Of a stretch of 64,000 nucleotides of DNA, positions 1 through 64,000 are shown in pieces. The first letter of the stretch is position 1; each line of letters begins with the position of its first letter. Origin of the DNA: Chitinophagaceae bacterium (lineage in GTDB: Bacteria > Bacteroidota > Bacteroidia > Chitinophagales > Chitinophagaceae); the NCBI GenBank assembly GCA_019745155.1, contig JAIETM010000005.1:62001-126000 (forward strand), in the 5' to 3' direction. The translations under genes and the position numbers were made by a program. A model generated the notes under the pieces. That model had not been told where the DNA came from. It worked only from the letters and a program-made list of their open reading frames with translations, and made no database searches.

Positions 1-1
1 A

Positions 2-382
2 CTAGATATCGTTTGGAATCATGCAGGCGAATTTGTGCGGGCTGGTGTTTTCAGCGGCTCTCTCTGGTGGAGAAGAAAAGCTTATGAAGATGGGTATGAT
101 GATGAGCAGGATAGATTGATGCACCTGCAAATACGGAAAGGTGGCTTCGCCCCTTGGTTACGTTTCTTTATCCAATGCGGCGGCTTAGATGAAGCTGCAG
201 ACAGAAATAATAACGGCGTAATTGATTCCATTGACGATGCCCTAGACCTGATTGTTGAATTAAAAGCAAAGGGCTACACTGATGCACATATTCAATATTT
301 GGAACTACCTGAAGGAAAGCATGATGTGCCTACATGGGCAGAAGCTTTTCCCGCATTTTTGAAATGGGGTTGGGGTAGGTAA
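2..382 (+). CDS. Esterase, alpha/beta-hydrolase fold, C-terminal fragment
   Basis: The frame is open from the window edge, so this is the 3' end of a longer gene. The visible 126 residues resemble the C-terminal part of enterochelin-esterase-like (esterase D) hydrolases: a GVFSGSLWWR stretch where the family usually reads GVFSPSFWW, an acidic loop (DRNNNGVIDSIDDALD), then LPEGKHDVPTWAEAFPAFLKW, in which the His would complete the catalytic triad. The nucleophile Ser must lie upstream of the window. An internal GTG at 35 is not the real start. The gene converges on the receptor gene ending at 455 and shares a bidirectional terminator with it. Its substrate cannot be inferred. Confidence 0.7.
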   Translation, partial: LDIVWNHAGEFVRAGVFSGSLWWRRKAYEDGYDDEQDRLMHLQIRKGGFAPWLRFFIQCGGLDEAADRNNNGVIDSIDDALDLIVELKAKGYTDAHIQYLELPEGKHDVPTWAEAFPAFLKWGWGR

Positions 383-403
383 TTACAAACTGAATTGGTA
401 TAT

Positions 404-438
404 AAAAGAAAAGCTCCTGTTGAAGGAGCTTTTCTTTT
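404..438. terminator. Bidirectional intrinsic terminator
   Basis: A perfect inverted repeat, AAAAGAAAAGCTCCT and AGGAGCTTTTCTTTT, flanks a five-base loop. It has an A-tract on one side and a T-tract on the other, so it can end both the esterase gene (+) and the TonB-dependent receptor gene (-). Confidence 0.85.
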
Positions 439-454
439 ATCAGGTTGTGAAAGA

Positions 455-3400
455 TTACTGATTGAAGTTGTAACGCAAACCTAATTGCATACCCCACACA
501 CTACCTGTATTGTAACTTAATTCATAAGGTTTAACAGGCAGCTGACCATTTACTACACGCATGCGGTAAACTGGCTGTCCGGTAGGGAAGGTAGTGAAGC
601 CTGTTTGGCCACCAATACCTGCTAACTGAAGTGGATCGCCCACCAAAACAAACTGACGTGTACCCCAGTTCTTATTCAAGAAGTTTAATACGTTAAACAT
701 ATCAAGGTTGAACTGTAATACATTCTTCTTGCCTGATTTGCTTGTAAAGAATGCAACATCTTGTCTGAAACTGAAGTTCAAGCTGTGGAAATAAGGAAGA
801 TATGCGGCATTGCGCTCTACATACTGTCCTTTTTTCTTCTTCAAGTAATAGTTGTTGTTGATGAATTGGTTGAAAGCATCAATCTGCTGCTGTGCACTAA
901 ATGGTGTAGCACCAGTAATCGGTGCAAAGTTCAGCTGACTTGCATTCGTAGGTACATATAATAAATCACCACCGTTCTGACCATCATTGTTCATGTCGTT
1001 ATTGTAGCGGAAGCTAAAGTTACCCATGCTCGCATAGTCATAGAAGAAAGTAAATGTAGAAGCAAAGTTCTTGAAGTATTCTTTTCTATAAGATAGCAAA
1101 GCCACTACTCTGTGCGGACGCAGGTCACTATTTTCTCCGTACTCCAGCATATTTGGTGTACCAACGCCAGCAATACCACCCCATGCACTACCAGCCTGTG
1201 CACCTGGATTACCGGTAAGTTCAGCTGCAGAAGAATAGGTATATGCTACTGAAGCATAGAGACCGTTTTTCCAACGCTTATTTGCTGAAGCTGTCATGAA
1301 AGTAGACAGACCTTTGCGACTTGTGTTTTCCAATACAATTGCTTGTTGAACGTTTGGATAGATTCTTCTCAGTGAATTATTCAAAGCAGTATTGCCACCA
1401 TTGTCATAACGAGGTCTGTTATCTAATCCGCTAAAACTAGCATTAGGAGCTTTCAGTGCAGCGTTTCTCATTTGTACTGCATTGATATCGGTAGCAACAG
1501 AGGCTTCCAAAGTCAGGTTAATATCGTTTGGTAAGCGCTTATCAACAGCGAAATAAGTTCTCCAAATCTGTGGGAATCTGAACTGATCATCAATTAGTAC
1601 AAAGTTTACAGGTGCGCCACTAGCTGGTGTTGGTAATAAGCTGCTCCATCTATCCAATCTTGGATCGAAGCGGATGCCTGCAAGGGTAGCAGCACCTGCT
1701 GTAGATGAGTTGGAAATAGCACCTTGAAACTGAGCTGTACCAGCGTTAGTAGGCATGTTCGTCAGCCATACAAATGGGATACGACCGGTGAATACGCCTG
1801 TACCACCTCTGAGCACGAGAGATTTGTCGCCTTCAACATCCCAACGTATACTAGCTCTTGGAGAAAGCAGGATGCGTTGTTTAGGCCATTTGTAGCTTGA
1901 ATAATTGCGCATCTGACCATCTTGGCCAGGGAATTGTAAAGCATCAATGTTAGGGTTACCTAAAGGACCTTTAAAGTAAACAGGCAGATCACCTCTCATT
2001 GCAAGTGTGATTTTCAAATCCTTGTTTACATTGATTTCATCCTGCAAATAACCAGCCCACTGACCAACTTTCAACTCAGCTGAATACACTTGTGATTTAC
2101 CAGGAATTCTTGAGTAAGTATAAGCATAAAATACAGGTGCTTGATCATTGATGAATTCACGCAAACTGTTGAATACATAATAGCTCTGTGCACCTGGCAT
2201 AAAGCTGTTACCTACATATTGTTGTTCGTAAGTAAGACCACCAATCAATGTATGCTTACCAGCAGTGTAAGTCATGTTATTGGTAATGCTGAATACGCGG
2301 TTGATAACATCATTGTTGAAAGAGAATGGTTCCAGGCCAAAGCTTAATTGGTTCTGACCATTGCCATTGAAGATGTCAACAAAAGGAAAATCTACAGAAG
2401 GAGTAGTTCTTGTTGCTCTTGTGTATGAGAAAGTAGCCAAGAATTGATTGGATAATTTACCTCTTGTACTGTTCAATTCGAATGTACCACTGCGTACAAT
2501 GTTTTTGAATCTGTAAATAGAATTGGCGAATGACATAGAGAATGCGCCAAAACGGCTATTGGGCAATGAAGTACCAATAGAAGTAGGAGTATTGCCGATA
2601 CGTTGAACGTTAAAACCACCTTGGTTGATGATTGAATTTCCGTTAAGCTGTTCGTCGTTATTGTTGACATAGTCGGTATAACGGAAAGTGGCTTTGTGCA
2701 TGCTGTTGATGTTCCAGTCAATTTTAGCAACAACTTTGTAGTTGTCTGCTTTATAATTGGGGAAATTGTCAAAAGCACCAGTATTGTAACCATATCTGCT
2801 GGAGAGATAGTTCGACAAAGCACGGAGTGAGTCAATGGGTACATTAGATTGGTTTAAACCACCAGTACCACCTTGTGCACGCCAGATAATACCAGGGAAC
2901 TCGCGTCTTTCTAATTCGCCATTCACAAAGAAGAACAACTTGTTTTTAATGATCGGTCCGCCAATTGTAACACCATAGAAGTTTACTTTATTTACTTGTA
3001 ATGGTGGTAATACAGAGTCGCGTACTTTTTTACCGTTCATATCCTGCGTTCTCTGGAATGTGTACAAAGAAGCTTTCAGGCTATTGGTACCGCTTTTGGT
3101 AACTGCGTTGATACCGGCACCTGTAAAACCGGATTGTCTGATATCAAAAGGTGCAATGTTTACAGAAATTTCTTCAATCGCATCCAAGGGAATTGGAGAA
3201 GAAATAGAACCACCAGGTAGTGGATCGCTACGAAGGCCAAAGTTGTTGTTCAAGTTAGCACCATCGATCTGGATATTGTTATAACGACCATCGCGACCAC
3301 CAAAGCTGTTGTTCGCACCTGCTTGTGGTGTTAGTGCGGTGAAGTCAACCAGGTTTCTGGAGAAGTTAGGCACATTGCGTAATTGGTCTGAACCAATTAC

Positions 3401-3814
3401 AGTTGATGCACCTGTCTTATCTGCCAAAGAGCGATAACGTCTGGCAGCACCAGTAACAGTAACAGAAGCCAATTCTTTGAATTCTTCACCGGCAACTACA
3501 TTCACTGAATAGGTTTCACCCAGTTGTAGGGTGATGTTTTCCAGCGTCTGCTCTTTGTACCCGGCGAATTGAAAAACAATTTTGTAAGGGCCGCCGATAC
3601 GTGCGTTTGGAATGGTGAATACACCACCCTTTGTAGAAGCGGTTTTGTAAGTGGTTCCTGTAGGAAGGTGGGTTGCTGTAACGGTTGCGCCTTCTAAAGA
3701 AACGCCCTTAGGATCTTTCACAGTTCCTGTAATGGTACTGTTGGTTACCTGTGAGATTGCAGCGAAAGGCAATAATAACAGGAGAATGAATTTGGTTAAG
3801 TGCTTGCTCAGCAT
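455..3814 (-). CDS. TonB-dependent receptor, Oar-like
   Basis: A large outer-membrane protein (1119 residues from the chosen start). It has a signal peptide (hydrophobic run FILLLLLPFAAIS), a carboxypeptidase-regulatory-like beta-sandwich (about residues 20-100, TGTVKDPKGVSLEGATVTA), a TonB plug (about 120-235) and a long C-terminal beta-barrel ending in an aromatic-rich strand (GLRYNFNQ). The frame stays open to a TTG at 3835, but that TTG sits inside the likely -7 promoter element, so the ATG at 3814 is preferred. It lies downstream of a paralogous receptor on the same strand. No SusD-like lipoprotein is adjacent, which fits the Oar-type family rather than a glycan SusCD pair. The ligand is unknown. 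Confidence 0.88.
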   Translation of the reverse strand: MLSKHLTKFILLLLLPFAAISQVTNSTITGTVKDPKGVSLEGATVTATHLPTGTTYKTASTKGGVFTIPNARIGGPYKIVFQFAGYKEQTLENITLQLGETYSVNVVAGEEFKELASVTVTGAARRYRSLADKTGASTVIGSDQLRNVPNFSRNLVDFTALTPQAGANNSFGGRDGRYNNIQIDGANLNNNFGLRSDPLPGGSISSPIPLDAIEEISVNIAPFDIRQSGFTGAGINAVTKSGTNSLKASLYTFQRTQDMNGKKVRDSVLPPLQVNKVNFYGVTIGGPIIKNKLFFFVNGELERREFPGIIWRAQGGTGGLNQSNVPIDSLRALSNYLSSRYGYNTGAFDNFPNYKADNYKVVAKIDWNINSMHKATFRYTDYVNNNDEQLNGNSIINQGGFNVQRIGNTPTSIGTSLPNSRFGAFSMSFANSIYRFKNIVRSGTFELNSTRGKLSNQFLATFSYTRATRTTPSVDFPFVDIFNGNGQNQLSFGLEPFSFNNDVINRVFSITNNMTYTAGKHTLIGGLTYEQQYVGNSFMPGAQSYYVFNSLREFINDQAPVFYAYTYSRIPGKSQVYSAELKVGQWAGYLQDEINVNKDLKITLAMRGDLPVYFKGPLGNPNIDALQFPGQDGQMRNYSSYKWPKQRILLSPRASIRWDVEGDKSLVLRGGTGVFTGRIPFVWLTNMPTNAGTAQFQGAISNSSTAGAATLAGIRFDPRLDRWSSLLPTPASGAPVNFVLIDDQFRFPQIWRTYFAVDKRLPNDINLTLEASVATDINAVQMRNAALKAPNASFSGLDNRPRYDNGGNTALNNSLRRIYPNVQQAIVLENTSRKGLSTFMTASANKRWKNGLYASVAYTYSSAAELTGNPGAQAGSAWGGIAGVGTPNMLEYGENSDLRPHRVVALLSYRKEYFKNFASTFTFFYDYASMGNFSFRYNNDMNNDGQNGGDLLYVPTNASQLNFAPITGATPFSAQQQIDAFNQFINNNYYLKKKKGQYVERNAAYLPYFHSLNFSFRQDVAFFTSKSGKKNVLQFNLDMFNVLNFLNKNWGTRQFVLVGDPLQLAGIGGQTGFTTFPTGQPVYRMRVVNGQLPVKPYELSYNTGSVWGMQLGLRYNFNQ

Positions 3815-3832
3815 AGGTATGTTTTTACGCAG

Positions 3833-3840
3833 CAAAGAAA
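3833..3840 (-). promoter_or_regulatory. Probable -7 promoter element for the receptor gene ending at 455
   Basis: TTTCTTTG, close to the Bacteroidota -7 consensus TAnnTTTG, lies 18 nt upstream of the ATG at 3814. The paralogous gene starting at 7250 has the same octamer 19 nt before its ATG, and both leaders contain CGTAAAA. I see no clear -33 TTG at canonical spacing. Confidence 0.5.
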
Positions 3841-3930
3841 CTTTATTCCTTTGGAAATGCTACTAACAATATTTTAACAAATGGGCATAATAAGCCCTAG
3901 TTACATGCAGCGTTTTACAATTAATAAAAT

Positions 3931-3958
3931 AAAAAGAGCCTCCGAAGAGGCTCTTTTT
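3931..3958 (-). terminator. Intrinsic terminator after the second receptor gene
   Basis: AAAAAGAGCCTC and GAGGCTCTTTTT form a perfect 12-bp stem around a four-base loop (UUCG when read on the minus strand), followed by a T-rich run. It lies just beyond the stop of the gene ending at 3978 and separates it from the next receptor gene. Confidence 0.88.
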
Positions 3959-3977
3959 AGTACCAAGTGTATTCTAA

Positions 3978-6900
3978 TTAATTGAAATTGAAGCGAATAC
4001 CCAGCTGGCTGATCCAACGGTTAGCAAATTCTGGTACAACGCTTGTGCTGCTGTTCCATGGATTTACAATAGTTGGGTTGAAAGAATAAGTTGGGTTCAG
4101 TGTACCTGTTTGGTAACCACGGAACTGAATCAGACCGAAGTTATCATTACCCATGAAGTAAGTACGGCCCCAATTTCTGTTCAGCATATTGGTGAAGTTG
4201 GCTACTTCGTAAGTCAACTGGAACTGATAACGCTGCTTACCCATCTTGATGTTGAAATCCTGAGCTACTTTCAGGTTAACAATATTGGTGAAAGGCAGGC
4301 GAGAAGCATTTCTTTCAGCAAACTGACCTCTGTTATTTTTCAGGTAGTTGTCCTTGTTAATATAATTATTCAAAGCTGCAACCTGCTGAGCACCGGTATA
4401 TGTAACGCCACCTACAGTAGTAGATAAGATTTGTCCTGCAGTCAAGAGCTGCTGGAGATCTTGTGCTGTTGGGATATAGATCAAGTCGTTTGTGCCTGCA
4501 GGACCGTCATCACGAATCATAGAGTTCTGCGCATATACATAGCTGAATGGGTTACCAGACTGACCTTGGTAAGTCAGGGTAATGGTAGTTGCCATTGACT
4601 TGTTTGCATAAGTGAACTTCTTGCTAGCGATAGCGAAGATTCTGTGACCCTGACTGAAATCAGAGTTTGAACGGCCAATAGTATTTCTACCATTTACAGC
4701 TTCCATAAATCTCCACTGGCTGAGGTTAACAGAGCTTGTTGCTTCGTTCACCACTACTGAGTTACCAAAGCTATAGTTAGCCTCGAAGAAGAAACCATCA
4801 CGAGTACGCTTGCTCAAAGTAGCAGCGAGGTTATACGCAAAACCTTTAGGACCCTTGTTGTTTGTCAACAAGATAGCGTTGTCGTATGGGTTAGTTGTAC
4901 CAATAATTGGTAATGTTACAGGAGCAGGATAAACTGTTCTTGCACCAGGTCCAGTAGACACGCCTTGTGGCTGTCTGATGTTGATATTTGTGTAGTAGAT
5001 TTCGCTGATGTTCTGGCTGAACAAACCTTCTAATGTCATGTTCCAGCCATCATTGAACTTCTTGTCGATAGCCAATGAAGTTCTGAACAACTGAGGCATT
5101 CTGAATTCTTGAGAAATCAAGTTCAAACCACCTTTTGAAGTGCCTATACCCACTTCGCTAGGCAACCACTGCTGCGCAGGATTTGCTCTGAAGCGGATTT
5201 GGTTCCAAGCAGCAACGTTCTGGCTTGAGTTAGCAGTATAACCGCTCTGGAAGATACCGTTGTTGTTGAAGATACCACCAGGCCATACCAAAGGAATACG
5301 ACCAGTGAAAATACCCATACCACCACGGATAACGATATTCTCTTCAGGAATCTTATAAGTGAAACCGAAACGAGGAGAGATAGCGATTGGGAACTTAGGT
5401 CTCAAACCTGAGCGAGCTCCTTGTAAATCGTAGTTGGCTGCAAATACTGGTAAAGCTGTGCTGTTTGTAAATGCATCAGCCCAAGGAATAGACAATAATT
5501 TGTAGTAGTCAGCTCTGATACCGAAGTTCAAAGTCAGGTTTTCGCTTGGTCTGATTTCATCATTGATAAAGCCAGAACCTTTTGCAATCTTGAATCCTGC
5601 ACCTGCTTTTGTATCATCAGTAAATACGCGGTCGTAAGGAACGCCCAAAGTATAAGACTGAGGTCTTGCACCAGTCAGGAAGTCATTCAGGTTAGCAAAA
5701 GTATAGTTACCAAAAGTGTTCTGTACGAAAGCGTTAAATACGTTGTTGTATTCGTAGTCAACACCCATGCTCATAGAATGCTTACCAATGTTGAACTTAT
5801 AGATGTTGAAGATGCTAAAGTTCTTCTGCGTTAAGAGGTTGATAGTAGAGCTGTTGTCTGGACCGAATACGAATGCACCAGAACCATCATTGATACGTAC
5901 ACGAGGGAAAGGATTGCCGATAGGATCGCGATCATCCAGTACGTCTGTATAAGTAACCAATAAACGGTTGCTAGCACCCTTGTTACCAACCAGACTCTTT
6001 AATTCCAAAGAAGTAGAGTTAGTTCTGTTAGGGAAGTAGAAACCATTGTTGTAGAAGTTGATAGTACCGGCACTACTTGCTGAAGTGTTGAAACGCTCCA
6101 GTTTAGTGTAACGATTTGAAGCAGACAACTTATGTCTGTCGTTAATGTTCCAATCTAAACGTACAGTGATACGATCAGCATTTGTTTTCTCTTCATTGTT
6201 CAGGAAACCACCTGGATCATAACCATAGGTAGTCTTCAGTGTGTTCACCAGACTATTGATTACGTTGATATCTCTGGTGTTACCAGTGTATTGAGAGAAT
6301 TCAAAAGGCTGAGGACGTGTATTTCTTTCCAATTCAGCGTTGATGAAGTAGAACAGCTTGTTCTTCTTCAATGCACCACCTACGCGGAAACCGTACAAAG
6401 AGTTTGTGAAATTAGGTAGCTTTTGTGCTACTTCTTTTGCTTGTAAAGGGTTCTTACCGGCCAGATCCTGGTTTCTTGTAAAGTAGTAAACTGAACCTTC
6501 AGTTCTGTTGGTACCTGAACGAGTTACAGCATTGATACCACCTCCAGTGAAATTACCCAAAGAGGCATCGTATGGAGAGATCACTACCTGGAACTGATCA
6601 ATCGCATCGATAGAGAGTGGTGACAAACCTGTCTGACCACCGTTTGTACCGTTTGCAGAAAGACCAAACACATCGTTATTCACAGCTCCATCTACATAGA
6701 AAGAGTTGTAACGGTTGTTCTGGCCAGCGATAGTGATACCTTCACCACTAGTTACTTTAGCCTGAGGAACGTTACGCAGGAAGTCGTACAGGTTACGACC
6801 AACTGATGGCAGGTTTTGCATTTTCTCGCGGCTGATCAGTGTTTCAGTACCACCTTTACCAGAGATTTCGGTTGTTTTTCTTGTACCAGTTACGGTAACA

Positions 6901-7250
6901 TTGCCGAGTTCCTTGGCTTGGTTGAACATCACAAAGTCTACCTTGAAGGTCTCACCAAGGCTCAGATAAACATCACCTTTCTTTTCTACAGCAAAGTTCA
7001 CGAAGCTAACCTCTACTGAGTAAGGGCCACCTGCGTTCATGTTGCTAATGTCAAAACGACCACCCGTACGGCTCTGTACGCGGTACTTTGTTCCTGTAGG
7101 TTCGTGTATAGCAGTTACAGTTGCGCCAACCAAGGGCTCACCTGAACTTGTTTTCACTGAACCACTCATGCTACTAGTCGTGTTCTGCGCCAATGCAAGT
7201 GCTGGGAGCATAACCGCCAGTAGAAATTGTAATAACTTTCTCCTAAGCAT
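3978..7250 (-). CDS. TonB-dependent receptor, Oar-like (paralogue)
   Basis: A 1090-residue outer-membrane receptor with the same architecture as its neighbour: signal peptide (LLQFLLAVMLPALALAQ), carboxypeptidase-regulatory-like domain (about 22-105, SGSVKTSSGEPLVGATVTA), plug (about 120-240, NRYNSFYVDGA and SGTNRTEGSVYYFTRNQD) and a barrel to the C-terminus (LGIRFNFN). Shared phrases such as VTVTG, NLYDF/NLVDF, GAGINAVTKSGTN and GGGINAVTRSGTN, and the matching start context ATGCT, suggest an old tandem duplication that has diverged widely. The genes are separated by a terminator and have separate promoters, so they are independently transcribed. No SusD gene or TonB-energising genes are nearby. 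Confidence 0.88.
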   Translation of the reverse strand: MLRRKLLQFLLAVMLPALALAQNTTSSMSGSVKTSSGEPLVGATVTAIHEPTGTKYRVQSRTGGRFDISNMNAGGPYSVEVSFVNFAVEKKGDVYLSLGETFKVDFVMFNQAKELGNVTVTGTRKTTEISGKGGTETLISREKMQNLPSVGRNLYDFLRNVPQAKVTSGEGITIAGQNNRYNSFYVDGAVNNDVFGLSANGTNGGQTGLSPLSIDAIDQFQVVISPYDASLGNFTGGGINAVTRSGTNRTEGSVYYFTRNQDLAGKNPLQAKEVAQKLPNFTNSLYGFRVGGALKKNKLFYFINAELERNTRPQPFEFSQYTGNTRDINVINSLVNTLKTTYGYDPGGFLNNEEKTNADRITVRLDWNINDRHKLSASNRYTKLERFNTSASSAGTINFYNNGFYFPNRTNSTSLELKSLVGNKGASNRLLVTYTDVLDDRDPIGNPFPRVRINDGSGAFVFGPDNSSTINLLTQKNFSIFNIYKFNIGKHSMSMGVDYEYNNVFNAFVQNTFGNYTFANLNDFLTGARPQSYTLGVPYDRVFTDDTKAGAGFKIAKGSGFINDEIRPSENLTLNFGIRADYYKLLSIPWADAFTNSTALPVFAANYDLQGARSGLRPKFPIAISPRFGFTYKIPEENIVIRGGMGIFTGRIPLVWPGGIFNNNGIFQSGYTANSSQNVAAWNQIRFRANPAQQWLPSEVGIGTSKGGLNLISQEFRMPQLFRTSLAIDKKFNDGWNMTLEGLFSQNISEIYYTNINIRQPQGVSTGPGARTVYPAPVTLPIIGTTNPYDNAILLTNNKGPKGFAYNLAATLSKRTRDGFFFEANYSFGNSVVVNEATSSVNLSQWRFMEAVNGRNTIGRSNSDFSQGHRIFAIASKKFTYANKSMATTITLTYQGQSGNPFSYVYAQNSMIRDDGPAGTNDLIYIPTAQDLQQLLTAGQILSTTVGGVTYTGAQQVAALNNYINKDNYLKNNRGQFAERNASRLPFTNIVNLKVAQDFNIKMGKQRYQFQLTYEVANFTNMLNRNWGRTYFMGNDNFGLIQFRGYQTGTLNPTYSFNPTIVNPWNSSTSVVPEFANRWISQLGIRFNFN

Positions 7251-7269
7251 AGTGTTAATTTTACGGGTG

Positions 7270-7277
7270 CAAAGAAA
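7270..7277 (-). promoter_or_regulatory. Probable -7 promoter element for the receptor gene ending at 3978
   Basis: TTTCTTTG lies 19 nt upstream of the ATG at 7250 and is followed by a leader containing CCGTAAAA. This is the same arrangement as upstream of 3814. Confidence 0.5.
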
Positions 7278-7411
7278 ATGAATAATATTGGGTTATTGGG
7301 CTGGTTGTATTAACAAAATATTAATACGGCACATTTTATCCTTCTTTCCCCATTTTGGTTGAATAGAAAGTGCTGATTAGCAATTATTTAGCTAAACAAC
7401 ATTGAAAACAG

Positions 7412-7419
7412 TAGTTTTG
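7412..7419 (+). promoter_or_regulatory. -7 promoter element of ribBA
   Basis: TAGTTTTG matches the TAnnTTTG consensus exactly. Only six bases separate it from the ATG at 7426, implying an mRNA with almost no leader. No TTG is seen at the usual -33 spacing. I see no sign of an FMN riboswitch, since there is no room for one. Confidence 0.55.
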
Positions 7420-7425
7420 CCCACC

Positions 7426-8637
7426 ATGAGTATGTTAGACCCCATATCATCCGCTATTGAGGCCATTAAAGCTGGCCAAATGATTATAGTGGTGGATGAT
7501 GAAGACAGAGAGAATGAGGGCGACTTTATCGTCGCAGCCCGTTTTGCCACCCCAGAAGTCATCAATTTTATGAGTAGAGAGGGTCGTGGCCTGATCTGTG
7601 CCGCCTTAACAGAAGATCGTTGCAGAGAGTTGCAGTTAGAGCCAATGGTTCGATCCAATACTTCTTTACATGAAACCGCTTTCACGGTTTCTGTTGATCT
7701 GATTGGTCAAGGCACCACCACGGGTATTTCGGCTAGTGACCGCTCAAAGACGATACAAGCCCTGATTCACCCGCAAACAAAGCCGGCCGACTTGGGCAGG
7801 CCAGGCCATATTTTCCCGCTCAGGGCAAAAGATGGTGGAGTATTGCGCAGAGCAGGGCATACCGAAGCAACAGTTGATCTGGCTCGACTAGCTGGATTAG
7901 AACCTGCCGGTGTGTTGGTAGAAGTGATGAACGAAGACGGCACCATGGCAAGGCTTCCTCAGTTATTGGAAATTGCCAAGAAATTTAACCTAAAGATTAT
8001 TTCTATTAAAGACCTGATCGAATACAGGCTCAAAACAGATTCTTTAATTGAGGAATTGGTAAGGGTTGATATGCCTACGCAACATGGCCACTTTAAGCTG
8101 GTAGCTTTTCGCGAAAAGCAAACCGGCGGTGAACACCTTGCTTTAATTAAAGGAAGCTGGCAGGAAGGTGAGCCTGTACTGACAAGGGTACATAGCAGTT
8201 GTTTTACGGGCGATATCTTAGGTAGCTTTCGCTGTGATTGTGGCGACCAATTACATAAAGCCATGCAAATGGTGGAAGCAGAGGGCAAAGGTGTTATTCT
8301 ATACATGAACCAAGAGGGCAGAGGTATTGGCTTAATCAATAAACTAAAAGCCTATCAATTACAAGAGCAAGGGTACGATACAGTAGAAGCCAACTTGAAA
8401 CTAGGCTTTGGTATGGATGAACGTGATTATGGTGTTGGCGCACAAATGCTGCGTTATCTCGGTGTTACGAAACTGAAATTGATGAGTAACAATCCGCGTA
8501 AGCGTGCAGGGTTAAAAGGCTACGGACTGGAGTTGGTGGAAGTAGTGCCAATTGAAATTCATGCAAACCCGCACAATGAAAAATATTTGAAGACCAAACG
8601 CGATAAGCTTGGTCATGAAATCATGGATGAGAAATAG
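7426..8637 (+). CDS. ribBA: Bifunctional DHBP synthase / GTP cyclohydrolase II
   Basis: Makes both precursors of riboflavin: 3,4-dihydroxy-2-butanone 4-phosphate from ribulose 5-phosphate (RibB half, about residues 5-200, with the hallmark [11 protein letters not shown]) and the pyrimidine intermediate from GTP (RibA half, about 205-403). The RibA half carries the zinc-binding cysteines in [20 protein letters not shown] and the nucleotide loop [16 protein letters not shown]. The frame runs back to a TTG at 7402, but ATG 7426 is chosen because a perfect -7 element lies between the two. It is a single-gene unit facing away from the receptor genes and ending in a strong terminator. No other rib genes are in the window. 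Confidence 0.95.
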
Positions 8638-8640
8638 CAT

Positions 8641-8673
8641 AAAAAATCCCCGCTTTGTTGCGGGGATTTTTTT
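8641..8673. terminator. Bidirectional intrinsic terminator
   Basis: ATCCCCGC and GCGGGGAT form an eight-base-pair stem around TTTGTT, with six A before and seven T after. It ends ribBA (+) and the gene ending at 8672 (-). The distal T-run touches that gene's stop codon. Confidence 0.88.
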
Positions 8674-9502
8674 ATTGCTTTGGCAGCTTTGATTTTGTTT
8701 CGTCCAACTCTTTCTTGAGTTGAATCACATACAGTGTTAGTTCTTCTACTTTCTTTAACAAGAGTGCATTCATCTTACCAAGATCAACACCATCTCTCAC
8801 CACTTCATTTGCTGTTGGTATATCTGGCAGATGCTTGTTTTGCTGAATGTATTGCTCCAGTTGAGGCAGCGGCATTAAAGGATATTGCTTTTCGAACACA
8901 TGATCGAACCAGTCTGCAGAGCCCTTAACAGCTACTTTCACTTTTTCTGTGAGGATGCCTTGTTCAACATATAATTTATATCCATCAAAGCCAGTAGGTA
9001 CATTACCAATTTTTACACGGCCTTGATAAGAGTCGATAGAGAAGAATTCTTTCTCTTGAGGATCTGTTGGTCCCTTGTAACTTATTTTGAAAGTCTGCGG
9101 TGTTTTCAATTTGTTATCGCCGGACACGCGTGCGCCAATTGTCCAAAAGCTATTGTTCTTGGGGTTATTGTCGCCATTAGAGAACATAATCGAAGGTTCG
9201 TTCTGTCCCTGTGCGGCCCATTCATTACTCAGCTTGAGCAATACATTTTTGTCCTTTACATTGCCCGCGCCTTTTTTAATTTCCAGCAAAGCTGTTGGTG
9301 TTCTGGTGCCAATACCTACAAATCCTTTTAACGGGAAGATGTGGTCACCTAGAGTATCTAAAGCTATGGCTTGCTGATCTTTTTCGGTTAAAGTACCGGC
9401 AAAGGGATTGGGCTTACCTGTTTTGGTGGCAGGTGGGGGAGTTGACTGTGCTGAAAGCGCAGTAACTGCCATGATGCAAATCGCACTAAAAACAGTTTTC
9501 AT
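8672..9502 (-). CDS. Secreted fibre-like protein with Bacteroidota tail-fibre C-terminus
   Basis: 276 residues with an N-terminal signal peptide (VFSAICIMAVTALSAQ), a Pro-rich stretch, then repeats typical of Bacteroidota surface proteins (FVGIGTRTPTALLEIK, GYKLYVEQGILTEKVKVA). The C-terminal part, SADWFDHVFEKQYPLMPLPQ to KHLPDIPTANEV to LGKMNALLLKKVEELTLYVIQLKKELDE, ends in a coiled coil. It resembles the tail-fibre or S74-chaperone-like region found in many Bacteroidota secreted proteins. The usual S74 catalytic Ser-Lys pair is not evident, so an autocleaving chaperone is not claimed. Function is unknown; a trimeric surface structure is an inference. Confidence 0.65.
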   Translation of the reverse strand: MKTVFSAICIMAVTALSAQSTPPPATKTGKPNPFAGTLTEKDQQAIALDTLGDHIFPLKGFVGIGTRTPTALLEIKKGAGNVKDKNVLLKLSNEWAAQGQNEPSIMFSNGDNNPKNNSFWTIGARVSGDNKLKTPQTFKISYKGPTDPQEKEFFSIDSYQGRVKIGNVPTGFDGYKLYVEQGILTEKVKVAVKGSADWFDHVFEKQYPLMPLPQLEQYIQQNKHLPDIPTANEVVRDGVDLGKMNALLLKKVEELTLYVIQLKKELDETKSKLPKQ

Positions 9503-9526
9503 ATACTAAGTCATTCAGGTGAGAGT

Positions 9527-9557
9527 CAAAGTTATCCTTTCGGGCAGCATTCCACAA
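9527..9557 (-). promoter_or_regulatory. Promoter of the fibre-like gene
   Basis: On the minus strand, TTG (9557-9555), a 20-base spacer, and TAACTTTG (9534-9527). This is an exact match to the Bacteroidota consensus TTG-N(17-23)-TAnnTTTG, and leaves a leader of about 20 nt before the ATG at 9502. Confidence 0.75.
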
Positions 9558-9610
9558 AGAAATCGCCCTTCAGTCATGAAAGAACGTTTTTTCAGACAAA
9601 TTAGTATACG

Positions 9611-9638
9611 AAAAAGGCAGTCTTTCGGACTGCCTTTT
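9611..9638 (-). terminator. Intrinsic terminator of phoH
   Basis: AAAAGGCAGTC and GACTGCCTTTT form an 11-bp stem around a five-base loop. Read on the minus strand it ends in a five-T run, just past the stop of phoH. Confidence 0.85.
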
Positions 9639-9651
9639 GAATCTGTCTTGC

Positions 9652-10620
9652 TTATTCTTTTTCTTCTCTTTCTTTTTCCTTGTCGTAAGCCCTGATAATA
9701 GCTTTTACCAAGCGGTGTCTAACCACATCCTCTTCGTCCAATTGAATGTGGGCAATGCCGTCAATGTTCTGAAGGATGCGGATAGCTTTTTGCAAACCGC
9801 TGTGTTGGTTTCTTGGCAAATCTATCTGCGTAGGGTCACCCGTGATGATGGCTTTTGCATTGGCACCGATCCTTGTTAGGAACATCTTCAGCTGAAGATC
9901 ATTGGTATTCTGTGCTTCATCCAAAATGATAAAGGCATTATCCAAAGTACGGCCCCGCATATAAGCCAGAGGAGCGATCTCAATGGTACGTGTACTCATG
10001 TAATAACCGAGTTTGTCTGCAGGGATCATGTCGTCCAAGGCATCATACAATGGGCGCAAGTATGGATCGATCTTTTCTTTTAAATCTCCGGGAAGGAAAC
10101 CCAGACTTTCACCTGCTTCTACAGCAGGCCTTGTCAGAATGATTTTCTTCACCATCTTATTCTTCAATGCACGTACTGCTAGTGCAACTGCTGTATAGGT
10201 TTTACCAGTACCGGCAGGGCCGATGGCAAATACCACATCATTTCTGTCTGCAGCAGCTACCATTTTCTTCTGATTCTGTGTTCTGGCTCGAACGGTTTTA
10301 CCGTTAGGACCAAATACAAGAATATCGTTGGGGTTACGGTCAACAAAATTGTCAATTGTTTCCGCGTCATCACCGCCAAGGATTTGTTCGAAATAGTTTT
10401 CGCTTAAGTGACCGTTTCTTTCTAAATACTGAACGATGAGGCCAATTTTCTCCTTAGCAGACTCAATCTGCTCTGGTGCGCCACTCAGTTTAATTTGAGA
10501 GCCGCGGGAGAGGATTTTCAGTAGCGGAAATTTTTTCTTGAGTAAATCGAGCTTGCCGTTGTTGACACCAAAAAATTCAATGGGATTAACCGTTTCGAGG
10601 TTGATGATTGTTTCTGTCAA
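9652..10620 (-). CDS. phoH: PhoH family ATPase
   Basis: 322 residues, the usual PhoH length. An N-terminal KH-like segment (about 20-65) precedes the P-loop ATPase, with Walker A GPAGTGKT at 134-141 and Walker B AFIILDEAQNT near 230. The C-terminal tail is highly charged (DKEKEREEKE). PhoH proteins are cytoplasmic ATPases linked to RNA metabolism in several bacteria; the exact role is unsettled. The start is TTG (TTGACAGAAACA): no ATG or GTG exists upstream in frame before a stop, and MTETIINLETVNPIEFFGVNN is the expected N-terminus. It has its own terminator and appears monocistronic. Confidence 0.9.
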   Translation of the reverse strand: MTETIINLETVNPIEFFGVNNGKLDLLKKKFPLLKILSRGSQIKLSGAPEQIESAKEKIGLIVQYLERNGHLSENYFEQILGGDDAETIDNFVDRNPNDILVFGPNGKTVRARTQNQKKMVAAADRNDVVFAIGPAGTGKTYTAVALAVRALKNKMVKKIILTRPAVEAGESLGFLPGDLKEKIDPYLRPLYDALDDMIPADKLGYYMSTRTIEIAPLAYMRGRTLDNAFIILDEAQNTNDLQLKMFLTRIGANAKAIITGDPTQIDLPRNQHSGLQKAIRILQNIDGIAHIQLDEEDVVRHRLVKAIIRAYDKEKEREEKE

Positions 10621-10785
10621 ACTAGTGCCGTTTAGAATGAATAATCGGATTGCTTTTCGATACGTACTAACCTAACCAAATTTAATCTTTTCAATTGCGT
10701 ATTTCCTAATACAGATTATACACAATGTGTGGATATAAACCCTAATGCATCATCAGGGCTGAAAAGCGTGAATATGAATTTTGGG

Positions 10786-11436
10786 TTAACCCAGTTTTTT
10801 GAGTGCAGCGATGGTTGCTATAGGATCTGCGGACTTGAAAACAGTATTGCCAGCTACTAGTACATCAGCGCCAGCTGCAATGATGGATGCTGCATTATCA
10901 AGTGTTACACCACCATCTATTTCAATCAAAGCAGAAGAATCGCTTTCTTGAATCATGGCTTTGAGCGCTTTGATTTTTTGTAATGTGTGTGGAATGAATT
11001 GCTGTCCACCAAAACCTGGGTTCACACTCATTAGGCAAACCAAATCAATATCCTGAATGATGTCTGCTAATCCTGCAACTGGCGTATGCGGATTTACAGC
11101 CACTCCTGCTTTCATGCCCAGCGCTTTGATTTGCTGAATATTTCTGTGTAAGTGCGGACAAGCTTCAATATGTACAGTGAGTATATCGGCGCCTGCTTTT
11201 TTAAATGCTTCTGCATATTGTCCCGGCTCCAAAATCATCAAATGCACATCACAAACTTTTGATGTGGCTTTTCTGATGTGCTCTATCACCGGTAAACCAA
11301 AACTGATATTGGGTACAAAGCGGCCATCCATCACATCGAGGTGAAACCAGTCTGCTTCACTCTTGTTGAGCATTTGGCATTCGCTTTCCAACTGTAGAAA
11401 ATTTGCACTCAAAAGGGACGGGGCAATCAGGGCCAT
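10786..11436 (-). CDS. rpe: Ribulose-phosphate 3-epimerase
   Basis: Interconverts ribulose 5-phosphate and xylulose 5-phosphate in the pentose phosphate pathway. The TIM-barrel landmarks are all present: IAPSLLSANF near the N-terminus, WFHLDVMDGRFVPNISFG (metal and catalytic Asp), DVHLMI, LVCLMSVNPGFGGQ and EIDGGV. From the ATG at 11436 the protein is 216 residues, a normal size. An upstream TTG (11457) lies inside a perfect -7 promoter element and is rejected as a start. The next gene upstream, a TPR lipoprotein, ends 48 bases before this start. Confidence 0.95.
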   Translation of the reverse strand: MALIAPSLLSANFLQLESECQMLNKSEADWFHLDVMDGRFVPNISFGLPVIEHIRKATSKVCDVHLMILEPGQYAEAFKKAGADILTVHIEACPHLHRNIQQIKALGMKAGVAVNPHTPVAGLADIIQDIDLVCLMSVNPGFGGQQFIPHTLQKIKALKAMIQESDSSALIEIDGGVTLDNAASIIAAGADVLVAGNTVFKSADPIATIAALKKLG

Positions 11437-11454
11437 GGGAGCATGTTTAAAGTG

Positions 11455-11462
11455 CAAAAATA
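11455..11462 (-). promoter_or_regulatory. -7 promoter element of rpe
   Basis: TATTTTTG on the minus strand matches TAnnTTTG exactly and lies 18 nt before the ATG at 11436. No TTG occurs at the right -33 distance. Confidence 0.5.
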
Positions 11463-11484
11463 ACTGCTCATTTTGAAGCAGTCT

Positions 11485-12294
11485 TTATTTTTTCAATCGT
11501 TCCAGTGCTACTCTTGCTTCATCCATATTAGGGTCTATCAAAAGCGCAGCTTCATAATGCTTGATGGCAGCTTCTTTTTGTGCAACCTGCTCTTCACATT
11601 TTGCCCTCCAATAAAATAAATCAGGGTCGGTAGGAATCATCGGTTGCACTTTCGTGATATAGGCCAAGGCTTCAGGATAGTTGCCCTTGTCATAATCGAG
11701 AAAAACCATTTCGAGGTGCGCGCGTACATAACGAAAATCGCTATTGATGCATAACTGAAATAAACGTCTTGCTTCAGCTGTGTTCCCTATTCTTGCTTGA
11801 TACAAACCACGAACAAAATTGGCGTGTGTGTAATAGGGTTGCCCAATTCCCAATTTGTCTAATTCTGTACAAAGGGAAAGGCAAGATGGATCTTTTTTCT
11901 CTGCTAGTAAATGTGCCAGAAATAGCAATGCATCGGGGTTCTTGCTATAAATCTTCAAGGAATTGAGATAGGCCTTGATTGCTAAACTGGTGTCCTTGGC
12001 TTTTTCAGCTATACCGGCAGTAAAAAACCACAGACCTGAATTCAATGAATCTGTACTCAATAGAATTTGCGATTGCTCCAAAGCTTTATTGTATTGCGCA
12101 GTGCTGTCCAGATACTGCACAAACTGTGCCCTCAAATCAGTGCTATCGGGGTGTTTAGCCAATGTTTGCTCAAATGCAGCAACCTGAGGATCTTCAGGAA
12201 TAGCTGCTTTGTTTGATTTGTTTTCTTGTGCATTGTCCGAGCTGTTTTGGCAAGCTGATAGCAGGATCAAAACGAAGAGCAACCATTTATTCAT
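11485..12294 (-). CDS. TPR-repeat lipoprotein
   Basis: 269 residues. The N-terminus is a lipoprotein signal with lipobox LLSAC (Cys 15), followed by a polar linker (QNSSDNAQENKSN). The rest is a series of helical TPR-like repeats, for example YNKALEQSQILLSTDSLNSGLWFFTAGIAEKAKD and YPEALAYITKVQPMIPTDPDLFYWRAKCEEQVAQKEAAIKHYEAALLIDPN. It probably sits on the outer membrane's periplasmic face as a scaffold for protein contacts. No partner is identifiable; it precedes rpe on the same strand, which is a metabolic gene and gives no functional hint. Confidence 0.75.
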   Translation of the reverse strand: MNKWLLFVLILLSACQNSSDNAQENKSNKAAIPEDPQVAAFEQTLAKHPDSTDLRAQFVQYLDSTAQYNKALEQSQILLSTDSLNSGLWFFTAGIAEKAKDTSLAIKAYLNSLKIYSKNPDALLFLAHLLAEKKDPSCLSLCTELDKLGIGQPYYTHANFVRGLYQARIGNTAEARRLFQLCINSDFRYVRAHLEMVFLDYDKGNYPEALAYITKVQPMIPTDPDLFYWRAKCEEQVAQKEAAIKHYEAALLIDPNMDEARVALERLKK

Positions 12295-12360
12295 GGCCTA
12301 AAATTAGGGTAGTGGTGCATCGTGTGACAAAAATCTGACCTAAAAACCTTTTCTGCCGGT

Positions 12361-12368
12361 TATTTTTG
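12361..12368 (+). promoter_or_regulatory. -7 promoter element of the PD40 gene
   Basis: TATTTTTG matches TAnnTTTG exactly, 18 nt upstream of the ATG at 12387. A -33 TTG is not seen. Confidence 0.5.
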
Positions 12369-12386
12369 CCGGATAATTAACAAATC

Positions 12387-13460
12387 ATGCGTTTGATCAC
12401 CCTTTTAACCCTTTCTAGTTTACTTGGTTTTACACAACCGAAAGCGCAAAGCAGCGATTCTTTACAATACGCAGCGGAGAAGCACTTTAAAAATGTTCGC
12501 CAGCTCACTTTTGGTGGAGACAATGCAGAAGCTTACTGGAGTTACGATGGTAAGTACATCATCTTTCAAAGAACCAATCCAAAAGAAGGCTTGAATTGTG
12601 ACCAAATCTTTATTGGTAAAGTACCCCAGTCGCCTGATGAACCATTTACTTACCGCTTGGTGAGTACAGGTAAGGGTAGAACAACTTGCGCTTATTTTCT
12701 GCCTGATGGAAAGCACATCATATATGCATCTACTCATGAAGGCAGTAATGATTGCCCGCCAGTGCCAGATAGAAATAAATATGGCAATCGTTATATCTGG
12801 CCGCTGTATAATACCTATGATATCTACATGGCAGATACTTCAGGGAAGATTGTGAAGAAGCTCACAACGGCCAAAGGCTATGATGCAGAAGCAACTTTAT
12901 CACCTGATGGCAAAAAGATGATTTACTGCAGTGATAAAGATGGTGATCTGGAATTGTATGTAATGGATTTGAAAACCGGAAAGGAAAAACGCATTACTAC
13001 TGCGCTTGGTTATGACGGTGGCGCATGGTTTAGTCCCGATAGTAAAAAGATTGTTTGGAGGGCTAGTAGACCCAAAACGCCGGAGGCAATCAAAGAATAT
13101 CAAGATTTATTGAAAGATGGTATGGTAGCGCCTACCAATATGGAAGTTTGGGTGGCGAATGCAGACGGTAGTAATGCGAAACAGATTACTGAACTGGGTC
13201 AGGCCAACTGGGCACCCAATTTTACACCTGATTCTAAACGCATCATCTTCTGCAGCAATCATGAGTATAAGCGTGGTTTCCCTTTTAACATGTATATGGT
13301 TGATTTGGAAGGTAAGGGAATGGTGAAGATTAGCCGCGATAAGGGTTTCGATGCTTTCCCCATGTTTAGTCCTGATGGTAAAAAGATCATTTTTGCCTCA
13401 AACAGAAACAATGGTGGCACAAGGGATACTAATTTGTTTATTGCTGATTGGGTAGAATAA
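12387..13460 (+). CDS. Secreted TolB-like PD40 beta-propeller protein
   Basis: 357 residues with a signal peptide (ITLLTLSSLLGFTQPKAQ). Repeated PD40/TolB-type blades follow: AYWSYDGKYIIFQR, CAYFLPDGKHIIYAS, EATLSPDGKKMIYCS, GAWFSPDSKKIVWRA, APNFTPDSKRIIFCS and AMFSPDGKKIIFAS-like (FPMFSPDGKKIIFAS). That is six clear blades, as in a six-bladed propeller. Lacking any peptidase or PAL-binding domain, it is probably a periplasmic binding or scaffold protein. Cys residues inside the blades (SNDCPPVPD, NCDQI, TTCAYF) could form disulfides. It appears to be transcribed alone from its own promoter and ends in a terminator. Confidence 0.8.
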   Translation: MRLITLLTLSSLLGFTQPKAQSSDSLQYAAEKHFKNVRQLTFGGDNAEAYWSYDGKYIIFQRTNPKEGLNCDQIFIGKVPQSPDEPFTYRLVSTGKGRTTCAYFLPDGKHIIYASTHEGSNDCPPVPDRNKYGNRYIWPLYNTYDIYMADTSGKIVKKLTTAKGYDAEATLSPDGKKMIYCSDKDGDLELYVMDLKTGKEKRITTALGYDGGAWFSPDSKKIVWRASRPKTPEAIKEYQDLLKDGMVAPTNMEVWVANADGSNAKQITELGQANWAPNFTPDSKRIIFCSNHEYKRGFPFNMYMVDLEGKGMVKISRDKGFDAFPMFSPDGKKIIFASNRNNGGTRDTNLFIADWVE

Positions 13461-13482
13461 TCAACGTATCACAATATGGATG

Positions 13483-13511
13483 AAGTCCTTAGCATTTGTT
13501 AAGGACTTTTT
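13483..13511 (+). terminator. Intrinsic terminator after the PD40 gene
   Basis: AAGTCCTTA and TAAGGACTT form a nine-base-pair stem with an eight-base loop, followed by a T-run. Confidence 0.8.
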
Positions 13512-13532
13512 CTTTGCCACAACCCCCGGAAT

Positions 13533-13562
13533 TTGTCTGTTAGCGCTAAGCGTGTAATATTG
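13533..13562 (+). promoter_or_regulatory. Promoter of the small membrane protein gene
   Basis: TTG (13533-13535), 19-base spacer, then TAATATTG (13555-13562), which differs from TAnnTTTG at one position. It leaves a 20-nt leader to the ATG at 13583. Confidence 0.6.
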
Positions 13563-13582
13563 CAGTAACTAAAACGAATGAT

Positions 13583-14017
13583 ATGTACAATGGAATCCTG
13601 CACTTACACAACCTGCTCAGGTGGATTATTCTCATACTGCTGATTGTGAATGTGGTGAGTCTTTTTGGTGGTAAGAAGAATGCAAAACTGAGTTTGTATT
13701 TGATGATCAGCGCGCATTTGATGTTGGTGATTGGATTGTACCAATACATTGCCGGTGATCTTGGATTGGCTACCATTAAAGTTGCTGGTATGGGACAAAC
13801 GATGAAAAATTCCGTTGCCAGATATTGGGCTGTAGAGCATATTACGGGTATGCTGATTGCGATTGTTTTGATTACACTGGGGCATGGTAGAGTGAAGCGT
13901 GATACAGATACGAAGCGAGCAAAACTGTATTTCACATTGGCCTTATTGCTGATCTTGGTAATGATGCCTTGGCCCTTCCGTGAAGGGATTGCACGCTCAT
14001 GGTTCCCAGGCATGTAA
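13583..14017 (+). CDS. Four-helix membrane protein, cytochrome b-like
   Basis: 144 residues with four predicted transmembrane helices: about 11-28, 37-57, 84-100 and 117-131. Histidines fall at or near helix ends (H7, H9, H45, H86, H101), a pattern that could ligate heme, as in small cytochrome b-type proteins annotated in other Bacteroidota. I do not see a firmly diagnostic motif, so heme binding is an inference. The C-terminal MPWPFREGIARSWFPGM is Pro/Trp-rich and looks conserved. It is monocistronic, with its own promoter and a bidirectional terminator. Confidence 0.6.
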   Translation: MYNGILHLHNLLRWIILILLIVNVVSLFGGKKNAKLSLYLMISAHLMLVIGLYQYIAGDLGLATIKVAGMGQTMKNSVARYWAVEHITGMLIAIVLITLGHGRVKRDTDTKRAKLYFTLALLLILVMMPWPFREGIARSWFPGM

Positions 14018-14036
14018 TCGCTAACGAATATTATCT

Positions 14037-14064
14037 AAAAAGGACACCAACTGGTGTCCTTTTT
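14037..14064. terminator. Bidirectional intrinsic terminator
   Basis: AAAAAGGACACC and GGTGTCCTTTTT form a 12-bp perfect stem around AACT. It serves the membrane protein gene (+) and the hybrid kinase gene that ends at 14067 (-). Confidence 0.9.
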
Positions 14065-14066
14065 GA

Positions 14067-17000
14067 TTAGGTGTTTAAAGTGACTATCACTTCGCATCCA
14101 TTGCCGGGTGAGGAAATGACCTCTACTTTTCCATCAAATAGAGAAGCTCTGGTGCGAATGTTTAGCAAGCCAATACCACTGGTTCTCTTTTTGGGATCGA
14201 AACCAATACCATCATCCTTGATGCTGATATCAATTGTTTTGCTTTGCTCGTGGTTGATAATGTATATCCAGATATTCTTCGCCTTAGCGTGCTTATAGAT
14301 ATTGTTTAATTGAATTTGAATGATATGGTAGATATTCATCTTTAGGTTGTGCGACACATCGTAATCATCGAAATTGATGATCTCTTTGTGTATCAATGTA
14401 TCAGAGCTTCCTTTCAATTCATATACAATTGTATCGATGGTTTCTGCAAGCTTAGAATTGATTACGGTAGGCAACACCAATAAATGTGATAACTTTCTGA
14501 TTTCATCAATGGCGTTTTGTAAAATCATTTCTGTTTGATGATAGCTTTCTTCATCATTTCTAGAGAATTTCAAGAACATTTTCGCACTGGCTAGTAGCTG
14601 GTTGATATTATCGTGCAACTCTCTGCCAATTTCAGTTCTTTCTTTTTCCTGCGCAGCAATGATGGCATCTGTCATTTTCTTTTGGAAATCATTTTGTTCC
14701 TCCTTCAGTTGCTTTTCCAGTAATACCTTTTCAGTGATATTGTCTTTGATAGCTACATAACTGATGGTTTTTCCTTCGGAATCGATGATAGGTGCTATCG
14801 AGGCAGATTCCCAGTATAACTCTCCGTTCTTCTTTTTGTTACACAATACACCATTCCAGGTCTTACCATTTGAAAGATCTCGCCACATATCGGCATAAGT
14901 GCTATCAGGAGTTATGCCAGACTTTAGGATTCTTGGGTTTTTGCCAATTGCTTCATTGAAACTATAGCCGGTGGTATTGCAGAAAGCCGGATTTACATAT
15001 TCGATACTACCATTACTATCTGTTACTACAATAGAGGAGGGGCTTTGCTCCACCATTTGTGAAAACACTTTCAAATCGGCCTGGATGGTTTTGTACGATT
15101 GTATATCTTGGAATATGCCTATTAGCCTACTCACTTTTCCGTCAACAATAATGGGTCTTCCACTAGCTCTTACCCATTTTTCTTTTCCAGTAGCTGTGAT
15201 GATTTGTAACTCTAAATCATAGATTTTTTGTTCTTCGATTGCTTTTTTTACGGCTTCTTGAATCAGCCTTCTAGATGGCCCTTCTTTATAAAAGTTAATA
15301 CCAGTTGCTAATTGTGGTATGTAATTCGGTTCTACTTCGTGGATTTTTTTGACAATATCAGACCAATACAATGTTTGTGTACCTAGGTCTAATTCCCACC
15401 AGCCCAGTTTAGCCAGGTTGGCCGCTTCTTCGAATAAGCGATCAGCATTTTTCCTTTCAGTAATATCTGTTGTTGTTGTTACCTTATATAACTCTCCATC
15501 TTGATCTTTGAATATGTTGAAGTTTTGATAAACGTGAATGATTTTACCATCCTTTCTAATACAGGACCATTCCTTAGGGCCGGTATTGACACCTGCAAAT
15601 ACATTATCATGGACTTTTACGGCAGCTTCTCGGTCAGATTCTACTAATAGATCTGTAATATTTTTATCGATTAATTCATCTTTCTCATACTTGAAAATTT
15701 CACAAAACATCGGGTTAACCTTTTTGATATAACCAGCTTTGTCTGTGACATTAATGCCAATATTGGCACTTTCAAACAAGGAGCTAAACATGTGTTCTGC
15801 CGACTGTAATTTCTTGATCACTTTTATTTCCTTAGTGATATCAAGAATACCAATAGAGATCACAGTTACTTTAGAGCTGCTATCAATAACAGGTGTGAAA
15901 TTGATTTGTGTAATGAGTTCTTTATTCTGGCTGGTTTTAAATGTGTACTGCGTATTAATTGTTTCACCAGTTAAGCATTTTTGGAATTGCTCGATAAAAC
16001 CAGACAGTTGATCACTTGGCAAGTAGTCAATGATAGAATCGTCTTTGTGCAAGTTTTTCCTATTCAGCTTCTGCCATAGATGATGTGCCTGTTCATTAAA
16101 TGTGATGATTTTGTAAGTATGGTCTACCAGCACAAAGCCTTGAAGCGTATTATTGAGTAGGGCTTGAACATTTTTCTGCACCTCATGTAGCTGCTGTTCC
16201 TTTTTGTTCAGCTCCTCATTATTCATTTTTAATTCAGCATAAGCAATCTGAATTTCTTCATTGGTGGATTGTAACTCTTCGTTGGTAGTTTCTAGTTCTT
16301 CAATATAGGTCTGCAGGTGTTCCTTTGTGGCAGCTAATTCATGCTCTAATTCTTTGATACGGAGAAAACCTGATTCAGTATCATCACTGTTGATTTTTTC
16401 AGTGTAGATGGTCAGATCTTCCATGTCCATCTCTTCAAAAATGACCAGAGATAGTTTATTCTGATCGCCTCCAGCAATCAATGGTTTAATATGGATTCTG
16501 ATATAGCTAGTCTGTTCACCAAGTTTAATTTTTTTAATACTGCTTTTGCACTCGGCTACATCCTTATGTGATTTTGCTAATAAAGACCTGAGTTCTATCA
16601 ATAAATCCTGACGAATCATTTTTAGGATATTGACATTCATGGCACCACTTGGCAGACTCAGGTAATTCTGCACACTCCCAAAAATTTCTACAATATCAAA
16701 CGTGTCGTTTACGATTGCGTATGGATGATCATAATTGATGTAAAGTGTCTCTTTTACAAGCTCAGCTATACTTAGTTCTTGTTTGGCAACTTTTTTAGGG
16801 TTGGGTTGCGCAATGGTCTTTCCAGTTTTAAATGCACTTAATTTAATCGTATGCAGGGCATTACCCAGTTTGCGCTGGAAGATTTTGCTTTTGCCATCCA
16901 ATGTGGCGAACAAATCGGAAAACTGGCCTACTGTTTCTGACTTGCCAAGGAATAAATAGCCATTCGGATTCAATGCATAGTGAAAAACAGGAATGATGTG

Positions 17001-18320
17001 TTTCTGCAAATTGCCTCCAAAGTATATCAATAGATTTCTGCAACTGAGTAAGTCCAGCTTCAAAAAAGGAGGGTTGCTGACTAAGTCATGTCTTGAAAAT
17101 AAAACCAAGGATCTGATTGGCTTAATTAATTCATATTTATCAAACTTTTGTATGAAATAGGTCTTAATGAAATTTTTGGGTAACCCTTTAAGGCTGGGCT
17201 CCTCATAGATGGCTTTGCGGGCATGTGCAATCGCTTCTTCATCAATATCTGTCGCAAATATCTGAATATTGTATTCCTGCGTTTTTCCTTTGAGTAAATC
17301 AGACAGGAGAATGGCAATGCTGTATGCTTCTTCGCCGGTGGCGCAACCTGGTGCCCATATGCGAATTGGGTCACCAACTTTTTTACCGGCAATGATTTTT
17401 TCAAGTATTCCCCTCAGCGCATTATACGCATTCGGATCTCTGAAGAAAGAAGTTACACCAATCAGAATATTGTTGAATAGTGCCTCTGCTTCGCCCGGCG
17501 TTTTCATCAAATATTCTACATAGTCTTCTATGTTGGACATCTTCAGTGTTACAAAACGCTTTTCCAGTCGCCTGCAAATGGTTGAAGGCTTATAATTAGA
17601 GAAATCTGTGCCAGCTCTTTCGGAAAGTATTCTGAAAATTTTTCCAAGCGGACTATCATCAGGTGGTATCGTGTTGGCGAATACCCTTGTTTGTCCTGGA
17701 TGCATTAGGCTTTCCTTAATTTCTTCGCCCATTTTATCCGGTGGCAATACCATATCAACTGCACCGGTTTCTATGGCAGCCAATGGCATACCATTGTACT
17801 TGGCAGTTTGTGGTTCTTGCGCTATGGTAATAGCACCTGCTTCTTTCAACGCTTTCAATCCTACAGCGCCATCTGTTCCGGTACCGGATAAAATTACACC
17901 AATGCTTCTCGTGCCGATACTGGATGCCATGGAATTAAACAAGACGTCTACGCAAGGTTTTGGCCCCGTAGGCATAATGGTTTTGCGTAGTTCAATGGCG
18001 TCGCCTACAATGGCGATATCTTTATCAGGAGGAGTTATGTAAACCTTGTTTTCTTCAATTACTTCACCATGCAGGGCTTCTGATACTTGCAAGCGTGTTT
18101 CTCTGCTTAATAGCTGTACCAGCATGCTCTTATGTGTAGGGCTCATGTGCTGCGCGATGATAATCGCCACATTGGATAAGTTGGTAGGTAGGTTAGAGAG
18201 AAAGTCCTGTAAAGCCTCTAATCCGCCTGCAGATGCACCTATACCTATGATGAATAATGACTTGCTGTTGGTTGTTGTTTGGTCTTGCTCCAAGACCTTA
18301 GGATTCTTTTCCTTGGGCAT
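14067..18320 (-). CDS. CheB-CheR-PAS sensor histidine kinase
   Basis: A 1417-residue cytoplasmic signalling protein. The N-terminal CheB-type methylesterase domain (about 20-205) has the catalytic triad: Ser 30 in GASAGG, His in AQHMSPTHKSM and Asp in SGTGTDGAVG. A CheR-type methyltransferase follows (about 215-490, RRLEKRF, WAPGCATGEEAYSIA, FATDIDEEAIAHA). A long coiled coil (ELETTNEELQSTNEE...) leads into about four PAS domains. The C-terminus is a NarL-family-type kinase: the phosphoacceptor His in GRELHDNINQLLASA and an ATPase end with GIGLLNIRTRASLF. It has no receiver domain, no transmembrane segment and no adjacent response regulator. The methyl-accepting substrate is unknown. Confidence 0.92.
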   Translation of the reverse strand: MPKEKNPKVLEQDQTTTNSKSLFIIGIGASAGGLEALQDFLSNLPTNLSNVAIIIAQHMSPTHKSMLVQLLSRETRLQVSEALHGEVIEENKVYITPPDKDIAIVGDAIELRKTIMPTGPKPCVDVLFNSMASSIGTRSIGVILSGTGTDGAVGLKALKEAGAITIAQEPQTAKYNGMPLAAIETGAVDMVLPPDKMGEEIKESLMHPGQTRVFANTIPPDDSPLGKIFRILSERAGTDFSNYKPSTICRRLEKRFVTLKMSNIEDYVEYLMKTPGEAEALFNNILIGVTSFFRDPNAYNALRGILEKIIAGKKVGDPIRIWAPGCATGEEAYSIAILLSDLLKGKTQEYNIQIFATDIDEEAIAHARKAIYEEPSLKGLPKNFIKTYFIQKFDKYELIKPIRSLVLFSRHDLVSNPPFLKLDLLSCRNLLIYFGGNLQKHIIPVFHYALNPNGYLFLGKSETVGQFSDLFATLDGKSKIFQRKLGNALHTIKLSAFKTGKTIAQPNPKKVAKQELSIAELVKETLYINYDHPYAIVNDTFDIVEIFGSVQNYLSLPSGAMNVNILKMIRQDLLIELRSLLAKSHKDVAECKSSIKKIKLGEQTSYIRIHIKPLIAGGDQNKLSLVIFEEMDMEDLTIYTEKINSDDTESGFLRIKELEHELAATKEHLQTYIEELETTNEELQSTNEEIQIAYAELKMNNEELNKKEQQLHEVQKNVQALLNNTLQGFVLVDHTYKIITFNEQAHHLWQKLNRKNLHKDDSIIDYLPSDQLSGFIEQFQKCLTGETINTQYTFKTSQNKELITQINFTPVIDSSSKVTVISIGILDITKEIKVIKKLQSAEHMFSSLFESANIGINVTDKAGYIKKVNPMFCEIFKYEKDELIDKNITDLLVESDREAAVKVHDNVFAGVNTGPKEWSCIRKDGKIIHVYQNFNIFKDQDGELYKVTTTTDITERKNADRLFEEAANLAKLGWWELDLGTQTLYWSDIVKKIHEVEPNYIPQLATGINFYKEGPSRRLIQEAVKKAIEEQKIYDLELQIITATGKEKWVRASGRPIIVDGKVSRLIGIFQDIQSYKTIQADLKVFSQMVEQSPSSIVVTDSNGSIEYVNPAFCNTTGYSFNEAIGKNPRILKSGITPDSTYADMWRDLSNGKTWNGVLCNKKKNGELYWESASIAPIIDSEGKTISYVAIKDNITEKVLLEKQLKEEQNDFQKKMTDAIIAAQEKERTEIGRELHDNINQLLASAKMFLKFSRNDEESYHQTEMILQNAIDEIRKLSHLLVLPTVINSKLAETIDTIVYELKGSSDTLIHKEIINFDDYDVSHNLKMNIYHIIQIQLNNIYKHAKAKNIWIYIINHEQSKTIDISIKDDGIGFDPKKRTSGIGLLNIRTRASLFDGKVEVISSPGNGCEVIVTLNT

Positions 18321-18392
18321 ATCAAAAATATAGCTATGTCAATTTAGGCAAAAGGTTTTATATATACTATGATTATTGTCACAAAAGAATCA

Positions 18393-18890
18393 TTAACCCC
18401 CTTTTTTATACTCTTTGATCTCGCATTGTTGAATTTCACTTCCATGAATTTTAAACCGTACAAGGGTAGCTACCTGATGCCATCCTTGTTTTCCTGCAGC
18501 ACCTGGATTCATAAAAAGGCAGGATTGTGTATGGTCGTATTGGATATTTAGGATGTGAGAATGACCTGTGATGAATAGCTGAGGCTGGTGGTGGGCAATG
18601 AGTTTTCTGGATGCAGGATTGTATTTCGGTGGTTTCCCGCCAATATGGGTCATCAAGACCTTTACATCTTCACAATGCCAAACTAGGGTTTCTGGCACTA
18701 CACTTCTGATATCCTGTCCGTCAATATTGCCATAGACAGCCCGGGTAGGTTTAAAAGTCATCAATTGGTTCAGCAAGTCTAGGTTACCAATATCGCCTGC
18801 ATGCCAAATTTCATCACAATGTTGAAAAAAGGGAAAAACCTGTTCACTCAAGTGGCCATGTGTGTCTGAAATCAGTCCGATGCTCGTCAT
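18393..18890 (-). CDS. YfcE/MJ0936-type metallophosphoesterase
   Basis: 165 residues with the metal-binding motifs of the small calcineurin-like phosphodiesterases: GLISDTHGHL, WHAGDIGN, VYGNID, MTHIGG and ITGHSHILN, with the late NPGAAG typical of the YfcE group. These enzymes hydrolyse phosphodiesters in vitro with two metal ions; the physiological substrate is usually unknown. The gene lies on the same strand as the sensor kinase and 72 bases upstream of it, so co-transcription is possible but not shown. Confidence 0.9.
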   Translation of the reverse strand: MTSIGLISDTHGHLSEQVFPFFQHCDEIWHAGDIGNLDLLNQLMTFKPTRAVYGNIDGQDIRSVVPETLVWHCEDVKVLMTHIGGKPPKYNPASRKLIAHHQPQLFITGHSHILNIQYDHTQSCLFMNPGAAGKQGWHQVATLVRFKIHGSEIQQCEIKEYKKGG

Positions 18891-19070
18891 ATCTTTTACC
18901 CTATTTTTACGCTGCGATTGCCAAATTAAGCGATTCGGCTATGCCATTGTACAGAAACTTTACTTATTGGATTGATAAACGCCGCTGGAAATACGTGTTC
19001 CTGCTGGCTACTTTAGAATTGTCCTTGGCATAAGCAGTAGTGGAGGTTAAGTGAATACTTGTTTTTTAAA

Positions 19071-19132
19071 CATTCACTCATCCTATCACTCTATCATTCT
19101 ATCATTCATTCATTCATTCTCTCATTCAATCA
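19071..19132. repeat. Degenerate CATTC/ATTC tandem repeat
   Basis: A low-complexity run of CATTCACT, CACTCTAT, CATTCTAT and CATTCATTCATTCATTCTCT-like units, with three to four perfect ATTC copies in the middle. It ends just before the ATG of hmgA at 19140, so length changes would alter the hmgA leader but not its frame. Confidence 0.7.
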
Positions 19133-19139
19133 ATGAACC

Positions 19140-20297
19140 ATGCCTCATTATCAAAGTTTGGGCAATATCCCGCATAAGCGTCATACGCAATTCAGAAAGC
19201 CCGACGGACAATTATACAGCGAACAATTGTTCTCTACCGAAGGATTCAGCAATGATTATTCAATACTCTATCATTGCCATCCACCCACGCAAATCATTCA
19301 TACAGATGAGCCTTTCTCTGTAGCACCTCAGGTGGCAGAAGAGAAAATGCTGAAGCACAGAAGTTTTGAAGGTTTCCATATCAAGCCAGCAAAAGACTTT
19401 TTAGATAGTCGAATTCCTGTTTTGGTGAATAATGATTGTCACATTGTATTGGCTGCTCCGCAAGAGAGTATGACTAATTATTTCTACAAGAATGCTGATG
19501 CCGATGAAATGATTTTCGTGCATGAGGGTAGCGGTGTGCTGCATACGCAGTATGGTGAACTCTCTTTTGGTTACGGCGATTATTTGGTGATTCCACGTGG
19601 TACTATTTATCAGATCAGCTTTGCGGATAGTAATAACCGTTTGTTCATAGTTGAGAGCTTTAGTCCGATTCGTTATCCCAAGCGCTACATGAGTAAGTAC
19701 GGTCAGTTATTGGAGCATTCACCATTCTGCGAAAGAGATATTCGTGCGCCAAAGGATTTGAAAACCTTTGATGAAACTGGCGACTTTGTGATCAAGACCA
19801 AGAAAAAAGGAGTGATGTATGGCCTGCATTATGCACATCATCCTTTTGATGTTGTCGGCTGGGATGGTTGCTGTTATCCATTTGCATTTAGTATTCATGA
19901 TTTTGAGCCTATTACCGGTCGCGTGCACCAGCCACCTCCGGTGCATCAGACATTTGAAGCACACAATTTTGTGGTCTGCAGTTTTGTGCCAAGATTGTAC
20001 GACTATCATCCTCAGGCCATTCCGGCGCCGTATAACCATAGCAATATTGATAGCGATGAAGTGTTGTATTATGTAGATGGTGATTTTATGAGCCGTAAGA
20101 ATGTAACAAGAGGTATGATTACCCTGCATCCGGCTGGTATACCACATGGGCCACATCCTGGTGCTGTTGAGAAAAGCATAGGCAAAAAGGAGACGCAAGA
20201 GTTGGCTGTGATGGTGGATACATTCCATCCGTTGATGCTAACCAAGCAAGCTTTGGAGATCGAAAACCCCGGATATACCATGAGCTGGGCAGAATAA
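19140..20297 (+). CDS. hmgA: Homogentisate 1,2-dioxygenase
   Basis: Opens the aromatic ring of homogentisate to maleylacetoacetate in tyrosine and phenylalanine breakdown, using non-heme iron. The 385-residue length is typical of the shorter bacterial form. Recognisable stretches are the cupin part (DEMIFVHEGSGVLHTQYGELSFGYGDYLVIPRGTIYQI), the conserved HPFDVVGWDGCCYPFAFSIHDFEPITGRVHQPPPVHQTFE, and a His-rich C-terminal part with HPAGIPHGPHPG. The start ATG at 19140 is just after a simple repeat. The neighbouring maleylacetoacetate isomerase and fumarylacetoacetase genes are not in the window. Confidence 0.93.
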   Translation: MPHYQSLGNIPHKRHTQFRKPDGQLYSEQLFSTEGFSNDYSILYHCHPPTQIIHTDEPFSVAPQVAEEKMLKHRSFEGFHIKPAKDFLDSRIPVLVNNDCHIVLAAPQESMTNYFYKNADADEMIFVHEGSGVLHTQYGELSFGYGDYLVIPRGTIYQISFADSNNRLFIVESFSPIRYPKRYMSKYGQLLEHSPFCERDIRAPKDLKTFDETGDFVIKTKKKGVMYGLHYAHHPFDVVGWDGCCYPFAFSIHDFEPITGRVHQPPPVHQTFEAHNFVVCSFVPRLYDYHPQAIPAPYNHSNIDSDEVLYYVDGDFMSRKNVTRGMITLHPAGIPHGPHPGAVEKSIGKKETQELAVMVDTFHPLMLTKQALEIENPGYTMSWAE

Positions 20298-20352
20298 TGC
20301 TTTGGTCTTTCCGCAGATTTTCCTAATTTATACCATCAAAACCTAAAGCCAT

Positions 20353-20760
20353 ATGATCAAATTCAACAACATTAAAGTGGGCGATTACCTGATGGGTGAA
20401 TATGAAGGAAAAATGTGGAGAGGAGAGGTGGTTCGTCTGAATGGAGATGAAAAGCAGGTATGCCTGCAAACAGATGTACAAGCCTTCTGGTTCGAAACAG
20501 ATCACTTACATCCCATTCCTATTAATGATGCAGAACTCACTGCGATGCATTTTGAAAAGGAAGTGTTTGATGACGGTGCTGTTAAATACAAGAAGGAAGC
20601 ATTCCGTATTGTGATTGCCAAGGCGGATGATTTCAGCAATATGGATATCTGGTACCGAGAAGACAGAAGACACAATCCGGATATTCATTATATCCATGAG
20701 TTGCAGAATCATTACCATGATATGACCAAAGTGCACCTCACAGCAGAGCCGGTACATTAA
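20353..20760 (+). CDS. Conserved hypothetical protein, Tudor/KOW-like N-terminus
   Basis: 135 residues without signal or membrane segment. The N-terminal part, KFNNIKVGDYLMGEYEGKMW to RGEVVRLNGDEKQVCLQTD, looks like a small SH3-like barrel. The C-terminal part is rich in His, Asp and Tyr (DIWYREDRRHNPDIHYIHELQNHYHDM). I do not recognise the family. It lies 55 bases after hmgA on the same strand and ends in a strong terminator, so it may be the second gene of an hmgA transcript. No function is proposed. Confidence 0.6.
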   Translation: MIKFNNIKVGDYLMGEYEGKMWRGEVVRLNGDEKQVCLQTDVQAFWFETDHLHPIPINDAELTAMHFEKEVFDDGAVKYKKEAFRIVIAKADDFSNMDIWYREDRRHNPDIHYIHELQNHYHDMTKVHLTAEPVH

Positions 20761-20782
20761 GCTTAACTACAATTGATTAGAT

Positions 20783-20814
20783 AAAATATCAGGCCATGCC
20801 TGATATTTTTTTTT
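20783..20814 (+). terminator. Intrinsic terminator
   Basis: AAAATATCAGGC and GCCTGATATTTT form a 12-bp stem around CAT, followed by a T-run ending at 20814. It separates the hmgA unit from the exporter operon. Confidence 0.88.
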
Positions 20815-20844
20815 GGTGGTATGGGGATTGTTTTGCAAACTTTG
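20813..20844 (+). promoter_or_regulatory. Promoter of the TetR-exporter operon
   Basis: TTG (20813-20815), 21-base spacer, AAACTTTG (20837-20844), which is TAnnTTTG with one mismatch. The TTG lies at the tail of the preceding terminator's T-run. A palindrome follows immediately at the expected start of transcription. Confidence 0.5.
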
Positions 20845-20873
20845 TTAACCAAATGGTTAAATCAAGTGGTTAA
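20845..20873 (+). promoter_or_regulatory. Candidate TetR operator
   Basis: TTAACC-N4-GGTTAA (20845-20860) is a perfect inverted repeat, and a third half-site GGTTAA lies at 20868-20873, 13 bases from the second. It overlaps the likely transcription start and the proposed GTG start codon, a suitable place for autorepression by the encoded TetR-type protein. A second small palindrome, GTTT-N3-AAAC (20830-20840), sits in the promoter. Confidence 0.5.
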
Positions 20874-21486
20874 TAAAGAAAAAGATTTTAGTACTGAGCA
20901 AAAGATTTTAGATGCTGCCAGAAGGGTATTCTTCCAAAAGGGGATGGCTGGTGCGCGTATGCAGGACATTGCAGATGAAGCAGGTATCAACAAAGCCTTG
21001 TTGCATTATTATTTCCGAAGCAAAGAGAACCTGCATGAAGTCATCTTTCAGCAAGCTTTTGGTACGATGATGCCAAAAGTGGCCGAGATATTTGGTAAGG
21101 AAGGTGCTTTTGAAGATAAGCTGCGTGCTTTTGTGGATGTGTATATCAGCATGGCTTTGGCGAATCCTTTTTTACCCATGTTTGTCTTGGGTGAAATGCA
21201 TAGTGGGGCAGATTCTATCGTGAAAAAACATTTCCTAGCCAATATGCAGCAGTTGCCTTTTCACAAGATTAGACAGGACATTCATGATGCGGTAAAGCGT
21301 GGAGAGATTTTGCCTATTGAGCCACCTCAGCTCATGTTGAATGTGATGGCACTTTGTTTATTCCCATTTATTGCCCGACCGCTTTTTCAAACTATCAATC
21401 AGCTAACTGATCCGCAATACGATAAGCTGTTGAAAGCGAGGAAAAAGGAAGTGGCCAATTTTATACTCAGATCAATTCGTCCCTGA
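20866..21486 (+). CDS. TetR/AcrR-family regulator (CecR-like context)
   Basis: About 206 residues from the proposed GTG start. The N-terminal helix-turn-helix domain is clear: EQKILDAARRVFFQKGMAGARMQDIADEAGINKALLHYYFRSKENLH. The C-terminal ligand-binding domain is helical and divergent. An ATG at 20821 in the same frame gives 221 residues, but the promoter and palindromic operator lie between 20813 and 20873, so that start would place them inside the gene. It is the first gene of a seven-gene run for a YbhGFSR-like exporter, with its stop one base before the TolC start. By analogy with E. coli CecR it probably represses this operon. Confidence 0.82.
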   Translation: MVNKEKDFSTEQKILDAARRVFFQKGMAGARMQDIADEAGINKALLHYYFRSKENLHEVIFQQAFGTMMPKVAEIFGKEGAFEDKLRAFVDVYISMALANPFLPMFVLGEMHSGADSIVKKHFLANMQQLPFHKIRQDIHDAVKRGEILPIEPPQLMLNVMALCLFPFIARPLFQTINQLTDPQYDKLLKARKKEVANFILRSIRP

Positions 21487-21487
21487 T

Positions 21488-22750
21488 ATGTATCAAAAAC
21501 AATTTACCTGGATATTGTTTGGCGTGCTGATAGCTTGCAGTGTAGTAGCACAGTCCACCTTAAAGCTGGAAGAAGCGCAAGCAAAAGCCGCAGCCAATTA
21601 TCCCTTACTTAGACAAAAAGCGCTGGTGCAGCAACAGGCGCAAATTGGTGTAGCTAATCTGCAGAAAAATTATTTGCCGCAATTGTCATTGGGTGCGCAG
21701 GCTACCTATCAATCAGAAGTAACACAGTTGCCGATAAAGCTGCCCAATATCAATGTTGATCCACTTAGTAAGGATCAATATCGTGCTTTGCTGGATATAA
21801 ACCAGTTGATCTATGATGGCGGTGTGATCAAGCAACAGCAATCGCTTCAGCGTATGGGCGAACAGGTGGCCGAGCAGCAGGTAGCAATCGAAATGCAAAA
21901 GCTGCGCGAGCGTATCAATCAGATTTATTTGGGTGCTTTATTGTTGGAGTATCAGTTGGGACAAACATCGATTGTTGAAAAAGACCTTCAGGCAGGTTTG
22001 AATCGAATTAAAGCGCAAGTGAGCAATGGTACTGCAGTGAAAGCTGCACAAGCAAGTCTGGAAGCTGAGTTGATTCGTAACCAACAGCGCGCTATCGAAA
22101 TTAGTTTTAGTAAGCAGGGTTTGTTGGATGTCCTATCGGTTTGGATGGGCGATTCAACTGGAGTACAGTATCAATTACAAAAGCCTGCTCAGGAAATTGT
22201 TTCTGCAGATATCAGCAGACCTGAATTGCGGTATTTCATGTTGCAGGATAGTGTCTATCAACTGCAAGGCAAATTGGTAGAGCAAAAAACAGCACCTAAA
22301 CTGAGTGCATTTGCACAAGGCGGGTATGGCAGACCTGGACTGAATATGCTGAAAAATGAATTTGCTTTTTTCTATACAACCGGTTTGCGTTTGCAATGGT
22401 CTATTTCCAGTTTTTATACCAATAAACAAGAGAAAGAATTGACACGCATCAGTAGCAGAATGAATGAAGTGCAGAAAGATCAATTCATGTTGCAGACCAA
22501 TGCTGCTTTACGTCAGCAATTGGCTGAGGTAAATAAATACAAACAATTATTGGCTACGGATCAGCAATTAATTGGCCTGCGCTTGAAAGTGAAAGAAACA
22601 GCAGCTGCACAATTAGAGAATGGATTGATTACGCCGGCAGATTATGTGCGTGAAGTGCAAGCGGAAGATCAGGCCAGACAGAATGCACTCATTCATGAGA
22701 TGCAATTATTGCAAGCCATCATTCAATACAATACTATTTCAGGAAAATAA
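21488..22750 (+). CDS. TolC-family outer-membrane efflux protein
   Basis: 420 residues with a signal peptide (ILFGVLIACSVVAQ) and the long alternating helical repeats of TolC-type trimeric channels (LEEAQAKAAANYPLLRQKALVQQQAQIGVANLQKNYLPQLSLGAQ; DINQLIYDGGVI; QLENGLITPADYVREVQAE). It would form the outer-membrane exit duct for the exporter encoded downstream. Its start is one base after the TetR stop (TGATATG) and its stop is 11 bases before the HlyD start, indicating translational coupling within one operon. Confidence 0.88.
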   Translation: MYQKQFTWILFGVLIACSVVAQSTLKLEEAQAKAAANYPLLRQKALVQQQAQIGVANLQKNYLPQLSLGAQATYQSEVTQLPIKLPNINVDPLSKDQYRALLDINQLIYDGGVIKQQQSLQRMGEQVAEQQVAIEMQKLRERINQIYLGALLLEYQLGQTSIVEKDLQAGLNRIKAQVSNGTAVKAAQASLEAELIRNQQRAIEISFSKQGLLDVLSVWMGDSTGVQYQLQKPAQEIVSADISRPELRYFMLQDSVYQLQGKLVEQKTAPKLSAFAQGGYGRPGLNMLKNEFAFFYTTGLRLQWSISSFYTNKQEKELTRISSRMNEVQKDQFMLQTNAALRQQLAEVNKYKQLLATDQQLIGLRLKVKETAAAQLENGLITPADYVREVQAEDQARQNALIHEMQLLQAIIQYNTISGK

Positions 22751-22761
22751 TCAACCCTATT

Positions 22762-23700
22762 ATGAATCGTTATCTATCCACGTTTATTGCTGTTGGTCTG
22801 CTTAGTCTGGCAGCATGTAAATCCGGTAAAAATGAATTTGATACTACCGGTGTATTTGAAGCAGATGAAGTAATTGTTGCTGCGGAGAATGCCGGACGTA
22901 TTTTGCAATTTGATGCCAAGGAAGGCGATAGCTTGGCTAAAGATCAAGTAACTGTCCTGATTGACCCCGTTGGTTTAGAATTGCAGAAAGCGCAAGTAGA
23001 TGCTAGTATGCAGGCGCTACAAGAAAAGACCATGGATGTTCGTCCGCAAATTAAACTATTAGAAGAGCAATTAGCAGTACAACAAGCACAACTGAATACT
23101 TTGGAAAAAGAAAAGCAGCGCTTTAGTAAACTGGTACAAGCAGATGCAGCACCACAAAAACAGTTGGATGATTTGTTGGCGCAAATAGATGTATTGAAGC
23201 AACAGCAGGCAGTAACCAAACAGCAAATTGCGGTACAGCAACAAATCACCGGTACGCAGAATCGTTCTATTTTAAGCGAGCAAAAGCCCTTGGAAAAAAG
23301 AGCAGCTCAATTGCAAGATCAATTGGCTAGAACACAAGTGAAGAATCCTTTAGCAGGCATCTTACTAACGAAATATGCTTTAGCAGGTGAAATGACGGCG
23401 CCGGGTAAGGCTTTATACAAAGTAGCTAACCTCAACACCTTAACATTACGCGCTTATGTTAGTGGTGCTCAACTACCTACGATTCGACTGAATCAAGTGG
23501 TGAAAGTAATGACAGATAATGGTAAGGGTGGTTATGAAACGCATCAGGGTGTGATCTCTTGGATTAGTGATAAAGCAGAGTTTACGCCTAAGACCATTCA
23601 GACAAAAGATGAGCGCGCCAATTTGGTTTACGCCATTAAAGTGCAGGTGAAGAACAATGGTTATTTGAAAATTGGTATGTACGGTGAATGTCAGTTCTAA
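22762..23700 (+). CDS. HlyD-family periplasmic adaptor, YbhG-like
   Basis: 312 residues. The N-terminus is a lipoprotein signal with lipobox LAAC, anchoring it in a membrane facing the periplasm. Two halves of a biotinyl-lipoyl-like domain (GVFEADEVIVAAENAGRILQFDAKEGDSLAKDQVTVLID and PLAGILLTKYALAGEMTAPGKALYKVANLNTLTLRAYV) flank a Gln-rich coiled-coil hairpin (about 75-180). It would bridge the inner-membrane ABC complex and the TolC partner. The stop TAA overlaps the next ATG by one base (TAATG). Confidence 0.88.
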   Translation: MNRYLSTFIAVGLLSLAACKSGKNEFDTTGVFEADEVIVAAENAGRILQFDAKEGDSLAKDQVTVLIDPVGLELQKAQVDASMQALQEKTMDVRPQIKLLEEQLAVQQAQLNTLEKEKQRFSKLVQADAAPQKQLDDLLAQIDVLKQQQAVTKQQIAVQQQITGTQNRSILSEQKPLEKRAAQLQDQLARTQVKNPLAGILLTKYALAGEMTAPGKALYKVANLNTLTLRAYVSGAQLPTIRLNQVVKVMTDNGKGGYETHQGVISWISDKAEFTPKTIQTKDERANLVYAIKVQVKNNGYLKIGMYGECQF

Positions 23701-24629
23701 TGCAAGCAATCGAAGCCATACAAATTCATAAGACCTATCAAAACGGTAAGAAAGTCGTTACTGCTTTGCAGGGCATCGACTTACACGTTAAGCGAGGCGA
23801 ACTATTCGGCTTAATTGGTCCGGATGGCGCAGGCAAGACTTCGCTCATAAGAATCATTGCAACACTATTGTTGGCAGATAAAGGTCAGGCAAGCTTGGAT
23901 GGATTAGATGTGGTAAAAGAGTATAAAGCTATTCGAAGACGTATCGGCTATATGCCGGGTAAGTTTTCTCTGTATCCTGATTTAACCGTTGAAGAGAACC
24001 TTTCATTTTTTGCTACCATATTTGGTACAACTGTAAAAGAAAACTACGCGTTGATTAAGGATATCTATCAGCAAATAGAACCCTTCAAAAAGCGTAGAGC
24101 CGGTAATCTTTCCGGTGGTATGAAGCAGAAGCTGGCGCTAAGTTGCGCCTTGATTCACCGGCCGTCTGTTTTGTTATTGGATGAACCTACCACGGGTGTG
24201 GATGCAGTATCTAGAAAAGAGTTCTGGCAAATGCTAAAGCAATTACAGCGAGAAGGTATTACCATTCTGGTTTCAACACCTTATATGGATGAAGCAGCTC
24301 TGTGTGATCGAGTGGCATTGATTCAAAATGGTAAAATCATGCGCACAGATACGCCTGACAATATTGTGGCAAGTTTTGGCGAGCCTTTGTGGTCAATTGG
24401 TGGTGCTTCCATGCATCAGCTGTTACAATTGCTACGCGATTATCCTGCAACCAAAACAGTATTTCCCTTCGGTGAGGTTTGTCATTGGACAAGTAAAGAA
24501 GCAGATACGGATGTAGACAAGTTGCGCATTTACTTATCAAAGCAGGGTTTAGGTGAGATAGAGATAGTGTCTGTGTCGCCGGGTATTGAAGATGTGTTCA
24601 TGAAATTAATGCTGGAACATGGAGCATAA
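23700..24629 (+). CDS. ABC exporter ATPase 1 (N-half of YbhF-type)
   Basis: 309 residues from the coupled ATG at 23700 (an in-frame ATG at 23688 is also possible). Walker A is GPDGAGKTS, the variant with Pro-Asp seen in the first domain of YbhF-like proteins; the signature is LSGGMKQK and Walker B VLLLDEPTTGVD. A C-terminal extension of about 90 residues follows the His loop. In E. coli YbhF the two ATPase domains are fused; here they are separate, overlapping genes. The stop overlaps the next start by 11 bases. Confidence 0.9.
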   Translation: MQAIEAIQIHKTYQNGKKVVTALQGIDLHVKRGELFGLIGPDGAGKTSLIRIIATLLLADKGQASLDGLDVVKEYKAIRRRIGYMPGKFSLYPDLTVEENLSFFATIFGTTVKENYALIKDIYQQIEPFKKRRAGNLSGGMKQKLALSCALIHRPSVLLLDEPTTGVDAVSRKEFWQMLKQLQREGITILVSTPYMDEAALCDRVALIQNGKIMRTDTPDNIVASFGEPLWSIGGASMHQLLQLLRDYPATKTVFPFGEVCHWTSKEADTDVDKLRIYLSKQGLGEIEIVSVSPGIEDVFMKLMLEHGA

Positions 24630-25362
24630 GTATACGATAACAGCAGATCAATTGACCAAGCAATTTGGTGATTTCATTGCGGTGGATCATATCAGCTTTG
24701 CCGTACAGCAAGGCGAGATATTTGGCTTTCTGGGTGCCAATGGTGCCGGTAAGACTACTGCTATGCGCATGCTTTGTGGCTTAAGCTTGCCTAGTTCAGG
24801 TAAAGCAACGGTTGCTGGTTACGATGTATTTACGCAAACAGAGCAGATTAAGCAAAGTATTGGTTACATGAGTCAGAAGTTTTCTTTGTATGAAGACCTG
24901 ACTGTTACAGAGAATATGCGCTTTTATGGAGGTATATATGGTATGCGCATAGCTGCCATAAAAGACAGGGCAAAGGAAATCTTGGCGCAACTGCATTTGC
25001 AAGGTGAGAAAGATACGCTTGTCAAATCTTTGCCCTTGGGTTGGAAACAGAAGCTGGCATTTTCAGTGGCCATGTTTCACAGACCGGGTATTGTGTTTTT
25101 GGATGAGCCAACGGGTGGGGTAGATCCAATCACGCGCAGAGAGTTTTGGGAAATGATTTATGCAGCAGCTGCTGCCGGTACCACCATTTTTGTGACCACA
25201 CACTATATGGATGAGGCGGAATATTGTAATCGTGTTTCCATCATGGTAGATGGTCAGATAGCAGCCATGGATACGCCTGCTGGTTTGAAAAAGCAGTTTG
25301 CAACAGATAGTATGGAAACCGTATTTCTTCAATTGGCCAGAAAAGCAGTGAGGACAGAATAA
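24619..25362 (+). CDS. ABC exporter ATPase 2 (C-half of YbhF-type)
   Basis: 247 residues. Walker A GANGAGKTT and Walker B IVFLDEPTGGVDP are intact, but the usual LSGGQ signature is replaced by LPLGWKQKL, as in the second domain of YbhF-like transporters. With the upstream ATPase it should make an asymmetric heterodimer, with one canonical and one altered catalytic site. The start lies inside the end of the upstream gene; the permease gene begins four bases after the stop. Confidence 0.9.
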   Translation: MEHKYTITADQLTKQFGDFIAVDHISFAVQQGEIFGFLGANGAGKTTAMRMLCGLSLPSSGKATVAGYDVFTQTEQIKQSIGYMSQKFSLYEDLTVTENMRFYGGIYGMRIAAIKDRAKEILAQLHLQGEKDTLVKSLPLGWKQKLAFSVAMFHRPGIVFLDEPTGGVDPITRREFWEMIYAAAAAGTTIFVTTHYMDEAEYCNRVSIMVDGQIAAMDTPAGLKKQFATDSMETVFLQLARKAVRTE

Positions 25363-25366
25363 TAAT

Positions 25367-26473
25367 ATGCAACAGTTTCTATCATTTGTACGAAAAGAAT
25401 TTTATCATATTCTGCGCGACAGGCGAACGCTGTTCATTTTATTTGGCATGCCTATCGCACAAATCATGTTATTCGGTTTTGCCTTGACCAATGAGGTAAA
25501 GAATTCAAAGATTGCCATACTCGACCCCTCAAGGGATGTTTTGTCGATGCGCATTACCGATCGCTTAGAAGCAAGTCGTTATTTTGATTTGGCTACAGCG
25601 CCTCGCACGATGCAGGAAGTAGATGCTGCATTTAAGAAAGGACAGATTAGGATGGCTGTGGTGTTTCCACAGCGTTTTCATCAGCAAGTGGTGCATGGTA
25701 ATTCGGCGACGATACAATTGATTGCTGATGCATCAGATCCTAATACGGCAACAACATTGGTGAATTATGCCAATGCCATTATTCAGGATGAGCAAAAAGC
25801 CTTGAATGGCTTACAAAAAGTTCCTTATCGAATAGAGCCACAAATGCGTATGTTGTACAATCCGCAACTGAAAGGTGCATACAATTTCGTGCCGGGTGTA
25901 ATGGCCATGATTCTGCTGCTAGTTTGTACGATGATGACATCCATTGCCATCGTTAAAGAAAAAGAAACGGGTACGATGGAGATATTACTGGCGTCTCCAT
26001 TAAGACCCATATTGGTGATTGTTGCCAAAGCGGTTCCATATCTCGCTGTAAGCGCAGTAAATGTGGCCAGTATTTTGTTGTTGAGTGTATTTGTGTTGGA
26101 TTTGCCGATACAAGGCAGTTTGGCCTTACTGGTAGGCGAGAGCTTGTTGTTCACAATCACTTCACTCACGCTAGGCTTATTGATCTCTTCTGTTACCAAT
26201 TCGCAGCAGGTGGCAATGTTGATTTCTTTGATGGGTATGTTTTTGCCGACATTGATGTTTAGTGGGTTCATGTTCCCAATAGAGAATATGCCTCTGCCCA
26301 TGCAAATCATTTCCAATATTGTTCCTGCGAAATGGTTTTTCTACATCGTGAAAGCGGTGATGATTAAAGGGCTAGGACTCCATGCCATTTGGAAGGAAAC
26401 TTTGATACTCGCTGGTATGACAACCTTCTTGCTGTTGGTTAGTATTCGTAAATACAAAATCCGTCTTGCCTGA
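25367..26473 (+). CDS. ABC-2 type permease, YbhS-like
   Basis: 368 residues. The start FVRKEFYHILRDRRTLFILFGMPIAQIMLFGFAL is the classic ABC-2 coupling helix plus first membrane span. A large periplasmic domain follows (about 45-170), then five membrane spans beginning FVPGVMAMILLLVCTMMTSIAIVKEKETGTMEILLASPL. The stop TGA overlaps the next start (TGATG), showing coupled translation with the partner permease. Confidence 0.9.
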   Translation: MQQFLSFVRKEFYHILRDRRTLFILFGMPIAQIMLFGFALTNEVKNSKIAILDPSRDVLSMRITDRLEASRYFDLATAPRTMQEVDAAFKKGQIRMAVVFPQRFHQQVVHGNSATIQLIADASDPNTATTLVNYANAIIQDEQKALNGLQKVPYRIEPQMRMLYNPQLKGAYNFVPGVMAMILLLVCTMMTSIAIVKEKETGTMEILLASPLRPILVIVAKAVPYLAVSAVNVASILLLSVFVLDLPIQGSLALLVGESLLFTITSLTLGLLISSVTNSQQVAMLISLMGMFLPTLMFSGFMFPIENMPLPMQIISNIVPAKWFFYIVKAVMIKGLGLHAIWKETLILAGMTTFLLLVSIRKYKIRLA

Positions 26474-27591
26474 TGCGTACCATTCGTTTCATACTCGAAA
26501 AAGAATTCAGGCAGGTCTTTCGTGATCCTGCGATTTTGCGCATGATGTTTATAATGCCGATAATTCAATTGGTCATACTTCCGCTCACTGCTAATTATGA
26601 GGTGAAGAATGTGCAGTTGGCTATTGTAGATCACGATAAATCAACCTATACCAGGCAATTGATTCAAAAAGCAGCTGCAACCGGTTATTTCATCATCCCG
26701 GGAAGTTTTGAGGCCTATGCGGATGCTATGGAGCTGGTAGAGCATGATAAGGCGGATATTATTCTGGAAATTCCCGCAGGTTTTGAAAGAAGTCTAGTGA
26801 AAGAAGATCAGGCGCAGGTATTTATGGCGGTGAATGCAATTAATGGCGCCAAAGCCAATATCGGTGCTGCCTATCTCAATCAATTAATTCGGGAGTTTAA
26901 TCAGGATATCCGTTTACGTTGGATACAAATACCGCGCTCGGGTATGCAACCAACCATACAGACGGAGCAGCGCTTCTGGTTTAATATGCATATGAACTAT
27001 CAGCAATTCATGGTGCCAGGTATTCTTGTGATCTTATTAACCATGGTGGGTGCGTTTTTGTCGGCACTGAATATTGTGAAAGAGAAAGAAGTGGGTACGA
27101 TTGAACAGATTAATGTGACGCCCATCAAGAAGCACCATTTTATTCTGGGTAAATTGATTCCTTTCTGGTTAATGGGCCTGATTGTGCTAACACTAGGGTT
27201 AACCATTGCAAGACTTGTATATGGTATCGTACCAGCAGGTAATATCGCCGTGATTTATGCTTTCTCGGCAGTCTACTTGTTGGCAGTATTGGGTTTGGGT
27301 TTGCTCGTGTCTACTTTTGCGCAAACGCAGCAGCAGGCCATGCTGATTTCTTTCTTTCTGATGATGGTCTTTATTCTCTTGGGCGGTCTCTATACATCCA
27401 TTGATAGTATGCCTGATTGGGCGCAGTGGTTAACCAAGTTTAATCCGGTTACTTACTTTATTGAAGTTATGCGCATGGTAGTATTGAAGGGTAGTAGGCT
27501 TCAAGATATATTGCCTCAACTAGGTAAAGTTGCTGTTTTCGCAGTTGTCTTAAACGCCTGGGCTATTTTCAGTTATCGAAAAAGGGCTTGA
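26473..27591 (+). CDS. ABC-2 type permease, YbhR-like
   Basis: 372 residues, same layout as the upstream permease: FILEKEFRQVFRDPAILRMMFIMPIIQLVILPLTA at the N-terminus, a periplasmic domain, then five spans including IVKEKEVGTIEQINVTPIKKHHFILGKLIPFW. The two permeases probably pair as a heterodimer with the two ATPases, HlyD and TolC to form a tripartite exporter. In E. coli this type is linked to drug and cation efflux; the substrate here is unknown. It is the last gene of the operon; no clear terminator follows. Confidence 0.9.
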   Translation: MRTIRFILEKEFRQVFRDPAILRMMFIMPIIQLVILPLTANYEVKNVQLAIVDHDKSTYTRQLIQKAAATGYFIIPGSFEAYADAMELVEHDKADIILEIPAGFERSLVKEDQAQVFMAVNAINGAKANIGAAYLNQLIREFNQDIRLRWIQIPRSGMQPTIQTEQRFWFNMHMNYQQFMVPGILVILLTMVGAFLSALNIVKEKEVGTIEQINVTPIKKHHFILGKLIPFWLMGLIVLTLGLTIARLVYGIVPAGNIAVIYAFSAVYLLAVLGLGLLVSTFAQTQQQAMLISFFLMMVFILLGGLYTSIDSMPDWAQWLTKFNPVTYFIEVMRMVVLKGSRLQDILPQLGKVAVFAVVLNAWAIFSYRKRA

Positions 27592-27612
27592 TTTTTTTGG
27601 ATTAACACATTG

Positions 27613-27642
27613 TTGAATTCAAAGTCAGCCTGATTATATTCG
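27613..27642 (+). promoter_or_regulatory. Promoter of the HExxH protein gene
   Basis: TTG (27613-27615), 19-base spacer, TATATTCG (27635-27642), one mismatch to TAnnTTTG. It leaves a 15-nt leader to the ATG at 27658 and gives the gene a transcript separate from the exporter operon. Confidence 0.55.
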
Positions 27643-27657
27643 CAAAAACAAGGCTGA

Positions 27658-30429
27658 ATGAAAAAGCTAGTATTGTTTTTGTGTTTAGTGCTAATGCAGC
27701 AATTGTCTGCTCAGGAGTTTGGTGGTAACCCGGCTTCTGTGAAATGGAAAAAGATCGATACCGATTCTTTTCGCATTATATTTCCTGCAACTGTTCAGTC
27801 GCAAGCCAAACGTATTGCAGGCATGCTGGAGCAGATGAGTGCTGCGCATACGCAGGGTATTGGCAAGCGACTCGATAAGATTAGTATTGTTTTACAACCC
27901 TATACCACGGTGTCTAATGCTTATGTGGGTTTGGCACCGTATCGAAGCGAATTTTTTCTAACTCCCCCACAAGATGCATTTACATTAGGTACTAATAACT
28001 GGGCTAATACGCTTGCTTTGCATGAATTCAGGCACGTGCAACAATATTCCAATTTCAATAGAGGCGGATCTGCTTTTATGAGTGCTTTGTTTGGTCAGGC
28101 TGGCAGGGCAGTAGCCAATGCATTGGCTGTGCCTGATTGGTTTTTTGAAGGCGATGCAGTGGTGAATGAAACAGCATTGTCGGCACAAGGACGTGGCCGA
28201 ACTCCCTTGTTTATGAATCGTTTTCGTGTATTGTATGACGCAGGTAGAAAAGATGGGTATCAACAATTGCGCAATGGTTCTTTTCGAAAGTATTACCCCA
28301 ATCATTATGAGCTTGGTTACTTGCTCGTTCAATCTGGTAAAAGAAATTACGGTGCCGATATATGGGAGAAAGTAACTGGTAGTGCTGCTGCTTACAATTC
28401 ATTGATCTATCCTTTTCAATCTTCTTTTAAAAAGCACACAGGTGTAAGCTACAAATCGTTTGTGCAACAATCTCTGCAGGCACTTCAAAGCGAATGGGCT
28501 AAGCAATCAACACCTCAGGTGCAGTGGTTGAGCAAAGCTGTTAAGGGTGATGTAGTAGATCAGCTATATGTTTATCCAACAGATGAAGGTGTTGTGTACC
28601 TACAAAAAAGTAGAAGCAGGGTTCCTGCTTTTTATCTGAATGATTTGAAAGGTAATGTACAGCGCGTTGCCACCAGATCCATTGCGGTGGATGATTATTT
28701 CTCTTACAGAAATGGGCGATTGGTATTTGCTGCATTTCATGCAGATAAGCGATGGGGTAATCGGGATTTTACGGATATACGCATACTGCGTTTGGCCGAT
28801 AGGCAAGAGCAGGTTATTCGTGCTAATGTGAAATTATTTTCACCAGATATCAGTGCAGATGGTGAGCAGATTGTCGCTACGCATGTGAGTGATGCGGATA
28901 GTAGTGCGCTGGTATTGCTCGATGTAAAAGGTAAGTTATTGCAGGAAATAGGTTTTGCTGCCCAAATAGTTTCGCATCCAAAGTTTACGGCTGATGCCAG
29001 CACTGTAGTTGCTGCTGCGCGAAATCTTTCAGGAGAAATGGGATTGATCAGATGGCATACCGAAAGCAAGCAAATAGATACAGTGCTCGCTTTTGCCAAT
29101 AGACCTGTAGGGTTCTTACAGGTGCAGGGAGATACGCTCTTGTTTACGGCTACACAAGAAGGTAAAGATGCACAGTATGCCATGTCATTGCTGGATAAGC
29201 AAACTTGGTTAATGGCTGAGCATCCCACTGGTTGGTATCAATCGGCTTATGTAAAGGGTAAAGTGGTTGGTTCTGTTTTTACTGCTGACGGATATCGTTT
29301 GGCAAGCATGCCTGCGCTCTGGCAAAAGAAACTGCTCGACCAGCCGGTGCAAGCTTTGTATACTGGAACAGTACCACCATACGTTTTACCAACTGGTGTT
29401 ACCAAAGATTATTCAATAGCACCTTATCGAAAAACAAAGGGGCTGGTGAATATTCATAGCTGGACACCCAATTACGCTGATCCAGAATGGAGTTTTACAG
29501 CCTATGGCGAAAATGTGTTGAGTACGCTGCAAACAGAATTTGGTTACACGTATAATGAAAATGAAGGAAGCAGTAAGTTCTCTTTCGCCGGTGTTTATGG
29601 TGGTAGTTATGTGCAACCTGTAGTGGGTGCAGCTAAAGCATGGGATAGAAGTTTCCGATACAGGCCTGATACTACTTTATATTGGAATGAAACCGAATGG
29701 TCTGCTGGTTTGCAGTTGCCCATGAATTTTACTTCGGGCAGATTGTATAAGCGTCTTTTGGTGAGGTCAACCTATTATCAACAGTCTGTTCAGTGGACGG
29801 GTATCGCCCAACGTCTGGCCAGAAACCGAACAGTGGGCTATATGCAAACTGATCTGCAGTACACTGTGCAGATGCAGAAAGCCATGCAGCAAATTTTCCC
29901 GCATTTTGCCTTAACGACCTTGGTGCGGTATCGTGTGGCTACGGGTAATACGGATGCCAATCAATTGTTATTGAGTGGTTCACTTTATTTACCCGGCGTG
30001 CATCGTAACCATAGTCTTGTATTGAATCTGGCTGCGCATGCGCGCGATACCATGAATCAATATGCATTTGGTAATAGTTTTCCTTTTTCAAGAGGGTATA
30101 CTGCGGTTGACTACCCGCGTATGTGGAAATACGGAGTGAATTATCACTTACCATTACTGTATCCGGATGCGGGGTTTGCGCAGATTGTTTATCTCTTGCG
30201 GGTAAGGGCTAATGCCTTTTTTGATCATACCATTGCCAGAAGCTTGCGTACGGGCAGAACTTTCTGGTTTAGGTCGGCAGGAGCGGAGGTGACATTCGAT
30301 ACCCGCTGGTTCAACCAACAGCCTTTATCTATTGGATTAAGGTTTAGTCGCTTGCTGGATAGACCATTTGTGGCATCAGACCCGGTAAATGCATGGGAAA
30401 TTATCCTGCCTGTGAACCTGTGGCGATAG
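27658..30429 (+). CDS. Secreted HExxH metallopeptidase-like protein with propeller and barrel
   Basis: 923 residues with a signal peptide ([16 protein letters not shown]). Residues 122-126 are HEFRH, a zinc-peptidase HExxH motif, followed by [11 protein letters not shown] (161-171), where a Glu could be the third ligand as in gluzincins. A middle region (about 290-560) has TolB-like propeller repeats ([32 protein letters not shown]). The C-terminal third (about 600-923) is rich in aromatic, amphipathic strands and ends ...[11 protein letters not shown], like an outer-membrane barrel. So the peptidase may be surface- or periplasm-facing and membrane-anchored. The family resembles uncharacterised Bacteroidota proteins; activity is inferred from the motif only. 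Confidence 0.7.
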
Positions 30430-30565
30430 GTCGGTTTTGCTGATTTTCAGTCTTTTTGGGCTAATTTCGCCCCTCAAAACGGCTAAAAGGAATGTGGATA
30501 TGTGGGTTTCCCTACAAATTCGGGAATTTTTTCCACTAAATTTTCATATTTCACCCAAGGTCTAC

Positions 30566-30573
30566 TATCTTTG
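30566..30573 (+). promoter_or_regulatory. -7 promoter element of the infA-rplQ operon
   Basis: TATCTTTG matches TAnnTTTG exactly, 16 nt before the infA ATG at 30590. The -33 region (TTT near 30541) is a weak match. Confidence 0.6.
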
Positions 30574-30589
30574 CAGCCCCAAATTTTGT

Positions 30590-30808
30590 ATGTCGAAACA
30601 ACCGTTGATTAAACAAGATGGCGTTATTCTAGAAGCTTTGAGTAATGCTATGTTCAGGGTGAAGCTGGAAAATGGCCACGAGATATTGGCTACTATTTCA
30701 GGGAAAATGAGGATGCACTACATCCGTATTCTTCCCGGCGACAAAGTGGGAGTGGAGATGAGTCCCTATGACTTGAGCAGAGGTAGAATCATCTTCCGTT
30801 ATAAATAA
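30590..30808 (+). CDS. infA: Translation initiation factor IF-1
   Basis: 72 residues, the canonical IF-1 length: [60 protein letters not shown] and [12 protein letters not shown], an OB fold binding the 30S A-site. The frame is open upstream to 30437, but the ATG at 30590 follows the promoter -7 element and gives the exact family start. It is the first gene of the alpha-operon run. The usual upstream neighbours secY and map are absent. Confidence 0.97.
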
Positions 30809-30865
30809 GTGTAATCAGCTTTAAGCCCGTGCTTAAGCTTAATAAACAGGTAAAACTGAATAACA

Positions 30866-30982
30866 ATGAAAGTAAGAGCTTCTGTAAAAAAGCGTAGCGC
30901 CGACTGCAAGATTGTACGCAGAAAGGGCAAGCTGTACATCATTAACAAAAAGAATCCTCGCTTTAAGCAGCGTCAAGGATAA
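30866..30982 (+). CDS. rpmJ: Ribosomal protein L36 (bL36)
   Basis: A 38-residue protein starting [20 protein letters not shown] and ending NPRFKQRQG, the standard bL36 sequence and length. The zinc site is incomplete: only one Cys is visible (SADCKIVRR), and the usual second Cys and C-terminal C-x4-H are replaced ([15 protein letters not shown]). This is therefore a zinc-free (C-) type L36, as is common in Bacteroidota. It lies between infA and rpsM, the conserved order. Confidence 0.95.
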
Positions 30983-31015
30983 TCCGTTATTAAACCAAGA
31001 AAATAAGCAATCATT

Positions 31016-31396
31016 ATGGCCCGTATTGCCGGTGTTGATTTACCCAAGAATAAAAGAGGAGAAATAGGTCTTACCTATATCTTCGGTATCGGTCGTGCTA
31101 CTGCCCGTCAAATTTTGGACAGTGCAAGCATCAGTTACGATAAGAAAGTAAACGAGTGGAATGACGACGAATTGTCTGCCATCCGTAATTTCATTACCAA
31201 CGAACTGAAAGTAGAAGGTGCGTTGCGTTCTGAAGTGCAGATGAACATCAAGCGTTTGCTGGATATCGCCTGCTACCGTGGTCTCCGTCATCGTAAAGGT
31301 TTGCCAGTTCGTGGTCAGCGTACCAAAACCAACAGCCGTACGAGAAAAGGTAAACGTAAGACAGTTGCCGGTAAGAAGAAGGCACCTAAGAAATAA
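31016..31396 (+). CDS. rpsM: Ribosomal protein S13 (uS13)
   Basis: 126 residues, normal length. Typical start [21 protein letters not shown] and the conserved [24 protein letters not shown], followed by a basic tail ([14 protein letters not shown]) that reaches the ribosomal P-site tRNA. It is followed by a 127-base spacer with two hairpins before rpsK. Confidence 0.97.
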
Positions 31397-31409
31397 GCTT
31401 AATCGCCTG

Positions 31410-31482
31410 AAAGCGCTTCCAGAAAATGGTTGCGCTTTTAGTCTTTTATACAACTGCTGGATCACGCTGTCAAAAACAGCGT
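31410..31482 (+). promoter_or_regulatory. rpsM-rpsK spacer with two hairpins
   Basis: The first hairpin pairs AAAGCGC (31410-31416) with GCGCTTT (31432-31438), with an internal loop, and is followed by a T-rich stretch. The second pairs ACGCTGT (31464-31470) with ACAGCGT (31476-31482) around CAAAA, and a purine-rich GGAGGCAGG follows. They may be attenuator or autoregulatory structures in the mRNA. This is an inference from pairing only. Confidence 0.35.
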
Positions 31483-31523
31483 AGGAGGCAGGAATTTTAG
31501 AAGAATACCTCAAACAAAACAAA

Positions 31524-31934
31524 ATGGCAAAACCAGCAAAAGCACAAAACAGTGCAAAAGCAGCCGCTAAAAAGCGGAACGTAAAAGTGGATGCTGCAGG
31601 TGATGTACACATCAACGCAACATTCAACAACATCATTATCAGCTTTACCAACAAGCAGGGTCAGGTAATTTCTTGGTCTTCTGCAGGTAAAATGGGTTTC
31701 AAAGGTTCTAAGAAGAACACACCGTATGCAGCACAGATGGCTGCTGCAGATGCTGCTAAAGTAGCTTCTGAAGCAGGTCTGAAGCGTGTAGACGTTTTCG
31801 TGAAAGGTCCTGGTGCCGGTCGTGAAAGCTCTATCCGCATGATTGCAAACTCTGGTATTGAAGTTACTTCTATCAAAGATATTACTCCGTTGCCACACAA
31901 CGGTTGTCGTCCTCCGAAGCAGAGAAGAGTTTAA
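31524..31934 (+). CDS. rpsK: Ribosomal protein S11 (uS11)
   Basis: 136 residues. After an Ala/Lys-rich N-terminal extension ([18 protein letters not shown]) come the uS11 landmarks: [20 protein letters not shown], the [14 protein letters not shown] segment, [13 protein letters not shown] and the C-terminal [17 protein letters not shown]. It helps form the platform of the 30S subunit near the mRNA exit. Confidence 0.97.
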
Positions 31935-31935
31935 C

Positions 31936-32043
31936 AGCATGTCCCGTGAAAGCGGGACTGCTCAACATACTGAGTCCAGTAGCGATTCATTTTAAAAAAG
32001 GTTGCCCGATTAATTTTTTACGATTTTTTACCGATCGGCGCAA
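31936..32043 (+). promoter_or_regulatory. rpsK-rpsD spacer with two stem-loops (candidate S4 leader)
   Basis: The first stem pairs AGCA-T-GTCCCG (31936-31946) with CGGGAC-TGCT (31953-31962): ten base pairs with one bulged T and a TGAAAG loop. The second pairs TTGC-CCGAT (32002-32010) with ATCGG-C-GCAA (32034-32043), with one bulged C and a T-rich 23-base loop. S4 autoregulates the alpha operon in other bacteria, so this 142-base spacer is a reasonable place for a binding site. No match to a known S4 leader is claimed. Confidence 0.4.
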
Positions 32044-32076
32044 CGAAATCTAAAAAAATCGAAATGAATAAACACT

Positions 32077-32682
32077 ATGGCACGTTACACAGGTCCAAAG
32101 ACCAAAATTTCCCGCATTTTCGGAGAGCCAATCCTTGGCAACTCCAAGTCACTGTCTAAGAACAGTAACCCTCCCGGTCAGCACGGTGCTGCACGTAAGC
32201 GTAAGAGCTTAGGTGAATATGCCCTGCAGCTGCGCGAAAAGCAGAAGGCCAAATACACTTACGGTGTATTGGAGCGTCAGTTCCGTAAAACATTTGAAGA
32301 AGCTGCCCGTCTGAAGGGTGTAACCGGTGAAAACCTGATCAAGCTGTTAGAAGCTCGTTTGGATAACACTGTTTACCGTATGGGTCTTACTGCCAGCCGT
32401 CCTGAAGCTCGTCAGCTGGTTAGCCACAAGCACGTAACCGTGAATGGCGAAGTAGTGAACATTCCTTCTTACCAACTGAAGCCAGGCGATATCGTTGGTT
32501 ACGCTCCTAAGAGTGTAAACAGCTCATCTGTACTGAGCAAAGTACGTGGCAAGAACCCTAAGTTTAACTGGGTTGACTGGAACGAAACTGAAAAGAAGGG
32601 TACTTTCATCAGCTATCCTGAAAGAGAGAGCGTTCCTGAGAACATCAAAGAACAACTGATCGTTGAATTGTACTCTAAGTAA
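32077..32682 (+). CDS. rpsD: Ribosomal protein S4 (uS4)
   Basis: 201 residues. Start [20 protein letters not shown], the S4 RNA-binding domain ([40 protein letters not shown]) and the C-terminal [21 protein letters not shown]. The zinc-finger cysteines of some S4 proteins are absent, the usual C- form. S4 nucleates 30S assembly and is a candidate autoregulator of this operon. Confidence 0.97.
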
Positions 32683-32737
32683 TAGGTACAATTAATTGAT
32701 TCTGTTCGTTTTCGAAACTGACATCTAATTCAAACAA

Positions 32738-32751
32738 GCCTGGCAACAGGC
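32738..32751 (+). promoter_or_regulatory. Hairpin in the rpsD-rpoA spacer
   Basis: GCCTG and CAGGC pair around a GCAA tetraloop, a stable GNRA hairpin, 19 nt before the rpoA start. Possibly a regulatory or mRNA-processing element; inferred from pairing only. Confidence 0.35.
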
Positions 32752-32770
32752 AATAAAACCGGAGTGTAAA

Positions 32771-33769
32771 ATGGCTATTTTAAACTTCCAGAAGCCCGAC
32801 AAAATCGTTCTGCAGAAAGCTACAGATTTTGAAGGTCAATTCGAGTTCCGTCCGCTTGAACCCGGCTACGGTCTCACTATCGGTAATGCGCTGAGAAGAG
32901 TATTGCTGAATTCTTTAGAAGGTTATGCAATCAACGGTATCAAGATTGACGGTGTAGACCATGAGTTTGCAACCATCAAGGGTGTTACTGAAGATGTAAC
33001 TGAAATCATTCTTAACCTGAAGCAGGTACGTTTCAAGAAAACTGTTGACCATGATGTGGCACAGGAGAAAGTAACCCTGTCTATCAAAGGTCGTACTGAG
33101 TTTACTGCCGGTATGATTGGTGAAGTGTCTCAGCAGTTCCAGGTGATGAACCCTGAACTGGTGATCTGCACCATGGACAATACTTCAAAAATTGATATTG
33201 AACTGACTATCGCTCGTGGTCGTGGTTATATCCCAGCTGAAGAGAATCGTCTGAAAGATGGTCCTTTCGGTTATATCGCTATCGACTCTATCCACACACC
33301 GATCAAGAATGTGAAATACAGCATTGAGAACTATCGTGTGGAGCAGCGTACAGACTATGAGAAACTGATCCTCGAAGTTTCTACAGATGGTACTATCCAT
33401 CCTGAAGAAGCAGTGAAGCAGGCTTCTCGTATCCTGATCCAGCACCTAATGATCATCACTGACGAAAACATCACTTTCGATTCTAAAGAAGATAAGAAAG
33501 AAGATGTGGTAGATGAGCAGGTTCTGCAACTGCGCAAAGTATTGAAGACACCACTGGAAGATCTGGATCTGAGTGTACGTGCATTCAACTGCTTGAAAGC
33601 CGCTAAGATCAACAGCTTGAGTGAACTGGTTCAGTACGAGCAGGAAGACCTGATGAAGTTCCGCAACTTCGGTCAGAAGTCACTGAGCGAGATCGAACAA
33701 GTACTGACTGAAAGAGGTCTGAGCTTCGGCATGGATCTGGGTAAGTTGGGCGTAGACGATCTGTCTTAA
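32771..33769 (+). CDS. rpoA: RNA polymerase alpha subunit
   Basis: 332 residues. The N-terminal dimerisation and assembly domain has [20 protein letters not shown] and [20 protein letters not shown]; the C-terminal domain (about 250-325) has [20 protein letters not shown] and [17 protein letters not shown], the surface that contacts UP elements and activators. It sits in the conserved order between rpsD and rplQ. Confidence 0.98.
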
Positions 33770-33803
33770 TCACAATCGCCGAAAGGCAATTTATCATCAG
33801 TAG

Positions 33804-33828
33804 TCTGCATACCTTGACACGGTGCAGA
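33804..33828 (+). promoter_or_regulatory. Hairpin in the rpoA-rplQ spacer
   Basis: TCTGCA and TGCAGA pair, with an inner CC/GG pair closing a TTGACAC loop, 19 nt before the rplQ start. It belongs to the series of spacer hairpins in this operon; role unknown. Confidence 0.3.
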
Positions 33829-33847
33829 TGAAATAAAATTAAACGTC

Positions 33848-34384
33848 ATGCGTCACGGAGACAAAATCAACAACCTCGGCCGTAAGAAGGCCCACAGAGA
33901 AGCATTGCTGAGCAACTTAGCAAGCCAGCTGATCACACACAAGCGTATTGTAACTACTTTGGCTAAAGCCAAGGCACTGCGTGCTTATATCGAGCCACTG
34001 ATTACCAAGACTAAGAAGACTGGTTCTCAGGAGCAAGTAATGCACCAGCACCGCGTAGTGTTCAGCCATTTGCAGGATAAAGCTGCTGTGAAAGAACTGT
34101 TCACTGTAGTAGGTCCAAAAGTAGCTGCTCGTCCAGGTGGTTATACCCGCATCCTGAAATTAGGTATCCGCGTGGGTGATAACGCTGAGCAAGCAATGAT
34201 TGAACTGGTTGACTTCAACGAAATCTACGGTAAAGGTGTTGCTAAGCAGGAAACTGCCAAGAAAACCCGTCGTAGCCGTGCTACTACTAAGAAAGCGAAA
34301 ACTGAAGAAGCTGCACCAGCAGCTGAAGCAGCCGCTCCTGCAACAGAAGCACCAGCATCAACAGAAGAAAAAGCTGCTGAATAA
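33848..34384 (+). CDS. rplQ: Ribosomal protein L17 (bL17)
   Basis: 178 residues. The conserved bL17 core is [62 protein letters not shown]. About 50 C-terminal residues beyond the core are low-complexity: a basic part ([14 protein letters not shown]) and an Ala/Glu/Pro-rich tail ([19 protein letters not shown]), a form of extension known in Bacteroidota L17. It is the last gene before a strong terminator. Confidence 0.97.
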
Positions 34385-34405
34385 TGTTTCAGCGCTTTCC
34401 ATATC

Positions 34406-34437
34406 AAAGGCAAAACCATTTCGGTTTTGCCTTTTTT
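34406..34437 (+). terminator. Intrinsic terminator of the alpha operon
   Basis: AAAGGCAAAACC and GGTTTTGCCTTT form a 12-bp stem around ATTTC, followed by more T. It separates rplQ from carA. Confidence 0.88.
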
Positions 34438-34505
34438 CATGTTAGCAACTTTTCACGCATAATCTGAGTAGTTTATCATTTTTTTGCAACCGAAAAATCC
34501 TTCTC

Positions 34506-35600
34506 ATGCCCCACCAACAAGCTCCCGCAATTCTGCTATTAGCCGATGGTCATGTGTTTTATGGCAAAGCATTCGGCATGCCTGGCACCACCACGGGAGA
34601 GATTTGTTTCAATACCGGTATGACCGGCTATCAGGAAGTATTTACCGATCCAAGCTATACCGGACAGGTATTGATCATGAACAGTGTACATATCGGTAAT
34701 TATGGAGTGAAAGATTCTGATGTAGAAAGCAGCTCAGTAAAAATTCGCGGATTGATATGCCGCAACTTGGAAGATCAGTACAGCCGCATGATGGCCAAGG
34801 GGTCATTAGGTGAATACCTTGTTGCCAATAAGATTGTAGCGATCGAAGGTGTGGATACCAGAGCACTGGTAGCCCATATTCGCACCAAGGGTGCGATGAA
34901 TTGTATTATCTCTACTGAAATCTCAGATTTGGATGCACTCAAGCGTGAATTGGATGCTTGCCCCAATATGGATGGACTGGAATTAGCCAGTACTGTGAGT
35001 ACTTCGGAAGAATATGAATTGGGTGATCCTAACAGCGATGTAAAAGTAGCTGTGCTGGATTTCGGTGTGAAGCAACACATTCTGCAATGCTTGGTAGATC
35101 GTGGCGCGCATGTACGTGTGCATCCTGCCAAGACGCCATTCAGTCGTTTACAAGAATTCCAGCCTAAAGGATACTTTATCTCTAACGGTCCCGGCGATCC
35201 TGCCGCCATGCCTTATGCTGTGGAAACAGTGAAAGCTATCTTGGATGAATCCAAACCCACATTTGGTATCTGTCTAGGTCACCAGTTGCTGGCTTTGGCA
35301 AATGATATCCCAACCTTCAAAATGCACCATGGTCACCGTGGTTTGAATCATCCGGTGAAGAATATCATCACTGGTCAGTGTGAGATCACTACACAGAATC
35401 ATGGTTTTGGTGTGGATCCCGAAGCGGTGCGTAAGCATCCAAATGTAGAGATCACGCACGTAAACCTGAATGATGACAGCATTGAAGGCATCCGCCTTAA
35501 GCATAAGCCTGCATTCAGCGTACAATACCATCCGGAAAGTACACCTGGTCCGCACGATAGCCGCTATCTGTTCGATCAGTTTGTGCAGATGATGCAATAG
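34506..35600 (+). CDS. carA: Carbamoyl phosphate synthase small subunit
   Basis: 364 residues. Hydrolyses glutamine and channels ammonia to the CarB subunit for arginine and pyrimidine synthesis. The N-terminal domain contains LADGHVFYGKAFG and GEICFNTGMTGYQEVFTDPSY; the class I glutaminase has the nucleophile Cys in FGICLGHQLLALA, with KMHHGHRGLNHPV and the His/Glu pair in SVQYHPESTPGPHDS. carB is not in the window. A position after rplQ is common in this bacterial group. Confidence 0.96.
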   Translation: MPHQQAPAILLLADGHVFYGKAFGMPGTTTGEICFNTGMTGYQEVFTDPSYTGQVLIMNSVHIGNYGVKDSDVESSSVKIRGLICRNLEDQYSRMMAKGSLGEYLVANKIVAIEGVDTRALVAHIRTKGAMNCIISTEISDLDALKRELDACPNMDGLELASTVSTSEEYELGDPNSDVKVAVLDFGVKQHILQCLVDRGAHVRVHPAKTPFSRLQEFQPKGYFISNGPGDPAAMPYAVETVKAILDESKPTFGICLGHQLLALANDIPTFKMHHGHRGLNHPVKNIITGQCEITTQNHGFGVDPEAVRKHPNVEITHVNLNDDSIEGIRLKHKPAFSVQYHPESTPGPHDSRYLFDQFVQMMQ

Positions 35601-35652
35601 GGTAAATCTTTGTGTCTCGCAGCAATTCATGTACTTTTAATCATTCAAGTAT

Positions 35653-36075
35653 ATGAAGATCGCCATCATTAACGGACCTAATCTCAACTTACTGGGCACA
35701 CGTGAGCCAGAAGTGTACGGAGCTACCAGCTTTGAACAATACTTTGCGCAATTGCATAAAGCATTTCCAACGATTAGCTTTAGTTATTTTCAAAGCAATG
35801 TAGAAGGAGAGCTAATCAATGAATTGCAACGTGTAGGATTTGATCATGATGGCATTATCCTTAACCCCGGTGGATATACGCATACATCTGTTGCGATAGG
35901 TGATGCAATTGCGGCAATCACGACACCGGTGATAGAAGTGCACATCAGCAATATAGCTGCGCGCGAAGATTTCCGAAAGATATCTCATGTCTCTGCCAAG
36001 TGTAAGGGTACCATCACTGGACTTGGTTTGAAAGGATACGAATTAGCTGTACAATACCTGATAGAAGGTAAATAA
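35653..36075 (+). CDS. aroQ: 3-dehydroquinate dehydratase, type II
   Basis: 140 residues. Third step of the shikimate pathway. Motifs: IINGPNLNLLGTREPEVYG (catalytic Arg and Tyr loop), LNPGGYTHTSVAIGDAI and VIEVHISNIAAREDFRKIS (catalytic His). The length and all key residues match the dodecameric type II enzyme. It lies 52 bases after carA and eight bases before the next membrane protein gene, so it may be co-transcribed with the latter. Confidence 0.96.
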   Translation: MKIAIINGPNLNLLGTREPEVYGATSFEQYFAQLHKAFPTISFSYFQSNVEGELINELQRVGFDHDGIILNPGGYTHTSVAIGDAIAAITTPVIEVHISNIAAREDFRKISHVSAKCKGTITGLGLKGYELAVQYLIEGK

Positions 36076-36082
36076 AGAATAC

Positions 36083-37612
36083 ATGCGCATTTATCAGCAA
36101 CGGTTGCTTTGGCTGATTGGACTGGTCAGCATTATTAAACTTGTCGTTGCCGGCTCCATGGAGTTGGGAAACGATGAAGTGTATTATTGGACCTATGCGT
36201 TGCAACCAGATTTGAATCATTTTGATCATCCACCCATGGTGGGACTGTTGATTCGCTTGAGCACATTTAATTTGCTCGTAGTGAATGACATTACAATGCG
36301 CCTCGGTGCAATTATCTGTAGCGGATTAGCAGCTTGGTTGTTGTATAGAACAGGCGATTGTCTTGCGCATGAAAGAACAGGTTGGTATGCAGCATTGATT
36401 TATTTAACTGCTGTATATAGCAGCATTATTGCTGGGTTATTCATCATGCCTGATTCGCCTCAGGTATTGTTTTGGGTTTGGTCATTGTATTTAATGGCGC
36501 GCTTAATTGAGCAGGATGGTAAAGGGAATGTTTTGTGGTTATTATTAGGATTAGCTATTGGCTTAGCCACATTAAGTAAAGTGCATGGGTTGTATCTATG
36601 GGCAGGGTTTGGCTTATTCATATTGATTAGCAGGAGAAGCTGGCTGAAAGAGTGGGCTTTGTATGTTGGTGTGCTGATCACTTTGGCTTGTATTGTTCCC
36701 ATATTGTATTGGAACTATGCGAATGATTTTATCACCTACAAATTCCATTCAGAGCGTGTTACACACACTTCATTGCAATGGGATATGTTACTGAGAGAAG
36801 TGTTGGGCGAGTTCGCTTATCAAAACCCGGTTGTTTTTGTTGCGATTGTGCTAGCAATGCTGCGCATCAAGCAACTAAAAGATCGTTTCTTGTTCAATGA
36901 TGTGTGGATTTGGATTTGCTGTATGAGTCTTCCGATGATTCTCTTATTCTGGGGTGTTGCTTTGTTCAATCCTACGTTGCCACATTGGGCAGGACCGGCC
37001 TATATTCCTTTGTATTTGTTGGCCGCATTGTACCTAGATAGTATTAGTCAATATGTGTATCCGCTATTGGTTCGTTTGGCAGGTGGATTGGTGATTTTTC
37101 TTTTAGTTGTTGCCCTATTGTTGGTCAATTTTGCGCCGATGAATTTTGGTAGCCAGGATTCAGAACGTTACGGTGAGTATTGTCCAACACTAGATATCTC
37201 TGGCTGGAAGGATTTGGGTAAGCAAATGAAAACATTGGTGAAGCAGGATATTGAGGATGGTCGTATGCCACCCGATGCAGCACTCATCTCGCACAAATGG
37301 TTTCCTGCCGGGCATCTGGAATTTTATGTATCAAAGCAGATGGATAAACAGCTGATAGGAGCAGGACCATTACAGGATATTCACAAGTTTGCTTGGTTGA
37401 ACCAATCAAGACCTCAGTTAAAACTTGGACAAGATGCATATTGCATCATCCCTTCGAATATTCCTTTGAAGATTATGGATCTCTATGGAAAGAATTTCCG
37501 TTCAATTGATATTCCTTCAGTGATCAAGCAAATGCGCGGAGGGAAGGCGGTACGTTATTTTTATGTGTATCGTATGCATGAATGTATTGCACTGCCGCAG
37601 ATGGGCTTCTAA
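36083..37612 (+). CDS. GT39/ArnT-like membrane glycosyltransferase
   Basis: 509 residues with about ten to twelve membrane spans. The N-terminal periplasmic loop has the GT-C signature ELGNDEVYYWTYALQPDLNH followed by FDHPPMVGLLIRLS, with acidic residues expected to bind metal and a lipid-linked sugar donor. Such PMT_2-type enzymes transfer a sugar from polyprenyl phosphate to lipid or protein at the inner membrane. The acceptor is unknown; no other glycosylation genes are nearby. It starts eight bases after aroQ. Its stop codon abuts the stop of tamB on the other strand. Confidence 0.85.
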   Translation: MRIYQQRLLWLIGLVSIIKLVVAGSMELGNDEVYYWTYALQPDLNHFDHPPMVGLLIRLSTFNLLVVNDITMRLGAIICSGLAAWLLYRTGDCLAHERTGWYAALIYLTAVYSSIIAGLFIMPDSPQVLFWVWSLYLMARLIEQDGKGNVLWLLLGLAIGLATLSKVHGLYLWAGFGLFILISRRSWLKEWALYVGVLITLACIVPILYWNYANDFITYKFHSERVTHTSLQWDMLLREVLGEFAYQNPVVFVAIVLAMLRIKQLKDRFLFNDVWIWICCMSLPMILLFWGVALFNPTLPHWAGPAYIPLYLLAALYLDSISQYVYPLLVRLAGGLVIFLLVVALLLVNFAPMNFGSQDSERYGEYCPTLDISGWKDLGKQMKTLVKQDIEDGRMPPDAALISHKWFPAGHLEFYVSKQMDKQLIGAGPLQDIHKFAWLNQSRPQLKLGQDAYCIIPSNIPLKIMDLYGKNFRSIDIPSVIKQMRGGKAVRYFYVYRMHECIALPQMGF

Positions 37613-40600
37613 CTATTTCTTTGAAGAAGCGGTATCGGTATTCGCAGGAGTCGATTTTTCGTCGTCATCTTCTTTTCTGCCAAAAATCTTCTCGAAATCT
37701 TTTCTGTAAGAGATGCTAATGCCTTGACGATTGGTGCGTCCGAAGTTGTTACCGTTTACGCCCATGCTATTTTTGCTGAAAACAATGGCGCGAAGTTTTT
37801 TGTCACGTGATAAGACAAATTCCACATTGAAGTCGGGCAGCCATTGTACTTGTCCATTAGCAATGGCAGAGCTGTTGCCAAGGCTGAAATCAAAGTCGTT
37901 GCCAAAAGTAACAATCACATTATCGTTCAATAAGCTTTTGCCTACTTTGAAATTGATACGTGTTCTATCTAAAGAAGAAGCCGCTTGCACATTATTGATC
38001 AATGATCCGCTGCTATACACAGATGTGTTGATATCAAAGCGCCAAGACTTATCGCCGGTAATTTTGTAGAGCAGATTTGAAACGGCTTTATTCACTTCTT
38101 TGGTAAGCAGTGATGATATAGAGTTGATACCAGTAGAAGCGAGCAGAGTTTGTCCACCAGGTAGGTTACTGCCACCTTGTGGTGCAAAGCCGCCAAATAC
38201 AATGAGGTAGGAAACTTGCTTCAAGATTTCTGCTTCGTCTCTTTCAATTCTTGTAATGAACTGTTGGAATGAAGGGTCTGTTCTGGCCACGCTACCTTGA
38301 GGAAAGTCTAAGCGGAATTGGATACTTGGCTGCATCAGTTTGTCTCTCAATTCTGCAACTACAATCACATCTGTTCTTGCGCCACGCATTTTATCGCTAA
38401 AACTGTAATTCTGGTTACCGATCAAATCGCCTAAGTTGATATTCTCAGCGATATAGCGTGCATCAATATGCAAATCAGCAAGGAAGGGATCACCGTTCCA
38501 TTCGATGTAGTTATTGCCATCACCAGTTAATATAAATGGTTTTTTTATAAAGGATTGAAAGTTGAAATCATAACTACCTTTCTCAATTGTGTACCTTCCC
38601 TTCATGGTGAGGGGCTCTGTGCTGCCTGCTTTGATTCTTAAACGACCGTTGCCAGTTGCTTTGATTACATCACCAGTAAGATCGTCAATAATAACATCAA
38701 TCTGCACTTTGTTATTGGCGATGATATCTAAGTCAACAGATAAATTAAAGCCGCTGCTACTATCTTCTGCCACCATTTCAGTACCATATTCCTTAAATAC
38801 AATGAAGTCTGCATCGCCGCTTTCTCTACTGTAAGAGTTAGGGATGTAGATATGTGAACTATCATTGGCTTCTGCTACCAAAGTCATTTTAGCGGCTGAT
38901 TCAGGTCCTTTTAAGTTCATCGTAGCTTTACCAACGGCTCGCCCGTAAAAGTTCTCATTGTCTTTCTGCTTGGTATCGATGAGGAGTAGTTTGTCCGTCG
39001 ACATATCAAAGTCAAACACCATATTGGAGAATCCTTTTTCAAACAGCTTCCCTTTCACCAAGCCCTTGTTTTGGTATTTGTCTTTTACCTGTATCTCACC
39101 AATATTAATACCGTCTTCTTCGAACTTCAGTTCTGCTGAATCGATGGTATAGTAAACCTGTGTATAGTTGACGAGTAGTCCTGCATTGCGTAAACTGATA
39201 TTGCCGAGAAGCTCAGGTTTTTCCGGATTGCCTTTGATTTGTAGCTGACCGCTTGCGCATCCTTTGATATCTGTAAAAAGATCAGATAGGAACATATCCA
39301 CCAGGTCAATCTTTGAATTGTACAAATCAATCGTGGTATTCAATGGTGCAATGGAATCTTTAAGGTTGTATGAGCCTTTGCTGTTAAATGAATACCCATC
39401 ATTAAGCGATTGAATATTCCATCTGATCTGTCCATTCTTACTGTTGTAGAAAGCCTGCACATTCACCAAGCCCAGTGAATCATCATTGAATCGAAACTGT
39501 TCAGCTTTGAGTTGTGCATCTGCGGTAAAGTCGCCAAAGAAATCGCCTAGTCTGATGTCACCGCTTGTTTCACCTTCTAGTCTTGGATCTTTGAGGAAAA
39601 GCTGCGTGATATCACCCAAGACCACTTTGTTGAGTTTCATGATCAGGTTATTGGTGTTGCCACCGTCTTCCTCTTCTGTTTCAACACTAATTTCCTGAAA
39701 GCCCTGGGTGAATTTTACATTCTTCGCATCTACGAAATTTTTACGCACCACTAGTTCGCCATCCTTCTCGATTTTCCATTTCTTGTCATTCAAGACAAAG
39801 CTGGAAGGGTTGAAGTGCAACCTAAATCCATCTTCTAATGTGAATACATCACCAAATAAATCGGCTTCGTTTAAAGCATTAATACCGCTTGTTTTGATAT
39901 GTACTTTGGATTTGTCGTTTGATGCATTCAAGGTGATGGCCGCCTGAGGTATGGTTAAGCTATCCCCAAGCTGCGCTTCTTTGATATCAATCTTTAGATC
40001 AAGCGATTTATAATTACCACTGCCGTTAATGCTGGCATTGTACAATGCGTACTTGTCATATTTCACAACTGGAATATCACCTAGTAAAAAGAAACTTCCT
40101 GTGTCGGATGTATTAACTGCACCAACAATATTTAGGTAGTTTAATCCTGATAGTTTTTTATTGATGATGGGCGCATACTTTTCAAATATGCCGGTTTTGA
40201 TGGCCACAATAAAGTTCTGGGGAGCTGGCTTTTTAGCGGGCTTTGCTATGAGAGAAGGGAAATAGTTATGAAAGAATGCTTGAAGGCTATTCGGAAGATC
40301 AAGGATTTTATATTGCTCACCAGTAACGATTACCGAAAACTCGTTACTGCGTAAAACGAGAAAGCGCTTGCCTTGCTCGTAGATAGATTGAAGAGAAGCA
40401 GAGTCGAAAGCCAACTGTTCTCCTTCATAGGTAAGATTGGCGTTCAGAATTTTGGCAGTTCCTAAGAACTGGTCAATATCATTACCTGTAAAGTTTACGT
40501 CTAATAGTCCTGATAAGCCAAACTTATCGTTCGTAAATTTCAGTTGTTGGAAGTCTGCATTGGCAATATCTCCCAAGATATTGAAGCGTGGGTCTGCTTT

Positions 40601-42415
40601 GGATAAATCTACTTCAACGATACTGGTGAAATCGAAATTGGGATCGTCTATTTTTAGTTCACCATTAAAATATTTCTTTTGGAAAGTACCATTGGTAGAA
40701 ATATTCGAGTAAGTGTATCCATTAAACTCTAGTGAGTTGAAATTACCATCAATGCTTGTCTTTAGTTTATCAAGCAGAAAACTGCTACCATTAATTTTTC
40801 CATTGAAGTCAACAATGCCTAATTGAGGAACGGATACAAATTTCCCTAAGTTAAAACGCTTGGTAGTTAAGCTGCCCGTGTAGATTGGCTCTGCTTTAGC
40901 GGGCAGTTTCATGCTTAGATTGGCGCTAAGGCTACCCAGTTGCGTACTCAACAATCCATCTGTACTGAAATCGCTAATGGTGCCTTTGAAATTACCTCTG
41001 AAAACAACATTACCCAATGCGGCTAAATCGGGTGAACTGATCTTCTTAAGATCTGGCACAATCACTGACAGCTCTCTTTGGTTAGTTTGAACAGTACCAT
41101 TATTGAAACTAATCAGTGTTTTGTCAATATCAGGCAGTCCCTTCATTTTCAATTGCCCATTGACAGTGCTACTGCCGGAGCGCAGGGCCAGCTGATCTAC
41201 TGTAAAGTCTTCTACAGTGCCGAGGAACTTACCACTGATTGTAGCTCTTTTATGCCAATCTTTTAAATCAGGAGCGAAGAAGGCAATATCATCTGTGTGT
41301 ACATCTGCATTGCTGAAGCGGGCTTCCATTGTAACCTTAGGTATATAATCGCTAAAGTCCTTATTGAAGTCCTGATACTTCATTGCATAGTAATTACCTA
41401 ATCTGCTCTTATTGGTTTGTAAATCCAGATTAGCAAACTCCATGATTTGCGGTGTCAATCTGAATTTTGCTTTCAGCTTTCTTAACTCGAAGCCGCTTTT
41501 TTCTTTGGCGCTTAAAGTGATGTTTGCACGAATGGTGTCTTGCTGAAAACTAAAATCATTGATATTACCATTCAGCATAGAGAAACGAAGGTGCTCTTCG
41601 TCAAATCCTTTTTCTGGGGTTTCCAGATTGGCGTCTTCAAAGAAATAACCATTCTTGAGGCTGATCTTTTTGGCTTGCACATAAATGCCCCCTTCATTAA
41701 AGTAGAGCCCTTCGCTTTTTTTCTTTTTTCTGCGGATTGAGTCAGGTCTTAGTCCATCAAAGTCGGCCAGACTAAATCCTGGTCTATCCAACATCACTTC
41801 ATCGAGAATAAAAATGCCTTTGTTGAAATCGACAGCCTCCATATCGGCCAGTAGGCCCATCACTTTCAACTGCATGCGCTGACCAACCCAGAGGTCATTC
41901 TGTAGAAAGCGCACATTCTTTAGGTCGATTTTCTTCAGGTCAAGTTGCAAGCCTTTTTTATTGGAAGGAGGTGATGGCTTTTTTGTTGTATCGCTGCTAC
42001 TAAAATGATCTTCAATAAACGCATAGTTCCAAACCGAGTCTTTTCGCTGGAGTTTGATCACAGCATCTTCTAATCCTACAAATTTGATGGTAGCTGCATC
42101 TTTCAGAAAAAACCAGTCTGTAATACGTAACCTGAAATGGCCTGCATAGAGTAGGGTGTCTTTCTGCAAATCCCTGATCATGATGCCTTGGAGATCGGCT
42201 CGATTAAACAGTGAGAAAGCAACTTTTTTGATGCTGACTTCTGTCTTAAGTTCTTTGGATAGTTTGTTGGTGGCAATACCTACCAACCAATTCTGTACAG
42301 GAGCAGTTTGCAACGCGAGGAATATCAGCAGAACTAGGCTGATAAGAATAAAGATGATGCGTCTGCTTATTTTCAGAAAACGATTCAGGCTCCCGGCTTT
42401 AGGGGTTAAAAATAC
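37613..42415 (-). CDS. tamB: Translocation and assembly module TamB-like protein
   Basis: About 1600 residues of repeating beta-rich segments ending in a DUF490/TamB C-terminus (LRGARTDVIVVAELRDKLMQ-type strands, then GISISYRKDFEKIFGRKED). TamB proteins span the periplasm as a hydrophobic groove and help build the outer membrane. The start is unresolved. The first canonical start (TTG, 42313) would cut off an obvious membrane anchor encoded upstream, NRFLKISRRIIFILISLVLLIFLAL. The frame is open to a TGA at 42418 with no ATG, GTG or TTG, so the coordinates mark the whole open frame. Candidates are CTG 42388, ATA 42370, or ATG 42419 joined by a one-base shift at a G4 run (42402-42405). Confidence 0.85.
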   Translation of the reverse strand, partial: VFLTPKAGSLNRFLKISRRIIFILISLVLLIFLALQTAPVQNWLVGIATNKLSKELKTEVSIKKVAFSLFNRADLQGIMIRDLQKDTLLYAGHFRLRITDWFFLKDAATIKFVGLEDAVIKLQRKDSVWNYAFIEDHFSSSDTTKKPSPPSNKKGLQLDLKKIDLKNVRFLQNDLWVGQRMQLKVMGLLADMEAVDFNKGIFILDEVMLDRPGFSLADFDGLRPDSIRRKKKKSEGLYFNEGGIYVQAKKISLKNGYFFEDANLETPEKGFDEEHLRFSMLNGNINDFSFQQDTIRANITLSAKEKSGFELRKLKAKFRLTPQIMEFANLDLQTNKSRLGNYYAMKYQDFNKDFSDYIPKVTMEARFSNADVHTDDIAFFAPDLKDWHKRATISGKFLGTVEDFTVDQLALRSGSSTVNGQLKMKGLPDIDKTLISFNNGTVQTNQRELSVIVPDLKKISSPDLAALGNVVFRGNFKGTISDFSTDGLLSTQLGSLSANLSMKLPAKAEPIYTGSLTTKRFNLGKFVSVPQLGIVDFNGKINGSSFLLDKLKTSIDGNFNSLEFNGYTYSNISTNGTFQKKYFNGELKIDDPNFDFTSIVEVDLSKADPRFNILGDIANADFQQLKFTNDKFGLSGLLDVNFTGNDIDQFLGTAKILNANLTYEGEQLAFDSASLQSIYEQGKRFLVLRSNEFSVIVTGEQYKILDLPNSLQAFFHNYFPSLIAKPAKKPAPQNFIVAIKTGIFEKYAPIINKKLSGLNYLNIVGAVNTSDTGSFFLLGDIPVVKYDKYALYNASINGSGNYKSLDLKIDIKEAQLGDSLTIPQAAITLNASNDKSKVHIKTSGINALNEADLFGDVFTLEDGFRLHFNPSSFVLNDKKWKIEKDGELVVRKNFVDAKNVKFTQGFQEISVETEEEDGGNTNNLIMKLNKVVLGDITQLFLKDPRLEGETSGDIRLGDFFGDFTADAQLKAEQFRFNDDSLGLVNVQAFYNSKNGQIRWNIQSLNDGYSFNSKGSYNLKDSIAPLNTTIDLYNSKIDLVDMFLSDLFTDIKGCASGQLQIKGNPEKPELLGNISLRNAGLLVNYTQVYYTIDSAELKFEEDGINIGEIQVKDKYQNKGLVKGKLFEKGFSNMVFDFDMSTDKLLLIDTKQKDNENFYGRAVGKATMNLKGPESAAKMTLVAEANDSSHIYIPNSYSRESGDADFIVFKEYGTEMVAEDSSSGFNLSVDLDIIANNKVQIDVIIDDLTGDVIKATGNGRLRIKAGSTEPLTMKGRYTIEKGSYDFNFQSFIKKPFILTGDGNNYIEWNGDPFLADLHIDARYIAENINLGDLIGNQNYSFSDKMRGARTDVIVVAELRDKLMQPSIQFRLDFPQGSVARTDPSFQQFITRIERDEAEILKQVSYLIVFGGFAPQGGSNLPGGQTLLASTGINSISSLLTKEVNKAVSNLLYKITGDKSWRFDINTSVYSSGSLINNVQAASSLDRTRINFKVGKSLLNDNVIVTFGNDFDFSLGNSSAIANGQVQWLPDFNVEFVLSRDKKLRAIVFSKNSMGVNGNNFGRTNRQGISISYRKDFEKIFGRKEDDDEKSTPANTDTASSKK

Positions 42416-42514
42416 TCATTCGCCTTGCTAAGGGCAAATTCAATACCAAAGATCCTTCCGGATGTGCAAAAACAGTTCTGATACTCGTTAAACAGCGAAA
42501 CTTTAACAGCCAAC

Positions 42515-43057
42515 TCAGGGTTTCTGCTGGTGTTGTTCCTGCATTTGTTGCAGATAAGCATCACTACCGCCTTTTGGAATGCTCAGGCTCTTCCAGTCCT
42601 TATCCCGAACGATTTTACCGATATACAGTATTTGACCAATATGGTAGGGGTAATGTGCCAATTGTCGCAGTAATACATCATACACCAGATGCGGTTCTGT
42701 TCTAATAGTAACTGTTTTCATCAAATCCTCTGGCTCTAGACTCTCCAATGTGGTAAATACAGTATGCCATCCAGTTTCCCAGAAACTAATCAAATCTGCT
42801 TTGCTACAATCCATTGACTCAAATTCAGCATCGCGCTTGCGCCAAGGTTTTTCTCCGTCTTCGGTTAGAAAATTTGTCCAGCGACTCATCATATTACCAT
42901 ACATATGTTGGATGATGATGGCTATGCTATTGCTCTCTGGTGATGGGCGAAAGAAAAAATCAGCATCCTGCAGTTGTTCAAATGTTTTATCGCCCAACTC
43001 TTTGTAAGCCTTGAAACGTTTGATACAGTCTTTTAAAAATCCTTGTTCAAATGTCAT
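42515..43057 (-). CDS. DUF1572 / DinB-superfamily protein
   Basis: 180 residues with the DinB-like four-helix pattern. Metal-ligand candidates: IAIIIQHMYGNMMSRW (His of helix 2), SFWETGWHTVFTTLE (His) and LLRQLAHYPYHIGQILYIGK (His pair in the last helix). The family includes thiol transferases and many uncharacterised proteins; activity cannot be assigned. It follows ggt on the same strand with an 11-base gap, so the two are likely co-transcribed. As ggt degrades glutathione, a link to thiol chemistry is possible but is inference. Confidence 0.8.
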   Translation of the reverse strand: MTFEQGFLKDCIKRFKAYKELGDKTFEQLQDADFFFRPSPESNSIAIIIQHMYGNMMSRWTNFLTEDGEKPWRKRDAEFESMDCSKADLISFWETGWHTVFTTLESLEPEDLMKTVTIRTEPHLVYDVLLRQLAHYPYHIGQILYIGKIVRDKDWKSLSIPKGGSDAYLQQMQEQHQQKP

Positions 43058-43068
43058 AATGGGTACAT

Positions 43069-44790
43069 TTAGAATCCGGCTACACTGTCATCACCACGTT
43101 TGTCGGCAGCAGTTTCTTTTTTACCGTTTACTATTTTAATAACTTCTACTCTTCCGTATGCACTACGCTCTGACAATTTATAACCCATAGCCGTCAATGC
43201 AGTTCTTATTGCTTCGGGAAAATCACGCTCTATAGAAACTACATCTGGCAACCATTGATGGTGAAACCTAGGTTTGTTTACAGCATCAAGCGCACTCATA
43301 TTAAAATCAATAATGTTGAGGATGGTTTGAAAAACTGATGTTGGGATGGTTGTGCCACCGGGAGTGCCTACTACAATATAAGGTTTGCCATCCTTCAAAA
43401 CGAGTGATGGTGTCATGGAGCTGAGCATCCTTTTGCCTGGTGCGATGGCATTGGCTTCGCCGCCAACTGCGCCATACATATTAGGTACACCAGGCTTAAC
43501 ACTGAAATCGTCCATTTCATCATTCAGGATAAAGCCTGCGCCACCAACGACTGTTCTTGAACCGTATGGATTATTCAAGGTTGTGGTTACAGAAACCATA
43601 TTACCATCTTTATCCATCACGCTGAGGTGCGTGGTTTCTTCGCTTTGTGGAGCAAAACCTGCTTTTACTTGACTGCTTACGCTGGCTTTCTCAGGCGTAA
43701 AGTCTTTCATTCTCTCTGCCAAATAGGCTTCGCTGATTAAAGTTTTTACAGGTACTTTCCAAAAGTCGGGATCGCCCATGTGTTCGGCTCTGTCCGCATA
43801 AGCCCTGCGTTCAGCTTCAATCATCAATTGTACTGTTTTGGGATGATGAAAGCCCCATTCACTCAATGGATAAGGTTGTACCATTTTCATCATCTGCGCC
43901 AATAATATACCTCCGCTGCTTGGTGGCGCAAAACTGATTACCTGATGACCTCTGTAATCAAAACTGATTGGTGTTCGAATCTTCGCTTTATAGTTTTTCA
44001 AATCATCTAATGAGATGAGGCCCTTACCTCGCTCCATTTCAGCAACAATCAACTCAGCCGTCTGACCTTCGTAAAATCCTTTTGCGCCCAACAATTGAAT
44101 ACGGCGTAGGGTAGCTGCCAATTCTTTTTGTACCAGCGTATCACCTGCTTTCCAACGCATATTTTGCTTCACAAAAGCTGTTGGTTTGGTGCTGTTTTTC
44201 AGGAAAGCATCTTTTGTTGTGTTCAGGCTATTGGCTTCGCGATCGGTGATGACAAAACCAAACTCTGCCAAATCAATGGCCGGTTGAATCAGGTTTTCCC
44301 ATTTCAATTTGGCATGTGCCATGGTGGCTTCCAATCCTGCAACAGTGCCGGGAATACCAGAAGCTAGATGACCGTTTTGAGAAAGATTGACTTGTGCATT
44401 GCCGTTGGCATCTAAGTACATATCTCTATGTGCTTTGCCGGGAGCAGCTTCACGATAATCGATGCCTACCATTTCTCCATTTGCTTTTCTGGCAAGCAGA
44501 AAACCGCCACCGCCGATATTGCCTGCGCCAGGATAAACAACCGCCAAAGCCCATTGTGTAGCAATAGCTGCGTCAAAGGCATTACCGCCCATGCGCATCA
44601 TTTCCGCACCCACTTTACTGGCAATAGGATGCGCACTACTTACAGCAGCTTTACTGTAAACGGCAGATTTTACAATCTCATATTTGTATGGGTCTACAGG
44701 TCCGCCAGGATAGGCGAAACGGAACTTGTCCTGTGCGTTGCTGCTGATGGTGAACAAGAGCAGTAAAAGCGGAAGTGAAAATCTTTTCAT
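43069..44790 (-). CDS. ggt: Gamma-glutamyltransferase
   Basis: 573 residues with a signal peptide (LPLLLLLFTISSNAQ). Gamma-glutamyl transpeptidases cleave glutathione and related peptides in the periplasm after self-processing. The autocleavage site and nucleophile Thr are in QSEETTHLSVMDKDGNMVSV; other landmarks are GGNAFDAAIATQWALAVVYP, GIDYREAAPGKA and the small-subunit loop GKRMLSSMTPSLVLKDGKP and GTPGGTTIPTSVFQ. Normal length for the precursor. Confidence 0.95.
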   Translation of the reverse strand: MKRFSLPLLLLLFTISSNAQDKFRFAYPGGPVDPYKYEIVKSAVYSKAAVSSAHPIASKVGAEMMRMGGNAFDAAIATQWALAVVYPGAGNIGGGGFLLARKANGEMVGIDYREAAPGKAHRDMYLDANGNAQVNLSQNGHLASGIPGTVAGLEATMAHAKLKWENLIQPAIDLAEFGFVITDREANSLNTTKDAFLKNSTKPTAFVKQNMRWKAGDTLVQKELAATLRRIQLLGAKGFYEGQTAELIVAEMERGKGLISLDDLKNYKAKIRTPISFDYRGHQVISFAPPSSGGILLAQMMKMVQPYPLSEWGFHHPKTVQLMIEAERRAYADRAEHMGDPDFWKVPVKTLISEAYLAERMKDFTPEKASVSSQVKAGFAPQSEETTHLSVMDKDGNMVSVTTTLNNPYGSRTVVGGAGFILNDEMDDFSVKPGVPNMYGAVGGEANAIAPGKRMLSSMTPSLVLKDGKPYIVVGTPGGTTIPTSVFQTILNIIDFNMSALDAVNKPRFHHQWLPDVVSIERDFPEAIRTALTAMGYKLSERSAYGRVEVIKIVNGKKETAADKRGDDSVAGF

Positions 44791-44913
44791 GGAAAGCTAT
44801 TGATCTTGCCAAGATAACAATTCAATAGAAGAAAAACATGGATTCGCAAACCATCTGTAGAGAAAATACGTAAGTCAATTGTCAACCTTTAATGGTTAAC
44901 AGCAGCTTGGGGT

Positions 44914-44943
44914 AGTGCCTGGATGATATCCGGGCACTTTTAT
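44914..44943 (+). terminator. Terminator-like hairpin, plus-strand orientation
   Basis: AGTGCCTGGAT and ATCCGGGCACT pair with one G-U on the plus-strand RNA (a mismatch on the minus strand), loop GAT, followed by TTTTATT. Both flanking genes are on the minus strand, so no gene obviously uses it in this orientation. It may still mark the end of the SIMPL gene. Confidence 0.4.
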
Positions 44944-45614
44944 TGTAATTGGAATTTAACGCGTAGGCTACTGGTAATCTGTATCCGCTGTAAATCAATG
45001 ATGTTTTCAGTGTTACTGTCAGATTTTCTCAAGCGCATATTCATTTGAGCATCCTTGGCGAACAATATATCAGCTTTAACTGGTTCTTCAACAATACTGA
45101 GTACGCTGCCAATTTGTTGACCGCTAATAGTGGCAAGTTTGGCCGCTTTTTGTCGGGCGTTTTCCAAAGCACGCATACTTAAAATACTTCTGACAATGGG
45201 TGCTTCGTAATGCTCCAGTCTGTCCATTCGAATATTTTGAATACCCAAATTATCTAAGAGGTTCAGTGTAGAAACCAGGCTTTTGCTATCGTAGAGTTTC
45301 AGCATGTATTCTCTTGGATAGCCATCGTTCTTTTTCAGCGCATACTGGCGAATATTATTGAGCTGGTCTTGAATAGATAGTTGTATTTCAGGATCGATGC
45401 CAATGCTCCTGAGTCCACTAATGACTTTGAGTTCTATTTCTTCTAATTGTGCTTTTGTCCTGATTTCTTTTTCGGTAATACCAAAGCGAACATAAATCTG
45501 ATTAGGTAGTACCAGAGAATCGGCGCTTCCGGTTACTTCAATAAAGGCATTGCTTTGGGTAAAAGCAGAAATTGTTAGCAAAAAGCCACAGACCAGCAGC
45601 AGAATTGGTTTCAT
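44940..45614 (-). CDS. SIMPL domain protein (DUF541)
   Basis: 224 residues with a signal peptide (ILLLVCGFLLTISAFTQS). The SIMPL fold is indicated by FIEVTGSADSLVLPNQIYVR near the start and the later ILSMRALENARQKAAKLATISGQQIGSVLSI. SIMPL proteins are periplasmic or envelope-associated oligomers linked in a few species to stress resistance; the role here is unknown. It is probably a single-gene unit. Confidence 0.8.
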   Translation of the reverse strand: MKPILLLVCGFLLTISAFTQSNAFIEVTGSADSLVLPNQIYVRFGITEKEIRTKAQLEEIELKVISGLRSIGIDPEIQLSIQDQLNNIRQYALKKNDGYPREYMLKLYDSKSLVSTLNLLDNLGIQNIRMDRLEHYEAPIVRSILSMRALENARQKAAKLATISGQQIGSVLSIVEEPVKADILFAKDAQMNMRLRKSDSNTENIIDLQRIQITSSLRVKFQLQ

Positions 45615-45679
45615 GGATTGGTGATTGCATTCCGAAGATACAGGAATTGATCACTATGATAGATAAAAAAGGATGAATG

Positions 45680-46399
45680 TTATGCTGCCCCTTTTGTAAT
45701 GTATCGAACTAGGCTTCTTTTTGCAATAGGTAATAGGGTTTCTTCAATGGGGAAGCTGTAATTGGTTTCAATTGCATACACAGCAGGATTGGGCATTGCT
45801 GTTCTGTTGCGTATTAGTTGGGCTTTGATGCTCTCGTAGGTATTGGCAAAATTTCGCTGCCATACATCTACAAACTCTGTGCGCATGCTTCGGTATTGTT
45901 CATCATGCTTTTCAAAGATGCTAAGTCTGTATTGGTATACCCAAGTATTATTGGCTTTGCCTTCGCACAGCATGAAGTAGCCTTCTTGATGATCAAGTGG
46001 CACAAGGCCTATTGGTAAGATCTGTAGTTTGTCTTCTACAAACTCATAAATCTCTGTGCCGTCGTGGATGCTTTGTTTCATTTGGGCGGCAGCAAAATGA
46101 ATGATCGACTCCAACTCTTGCATCAATTCATCATCTTCAATCATTGATTCATACAATAGCTGCAATTTCTCCAACTGCATGCCTGTAAACTTTTTTGGGA
46201 ATTGCTCCTGCAGGTATTGTTTATTTTCTTTAAACGCAATCAGGTTATTATAATGAAAGATCAGGTCTGCTAATTGCGGATACAGTTTCGTTGCTTTGAA
46301 ATGCTGATTGATTTCTTGTAGATAAGCAAGTAAAGTATACTTCTTCAATTCGAAATCAATATACCCATCTGCAAACCAGGTTTGTGACAATGTTTTCAT
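45680..46399 (-). CDS. Conserved hypothetical cytoplasmic protein
   Basis: 239 residues without signal peptide or membrane span. The first 125 residues look helical (TLLAYLQEINQHFKATKLYP, LEKLQLLYESMIEDDELMQE), the second half mixed alpha/beta (GYFMLCEGKANNTWVYQYRL, VWQRNFANTYESIKAQLIRN). I do not recognise a domain. It lies between the SIMPL and DUF2490 genes on the same strand, with gaps of 65 and 95 bases, and there is no operon signal. No function is proposed. Confidence 0.65.
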   Translation of the reverse strand: MKTLSQTWFADGYIDFELKKYTLLAYLQEINQHFKATKLYPQLADLIFHYNNLIAFKENKQYLQEQFPKKFTGMQLEKLQLLYESMIEDDELMQELESIIHFAAAQMKQSIHDGTEIYEFVEDKLQILPIGLVPLDHQEGYFMLCEGKANNTWVYQYRLSIFEKHDEQYRSMRTEFVDVWQRNFANTYESIKAQLIRNRTAMPNPAVYAIETNYSFPIEETLLPIAKRSLVRYITKGAA

Positions 46400-46494
46400 A
46401 GCTGCTGATTTTCACACATAATTTACTACAGCAGTGGCAACCTCTGTGATTTTGTTTATCAACAGTATGTGAAAATGCGTAATTGAACTTTTGT

Positions 46495-47202
46495 TTAGTC
46501 AACAGCGCCAGCAGCTTTCTTGCTGCCCTTGGTTCTTTCCAGATCAAATTGCAAGCCTATCAAAAAAAAGTTTCTTCCGGTTTCGTCATTGATACGATAA
46601 TCGAATTGTGATAGGTAACCTGTTTGAATACTCATGTTTTCTGCAATAAGTTTGCTAATACCTACGAATATTCGGTTGCGTTCAAAATAAGGTGCACGAT
46701 CAGTGAAAAAGAGTTCATTGTATACATTGATCGTGGGTGAATTTTTATTGGAGGCGGAGAGCGGTAAGGATACATTGAGGCGATAGCGGAATCGATTACG
46801 ATAACCATCGCTGGTAAATCTTTGTTCAGCTCTATAGCGATGCTCGAATCGAAGCCGTTTCAATTGTTGTTGCATCACCAATTGCTGCCACAGACGGGTT
46901 TCATCATTGTTCATAGGTGTTTTGAAATTGCCGCCTTCTGCATAGGTGTTGTAATCGCCGCCCCCCAATGTAAATGCAAATTGATCGCTGAGTCGATAGG
47001 TGATGCCCAGTTTCCACTCATAATAGTGATAGTTATTGTAAAAACGCAGGGAGCGCAATTGTGCTTCGCCAAAACCACTCCATTTGTTGTTGTGTGTGTA
47101 TTTCAGGTTGATGACATTCCAACTACCTAAGGCATCGGTTTGGGCATGCAGTTGAAATGCAACGCAAACAAAAATTAGTATAGTGAGTAGCAGTTTTCGC
47201 AT
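46495..47202 (-). CDS. DUF2490 outer-membrane beta-barrel protein
   Basis: 235 residues with a signal peptide (LLLTILIFVCVAFQLHAQ). The rest alternates aromatic and polar residues as in a small outer-membrane barrel (GSWNVINLKYTHNNKWSGFG, RFEHRYRAEQRFTSDGYRNR, NFFLIGLQFDLER), matching the DUF2490 family. Function unknown. The start codon directly follows the T-run of the terminator of the E2 gene upstream, leaving no space for a promoter of its own between them. Confidence 0.8.
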   Translation of the reverse strand: MRKLLLTILIFVCVAFQLHAQTDALGSWNVINLKYTHNNKWSGFGEAQLRSLRFYNNYHYYEWKLGITYRLSDQFAFTLGGGDYNTYAEGGNFKTPMNNDETRLWQQLVMQQQLKRLRFEHRYRAEQRFTSDGYRNRFRYRLNVSLPLSASNKNSPTINVYNELFFTDRAPYFERNRIFVGISKLIAENMSIQTGYLSQFDYRINDETGRNFFLIGLQFDLERTKGSKKAAGAVD

Positions 47203-47230
47203 AAAAAAGGTGCTCTCTGCGGAGCACCTT
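47203..47230 (-). terminator. Intrinsic terminator between the E2 gene and the DUF2490 gene
   Basis: On the minus strand AAGGTGCTC and GAGCACCTT form a nine-bp stem with a six-base loop, then six T, then the ATG of the DUF2490 gene at 47202. Readthrough or attenuation would decide expression of that gene. Confidence 0.85.
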
Positions 47231-47253
47231 GCAAGTAAATATAAAATCAGGTT

Positions 47254-48942
47254 TTAAATAACAGCGATTCTGTTAATTGATTCCACAACGATCTCACGGT
47301 TCACATCCCAGGCTTCAAATTCCTTAGCCACGTCTGTGAGGAATTGTGCGCCAATGCTACCATCTACGATTCTATGATCATAGCTCATGCTGAGGTACAT
47401 CATATGACGGATACCAATGAAATCACCCTTGTCGGTTTCAATGACCACAGGACGCTTCTTAATGGCACCTACAGCCAGAATAGCCACTTGGGGCTGGTTG
47501 ATAATCGGTGTGCCCATCAAGCTGCCGAATGTACCCACATTGGTGAGCGTGAATGTGCCACCTTGTGTATCATCAGGCTTCAGTTTGTTATTGCGGGCTG
47601 AGTCGGCCAGATGGTTTACCCAGCGGCTCAAACCAAGCAGGTTCAGCTGATCTGCGCTCTTGATAACAGGAACAATGAGGTTACCTGTTGGCAGGGCAGT
47701 AGCCATACCGATATTGATGTCTTTTTTCAGAATAATCTTATCGCCCTCGACAGATGCATTGATCATGGGGTAACGCTTCATCACTTTCACGATAGCTTCA
47801 ATGAACATTGGTGTGAAAGTAAGTTTGCCGCCTTCCAGTGTTTCAAATTTCTCTTTGATGCGGTTGCGCCAGTTCACCATATTGGTTACGTCTGCTTCAA
47901 CGAAAGATGTCACGTGCGGACTCGTCTGCTTGCTCATCACCATGTGATTGGCGATTAGCTTACGCATACGGTCCATCTCAATGATTTCTGTTGCACCAGA
48001 AGAGAATACAGGCGGTGGCGTACCGGCTGCTGTGGTTGTAATCACCTGCGGTGCAGTTTGTGCAGGGGTCGGACTAATCACTTGCTGAACAGGAGCGGGC
48101 TGAGGTGCTGGCGCTACTGGCTGTGGAGCAGGTGCAAATCTCGGCGTTGGTTGAATTGGTGCAGCTACAGGCTCAGGAGCAGGCTGCGGCGCAGTTGTGT
48201 ACACTGGTGCTGCAGGAGCTGTGTATACTGGCTCTGGCTCAGGCATGGGTACAGGCGCTGGTGCAGGAGTTGCAACAGGTTGTGCCACAGGCGTGGGTTC
48301 TGGAGCAGGTGTATATGCTGGTGCTTGCGCAGGAGCTGCGGCTGGTGCAGGCAGTGGTGCAACAAATGCAGGAACTTTACCAGCACGCTTATCGGCTACA
48401 TACTGCAATACGTCTTTTTTGGTAACGCGACCTTCAGCGCCGGTACCAGGAATTCTTTCCAACTCACTCAGGCTGATACCTTCGCTGTTGGCGATGTTCA
48501 GTACCAATGGTGAGTAGAAGCGGTTATTACCGGGTACAACAGGAGTGTTGGTAGGTACGTAAGGAATAGGTTCAGGTTCTACAGGCGCTGGCGGCGGGGT
48601 GGGTGCGGAATAAACGGGCTGTGGTTGTGGCGTTGGTGCCGGCGCAGGTGCAGGTTGAGGGGCTGCTGCGGCTACAGGTGCTGCTGGTGTTGCAGCGGCA
48701 CCACCTGTCTCAATACGTGCGATAACAGCACCAATAGGTACCACATCGTTTACGTTGTAGAGAATTTCGGTGATGACACCTGCGGCAGTAGAGGGAACCT
48801 CACTGTCCACTTTATCTGTTGCAATATCCAATACGGTCTCTTCGAGTTGCACGGAGTCGCCCACTTTTTTGTGCCATTTCAAAATGGTCGCCTCCATAAT
48901 GCTTTCGCCCAATTTGGGCATTACCAGTTCAGCAATTGCCAT
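47254..48942 (-). CDS. 2-oxoacid dehydrogenase E2 acyltransferase
   Basis: 562 residues. One lipoyl domain (about 1-80) with the lipoylated Lys 44 in IATDKVDSE; a Pro/Ala-rich linker; a peripheral-subunit-binding domain (about 140-178, FYSPLVLNIANSEGISLSEL, GTGAEGRVTKKDVLQYV); an unusually long second Pro/Ala/Gln linker (about 195-312); and the catalytic acyltransferase domain (about 315-562) with the active-site His in SMSYDHRIVDGS. The single lipoyl domain and ATDKVDSE form resemble branched-chain-type E2. E1 and E3 genes are not adjacent, so the substrate (pyruvate, 2-oxoglutarate or branched-chain) cannot be settled. Confidence 0.93.
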   Translation of the reverse strand: MAIAELVMPKLGESIMEATILKWHKKVGDSVQLEETVLDIATDKVDSEVPSTAAGVITEILYNVNDVVPIGAVIARIETGGAAATPAAPVAAAAPQPAPAPAPTPQPQPVYSAPTPPPAPVEPEPIPYVPTNTPVVPGNNRFYSPLVLNIANSEGISLSELERIPGTGAEGRVTKKDVLQYVADKRAGKVPAFVAPLPAPAAAPAQAPAYTPAPEPTPVAQPVATPAPAPVPMPEPEPVYTAPAAPVYTTAPQPAPEPVAAPIQPTPRFAPAPQPVAPAPQPAPVQQVISPTPAQTAPQVITTTAAGTPPPVFSSGATEIIEMDRMRKLIANHMVMSKQTSPHVTSFVEADVTNMVNWRNRIKEKFETLEGGKLTFTPMFIEAIVKVMKRYPMINASVEGDKIILKKDINIGMATALPTGNLIVPVIKSADQLNLLGLSRWVNHLADSARNNKLKPDDTQGGTFTLTNVGTFGSLMGTPIINQPQVAILAVGAIKKRPVVIETDKGDFIGIRHMMYLSMSYDHRIVDGSIGAQFLTDVAKEFEAWDVNREIVVESINRIAVI

Positions 48943-49159
48943 AGCTAACGTGCTGTTTTTATGGGTGATGTACCCGCTAATCCATCCAATACTACCGACT
49001 GTATCACAAGCAATCTCCAGTAAGTTTTATCCGGCAGGCTATTAGAAAATATTCATTTTCAATAGTTCAGCAGACTCAATTTATCTCACTGACAATCAAC
49101 TAAAATGCACACAGCCACTTACTAATCAACAAATGTAGAAGAATGCTGTGGAAAATTGT

Positions 49160-50416
49160 TCAGGTCTTATCCACAATCAACTCCCTTAAGAATAACAAAG
49201 CCTGGGTAGCGGTCAGTTCAATATTTCTTTTTCTATCGAACCGAAAATGCATCTTCTTAGCCAGTACTTTATGTTTGCTGGCAACGGCCATCCAAACGGT
49301 GCCAACCGGCTTATCGGGCAAGCCGCCGCCGGGCCCCATGATGCCGCTTACGGCCACAGCATAATCTGTTTTCATATTGGCTAAAGCGCCTTTGACCATC
49401 TGTGTAACCACTTTCTCACTCACCGCACCATGCTGTGCCATTTCCTCGTGGTCTACGCCAAGGAGTTGTTCTTTCAGGTCGTATGCGTAGCTCACTACAC
49501 TGCCCATATAGTAATCGGATGAGCCTGCGACGCTAGTAAGCAGGTGGGCAATATACCCGCCTGTACAACTTTCGGCAGTTGAAACGGTCTGACCCTTTTC
49601 CTTCAATAATTTTCCGATAGCCACTTCTACGGGCTCGTCTTGATCGGTAATTAAGATATCTTGTACGGCATCCTTAAGTTGCTGAAAATGATAGTCGATA
49701 AGACTGTTTAATTCAACTTTATTTGTAGACCAGCCTGTCAATCTGAGACGTACCATACCATAGTTGGGCAGGTAGGCCAGTTTGAGTTCCGAAGGCAATA
49801 AGGATTCTACATCTTTGATTCTTTCTGCTAGAAAAGATTCGCCTACGCCCGCTGTTAAAAGCGTGCGATGGGCCACAAAACCTCCTTGGAATTTCTCCTG
49901 TACCAAGGGTAGTACATGGTGCTGCATAATCCATTTCATCTCGTGGGGAACACCCGGCATGGAGATAAAGATCTTGCCATTCTTTTCGAACAACATGCCT
50001 GGGGCTGTACCTCGCTCATTCAACAAGACTGTGCAGGTATCTGGCACTTCGGCTTGTTTACGGTTGCGTTCGATCATCGGACGCTTCAGGATGTTCTCGA
50101 AAATATTGGTCACATGATCCAGTGTTGGTTGATGCATCACCATTTTGCCGCCAAAGTATTCGCACAATAATGGCTTGGTGATATCGTCTGCTGTTGGCCC
50201 CAGTCCGCCAGTAATCAGGATAATGTCTGCCTGTTGCTGTTCTGCATCCAGTGCATCCCAGATATCCTGCCACACATCACCTACCGCTACACGATGCTTT
50301 ACCAGAATGCCTTGCTTATTCAATTCCTGGGCAATCCAGGCACTATTGGTATCAATTACTTGTCCAATCAGCAATTCATCCCCAATCGTAATCACCGATG
50401 CAAAAACTTTTTCCAT
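49160..50416 (-). CDS. cinA: CinA-family nicotinamide-nucleotide amidohydrolase
   Basis: 418 residues from the ATG at 50416. The N-terminal molybdopterin-binding-like (COG1058) domain has ITIGDELLIGQVIDTNSAWI and GGLGPTADDITKPLL; the C-terminal CinA domain has the catalytic TAESCTGGYIAHLLTSVAGS and SGIMGPGGGLPDKPVGTVWM. It hydrolyses nicotinamide mononucleotide in pyridine nucleotide salvage. The frame remains open upstream to 50536, but this overlaps dacB on the other strand, and MEKVFASVITIGDE is the family start. Divergent from dacB with a 34-base gap. Confidence 0.95.
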   Translation of the reverse strand: MEKVFASVITIGDELLIGQVIDTNSAWIAQELNKQGILVKHRVAVGDVWQDIWDALDAEQQQADIILITGGLGPTADDITKPLLCEYFGGKMVMHQPTLDHVTNIFENILKRPMIERNRKQAEVPDTCTVLLNERGTAPGMLFEKNGKIFISMPGVPHEMKWIMQHHVLPLVQEKFQGGFVAHRTLLTAGVGESFLAERIKDVESLLPSELKLAYLPNYGMVRLRLTGWSTNKVELNSLIDYHFQQLKDAVQDILITDQDEPVEVAIGKLLKEKGQTVSTAESCTGGYIAHLLTSVAGSSDYYMGSVVSYAYDLKEQLLGVDHEEMAQHGAVSEKVVTQMVKGALANMKTDYAVAVSGIMGPGGGLPDKPVGTVWMAVASKHKVLAKKMHFRFDRKRNIELTATQALLFLRELIVDKT

Positions 50417-50450
50417 GCTTTTGGCTAATTTGAGCGAAAGTAAAACAGTT

Positions 50451-51833
50451 ATGATGAAGGCCTGTTCGCGCTTGCTTATTTTATTTCTGCCCATATTCGC
50501 GTTTGCGCAAAAAGAAACTGAGCTGGAGCAGGCCATGCGACGCTTTATGGCTGATGAGCAAATGCGTTATGGACAGGCGGGCTTGGTGGTAAAGGAATTA
50601 CAAACTGGTAAAGTGCTTATTGATTGGAATGGCTCTATTGGATTGGCGCCGGCTAGCACACAGAAGATATTTACTGCTGCAGCTGCCTTGGATCAGTTAG
50701 GTGCAGGTTTTCAATACAATACCTCGCTTTTGTATAATGGAAAGGTGCAGCAAGGAGTTTTGTATGGTGATTTGATCATACAGGGCAGTGGCGATCCCAG
50801 CTTTGGCAGTTGGCGATATGGGCAGACAAAAGCACAACAGTCATTAGATGCATGGGCAGATGCATTGAAGCAGTCCGGCATTAAAGAAGTGCGCGGACAA
50901 ATCAAAGCCAATCAGAACGGATTTACTCAACAGCCCTTGCCCGGAGGCTGGATATGGGATGATATGGGTAATTATTATGGTGCAGGAACCTGGGGAATCA
51001 ATTGGCGTGAAAATCAATTTGATTTGACGATGGTGCCGGGTGATAAAGTAGGCGATAGTCTAAAGGCTTGGCGTATGGAGCCGATGATTCCTTATCAGCA
51101 ATTTCAAAACTGTATTACAACTGGTAAGCCCGGCAGTGGTGATAATGGCTATATCTATTCACCGCCTTATGCAACGCATGGTTTTGCAGAAGGCACCATT
51201 CCCGCAGGTGTCAACAGTTTCACGATATCAGGTGCTATGCCCAATCCTTTTCAAGTGTTGCAACAAAGTTTGGAGCGCAGGCTTCAGGCGAGTGGTATTA
51301 CCATCAAGAATGAGGTGGTTGTGTCATCCAATAATCAACAGCAGGTTTTACATAGTTATGCATCACCAAACATGGATAGTTTGGTGTATTGGTTTATGCA
51401 GAAAAGTATCAACCTCTATGGAGAAGCTTTGCTGAAAACATTGGCTCAACAAAAGAATGGTATTGGTAGTACAGATGCTGGTGTGCAATGGATGCGGAAG
51501 TATTGGCAGGAGCGGGGTATCGATGCAAACGCTTTACGCATGGTAGATGGGAGTGGCTTGTCTCCATTGAACAGAAATACAGCTTTTACGCAGATAACCG
51601 CATTAGAATTTGCAAGCAGGCAAACCTGGTTTTCGGCTTATTTGCAGTCCTTTCACATCAATAATCAAATGCAATTGAAAAGCGGTACGATACAAGGTGC
51701 TAAAGCCTATTGTGGGTATTATACCAATACTTCAGGCACAACATACCTGATTTCATTTCTCGTCAATAATTACAACGGCAGCGCATCTGCCATTACACGT
51801 AAGATGTTTGCTGTGCTGGATGTATTAAAGTAA
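50451..51833 (+). CDS. dacB: D-alanyl-D-alanine carboxypeptidase/endopeptidase, PBP4 family
   Basis: About 460 residues with a signal peptide (CSRLLILFLPIFAFAQ). It is an S13-family peptidase trimming peptidoglycan in the periplasm: SxxK is STQK (68-71 from the second ATG at 50454), the SxN motif is SIN in KSINLYGEALLKTL, and KTG is KSGTIQGAKAYCGYY. Both ATGs (50451 and 50454) are possible starts. The frame extends far upstream over cinA, but this part is not coding. It may share a transcript with the DUF6526 gene just downstream. Confidence 0.93.
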   Translation: MMKACSRLLILFLPIFAFAQKETELEQAMRRFMADEQMRYGQAGLVVKELQTGKVLIDWNGSIGLAPASTQKIFTAAAALDQLGAGFQYNTSLLYNGKVQQGVLYGDLIIQGSGDPSFGSWRYGQTKAQQSLDAWADALKQSGIKEVRGQIKANQNGFTQQPLPGGWIWDDMGNYYGAGTWGINWRENQFDLTMVPGDKVGDSLKAWRMEPMIPYQQFQNCITTGKPGSGDNGYIYSPPYATHGFAEGTIPAGVNSFTISGAMPNPFQVLQQSLERRLQASGITIKNEVVVSSNNQQQVLHSYASPNMDSLVYWFMQKSINLYGEALLKTLAQQKNGIGSTDAGVQWMRKYWQERGIDANALRMVDGSGLSPLNRNTAFTQITALEFASRQTWFSAYLQSFHINNQMQLKSGTIQGAKAYCGYYTNTSGTTYLISFLVNNYNGSASAITRKMFAVLDVLK

Positions 51834-51857
51834 TTATCTTCATCGCAAACACTGCAT

Positions 51858-52289
51858 ATAAATAAAACACAAAATTTTCAGAACCACACGCGTCTTGTTC
51901 GTGGATGGCATTTTTACACTTTTGCCTTACTACTTGCAACCTTAATTGGTTCATTTGTGAACTTATATCATGCGGCTCCTGAAGTGCATTATAGTGCTGC
52001 TTTAATTTCCTGCATCACACTGGTCATGGGTGCTTTCTTCTGGTATATCCGTGCATTTGCATTGAAAGCACAGGATAGAGCTATTCGTGCAGAAGAAAAT
52101 TTTAGACATTTTATATTGACAGGCAAGCCGCTTCCAAGTGGTTTGCGACTGAGTCAGATTATTGCTTTGCGTTTTGCTTCAGATGCTGAATTGCCCGCTT
52201 TGGCTGAGCGTGCTATACAAGAAAAATTATCGAACAAGCAAATCAAGCAAGCTGTTCAACATTGGCGTCCTGATTACAATCGTGTTTAA
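51858..52289 (+). CDS. DUF6526 two-helix membrane protein with no canonical start
   Basis: About 143 residues. The recognisable family N-terminus NKTQNFQNHTRLVRGWHFYT and the first membrane span (FALLLATLIGSFVNLY) lie upstream of the first canonical start (GTG 51957). Reading back, the frame meets only the dacB stop (51831) with no ATG, GTG or TTG. The codon just before NKTQNF is ATA at 51858-51860, chosen here as the probable start or a mutated ATG. The second span is ALISCITLVMGAFFWYIRAF; a basic cytoplasmic tail follows. It is 24 bases after dacB and shares its stop region with the convergent thioesterase gene. Confidence 0.7.
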   Translation: MNKTQNFQNHTRLVRGWHFYTFALLLATLIGSFVNLYHAAPEVHYSAALISCITLVMGAFFWYIRAFALKAQDRAIRAEENFRHFILTGKPLPSGLRLSQIIALRFASDAELPALAERAIQEKLSNKQIKQAVQHWRPDYNRV

Positions 52290-52699
52290 GCATTGAAATA
52301 GGGTAAGAGCTTTGCCTTCAATACTTCCGGCATACTGGTTTTTTGTTTGGTGGCAGCATCAATGAAATAAAGCACCACCCTCCCCACTGTTAAGAGTTTT
52401 TCCGACTCATTATATACTTCCTGATGAAATTCGATTCGATGATCATCAGGAAGTTCTTTTAAGATGGTTCTGATAGTGAGCAATTCATCGTAGTGTGCTG
52501 GCCTCAGGTATTTGGCATGCCATTCTACAATCGGCATGACTACGCCCATCGCTTCCATGTCTTTATACGTAAAACCCAGCTGGCGAATGCTTTCTGTTCT
52601 GCCCACTTCAAAGTATTGGGCGTAATTGCCATGATACACTACGTCCATCTGATCTGTCTCTGCATATCTCACGCGAATCTTCGTTTCGTGTTGGAACAT
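52286..52699 (-). CDS. YbgC/4HBT-type acyl-CoA thioesterase
   Basis: 137 residues, hotdog fold. The motif RYAETDQMDVVYHGNYAQYF contains the Asp of the YbgC-like active site (the D-x-x-x-V-x-x-x-x-Y-x-x-Y pattern). The start ATG at 52699 is chosen over the longer frame because a full consensus promoter lies between 52717 and 52748. The stop codon overlaps that of the DUF6526 gene (TTAA at 52286-52289). The acyl substrate is unknown. Confidence 0.88.
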   Translation of the reverse strand: MFQHETKIRVRYAETDQMDVVYHGNYAQYFEVGRTESIRQLGFTYKDMEAMGVVMPIVEWHAKYLRPAHYDELLTIRTILKELPDDHRIEFHQEVYNESEKLLTVGRVVLYFIDAATKQKTSMPEVLKAKLLPYFNA

Positions 52700-52716
52700 C
52701 TTGCTTGCTTTGTTGA

Positions 52717-52748
52717 CAAAGTTAGCGGGGTGGGATGTTTTTCCACAA
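52717..52748 (-). promoter_or_regulatory. Promoter of the thioesterase gene
   Basis: On the minus strand: TTG (52748-52746), 21-base spacer, TAACTTTG (52724-52717), an exact consensus match. The leader to ATG 52699 is about 10-15 nt. Confidence 0.75.
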
Positions 52749-52854
52749 ATGCACGCCTGCTCAATATTCACGGAGTGCTAACAGTAACTTTAACTGGTTT
52801 TGCTTTTCCTTAAGAAAGAAAGCCAAATATTTGCCCAAATACCTACCCTTAACC

Positions 52855-55800
52855 ATGAAGCATTTCCTGACGATTGGTCTCCTGATGATATGCACTGGTA
52901 TGCTGACTGCACAGTCGACCTTGCAGTACAATGATCCAGATGCCAGATTCAAACAGGCAAGAGAACTCTTTCAAAAAGAACAATACAGCCTCGCTTGGCC
53001 GGTGTTCCGCAGCATGTACAACAATGGCATTCCACAGAGTACGATGCCTATTACCACTGCGGAAGAGGTGAAGTATTATTATATCATCAGCGGATTAAAA
53101 CTGCAAGACGCTGTAGCAGAACCTTTGGCCAAGGACTTTTTAGTGCAGGAACGCAACCTGCTTCGAAAAGAAATGATGGCTTTTGAACTGGGTGAATATT
53201 ACTACCGGAATAAACAATATGCTGAAGCCTTGGAGGCTTATGAAAAAGCAGGCATTGGTAATTTGACCAATCGACAGATTGCTGATATGAAATTCCATCA
53301 GGGCTATGCCTATTTTGCGCAATTGCAATTTGATAAGGCAAAGCCTTTGTTGAACACGGTTCGTCAGTTGCCCAAGGATCCGAATTACCCGGAAGCCAAT
53401 TATTACTATGCATTCATCGCTTTTAGCGAAAAGGATTATGATGCTGCTTTGCAGGGATTTCGTGTAGCAGAAAAATCGGCACCTTATAATACCATTGTGC
53501 CGTTCTATATCGCCGAGATTTATTATTTCACCGGCAGACGCGATGAAGCGATTGCTTATGTGGATCAATCACTGCGTGTAGGCGGACAGTATTACGATAA
53601 CCAGCTGCGCCAGTTGATGGGGCATATGTATTTTGAAAAGCGTATGTATCCACAGGCTCTACCTTATTTAGAGCAGTATGTACAGAAGCAGGATAAAGTG
53701 CGACGTGAAGATTTGTATGAACTGGCTTATTGTTACTATGAAGCCAAGAGTTGGTCCAAAGCCATTGAAGGATTGAAGCAAATTGGTGGTAAGGAAGATT
53801 CGCTTGGACAAAATTCTATGTACTTGCTGGCGGATGCTTATTTGAAAACAGGGGATAAGTCAAATGCTCGTAATGCCTTCTTGTTCTGTGCATCGAACAA
53901 TAGCAATCCATCGCAAAAAGAGATTTCATTATTCTCTTATGCCAAGCTTTCTTATGAGTTAGGTTATATGGATGTAGCGTTGAAGAGCTTTCAAGATTTC
54001 CTGAAGCAGTATCCTGCATCCAGCTTTATCAATGAAGCAAAAGAATTGGAGATAGCCGCATTGGCCAAGACAAGCAATTACAATGACGCATTGGTACGCT
54101 TTGAACAACTGACCAATCCGGGTGAAGATGTACGTAAACTGCATCCCGGTATTTTATATGGCAGAGCGGTTGAGTTGATTAACGACCAGCGCCTTGCTGA
54201 TGCAGCCCCTTTATTGGATAAAGTGTTAGAGCTGCCTTATAATAACCAACAATTGCCTTTCACTTTATTCTGGAAAGGAGAGTTAGCTTATAGAAACGGT
54301 AAGACAGAAGAAGCATTAGAGTTCTTTATGCGTTATCTGGCTAATCCGCAAATAAGCGGGGAAGTAAGTCCGGTGAATGCCAAGTATGCAGTTGGATATT
54401 GCTTGCTGAAGAAAGAGAGCTATAAAGCTGCAGCAGGCTTCTTTGATCAGATAGCAGCCAATCTACCATATAACGCCACTGCATTAGAGCAGGATGCTTA
54501 TCTGCGTTTGGCGGATTGTTATTTCATGAACAAGGATTACAAGCGCTCAGCAAAAATGTATGATGAGATATTGGCGCTGAACCAGAAAGGAGCCGATTAC
54601 GCTTTGTTTCAAAAAGCCATTATTGCTGGAGCGTTGAATAAGCCTTTGGAGAAGCTGAGTTTATTACAATCTGTAGAATCTCGTTTTCCAACTTCCGATC
54701 TTGTACCCGATGCTCAATTGGAAGTGGCCAATACGCATTTAGCAGAAGAGCGTTTCAATGAAGCCATCAATCCGCTGCAGAAATTATTGAAGAATAATAA
54801 AGCTGCAACCTTAAAGCCTCAGGTGTATTTGAAACTGGGTGTGGCTTATTTTAATCTGGATAAGAATGATGAGTCGCTCACACAGTTTCAGCAATTGGTG
54901 AAAGAATATCCCAATGCACAAGAGAGTGATGAAGCGGTGGAATATATCCGTAACATTTTTGTAGAAAAGCAGCAGCCTGGTGATTTCGTGAATTTCATGC
55001 GTCAGAATGGTAAAGCGGTTTCCTTTAGCGAAGAAGATTCGCTTACGTATAAATCTGCCATGCTTCGGTATGAAGCCAAAGACTTTGCGAGTGCAGAAGG
55101 CGGTTTTACGGATTACCTCAAGCGATTCCCTGAAGGTAAATACCAGATTGAAGCAGCTTATTTCGCTGCAGAAATTGCTGTATTCAATAAGCAGCCGAAC
55201 AATGCTTATCCTTTCTATCAGCAAGTAGCTGCTAAAGCGCCTAACCGTTATGCAGAACGCAGTGCATTGCAAGCTGCACGTATTGCTTATTTCGATTTGA
55301 AAGATTTTGCTGCTGCGGAGAAATACTTCGCACAGTTAAAAGCCATTGCTACCCAGCAGGAAAACAAATTGGAAGCCATGCGTGGTTTACTGCGTTGTCA
55401 GTATAAAGCACAGCAGTGGAATAATGCTTCTACCAATGCAGCTGAGCTTTTGATGGAAAAGGGGGCTGCTACTGATGATCGAATGATGGCCAATATGGTT
55501 TTGGCGAAGAATTATCAGTTGAATAGTCAGCCTAATGAAGCAGCCAATGCCTATAAAGCTGTAGTTGCGTTAGGTCGTTCAGAATATGCAGCTGAAGCAT
55601 CGTATCGCTTAGCGGAACTCTTGTATCAAAAAGGTAGTTATGCGGAAGCAGAGAAAGCAGCTTTTGAGGTGATCAAGAAAAATGGTTCCTATGCTTTCTG
55701 GGTAACCAGAAGTTATATTCTGCTGGGCGATGTGTATTTCAAACAAAAAGACCTGTTCAATGCGGAAGCTACGTTCAAAAGCGTAGCAGAGAATGCTTCA

Positions 55801-55884
55801 ATTGATGAATTACGTCAGGAAGCTACCCAAAAGCTGGGTATGGTGGTAGAAGAAAAGAACAGAGTCAACAAAGTAACCCAATAA
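52855..55884 (+). CDS. Large periplasmic TPR-repeat protein
   Basis: 1009 residues from the ATG at 52855, with a signal peptide (FLTIGLLMICTGMLTAQS). The rest is a superhelix of tandem TPR and Sel1-like repeats (YAEALEAYEKAGIGNLTNRQ, YDAALQGFRVAEKSAPYN, YPQALPYLEQYVQKQDKVRR, FAAAEKYFAQLKAIATQQ). The frame stays open to 52735 but the signal peptide fixes the start. The stop is seven bases before the barrel protein start, so they are translated from one mRNA. It is a likely scaffold between envelope partners encoded next to it. The specific function is not known. Confidence 0.85.
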   Translation: MKHFLTIGLLMICTGMLTAQSTLQYNDPDARFKQARELFQKEQYSLAWPVFRSMYNNGIPQSTMPITTAEEVKYYYIISGLKLQDAVAEPLAKDFLVQERNLLRKEMMAFELGEYYYRNKQYAEALEAYEKAGIGNLTNRQIADMKFHQGYAYFAQLQFDKAKPLLNTVRQLPKDPNYPEANYYYAFIAFSEKDYDAALQGFRVAEKSAPYNTIVPFYIAEIYYFTGRRDEAIAYVDQSLRVGGQYYDNQLRQLMGHMYFEKRMYPQALPYLEQYVQKQDKVRREDLYELAYCYYEAKSWSKAIEGLKQIGGKEDSLGQNSMYLLADAYLKTGDKSNARNAFLFCASNNSNPSQKEISLFSYAKLSYELGYMDVALKSFQDFLKQYPASSFINEAKELEIAALAKTSNYNDALVRFEQLTNPGEDVRKLHPGILYGRAVELINDQRLADAAPLLDKVLELPYNNQQLPFTLFWKGELAYRNGKTEEALEFFMRYLANPQISGEVSPVNAKYAVGYCLLKKESYKAAAGFFDQIAANLPYNATALEQDAYLRLADCYFMNKDYKRSAKMYDEILALNQKGADYALFQKAIIAGALNKPLEKLSLLQSVESRFPTSDLVPDAQLEVANTHLAEERFNEAINPLQKLLKNNKAATLKPQVYLKLGVAYFNLDKNDESLTQFQQLVKEYPNAQESDEAVEYIRNIFVEKQQPGDFVNFMRQNGKAVSFSEEDSLTYKSAMLRYEAKDFASAEGGFTDYLKRFPEGKYQIEAAYFAAEIAVFNKQPNNAYPFYQQVAAKAPNRYAERSALQAARIAYFDLKDFAAAEKYFAQLKAIATQQENKLEAMRGLLRCQYKAQQWNNASTNAAELLMEKGAATDDRMMANMVLAKNYQLNSQPNEAANAYKAVVALGRSEYAAEASYRLAELLYQKGSYAEAEKAAFEVIKKNGSYAFWVTRSYILLGDVYFKQKDLFNAEATFKSVAENASIDELRQEATQKLGMVVEEKNRVNKVTQ

Positions 55885-55891
55885 GCAACTC

Positions 55892-57688
55892 ATGCAAAGC
55901 ATTAAATATATCCCCTTCATCTTAGGTGCATTGCTTATGTTGGCCATGCCCGTTGATGCGCAAAAGCGTAGCAAGAAGCAAAAAGCTAAGACTAGTCAGA
56001 GTAGCAAAAAGAAAACCACTGCCAAGACGCAAAAGGGCAGTAAGAAGACTTTGTCTAAGCAAAAAACAAGTACTGATAAGCCTAAAGTGGTTGATCCTAC
56101 AACTACAGCGCTGGAGTTAAGTAAGGATACTACTGCTTCCAGAGTGGTGACCATTACTTCTGCGTTTAAGCCGTCTCTTCGTTCTGCTGCGAAAATCAAT
56201 TTCACAGCGGCAAGTGCAGTACAGGATACAACCAGAATTCCATTGGCCTATAAAGTACCTGCGCAGAATTTATTCTTTTCTTATCAGCCAGTACCCATCA
56301 AGCCTTTGGCGATGGATCCAGATTCTGCGATGAAGTGGGAGAATCATCAATACATCAAAGCAGGTTATGGTAATTATAGTACGCCTTTTGTAGATGCTGC
56401 ATTTGCTTTTGGTGATGGGCAAAAAGAAACATGGAATATCAACGCTGGTCATGTTGGTTCTAAGGGACAATTACCTTTTCAGCGTTTTAGCAAGACCAAC
56501 TTATCCTTCACCGGCATATTCCGTTCGGCGGATAAGCATGAATGGACAACCCGTGCTTTCTGGAATAATCAGATTCAGTATAAATACGGCTTCCTACCTA
56601 ATAGCCTCAATTTTGTTGATACAGACCTGAAGCAGTCCTTCAATACAACTGGTATTGAACTGGGTTTGCAAAATAAAGAAGCAGGGGAGAATGGCTTTTT
56701 ATATAAGCCCCAGTTTGCTTTCACTTATTTCAGTGATAATCGTGCAGCCAGAGAAGTGGATGTGGTGTTAAAAGCGCCTTTTCAAAAACGATTGAGTAAG
56801 TTCATCAGTTTTGATTTTAATGCCGTGGCCGATATCACACGGTTAACCAATAATGCGGTGAAGAACCTGGGTAACAATCTCTATTATATTGATCCCGCAT
56901 TGTTATTGGCTACCAATAGCCTGAAACTGCATTTGGGATTTGTGCCTAGTTGGGATAATGCGCAATTCTATCTGCTGCCTGATATTACTGCTGAAGCCAG
57001 TATCAAAGGCGATCAGTTGGTGGTGATGGCAGGGTGGCAGGGTTACTATCAAAAGAATACTTATCGCTCACTGGCTAATGTCAATCCATTTATTTGGTCT
57101 GAAGTCATTAATCAATTACGCAATACGCGTATCATGGAGCAGTATGCCGGCTTCAAAGGATCAACTGGCAAGCATCTAACCTATAATGCCAAGTTAGCTT
57201 TCTTGCGCTTGTATAACCAGCCACTTTTCCTGAATGATGGACTTGGCCGTAAGGATTTCCGTGTATTGTACGATGGTAGTATGGATGTGTTACGCCTGAA
57301 GGCAGAATTAAACTATCGTGTACAGGAGAAATTCAATATCGGCGCAGCTATGCAATACCAGCAGTTTACAAGAACAACAGCCCCAAAAGCTTTTGGTCTG
57401 TTGCCCTTTGAAGTAAATGGACATCTGCGCTGGCAGGTGCTGAAAGACCTGCATGTAAAAGCAGATGCTTTCTTTTTCGATGGGGCATTTTACCAGACAG
57501 CAACTGGTGAGAACAGGAAGCAATCCTTTGCCACAGATGTGAATCTGGGCTTGGAATTTAAAGTAAAGCCGAAACTGTCTGTATGGTTGCAGATGAACAA
57601 TATGCTCAACAGCCGTTACCAGCGTTGGAACCAATATGAAGTATTGGGCTTCAATGTTCTCGGAGGTGTTGTATATTCGTTCCGGTAA
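55892..57688 (+). CDS. Outer-membrane beta-barrel protein with Lys-rich N-terminal tether
   Basis: 598 residues. After a signal peptide (FILGALLMLAMPVDAQ) comes a 40-residue stretch of mostly Lys, Ser, Thr and Gln (about 25-67: KRSKKQKAKTSQSSKKKTTA and on), then a short conserved segment (RVVTITSAFKPSLRSAAKIN) and a long barrel of amphipathic strands to the C-terminus (LNSRYQRWNQYEVLGFNVLG, ending VVYSFR), like the end of TonB-dependent receptors. It lacks a recognisable plug domain, so active transport is not claimed. It is directly coupled with the TPR gene upstream and 14 bases before the HU-CCDC81-like gene. Confidence 0.75.
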   Translation: MQSIKYIPFILGALLMLAMPVDAQKRSKKQKAKTSQSSKKKTTAKTQKGSKKTLSKQKTSTDKPKVVDPTTTALELSKDTTASRVVTITSAFKPSLRSAAKINFTAASAVQDTTRIPLAYKVPAQNLFFSYQPVPIKPLAMDPDSAMKWENHQYIKAGYGNYSTPFVDAAFAFGDGQKETWNINAGHVGSKGQLPFQRFSKTNLSFTGIFRSADKHEWTTRAFWNNQIQYKYGFLPNSLNFVDTDLKQSFNTTGIELGLQNKEAGENGFLYKPQFAFTYFSDNRAAREVDVVLKAPFQKRLSKFISFDFNAVADITRLTNNAVKNLGNNLYYIDPALLLATNSLKLHLGFVPSWDNAQFYLLPDITAEASIKGDQLVVMAGWQGYYQKNTYRSLANVNPFIWSEVINQLRNTRIMEQYAGFKGSTGKHLTYNAKLAFLRLYNQPLFLNDGLGRKDFRVLYDGSMDVLRLKAELNYRVQEKFNIGAAMQYQQFTRTTAPKAFGLLPFEVNGHLRWQVLKDLHVKADAFFFDGAFYQTATGENRKQSFATDVNLGLEFKVKPKLSVWLQMNNMLNSRYQRWNQYEVLGFNVLGGVVYSFR

Positions 57689-57702
57689 AACCTCCTGCAA
57701 CA

Positions 57703-58296
57703 ATGCAAGATATCCTGTATAAGTACCTCATTCTCAACCAAAGGCTTCAGTTGCCCAGTATTGGCAGTTTTTCTATTGATACCCTGCCTGCTGAGATCGA
57801 CAAAGCCAATGGCTTATTGCATGCACCTACACAGGTGATTCGTTATCGCCAGGGTGAAGCTGCTGCAGACAGGCATTTTATAAGTTTTGTTGCTAAGGAA
57901 ACTGGTTTGGATGAAGAGGACGCTGTTCGTGAGTTCAATGATTATATCACGAGATTGCAGCATGAGTCTGGTACCAATCATGGTGTTGAAATTCCAGGCA
58001 TGGGTACATTGAAGAAAGAAACCAACGGACATTATCTTTTTCTATCTGATCGTTCTGTAAATGAAATGTATCCACAGTTAAAGCTCAGTGGCAATTTTGA
58101 AGTACAGCATGCTTACTACCGATTAGATAAACCTACAGCACACCGTAAGATTGAAAATGAAGAAGAGGCTATCAAGGAATTAGAGGTAAACGAAGAAGAG
58201 TTGATTGAATCAAAAGAAGAGGCCGATTATTGGTGGGTATATGTGATGATCATTCTTTTATTAGGTCTTGGCGCCTTGCTCTTTTATTACGTTTAA
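57703..58296 (+). CDS. Tail-anchored HU-CCDC81-like protein
   Basis: 197 residues. Two HU-like lobes of the prokaryotic CCDC81 type: LYKYLILNQRLQLPSIGSFS through about 65, then FISFVAKETGLDEEDAVREF, and VEIPGMGTLKKETNGHYLFL. An acidic linker (ENEEEAIKELEVNEEELIES) leads to one C-terminal membrane span, WWVYVMIILLLGLGALLFYYV, with no residue beyond it. In Flavobacteria the family typically carries a periplasmic SPOR domain after the span; none is present here. The bulk would be cytoplasmic. Confidence 0.7.
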   Translation: MQDILYKYLILNQRLQLPSIGSFSIDTLPAEIDKANGLLHAPTQVIRYRQGEAAADRHFISFVAKETGLDEEDAVREFNDYITRLQHESGTNHGVEIPGMGTLKKETNGHYLFLSDRSVNEMYPQLKLSGNFEVQHAYYRLDKPTAHRKIENEEEAIKELEVNEEELIESKEEADYWWVYVMIILLLGLGALLFYYV

Positions 58297-58304
58297 AACA
58301 GGCT

Positions 58305-59201
58305 ATGCAGCGTATTCTTTATAACCAGTGCCCAGCCTGTGGCAGCAACAACATACATCATCAGTTACATGCAACAGATCATACAGTAAGCAAAGAAGCT
58401 TATCAGATATGGCATTGCAATGATTGTACACTGCGTTTTACGCAGGATATTCCAACGCTGAATGAAATAGGTAAGTATTATCAGTCGCAGGATTATATCT
58501 CACATTCTGATACCCAAAAAGGGCTAGTTAATAAGCTCTACCACCTTGTTCGTAATTATACACTAGGTACCAAACTCAGACTGATCAAGAAAGTAACGCG
58601 TAAAGAAAGCGGACAATTACTTGATATAGGCGCAGGCACCGGTGCTTTTCTACACACCATGCAAGCTGCTGGTTGGCAGGCAACGGGATTAGAGCCTGAT
58701 GAAACTGCACGTCAGGTAGCTAAAGCGCGTTATCAGACTGATCTTCTAACGCCTGATTACGTATATACGCTCGCAGATGGGAAGTACGATGCTATCACAC
58801 TATGGCATGTTTTAGAGCATGTGCATGATTTGCAGGGCTATTTTCAGCGTTTTGTTGCCTTACTCAAACATGATGGTCGCCTCATTATTGCTGTGCCCAA
58901 CTATACCAGTTATGATGCGGCTTATTATAAGTCGGAATGGGCCGCATATGATGTGCCCAGACATTTATACCATTTCTCGCCAAAGAGTATGGAATTACTC
59001 GCTGCCAAACATGGTTTTGTGGTGCAAGCCATCAAGCCCATGTGGTTTGATAGTTTCTATGTGAGTATGCTTAGCGAGAAATATCGCAACGGGGCTGTAT
59101 TATATGTAGCAGCAGTCTTAATGGGACTAATGTCGAACATGGTTGCTCTTTTCAAAAAGCATCGCTGCAGTTCGCAAATCTATGTGTTGAAGAAAGCTTA
59201 G
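58305..59201 (+). CDS. SAM-dependent methyltransferase with N-terminal zinc ribbon
   Basis: 298 residues from the ATG at 58305 (the longer frame overlaps the upstream gene). An N-terminal zinc ribbon, NQCPACGSNN and WHCNDCTLRF, precedes a class I methyltransferase domain: SAM-binding LLDIGAGTGAFLHTMQAAGW, the post-I LEPDETARQVAK, and ITLWHVLEHVHDL. The type (Methyltransf_23 plus zinc ribbon) is common in Bacteroidota beside surface-polysaccharide or envelope genes; the acceptor is unknown. It begins eight bases after the HU-CCDC81-like gene. The stop overlaps the stop of the convergent cyclotransferase gene. Confidence 0.85.
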   Translation: MQRILYNQCPACGSNNIHHQLHATDHTVSKEAYQIWHCNDCTLRFTQDIPTLNEIGKYYQSQDYISHSDTQKGLVNKLYHLVRNYTLGTKLRLIKKVTRKESGQLLDIGAGTGAFLHTMQAAGWQATGLEPDETARQVAKARYQTDLLTPDYVYTLADGKYDAITLWHVLEHVHDLQGYFQRFVALLKHDGRLIIAVPNYTSYDAAYYKSEWAAYDVPRHLYHFSPKSMELLAAKHGFVVQAIKPMWFDSFYVSMLSEKYRNGAVLYVAAVLMGLMSNMVALFKKHRCSSQIYVLKKA

Positions 59202-60004
59202 TTCAGCTTCAGTGCGAATAAGGCAGGCCACTTTTTTCCAGTAACATAGAGCACTTGTTTACCACTGTCATAAGCAATACCATTTAGATAGTCTCTGTTA
59301 GGGTAGATGGGTTGATTGTTTTTTTCCAGAATATTACTCAAGTCTAATTGAGCAGTTACTGCACCGCTAGCAGTATCAATACGCACAATGTGATCTGTTT
59401 GATACACGTTCGCATACAATGCGCCATTTACCAACTCGGGTTCATTTAAGTTAGCGAGAGGCCCGTTATTGTCATATACACTCAATGTCTTTTCAATCTG
59501 TAAATTTTCCGGATTTACAAAGTACACATTATTAGAGCCTGTAGTGATGATGAGCTGCTTACCATTATTGGATAAACCCCAGCCTTCGTATGCCCAATCC
59601 AGTTCTTTGATTTTTTTGAAGGTCTTTAGCTCATACACAAATACTTTATGATTCTGCCAAGTGAGCTGGTAGATTTTATTATTGAATACTGTAATACCCT
59701 CGCCAAAGTATTCTTTTGCTAAATCGATTCTCTGTAATGTTTTGCTGGAACTCAACTCGGCTTTACGTAGAAAGCTTTCACCATTCAGACCTGTGCCTTC
59801 GTATAAAAAGCCATTATGAAATTCTAATCCCTGTGTATATGCTGCAGTGTCATGCGGATATACGTTTACAATCGTGTAAGGTAGATTGGCCGGTATATTG
59901 ATAGTAGTCGTAATTTCTGCACTACTATCCGTGATATTTGTCTCGTTGTTTTTGCAAGCATTCATTACCAGTATGGTAAATATGCTCCATAAAATGCGCT
60001 TCAT
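59198..60004 (-). CDS. Glutaminyl-peptide cyclotransferase
   Basis: 268 residues with a lipoprotein-like signal (VMNACKNN). The five-bladed-propeller glutamine cyclotransferase family is indicated by YPHDTAAYTQGLEFHNGFLYEGTGLNGES, ITVFNNKIYQLTWQNHKVFVY, WAYEGWGLSNNGKQLI, and YPNRDYLNGIAYDSGKQVLYVTGKKWPALF. It converts N-terminal Gln of exported proteins to pyroglutamate, a frequent Bacteroidota envelope modification following signal peptidase cuts before Gln. Several predicted secreted proteins here have mature ends starting with Gln. Confidence 0.9.
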   Translation of the reverse strand: MKRILWSIFTILVMNACKNNETNITDSSAEITTTINIPANLPYTIVNVYPHDTAAYTQGLEFHNGFLYEGTGLNGESFLRKAELSSSKTLQRIDLAKEYFGEGITVFNNKIYQLTWQNHKVFVYELKTFKKIKELDWAYEGWGLSNNGKQLIITTGSNNVYFVNPENLQIEKTLSVYDNNGPLANLNEPELVNGALYANVYQTDHIVRIDTASGAVTAQLDLSNILEKNNQPIYPNRDYLNGIAYDSGKQVLYVTGKKWPALFALKLN

Positions 60005-60008
60005 GAAG

Positions 60009-60016
60009 CAAATGTA
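60009..60016 (-). promoter_or_regulatory. -7 promoter element of the cyclotransferase gene
   Basis: TACATTTG on the minus strand is an exact match to TAnnTTTG and ends four bases before the ATG at 60004, which would make the mRNA leaderless. No clear -33 TTG. Confidence 0.45.
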
Positions 60017-60038
60017 AAGGCTTGTTACGGCTATCCCG

Positions 60039-61163
60039 TTAAGAATTTTGTAAGACTACAGTGGCTACTGTTTCTGCCATCATTGGCGAAAGTGCTACCC
60101 CCATACCGTTGCAGGCTATGGCGCTACGTACACGAGCGCTATGTTGGGTAAATTGTGGGCGCTTGTCCTTGGTAAAACCCATGATGCCGCTCCAGCGTTG
60201 TTCAATACTGTAGCTGTATTGCGCGCCGATATGTTTATGTAGAAAAGCTTCTAAAGCGGATTGTATTTCAGGTGTGGTATGAAGCGCAGTTGTTTGCTCA
60301 GCAGCTTTATTGACGTTACGAGCACCACCCAATAAGATTCTATTACCCAGATTACGCCAGTAATAAAAGCCTTCATCAAAGTGGAAAGTACCGTGTAAGG
60401 CTAGTCCTTCAATAGGTGTTGTGAGTAAGACTTGCCCCCGTGCTGGTACTGTATTGCTATCAGGTACTAGTTCTTGCAGAAAACCATTGGTGCACAGCAA
60501 TAATTGCTTTGTCTTGATATAACCAAGACTGGTTTCCGCTACAACCTGATCATTGCTTTCTTGCCAATGCAGCAATGCTGCGCCATGCACTACTTGAATA
60601 CCGGCAACAATAGCACGTTTGTGTAGGGCTTGTAAATATTTGCCACTATGGATACCACCTTCCCAAGTGCTGGATACCAGGGCATTGAAATTACTTAGTC
60701 CCAGTTGTTTTAATTGCTCATTTGCAATACGAAATGTATTGGTATTGCCTGTAACTGATTGCATGGTTGTATTCAGCGCGGCAATGCGATCGGCTAGGGT
60801 AGCATCAGCTTCGGTGAAACATTCATAGCCACCGCAAGCGTCAAAATCAATTTCCTGATCTGTGAAGTGTTTCCGTATTTTTTCAATGCCTTTGATTCGC
60901 TGCTCAACAATATGCAGCATAGCATCTTCGCCCATAGTAGCAGCATCTGACCAAAGTTCTGTGGGGCTTCCAAAGCATGCGAATCCAGCATTGCGATAAG
61001 AAGCACCTGTAGGTATTGCGCCACGATCCAGTACAAGAATCCGAAGATTGGGTTGTAATTGTTTCAGCTCAAGCGCTGTCCACAAACCCATCACACCCGC
61101 ACCAATGATCAACACATCCTGCGGAGCTAATACGGTTTCTTTTTCCCAGATAGAAATACTCAT
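60039..61163 (-). CDS. FAD-dependent oxidoreductase (DAO family)
   Basis: 374 residues. The N-terminal FAD-binding Rossmann motif is VLIIGAGVMGLWTALELKQL; later landmarks are LVLDRGAIPTGASYRNAGFA and the C-terminal GIMGFTKDKRPQFTQ and ACNGMGVALSPMMAETVA, typical of D-amino acid oxidase/glycine oxidase-like enzymes. The substrate is unknown. It lies 34 bases upstream of the cyclotransferase gene on the same strand. Confidence 0.88.
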   Translation of the reverse strand: MSISIWEKETVLAPQDVLIIGAGVMGLWTALELKQLQPNLRILVLDRGAIPTGASYRNAGFACFGSPTELWSDAATMGEDAMLHIVEQRIKGIEKIRKHFTDQEIDFDACGGYECFTEADATLADRIAALNTTMQSVTGNTNTFRIANEQLKQLGLSNFNALVSSTWEGGIHSGKYLQALHKRAIVAGIQVVHGAALLHWQESNDQVVAETSLGYIKTKQLLLCTNGFLQELVPDSNTVPARGQVLLTTPIEGLALHGTFHFDEGFYYWRNLGNRILLGGARNVNKAAEQTTALHTTPEIQSALEAFLHKHIGAQYSYSIEQRWSGIMGFTKDKRPQFTQHSARVRSAIACNGMGVALSPMMAETVATVVLQNS

Positions 61164-61179
61164 AGTTAAGTAAGAAGTG

Positions 61180-61243
61180 AAAAGTCAAAAGCAAAAAGTT
61201 GATCAGGAGAAAGCAAAAGCAGTCTTAATATCTTTTGACTTTT
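61180..61243. repeat. Inverted repeat, AAAAGTCAAAAG type
   Basis: AAAAGTCAAAAG (61180-61191) and CTTTTGACTTTT (61232-61243) form a perfect 12-bp inverted repeat 40 bases apart. They lie within a purine-rich then pyrimidine-rich low-complexity spacer (61170-61262) between two minus-strand genes. Confidence 0.7.
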
Positions 61244-61264
61244 AGCTTATCCCTTTTGCCTTTT

Positions 61265-62368
61265 TTACACGTTGAATCTGAAATGCATCACATCACCATC
61301 CTTTACAATATATTCCTTGCCTTCAATGCGCAGTTTACCTGCTTCGCGGCAGGCTGCTTCACTACCATACTGCACATAATCATCGTAAGCAATTACTTCT
61401 GCTTTAATAAAGCCCTTTTCAAAATCAGTATGAATTACACTAGCTGCTTGAGGGGCTTTCCAACCTTTGTGGATGGTCCAGGCGCGTACTTCCTGTATAC
61501 CTGCAGTGAAATAGGTTTCTAAATTGAGCAACTGGTAGGTGCTTTGAATCAAACGGTTCAAAGCAGGTTCTTTCATGCCATATTCTTCCATGAACATCTG
61601 CTGATCTTCCGGATTCTCCATTTCTGCGATCTGCGCTTCAATATTGTTGCACATGACAATCACTTCTGCTTTTTCTGCAGCAACGCCTGCTTTCAATTGC
61701 TCAGAATATTTGTTTCCTGTATGCATATCGGCTTCGCCCACATTGGCAACATAGAGCACTGGCTTATCGGTTAACAAGAACAAATCTGCAATCGCAACTT
61801 TCTCTTCTTTGCTTAAGCCCAAAGAGCGAATGCTCTTGCCTTGCTCCAGATGCGCTTTGCAACGAATCAACACTTCCAGTTCAGCCTTGGCTTTAGCATC
61901 GGTACCTACACGCGCCTGCTTTTCCGTACGCTGCATTTTCTTTTCAACGCTATCCAGATCCTTTAACTGCAGTTCGGTGTCAATGATTTCCTTATCGCCA
62001 ATAGGGTTGATGGCGCCTTCTTCGCGCAGCACATTCTCGTCCTCAAAACAACGGATTACGTGGATAATGGCATCCACTTCGCGGATATTGGCCAGAAACT
62101 TGTTACCCAAGCCTTCACCCTTGCTGGCACCTTTTACCAGACCGGCAATGTCCACAATCTCCAACTGGGTAGGTACAATGCGGTTAGGCTTTACTAGCTC
62201 AGCCAATTTGTTCAGTCGGGCATCCGGTACATCCACCAAGCCCACATTGGGTTCAATGGTACAGAAACGATAATTGCTGGCCTGCGCCTTGGCGCTATTG
62301 CTGACTGCGTTGAACAAAGTTGACTTTCCCACATTGGGCAAACCCACAATACCTGCTTGCAAACCCAT
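61265..62368 (-). CDS. ychF: Redox-regulated ATPase YchF/OLA1 family
   Basis: 367 residues, the standard size. P-loop GLPNVGKSTLFNAVSNS, switch region EIVDIAGLVKGASKGEGLGN, NVGE in place of the usual GTPase NKxD (the family's ATP preference), and the C-terminal TGS-like domain FTAGIQEVRAWTIHKGWKAP through the end EGKEYIVKDGDVMHFRFNV. Ribosome-binding ATPase involved in stress and translation. It has a consensus promoter upstream, divergent from the SpmAB-like gene. Confidence 0.96.
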   Translation of the reverse strand: MGLQAGIVGLPNVGKSTLFNAVSNSAKAQASNYRFCTIEPNVGLVDVPDARLNKLAELVKPNRIVPTQLEIVDIAGLVKGASKGEGLGNKFLANIREVDAIIHVIRCFEDENVLREEGAINPIGDKEIIDTELQLKDLDSVEKKMQRTEKQARVGTDAKAKAELEVLIRCKAHLEQGKSIRSLGLSKEEKVAIADLFLLTDKPVLYVANVGEADMHTGNKYSEQLKAGVAAEKAEVIVMCNNIEAQIAEMENPEDQQMFMEEYGMKEPALNRLIQSTYQLLNLETYFTAGIQEVRAWTIHKGWKAPQAASVIHTDFEKGFIKAEVIAYDDYVQYGSEAACREAGKLRIEGKEYIVKDGDVMHFRFNV

Positions 62369-62413
62369 AATTGCTTTGTTTTTTTATGACGGAAGATGTT
62401 AATTTGAAGGGCG

Positions 62414-62445
62414 CAAAGATACGTCTTGGCGCCTTACGCACCCAA
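62414..62445 (-). promoter_or_regulatory. Promoter of ychF
   Basis: On the minus strand: TTG (62445-62443), 21-base spacer, TATCTTTG (62421-62414), an exact consensus match. The leader is about 40 nt. It lies close to the start of the divergent gene at 62456, so the two may interfere. Confidence 0.75.
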
Positions 62446-62455
62446 CCCAACGCTT

Positions 62456-63694
62456 ATGGCCCTCAATATTGTCTGGATAGCCTTTTTTGTGATCGCTTTT
62501 GTGATTGCATTGGCCAAATTCATCTTCCTGAACGATACAGATATCTTTAAGACCTTGGTGGACGGCATGTTCGACTCAGCCAAGGGCGCTGTCATAGACG
62601 TGGGTTTCCCGCTGGCGGGTACTATGATCTTCTTTTTAGGCCTGATGAATATTGCCGAAAAAGCCGGAGCTATTGGTCGTTTGGCCAGGTTGCTTAACCC
62701 ATTTATGAAGCGCCTCTTCCCGGAAGTGCCCGATAATCACCCAGCCATGGGCCAGATGGTGATGAATTTCAGCGCCAATATGCTGGGGTTGGATAATGCG
62801 GCTACTCCATTTGGCTTAAAGGCTATGGATAGTTTACAGAGCATTAATCCCGAGAAAGAGAAAGCTACCCATGCACAGATCATGTTTCTGGTGCTGCATA
62901 CCAGTGGACTAACCATTATTCCATTGTCAATTATTACTTACCGAATTGCTGCCGGCTCAACAGAACCAGCCAGCGTCTTTATTCCTTGTGTATTGGCAAC
63001 TATCTGTACCACATTAGCGTCTATTCTGGTGGTGAGTTTCTGGCAAAAGCTGAAATGGGATGGGGTGCTCTTTGCTTGGATTGGCGCATTAGCGTTATTG
63101 GTAGGTGGCTTGTTGTTTTGGGTGAGTGGGATGGATGCTGCGCAGAAAAATGTGTTCAGTAAGGTAACCGGTAATATGCTTTTGTTGATGATTGTGGTAG
63201 GGATCATCATTGGCGGCGTATGGAAAAAGGTGCAAGTCTTTGATGCGTTTATTGAAGGTGCCAAGGGTGGATTCGATGTGGTGCTGAAAATCATTCCTTA
63301 CTTAGTTGGGATGCTGGTGGCTATTCGCGTGTTTCGCGATAGTGGTGCTTTAACCTATGTGGTAGATGTGTTGGCGGGATTGATTCAAGCAGCGGGTATT
63401 AACGCAGATTTTACTGCAGCATTACCTGTAGCTATTATGAAACCATTCAGTGGTAGTGGTGCTCGTGGATTGATGTTAGATGTGTTGAAAGTGCATGGCC
63501 CAGATTCATTTGTGGGTCAGTTGGCATCAACTTTTCAAGGCTCAGCAGATACAACCTTTTATATCATTGCCCTTTACTTTGGCAGTGTAGGAATTAAGAA
63601 AGTGCGCTATGCAATTTGGGCAGGATTATTAGCCGACTTTATTGGCGTGATTGCAGCCATTATTATTGGCTATGTATTTTTTGTACATGGATAA
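62456..63694 (+). CDS. Nucleoside-recognition (SpmA/SpmB fusion) membrane protein
   Basis: 412 residues from the ATG at 62456 (the frame extends to a TTG at 62426). About eight membrane spans in two gate-like halves: the first (SpmA-like) has LAGTMIFFLGLMNIAEKAGA and MNFSANMLGLDNAATPFGLK; the second (SpmB-like) has IIPYLVGMLVAIRVFRDSGA, LPVAIMKPFSGSGARGLMLD and FQGSADTTFYIIALYFGSVG. In Bacillus, SpmA and SpmB act in spore dehydration, but the fused form is widespread in non-sporulating Bacteroidota with unknown function. No spore genes are present here. Confidence 0.88.
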   Translation: MALNIVWIAFFVIAFVIALAKFIFLNDTDIFKTLVDGMFDSAKGAVIDVGFPLAGTMIFFLGLMNIAEKAGAIGRLARLLNPFMKRLFPEVPDNHPAMGQMVMNFSANMLGLDNAATPFGLKAMDSLQSINPEKEKATHAQIMFLVLHTSGLTIIPLSIITYRIAAGSTEPASVFIPCVLATICTTLASILVVSFWQKLKWDGVLFAWIGALALLVGGLLFWVSGMDAAQKNVFSKVTGNMLLLMIVVGIIIGGVWKKVQVFDAFIEGAKGGFDVVLKIIPYLVGMLVAIRVFRDSGALTYVVDVLAGLIQAAGINADFTAALPVAIMKPFSGSGARGLMLDVLKVHGPDSFVGQLASTFQGSADTTFYIIALYFGSVGIKKVRYAIWAGLLADFIGVIAAIIIGYVFFVHG

Positions 63695-63699
63695 CTAAT

Positions 63700-63842
63700 T
63701 GGAGATTTGATATTTGAGATTTCTGATTTGAAATTGTAGATGGCTCAAGGCTGAAAGCGAAAAAAGTAATTATTCAGCTTTACGCCTTCTGTGTTAAGCC
63801 TAATGCCCCAATTATTAATTATTAATTCTTAATTATTAATTG
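63700..63842. repeat. Intergenic low-complexity repeat block
   Basis: Two parts: degenerate ATTTGA units at 63702-63737 (GAGATTTGATATTTGAGATT, then TCTGATTTGAAATT) and an AT-rich TTATTAATTATTAATTCTTA series at 63814-63849, running into the end of the next gene. Similar sequences are frequent between genes in this bacterial group by my recollection; no function is known to me. Confidence 0.6.
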
Positions 63843-63998
63843 CTAATTCTTGATCCTATACTTTCTTCCAAAGAGTACATACAAAATTGCACCTGGAATA
63901 AAAAGTACAATACTGACCATTAGCCAAGTCATTTTTTCCTGTTCTTCGAATTTGTTGCGGAGTACATCAATGATGCACCAAATCCAAAATAGGATGCA
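63843..63998 (-). CDS. PLDc_N-domain membrane protein, C-terminal fragment
   Basis: Fifty-one residues at the end of the gene, which begins beyond the window: CILFWIWCIIDVLRNKFEEQ, EKMTWLMVSIVLFIPGAILY, VLFGRKYRIKN. The spacing of two membrane spans around an acidic-polar loop and the terminal P-G-A-x-x-Y-x-x-x-G-R-K/R-Y pattern match PLDc_N (phospholipase D-nuclease N-terminal) small membrane proteins. The stop is TAG at 63845-63843. Confidence 0.75.
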   Translation of the reverse strand, partial: CILFWIWCIIDVLRNKFEEQEKMTWLMVSIVLFIPGAILYVLFGRKYRIKN

Positions 63999-64000
63999 TG

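Follow-up and report, generated by a model that had tools for sequence, protein, structure and literature searches.

A TPR-barrel gene pair of Bacteroidota that may belong to a Tol-like envelope constriction system

Four closely packed genes in a 64,000-nucleotide stretch of a Chitinophagaceae genome, here called the window, raise the question of whether their products act together, and in what kind of machine. The initial annotation proposed that all four contribute to one trans-envelope assembly. Our analysis shows that three of the four represent an old gene set. In many members of the phylum it shares a single run with the genes of a proton-driven envelope motor, and it may correspond, in this phylum, to the machinery that draws the outer membrane in at division. 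In a search of the open-access literature we recognised no description of it.

Four genes and their predicted products

All four genes lie on the plus strand, and their open frames are separated by 7, 14 and 8 bases, as first described. The leading gene (52855..55884) encodes a 1009-residue, predicted periplasmic protein with CpoB/YbgF-like repeats; its earliest possible start is at 52735, and a start at 52855 yields a signal-like N-terminus. Pfam places TPR repeats in nine stretches (PF13432, 3.4e-37), and a repeat-driven score against TIGR02795 (150 bits, cut-off 90.1) comes from ten. The CpoB model NF008068 gives 48 bits against a cut-off of 383, and repeat-level matches are found to the BamD model (81.5 bits, cut-off 81.4) and to PorW/SprE (NF052312, 74.1 bits, cut-off 250). 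Outer-membrane machines are known to use large TPR proteins of the periplasm, and together with the PorW/SprE and BamD matches this would suit an outer-membrane assembly or secretion module. In such a module the barrel would be scaffolded from the periplasm by the TPR protein, and a TolQ-like motor would power type IX secretion or the export of proteins, lipids or glycans instead of division. The PorW/SprE score is nevertheless so far under its cut-off that we rejected membership of this type IX secretion family, and the SPOR domains and the FtsE-like and YbgC neighbours described below suggest a link to the septum and to Tol; we consider such a module unlikely.

The second gene (55892..57688, plus strand) encodes 598 residues with a signal-like start, a Lys-rich tether and then a barrel. 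It matches no Pfam family above that family's cut-off, but the outer-membrane barrel that had been proposed is borne out by an AlphaFold2 model, in which the barrel begins at about residue 151 in blocks mostly with pLDDT >90, and residues 18-104 and 115-150 fall at <50. The modelled barrel is of the transporter type and resembles those of BtuB (3m8b; Z 23.1, rmsd 3.5, 416 aligned) and FhuA. No plug family was found by Pfam at E values up to 1, and for this reason, together with the disordered N-terminus, an ordinary TonB-dependent transporter was rejected. The protein is thus predicted to have a TonB-dependent-transporter-type fold, disordered to about residue 150 and lacking a recognised plug. 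The charged tether is present in this protein (17 K/R against 3 D/E in residues 25-75) but absent from most of 39 aligned relatives.

The third gene (57703..58296, plus strand) encodes 197 residues that the initial annotation read as a tail-anchored HU-CCDC81-like protein. The anchor stands: the sequence turns hydrophobic at about residue 178 and stays so to its end. The HU-CCDC81-like identity draws support from the structural model and from relatives, but the scores lie under both curated Pfam cut-offs (HU-CCDC81_bac_2, 33.8 bits, cut-off 35; bac_1, 14.9 bits, cut-off 26), and a search of the source genome with PF18174 gave no match. The model contains two HU-like domains in tandem. By VIA, the highest-ranking matches that span the pair are to microtubule proteins (8snb_1K, Z 7.1; 8v3l_A, Z 6.9); bacterial HU proteins, matching over the second domain (Z about 6), come next, and Foldseek returned nothing at E <=0.001. 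One relative, L046, exceeds both HU-CCDC81 cut-offs and also carries a SPOR domain; SPOR likewise passes its cut-off in L075 and L098, which have weak HU-like matches as well, and in L066, and falls just under it in L057. The window protein has no such periplasmic SPOR domain and stops at its membrane anchor. Among the 50 usable loci of the window's own family, the third gene is without SPOR in 34 and has a SPOR profile match in 11. The window protein looks like a shortened HU-SPOR protein.

Burroughs and colleagues reportedly described, in 2017, proteins of Bacteroidetes that combine HU-CCDC81 and SPOR. L046 has the same pairing, whereas the window protein terminates at its anchor; what our analysis adds is the linkage of these proteins to the TPR protein, the barrel and TolQ, TolR and TolA.

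The fourth gene (58305..59201, plus strand) encodes 298 residues and is, as annotated, a zinc-ribbon class I methyltransferase (Methyltransf_23, 2.3e-27; cysteines 9, 12, 38 and 41). A hydrophobic stretch near residue 265, absent from the initial annotation, was also observed. Its place in the machine did not hold up. Such a gene lies downstream in just 23 of the 50 usable family loci, the count on which we rejected it as a core member, and is unscored in 27. In the listed loci of other families, the same loose cluster is represented downstream in f5 alone, at three loci (L042, L047 and L052), where its members are 2 or 3 genes off and on the opposite strand. A machine of four proteins that includes the methyltransferase could appeal to the whole run of four being present in 21 of the 50 family loci, but against these counts it is extremely improbable, and the methyltransferase is probably a lineage-specific neighbour.

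Gene neighbourhoods across the phylum

Conservation was followed in a phylum set of 85 barrel loci from 24 families, 35 of them from the window's class and 50 from other classes, and in the separate set of 50 family loci already mentioned; FtsE, SPOR, HU, motor and YbgC neighbours were scored by the profiles used. The TPR gene lies directly upstream of the barrel gene in 34/35 same-class and 32/50 other-class loci. With 66 of 85 loci in 24 families, adjacency of the pair extends far beyond the source genome, and a chance gene run was rejected on this count. Within the window's family, the TPR gene is kept in 49/50 and the HU gene in 48/50 loci. The HU partner is not universal: in families f2, f4, f5, f6 and f7 the pair occurs with no adjacent HU, SPOR or motor gene in any of 19 loci, a result that concerns adjacency and the profiles used. 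The initial annotation had regarded widespread occurrence of the pair without HU as evidence against a joint system, and this is the pattern in those families but not in the window's own.

TolQ/TolR/TolA-like genes on the same strand, at most 6-7 kb downstream of the barrel gene, were found in 10/35 same-class and 48/50 other-class loci, and hence 58 of the 85 loci, from 16 of the 24 families, show a barrel gene linked to motor genes. A SPOR protein is encoded between barrel and motor genes in 39 of these 58, and a TolA/TonB-like gene lies near the barrel in 10/35 same-class and 44/50 other-class loci. TPR, SPOR, TolQ, TolR and TolA were all scored at 18 of the 85; the full run is seen in Pedobacter jejuensis (L122), Mucilaginibacter aquatilis (L129), Sphingobacterium allocomposti (L132) and Hymenobacter roseosalivarius (L135). 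Because motor and SPOR genes are linked to the pair in other lineages, a trans-envelope assembly is likely. The joint machine first envisaged thus keeps its TPR, barrel and, in part, HU components, with motor and SPOR genes joined to them elsewhere, but loses the methyltransferase.

In 25 of the 35 same-class loci the surroundings of the barrel gene contain no scored motor gene, which counts against a Tol-like reading. The same figure would favour a passive tether between outer membrane and peptidoglycan, built from the TPR protein and the barrel; motor genes would then be neighbours only through the clustering of envelope genes. Their occurrence after the barrel in 48 of 50 other-class loci is, however, too constant for loose clustering, and a passive tether is in our judgement very unlikely.

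Divergent from the TPR gene lies a YbgC/FadM-type acyl-CoA thioesterase gene (52286..52771, minus strand; real start probably near 52696), whose product scores 100 bits against TIGR00051 (cut-off 68.7) and 80.9 against the tol-pal-associated TIGR02799 (cut-off 141.35). Of the 50 family loci, 31 have a YbgC-profile gene at a distance of 3.1-5.1 kb upstream of the barrel. A PBP4-family D-Ala-D-Ala carboxypeptidase (50475..51833, plus strand; TIGR00666, 205.9 bits, cut-off 107.8) belongs to the neighbourhood only. At 11 of 13 f5 loci an FtsE-like gene points away from the TPR gene; one of them was tested further. In L121, a match to the FtsE profile was discounted because its N-terminal residues read as those of an LptB-type ABC protein.

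Motor genes, TolB and known envelope systems

The motor proteins belong to the Pfam MotA_ExbB and ExbD families. For the TolQ-like proteins of the operons the best NCBIfam model is tolQ, at 65-102 bits against a cut-off of 221; because the ExbB of the source genome's own TonB system scores 92.6, TolQ and ExbB are not distinguished by this model here. Matches to TolR/ExbD models are mixed and under cut-off. The TolA-like protein of L066 passes the cut-off of TIGR01352, and that of L057 has no Pfam match. The source genome has TolQ and TolR on a contig other than that of the window, which argues against the Tol-like reading, and none of its three TonB_C proteins matches the operon TolA profiles. 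Among 20 genomes in which the set is split, strong TolQ matches (at least 197 bits) were found in 19, and in 15 of these a TolA-like gene lies beside TolQ. When 80 named TolQ loci were ranked by closeness to a Pedobacter TolQ, the barrel was present in 14, while 51 had at least 6 kb of upstream sequence and no barrel, again in the direction contrary to a Tol-like reading.

Another reading casts the TolA-like protein as a TonB. It would energise a transporter-type barrel for uptake or release, and the TPR protein would act as the partner in the periplasm. The barrel has the required fold, its family profile cross-matches the C-termini of transporters, and the motor genes are relatives of ExbB, ExbD and TonB; the tolQ model fails to tell TolQ from ExbB. 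Yet the plug is missing from the Pfam results and the N-terminus is disordered, full-length barrel matches occur in 107 of 148 phylum genomes, wider than expected for a single substrate, and a SPOR partner at 39 of the 58 motor-linked loci is odd for uptake. Energised transport is accordingly quite unlikely. Compared with TonB-ExbB-ExbD and its transporters such as BtuB and FhuA, the system shares the motor family and the barrel fold but differs in the unrecognised plug and in its TPR and SPOR partners.

The barrel counts exclude C-terminal-only profile matches, which in f15, a family of green sulfur bacteria, fall in open frames of about 200-900 residues, mostly >620, and were taken to be probable TonB-dependent transporters, whose C-termini the family profile cross-matches in the same way. 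Full-length TolB (TIGR02800; all other genomes have partial propeller matches, which were disregarded) was found in 30 of 148 genomes, all of them f15. The full-length barrel occurs in 0/30 TolB genomes as against 107/118 others, and 11 of the 148 have neither. This contrast is that of one clade and close to one evolutionary event. TolB_N (PF04052) was detected in 0/37 same-class genomes and 7/148 overall, with a profile that is too insensitive here, missing 26 of the 30 f15 genomes found with TIGR02800. It passes its cut-off in two barrel genomes, G085 and G135 (frames of about 1040-1090 residues), and in the control genome of Bacteroides ihuae, and stays under it in a third barrel genome, G047; because of the matches over cut-off, TolB-related proteins are not wholly absent. 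Pal (PF00691, TIGR02802) was not found among the eight window proteins scanned.

The likeness to Tol-Pal (TolQ-TolR-TolA-TolB-Pal-CpoB with YbgC) lies in the TolQ/TolR/TolA-type motor genes, an outer-membrane component, a periplasmic TPR protein with CpoB-like repeats and, in the window's family, a YbgC gene nearby. In contrast to Tol-Pal, the barrel genomes have no full-length TolB, a barrel serves as the outer-membrane component, there is an additional SPOR/HU membrane protein, and the TolQ-like proteins score far under the tolQ cut-off. According to a 2025 survey (PMC12204202), tol-pal loci are not identifiable in Bacteroidetes, and PorE, a lipoprotein with TPR, propeller, carboxypeptidase-like and Pal-like parts, is proposed as their candidate Pal-like tether. 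As described there, PorE is likewise a proposed answer to the missing tol-pal locus, whereas the TPR-barrel set is separate from PorE and has motor genes of its own.

A candidate Tol-like constriction system

On balance we favour the reading that the TPR protein, the barrel without a plug and the HU(-SPOR) membrane protein belong together in a Tol-like envelope system of a Bacteroidota type. Where the set is more complete, as in Pedobacter, Mucilaginibacter, Sphingobacterium, Hymenobacter and loci of other classes, a single run codes for TPR protein, barrel, HU-SPOR or SPOR protein, TolQ, TolR and TolA. The SPOR domain would set the membrane protein on septal peptidoglycan, and the HU domains may serve as a cytoplasmic docking platform. 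TolQ and TolR, driven by the proton gradient, would move TolA, which would pull on the barrel either directly or through the TPR protein, and the outer membrane would thereby be drawn in behind the constricting wall, a job that elsewhere falls to TolB, Pal and CpoB. In the window's family, the TPR, barrel and HU genes remain side by side, with SPOR missing in many members, TolQ and TolR located elsewhere and TolA unrecognised, so that the window would hold a split, reduced copy of this candidate constriction system. Complex formation, energy coupling and a role in division are inferred from gene linkage, domain content, predicted fold and phylum-wide distribution.

A bolder version, which we hold to be somewhat more doubtful than probable, is that a proton-driven constriction machine made up of a cytoplasmic HU platform, a SPOR-anchored membrane protein, TolQRA, a giant TPR protein and a plugless transporter-type barrel arose or was retained at the base of the phylum and substitutes for TolB-Pal in almost the whole phylum apart from the green sulfur bacteria. 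If this is true, the machine might tie the nucleoid or the divisome to constriction of the outer membrane. For outer-membrane constriction and stabilisation in Bacteroidota, a specific candidate gene set can now be named, one that includes a motor, a domain that binds the cell wall and a barrel in the outer membrane.

The four-gene run and its relatives in the same family

The four frames (window 52855-59201, + strand) lie where the initial annotation had placed them, with intergenic gaps of 7, 14 and 8 bases, and its reading of protein 1 as a TPR protein and of protein 4 as a methyltransferase is borne out by Pfam and NCBIfam, which give TPR repeats for the former and make the latter a class I enzyme. 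Neither collection placed protein 2, the barrel, in a family above cut-off. For protein 3, described as HU-CCDC81-like, the Pfam score falls just below the cut-off, and support comes from an AlphaFold2 model with two HU-like domains. Profile matches (Pfam/NCBIfam) place a YbgC/FadM-type thioesterase gene beside the TPR gene, in divergent orientation, with genes for a DUF6526 protein and a PBP4-type carboxypeptidase farther out. A glutamine cyclotransferase family protein is encoded at 59198-60004(-), convergent with the methyltransferase, and a relative occupies the equivalent place in loci L032 and L035.

The barrel was present in 58 of 60 genomes drawn from the window's family. Leaving out two matches that touched a contig end and adding two loci from the phylum search gave a set of 58 loci, 50 of which were usable, with at least 3.3 kb upstream and at least 2.6 kb downstream. 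The grouping of TPR, barrel and HU genes holds firmly in these loci: the TPR gene sits next to the barrel in 49/50 and the HU gene comes after it in 48/50. The methyltransferase, proposed as the fourth member of a joint assembly, is not a constant partner, being found in 23/50 loci, and the complete run in 21/50. It accompanies mainly the tail-anchored form of the HU protein (21 of 34 loci with fewer than 40 residues after the membrane segment, versus 2 of 14 with at least 100); 11 of the 14 long forms match SPOR profiles. In 31/50 loci a gene matching the YbgC profile is found upstream of the barrel, at a distance of 3.1-5.1 kb. In three genomes of the family (G150, G165 and G181) in-frame stops interrupt the barrel match, reflecting pseudogenes, indels or sequencing errors.

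The window's genome carries one operon-type TolQ-TolR pair, on a different contig, and this TolQ matches the TolQ profile at E 5e-83, versus 1e-31 for the TonB-system ExbB. Three TonB_C matches were found in that genome, none recognised as TolA by profiles, and its one SPOR match is in a protein of 139 residues whose N-terminus looks like a signal sequence.

Predicted folds of the barrel and HU proteins

The AlphaFold2 model of the barrel rests on an alignment of 40 sequences and has a mean pLDDT of 78.9, with most barrel blocks >90; it is disordered before residue ~151 and forms a barrel from there on. Among solved structures it matches BtuB best (Foldseek E 2.1e-18; structural alignment Z 23.1, with an rmsd of 3.5 across 416 residues), FhuA and other TonB-dependent transporters also ranking among the best, and the barrel family profile picks up the C-terminal regions of 12 transporter sequences as well. 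A Pfam search gave no plug family, and the protein is predicted to be a barrel of the transporter type in which no plug is recognised. As far as the structural alignments go, a plug remnant is possible, because they start within the low-confidence part of the model, at residue 115-129. The charged tether noted initially is indeed Lys-rich in the window's barrel and is not a trait of the barrel family.

The HU protein model (mean pLDDT 84.7) has two HU-like domains; its other parts are a linker of low confidence, helices and a terminal helix. Foldseek returned nothing at E ≤0.001. With VIA-align, where Z below 8 is weak, the top alignment spanning both HU domains was to a microtubule protein of sea-urchin sperm (Z 7.1); a microtubule inner protein from Tetrahymena and a gliding-machinery protein from Mycoplasma came next (Z 6.9 each), followed by bacterial HU on the second domain (Z ~6). 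We lean towards a protein-docking role for this protein, and DNA binding is possible.

A phylum-wide TPR-barrel pair and linked motor genes

A single barrel sequence used as query gave matches in 47 of the 148 phylum genomes, among them every one of the 37 from the window's class, and profiles A1 and A3 gave full-length or nearly full-length matches in 107. For 85 of these barrels the neighbourhood (~20 kb, shorter where a contig ended) was scored with profiles built from the loci themselves. The adjacency for which the initial annotation had called for a wider search is conserved phylum-wide for the TPR-barrel pair, in 34/35 loci of the window's class and 32/50 of the remaining classes; the barrels without an adjoining TPR gene are those of every f19 and f21 locus (18 in total), plus one f5 locus.

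In many lineages the pair is linked to SPOR/HU and TolQRA-like genes. TolQ, TolR or TolA-like genes follow the barrel on the same strand within 6-7 kb in 10/35 class loci and 48/50 others. All three were scored in 42/85 loci, together with TPR in 24/85, and with TPR and SPOR in 18/85. Among the 58 motor-linked loci, SPOR was scored in 39 and HU domains in 25, threshold-dependent counts that are probably too low for distant families. By Pfam, the L046 protein combines HU-CCDC81 and SPOR, those of L075 and L098 have SPOR plus weak HU-like matches, that of L066 has SPOR only, and that of L057 scores 19.5 bits for SPOR against a cut-off of 21. Pfam assigns the motor proteins tested to the MotA_ExbB and ExbD families. 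The TolQ model scores best for the TolQ-like operon proteins, at 65-102 bits against a cut-off of 221; because the TonB-system ExbB of the window's genome reaches 92.6 bits with the same model, the name TolQ rests on gene context and not on the model. For the TolR of L057, an ExbD model gives a slightly higher score.

Between the barrel and HU-SPOR genes of two f21 loci, L067 (8810-9061(-)) and L085, lies a small ORF (83-86 aa) that matches the HU profile and in L067 exceeds the Pfam cut-off for Bac_DNA_binding; gaps of ~200 bases in the corresponding position of other f21 loci suggest further copies. In L034 a second HU-profile protein (747-1658(-)) is encoded within the 20-kb stretch that also holds the main one. 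In six of six f22 loci (L072, L105, L112, L113, L117 and L120) a TolA-like gene follows the barrel, with no TolQ or TolR scored nearby, and G059, the only f22 genome in the TolQ-profile search, gave just an ExbB-level match (112 bits).

TPR-barrel pairs of f2, f4, f5, f6 and f7 have an adjacent HU, SPOR or motor gene in 0/19 loci. Genomes tested that have such solitary pairs still carry TolQ: a TolQ-profile match of at least 197 bits was present in 19 of 20 genomes searched, with a TolA-like gene within 1.5 kb of TolQ in 15 of the 19; the four f1 genomes make up the rest. Ordinary ExbB paralogues score at most 189 bits, so that the narrowest margin is small. Two ExbD-like genes, and flanks without a TolA-profile match, characterise the 11 paralogue loci examined (L275-L285); two f2 TolQ loci likewise have two TolR-like genes, with TolA. 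In f5 an FtsE-like gene is divergent from the TPR gene in 11/13 loci, with one gene intervening in L047; the one FtsE-like protein tested, that of L047, scores highest of all models with FtsE, at 242 bits against a cut-off of 265.

Approached from TolQ, the best 80 loci ranked by closeness to a Pedobacter TolQ included 14 with the barrel upstream (Pedobacter, Daejeonella, Mucilaginibacter, Sphingobacterium, Hymenobacter and two other Bacteroidetes) and 51 without it despite at least 6 kb of upstream sequence. L136 (Hymenobacter daecheongensis) was counted as barrel-less because gene calling picked the wrong strand where the barrel and TolQ would lie; TPR, HU/SPOR and TolA genes are visible there. 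Downstream of TolQ, TolA-like genes occur in 54 of the 80 loci and FolC in 31. A Bacteroidales contig (L191) carries two divergent TolQ-TolR pairs side by side.

Relation to Tol-Pal

Full-length TolB (TIGR02800) was found in 30 of the 148 genomes, all f15 (28 over the cut-off, two just below), and a full-length barrel in none of these 30, even with the broader profile. FMO protein, a marker of green sulfur bacteria, is present in 30/30 f15 genomes, and f15 would thus correspond to Chlorobiaceae. The barrel occurs in 107 of the other 118 genomes, which leaves 11 with neither gene (f10 4/4, f13 2/2, f26 4/4 and one of two in f17); G005 and G079, among the 11, carry FMO. TolB_N (PF04052) exceeds the cut-off in frames of ~1040-1090 aa in two barrel genomes (G085 and G135) and in the control Bacteroides ihuae, and lies below it in G047. 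Barrel and full-length TolB do not overlap in this sample. The contrast is that of one clade, not 30 independent events, and the case for a clean TolB-barrel exchange is weakened by this, by the 11 genomes with neither and by the TolB_N matches in barrel genomes and B. ihuae.

One study (PMC12204202) describes tol-pal loci as not identifiable in Bacteroidetes and as documented in Chlorobiota, and proposes PorE as a candidate tether. We recognised no description of the present gene set in the open literature searched. No genome with the barrel had full-length TolB in this sample, and for this reason we do not file the gene set as Tol-Pal. The set may nevertheless work like Tol-Pal: we infer that the TPR, barrel and HU(-SPOR) proteins would form a working complex, coupled to energy and acting in outer-membrane constriction, as parts of a candidate Tol-like envelope constriction system of the Bacteroidota.
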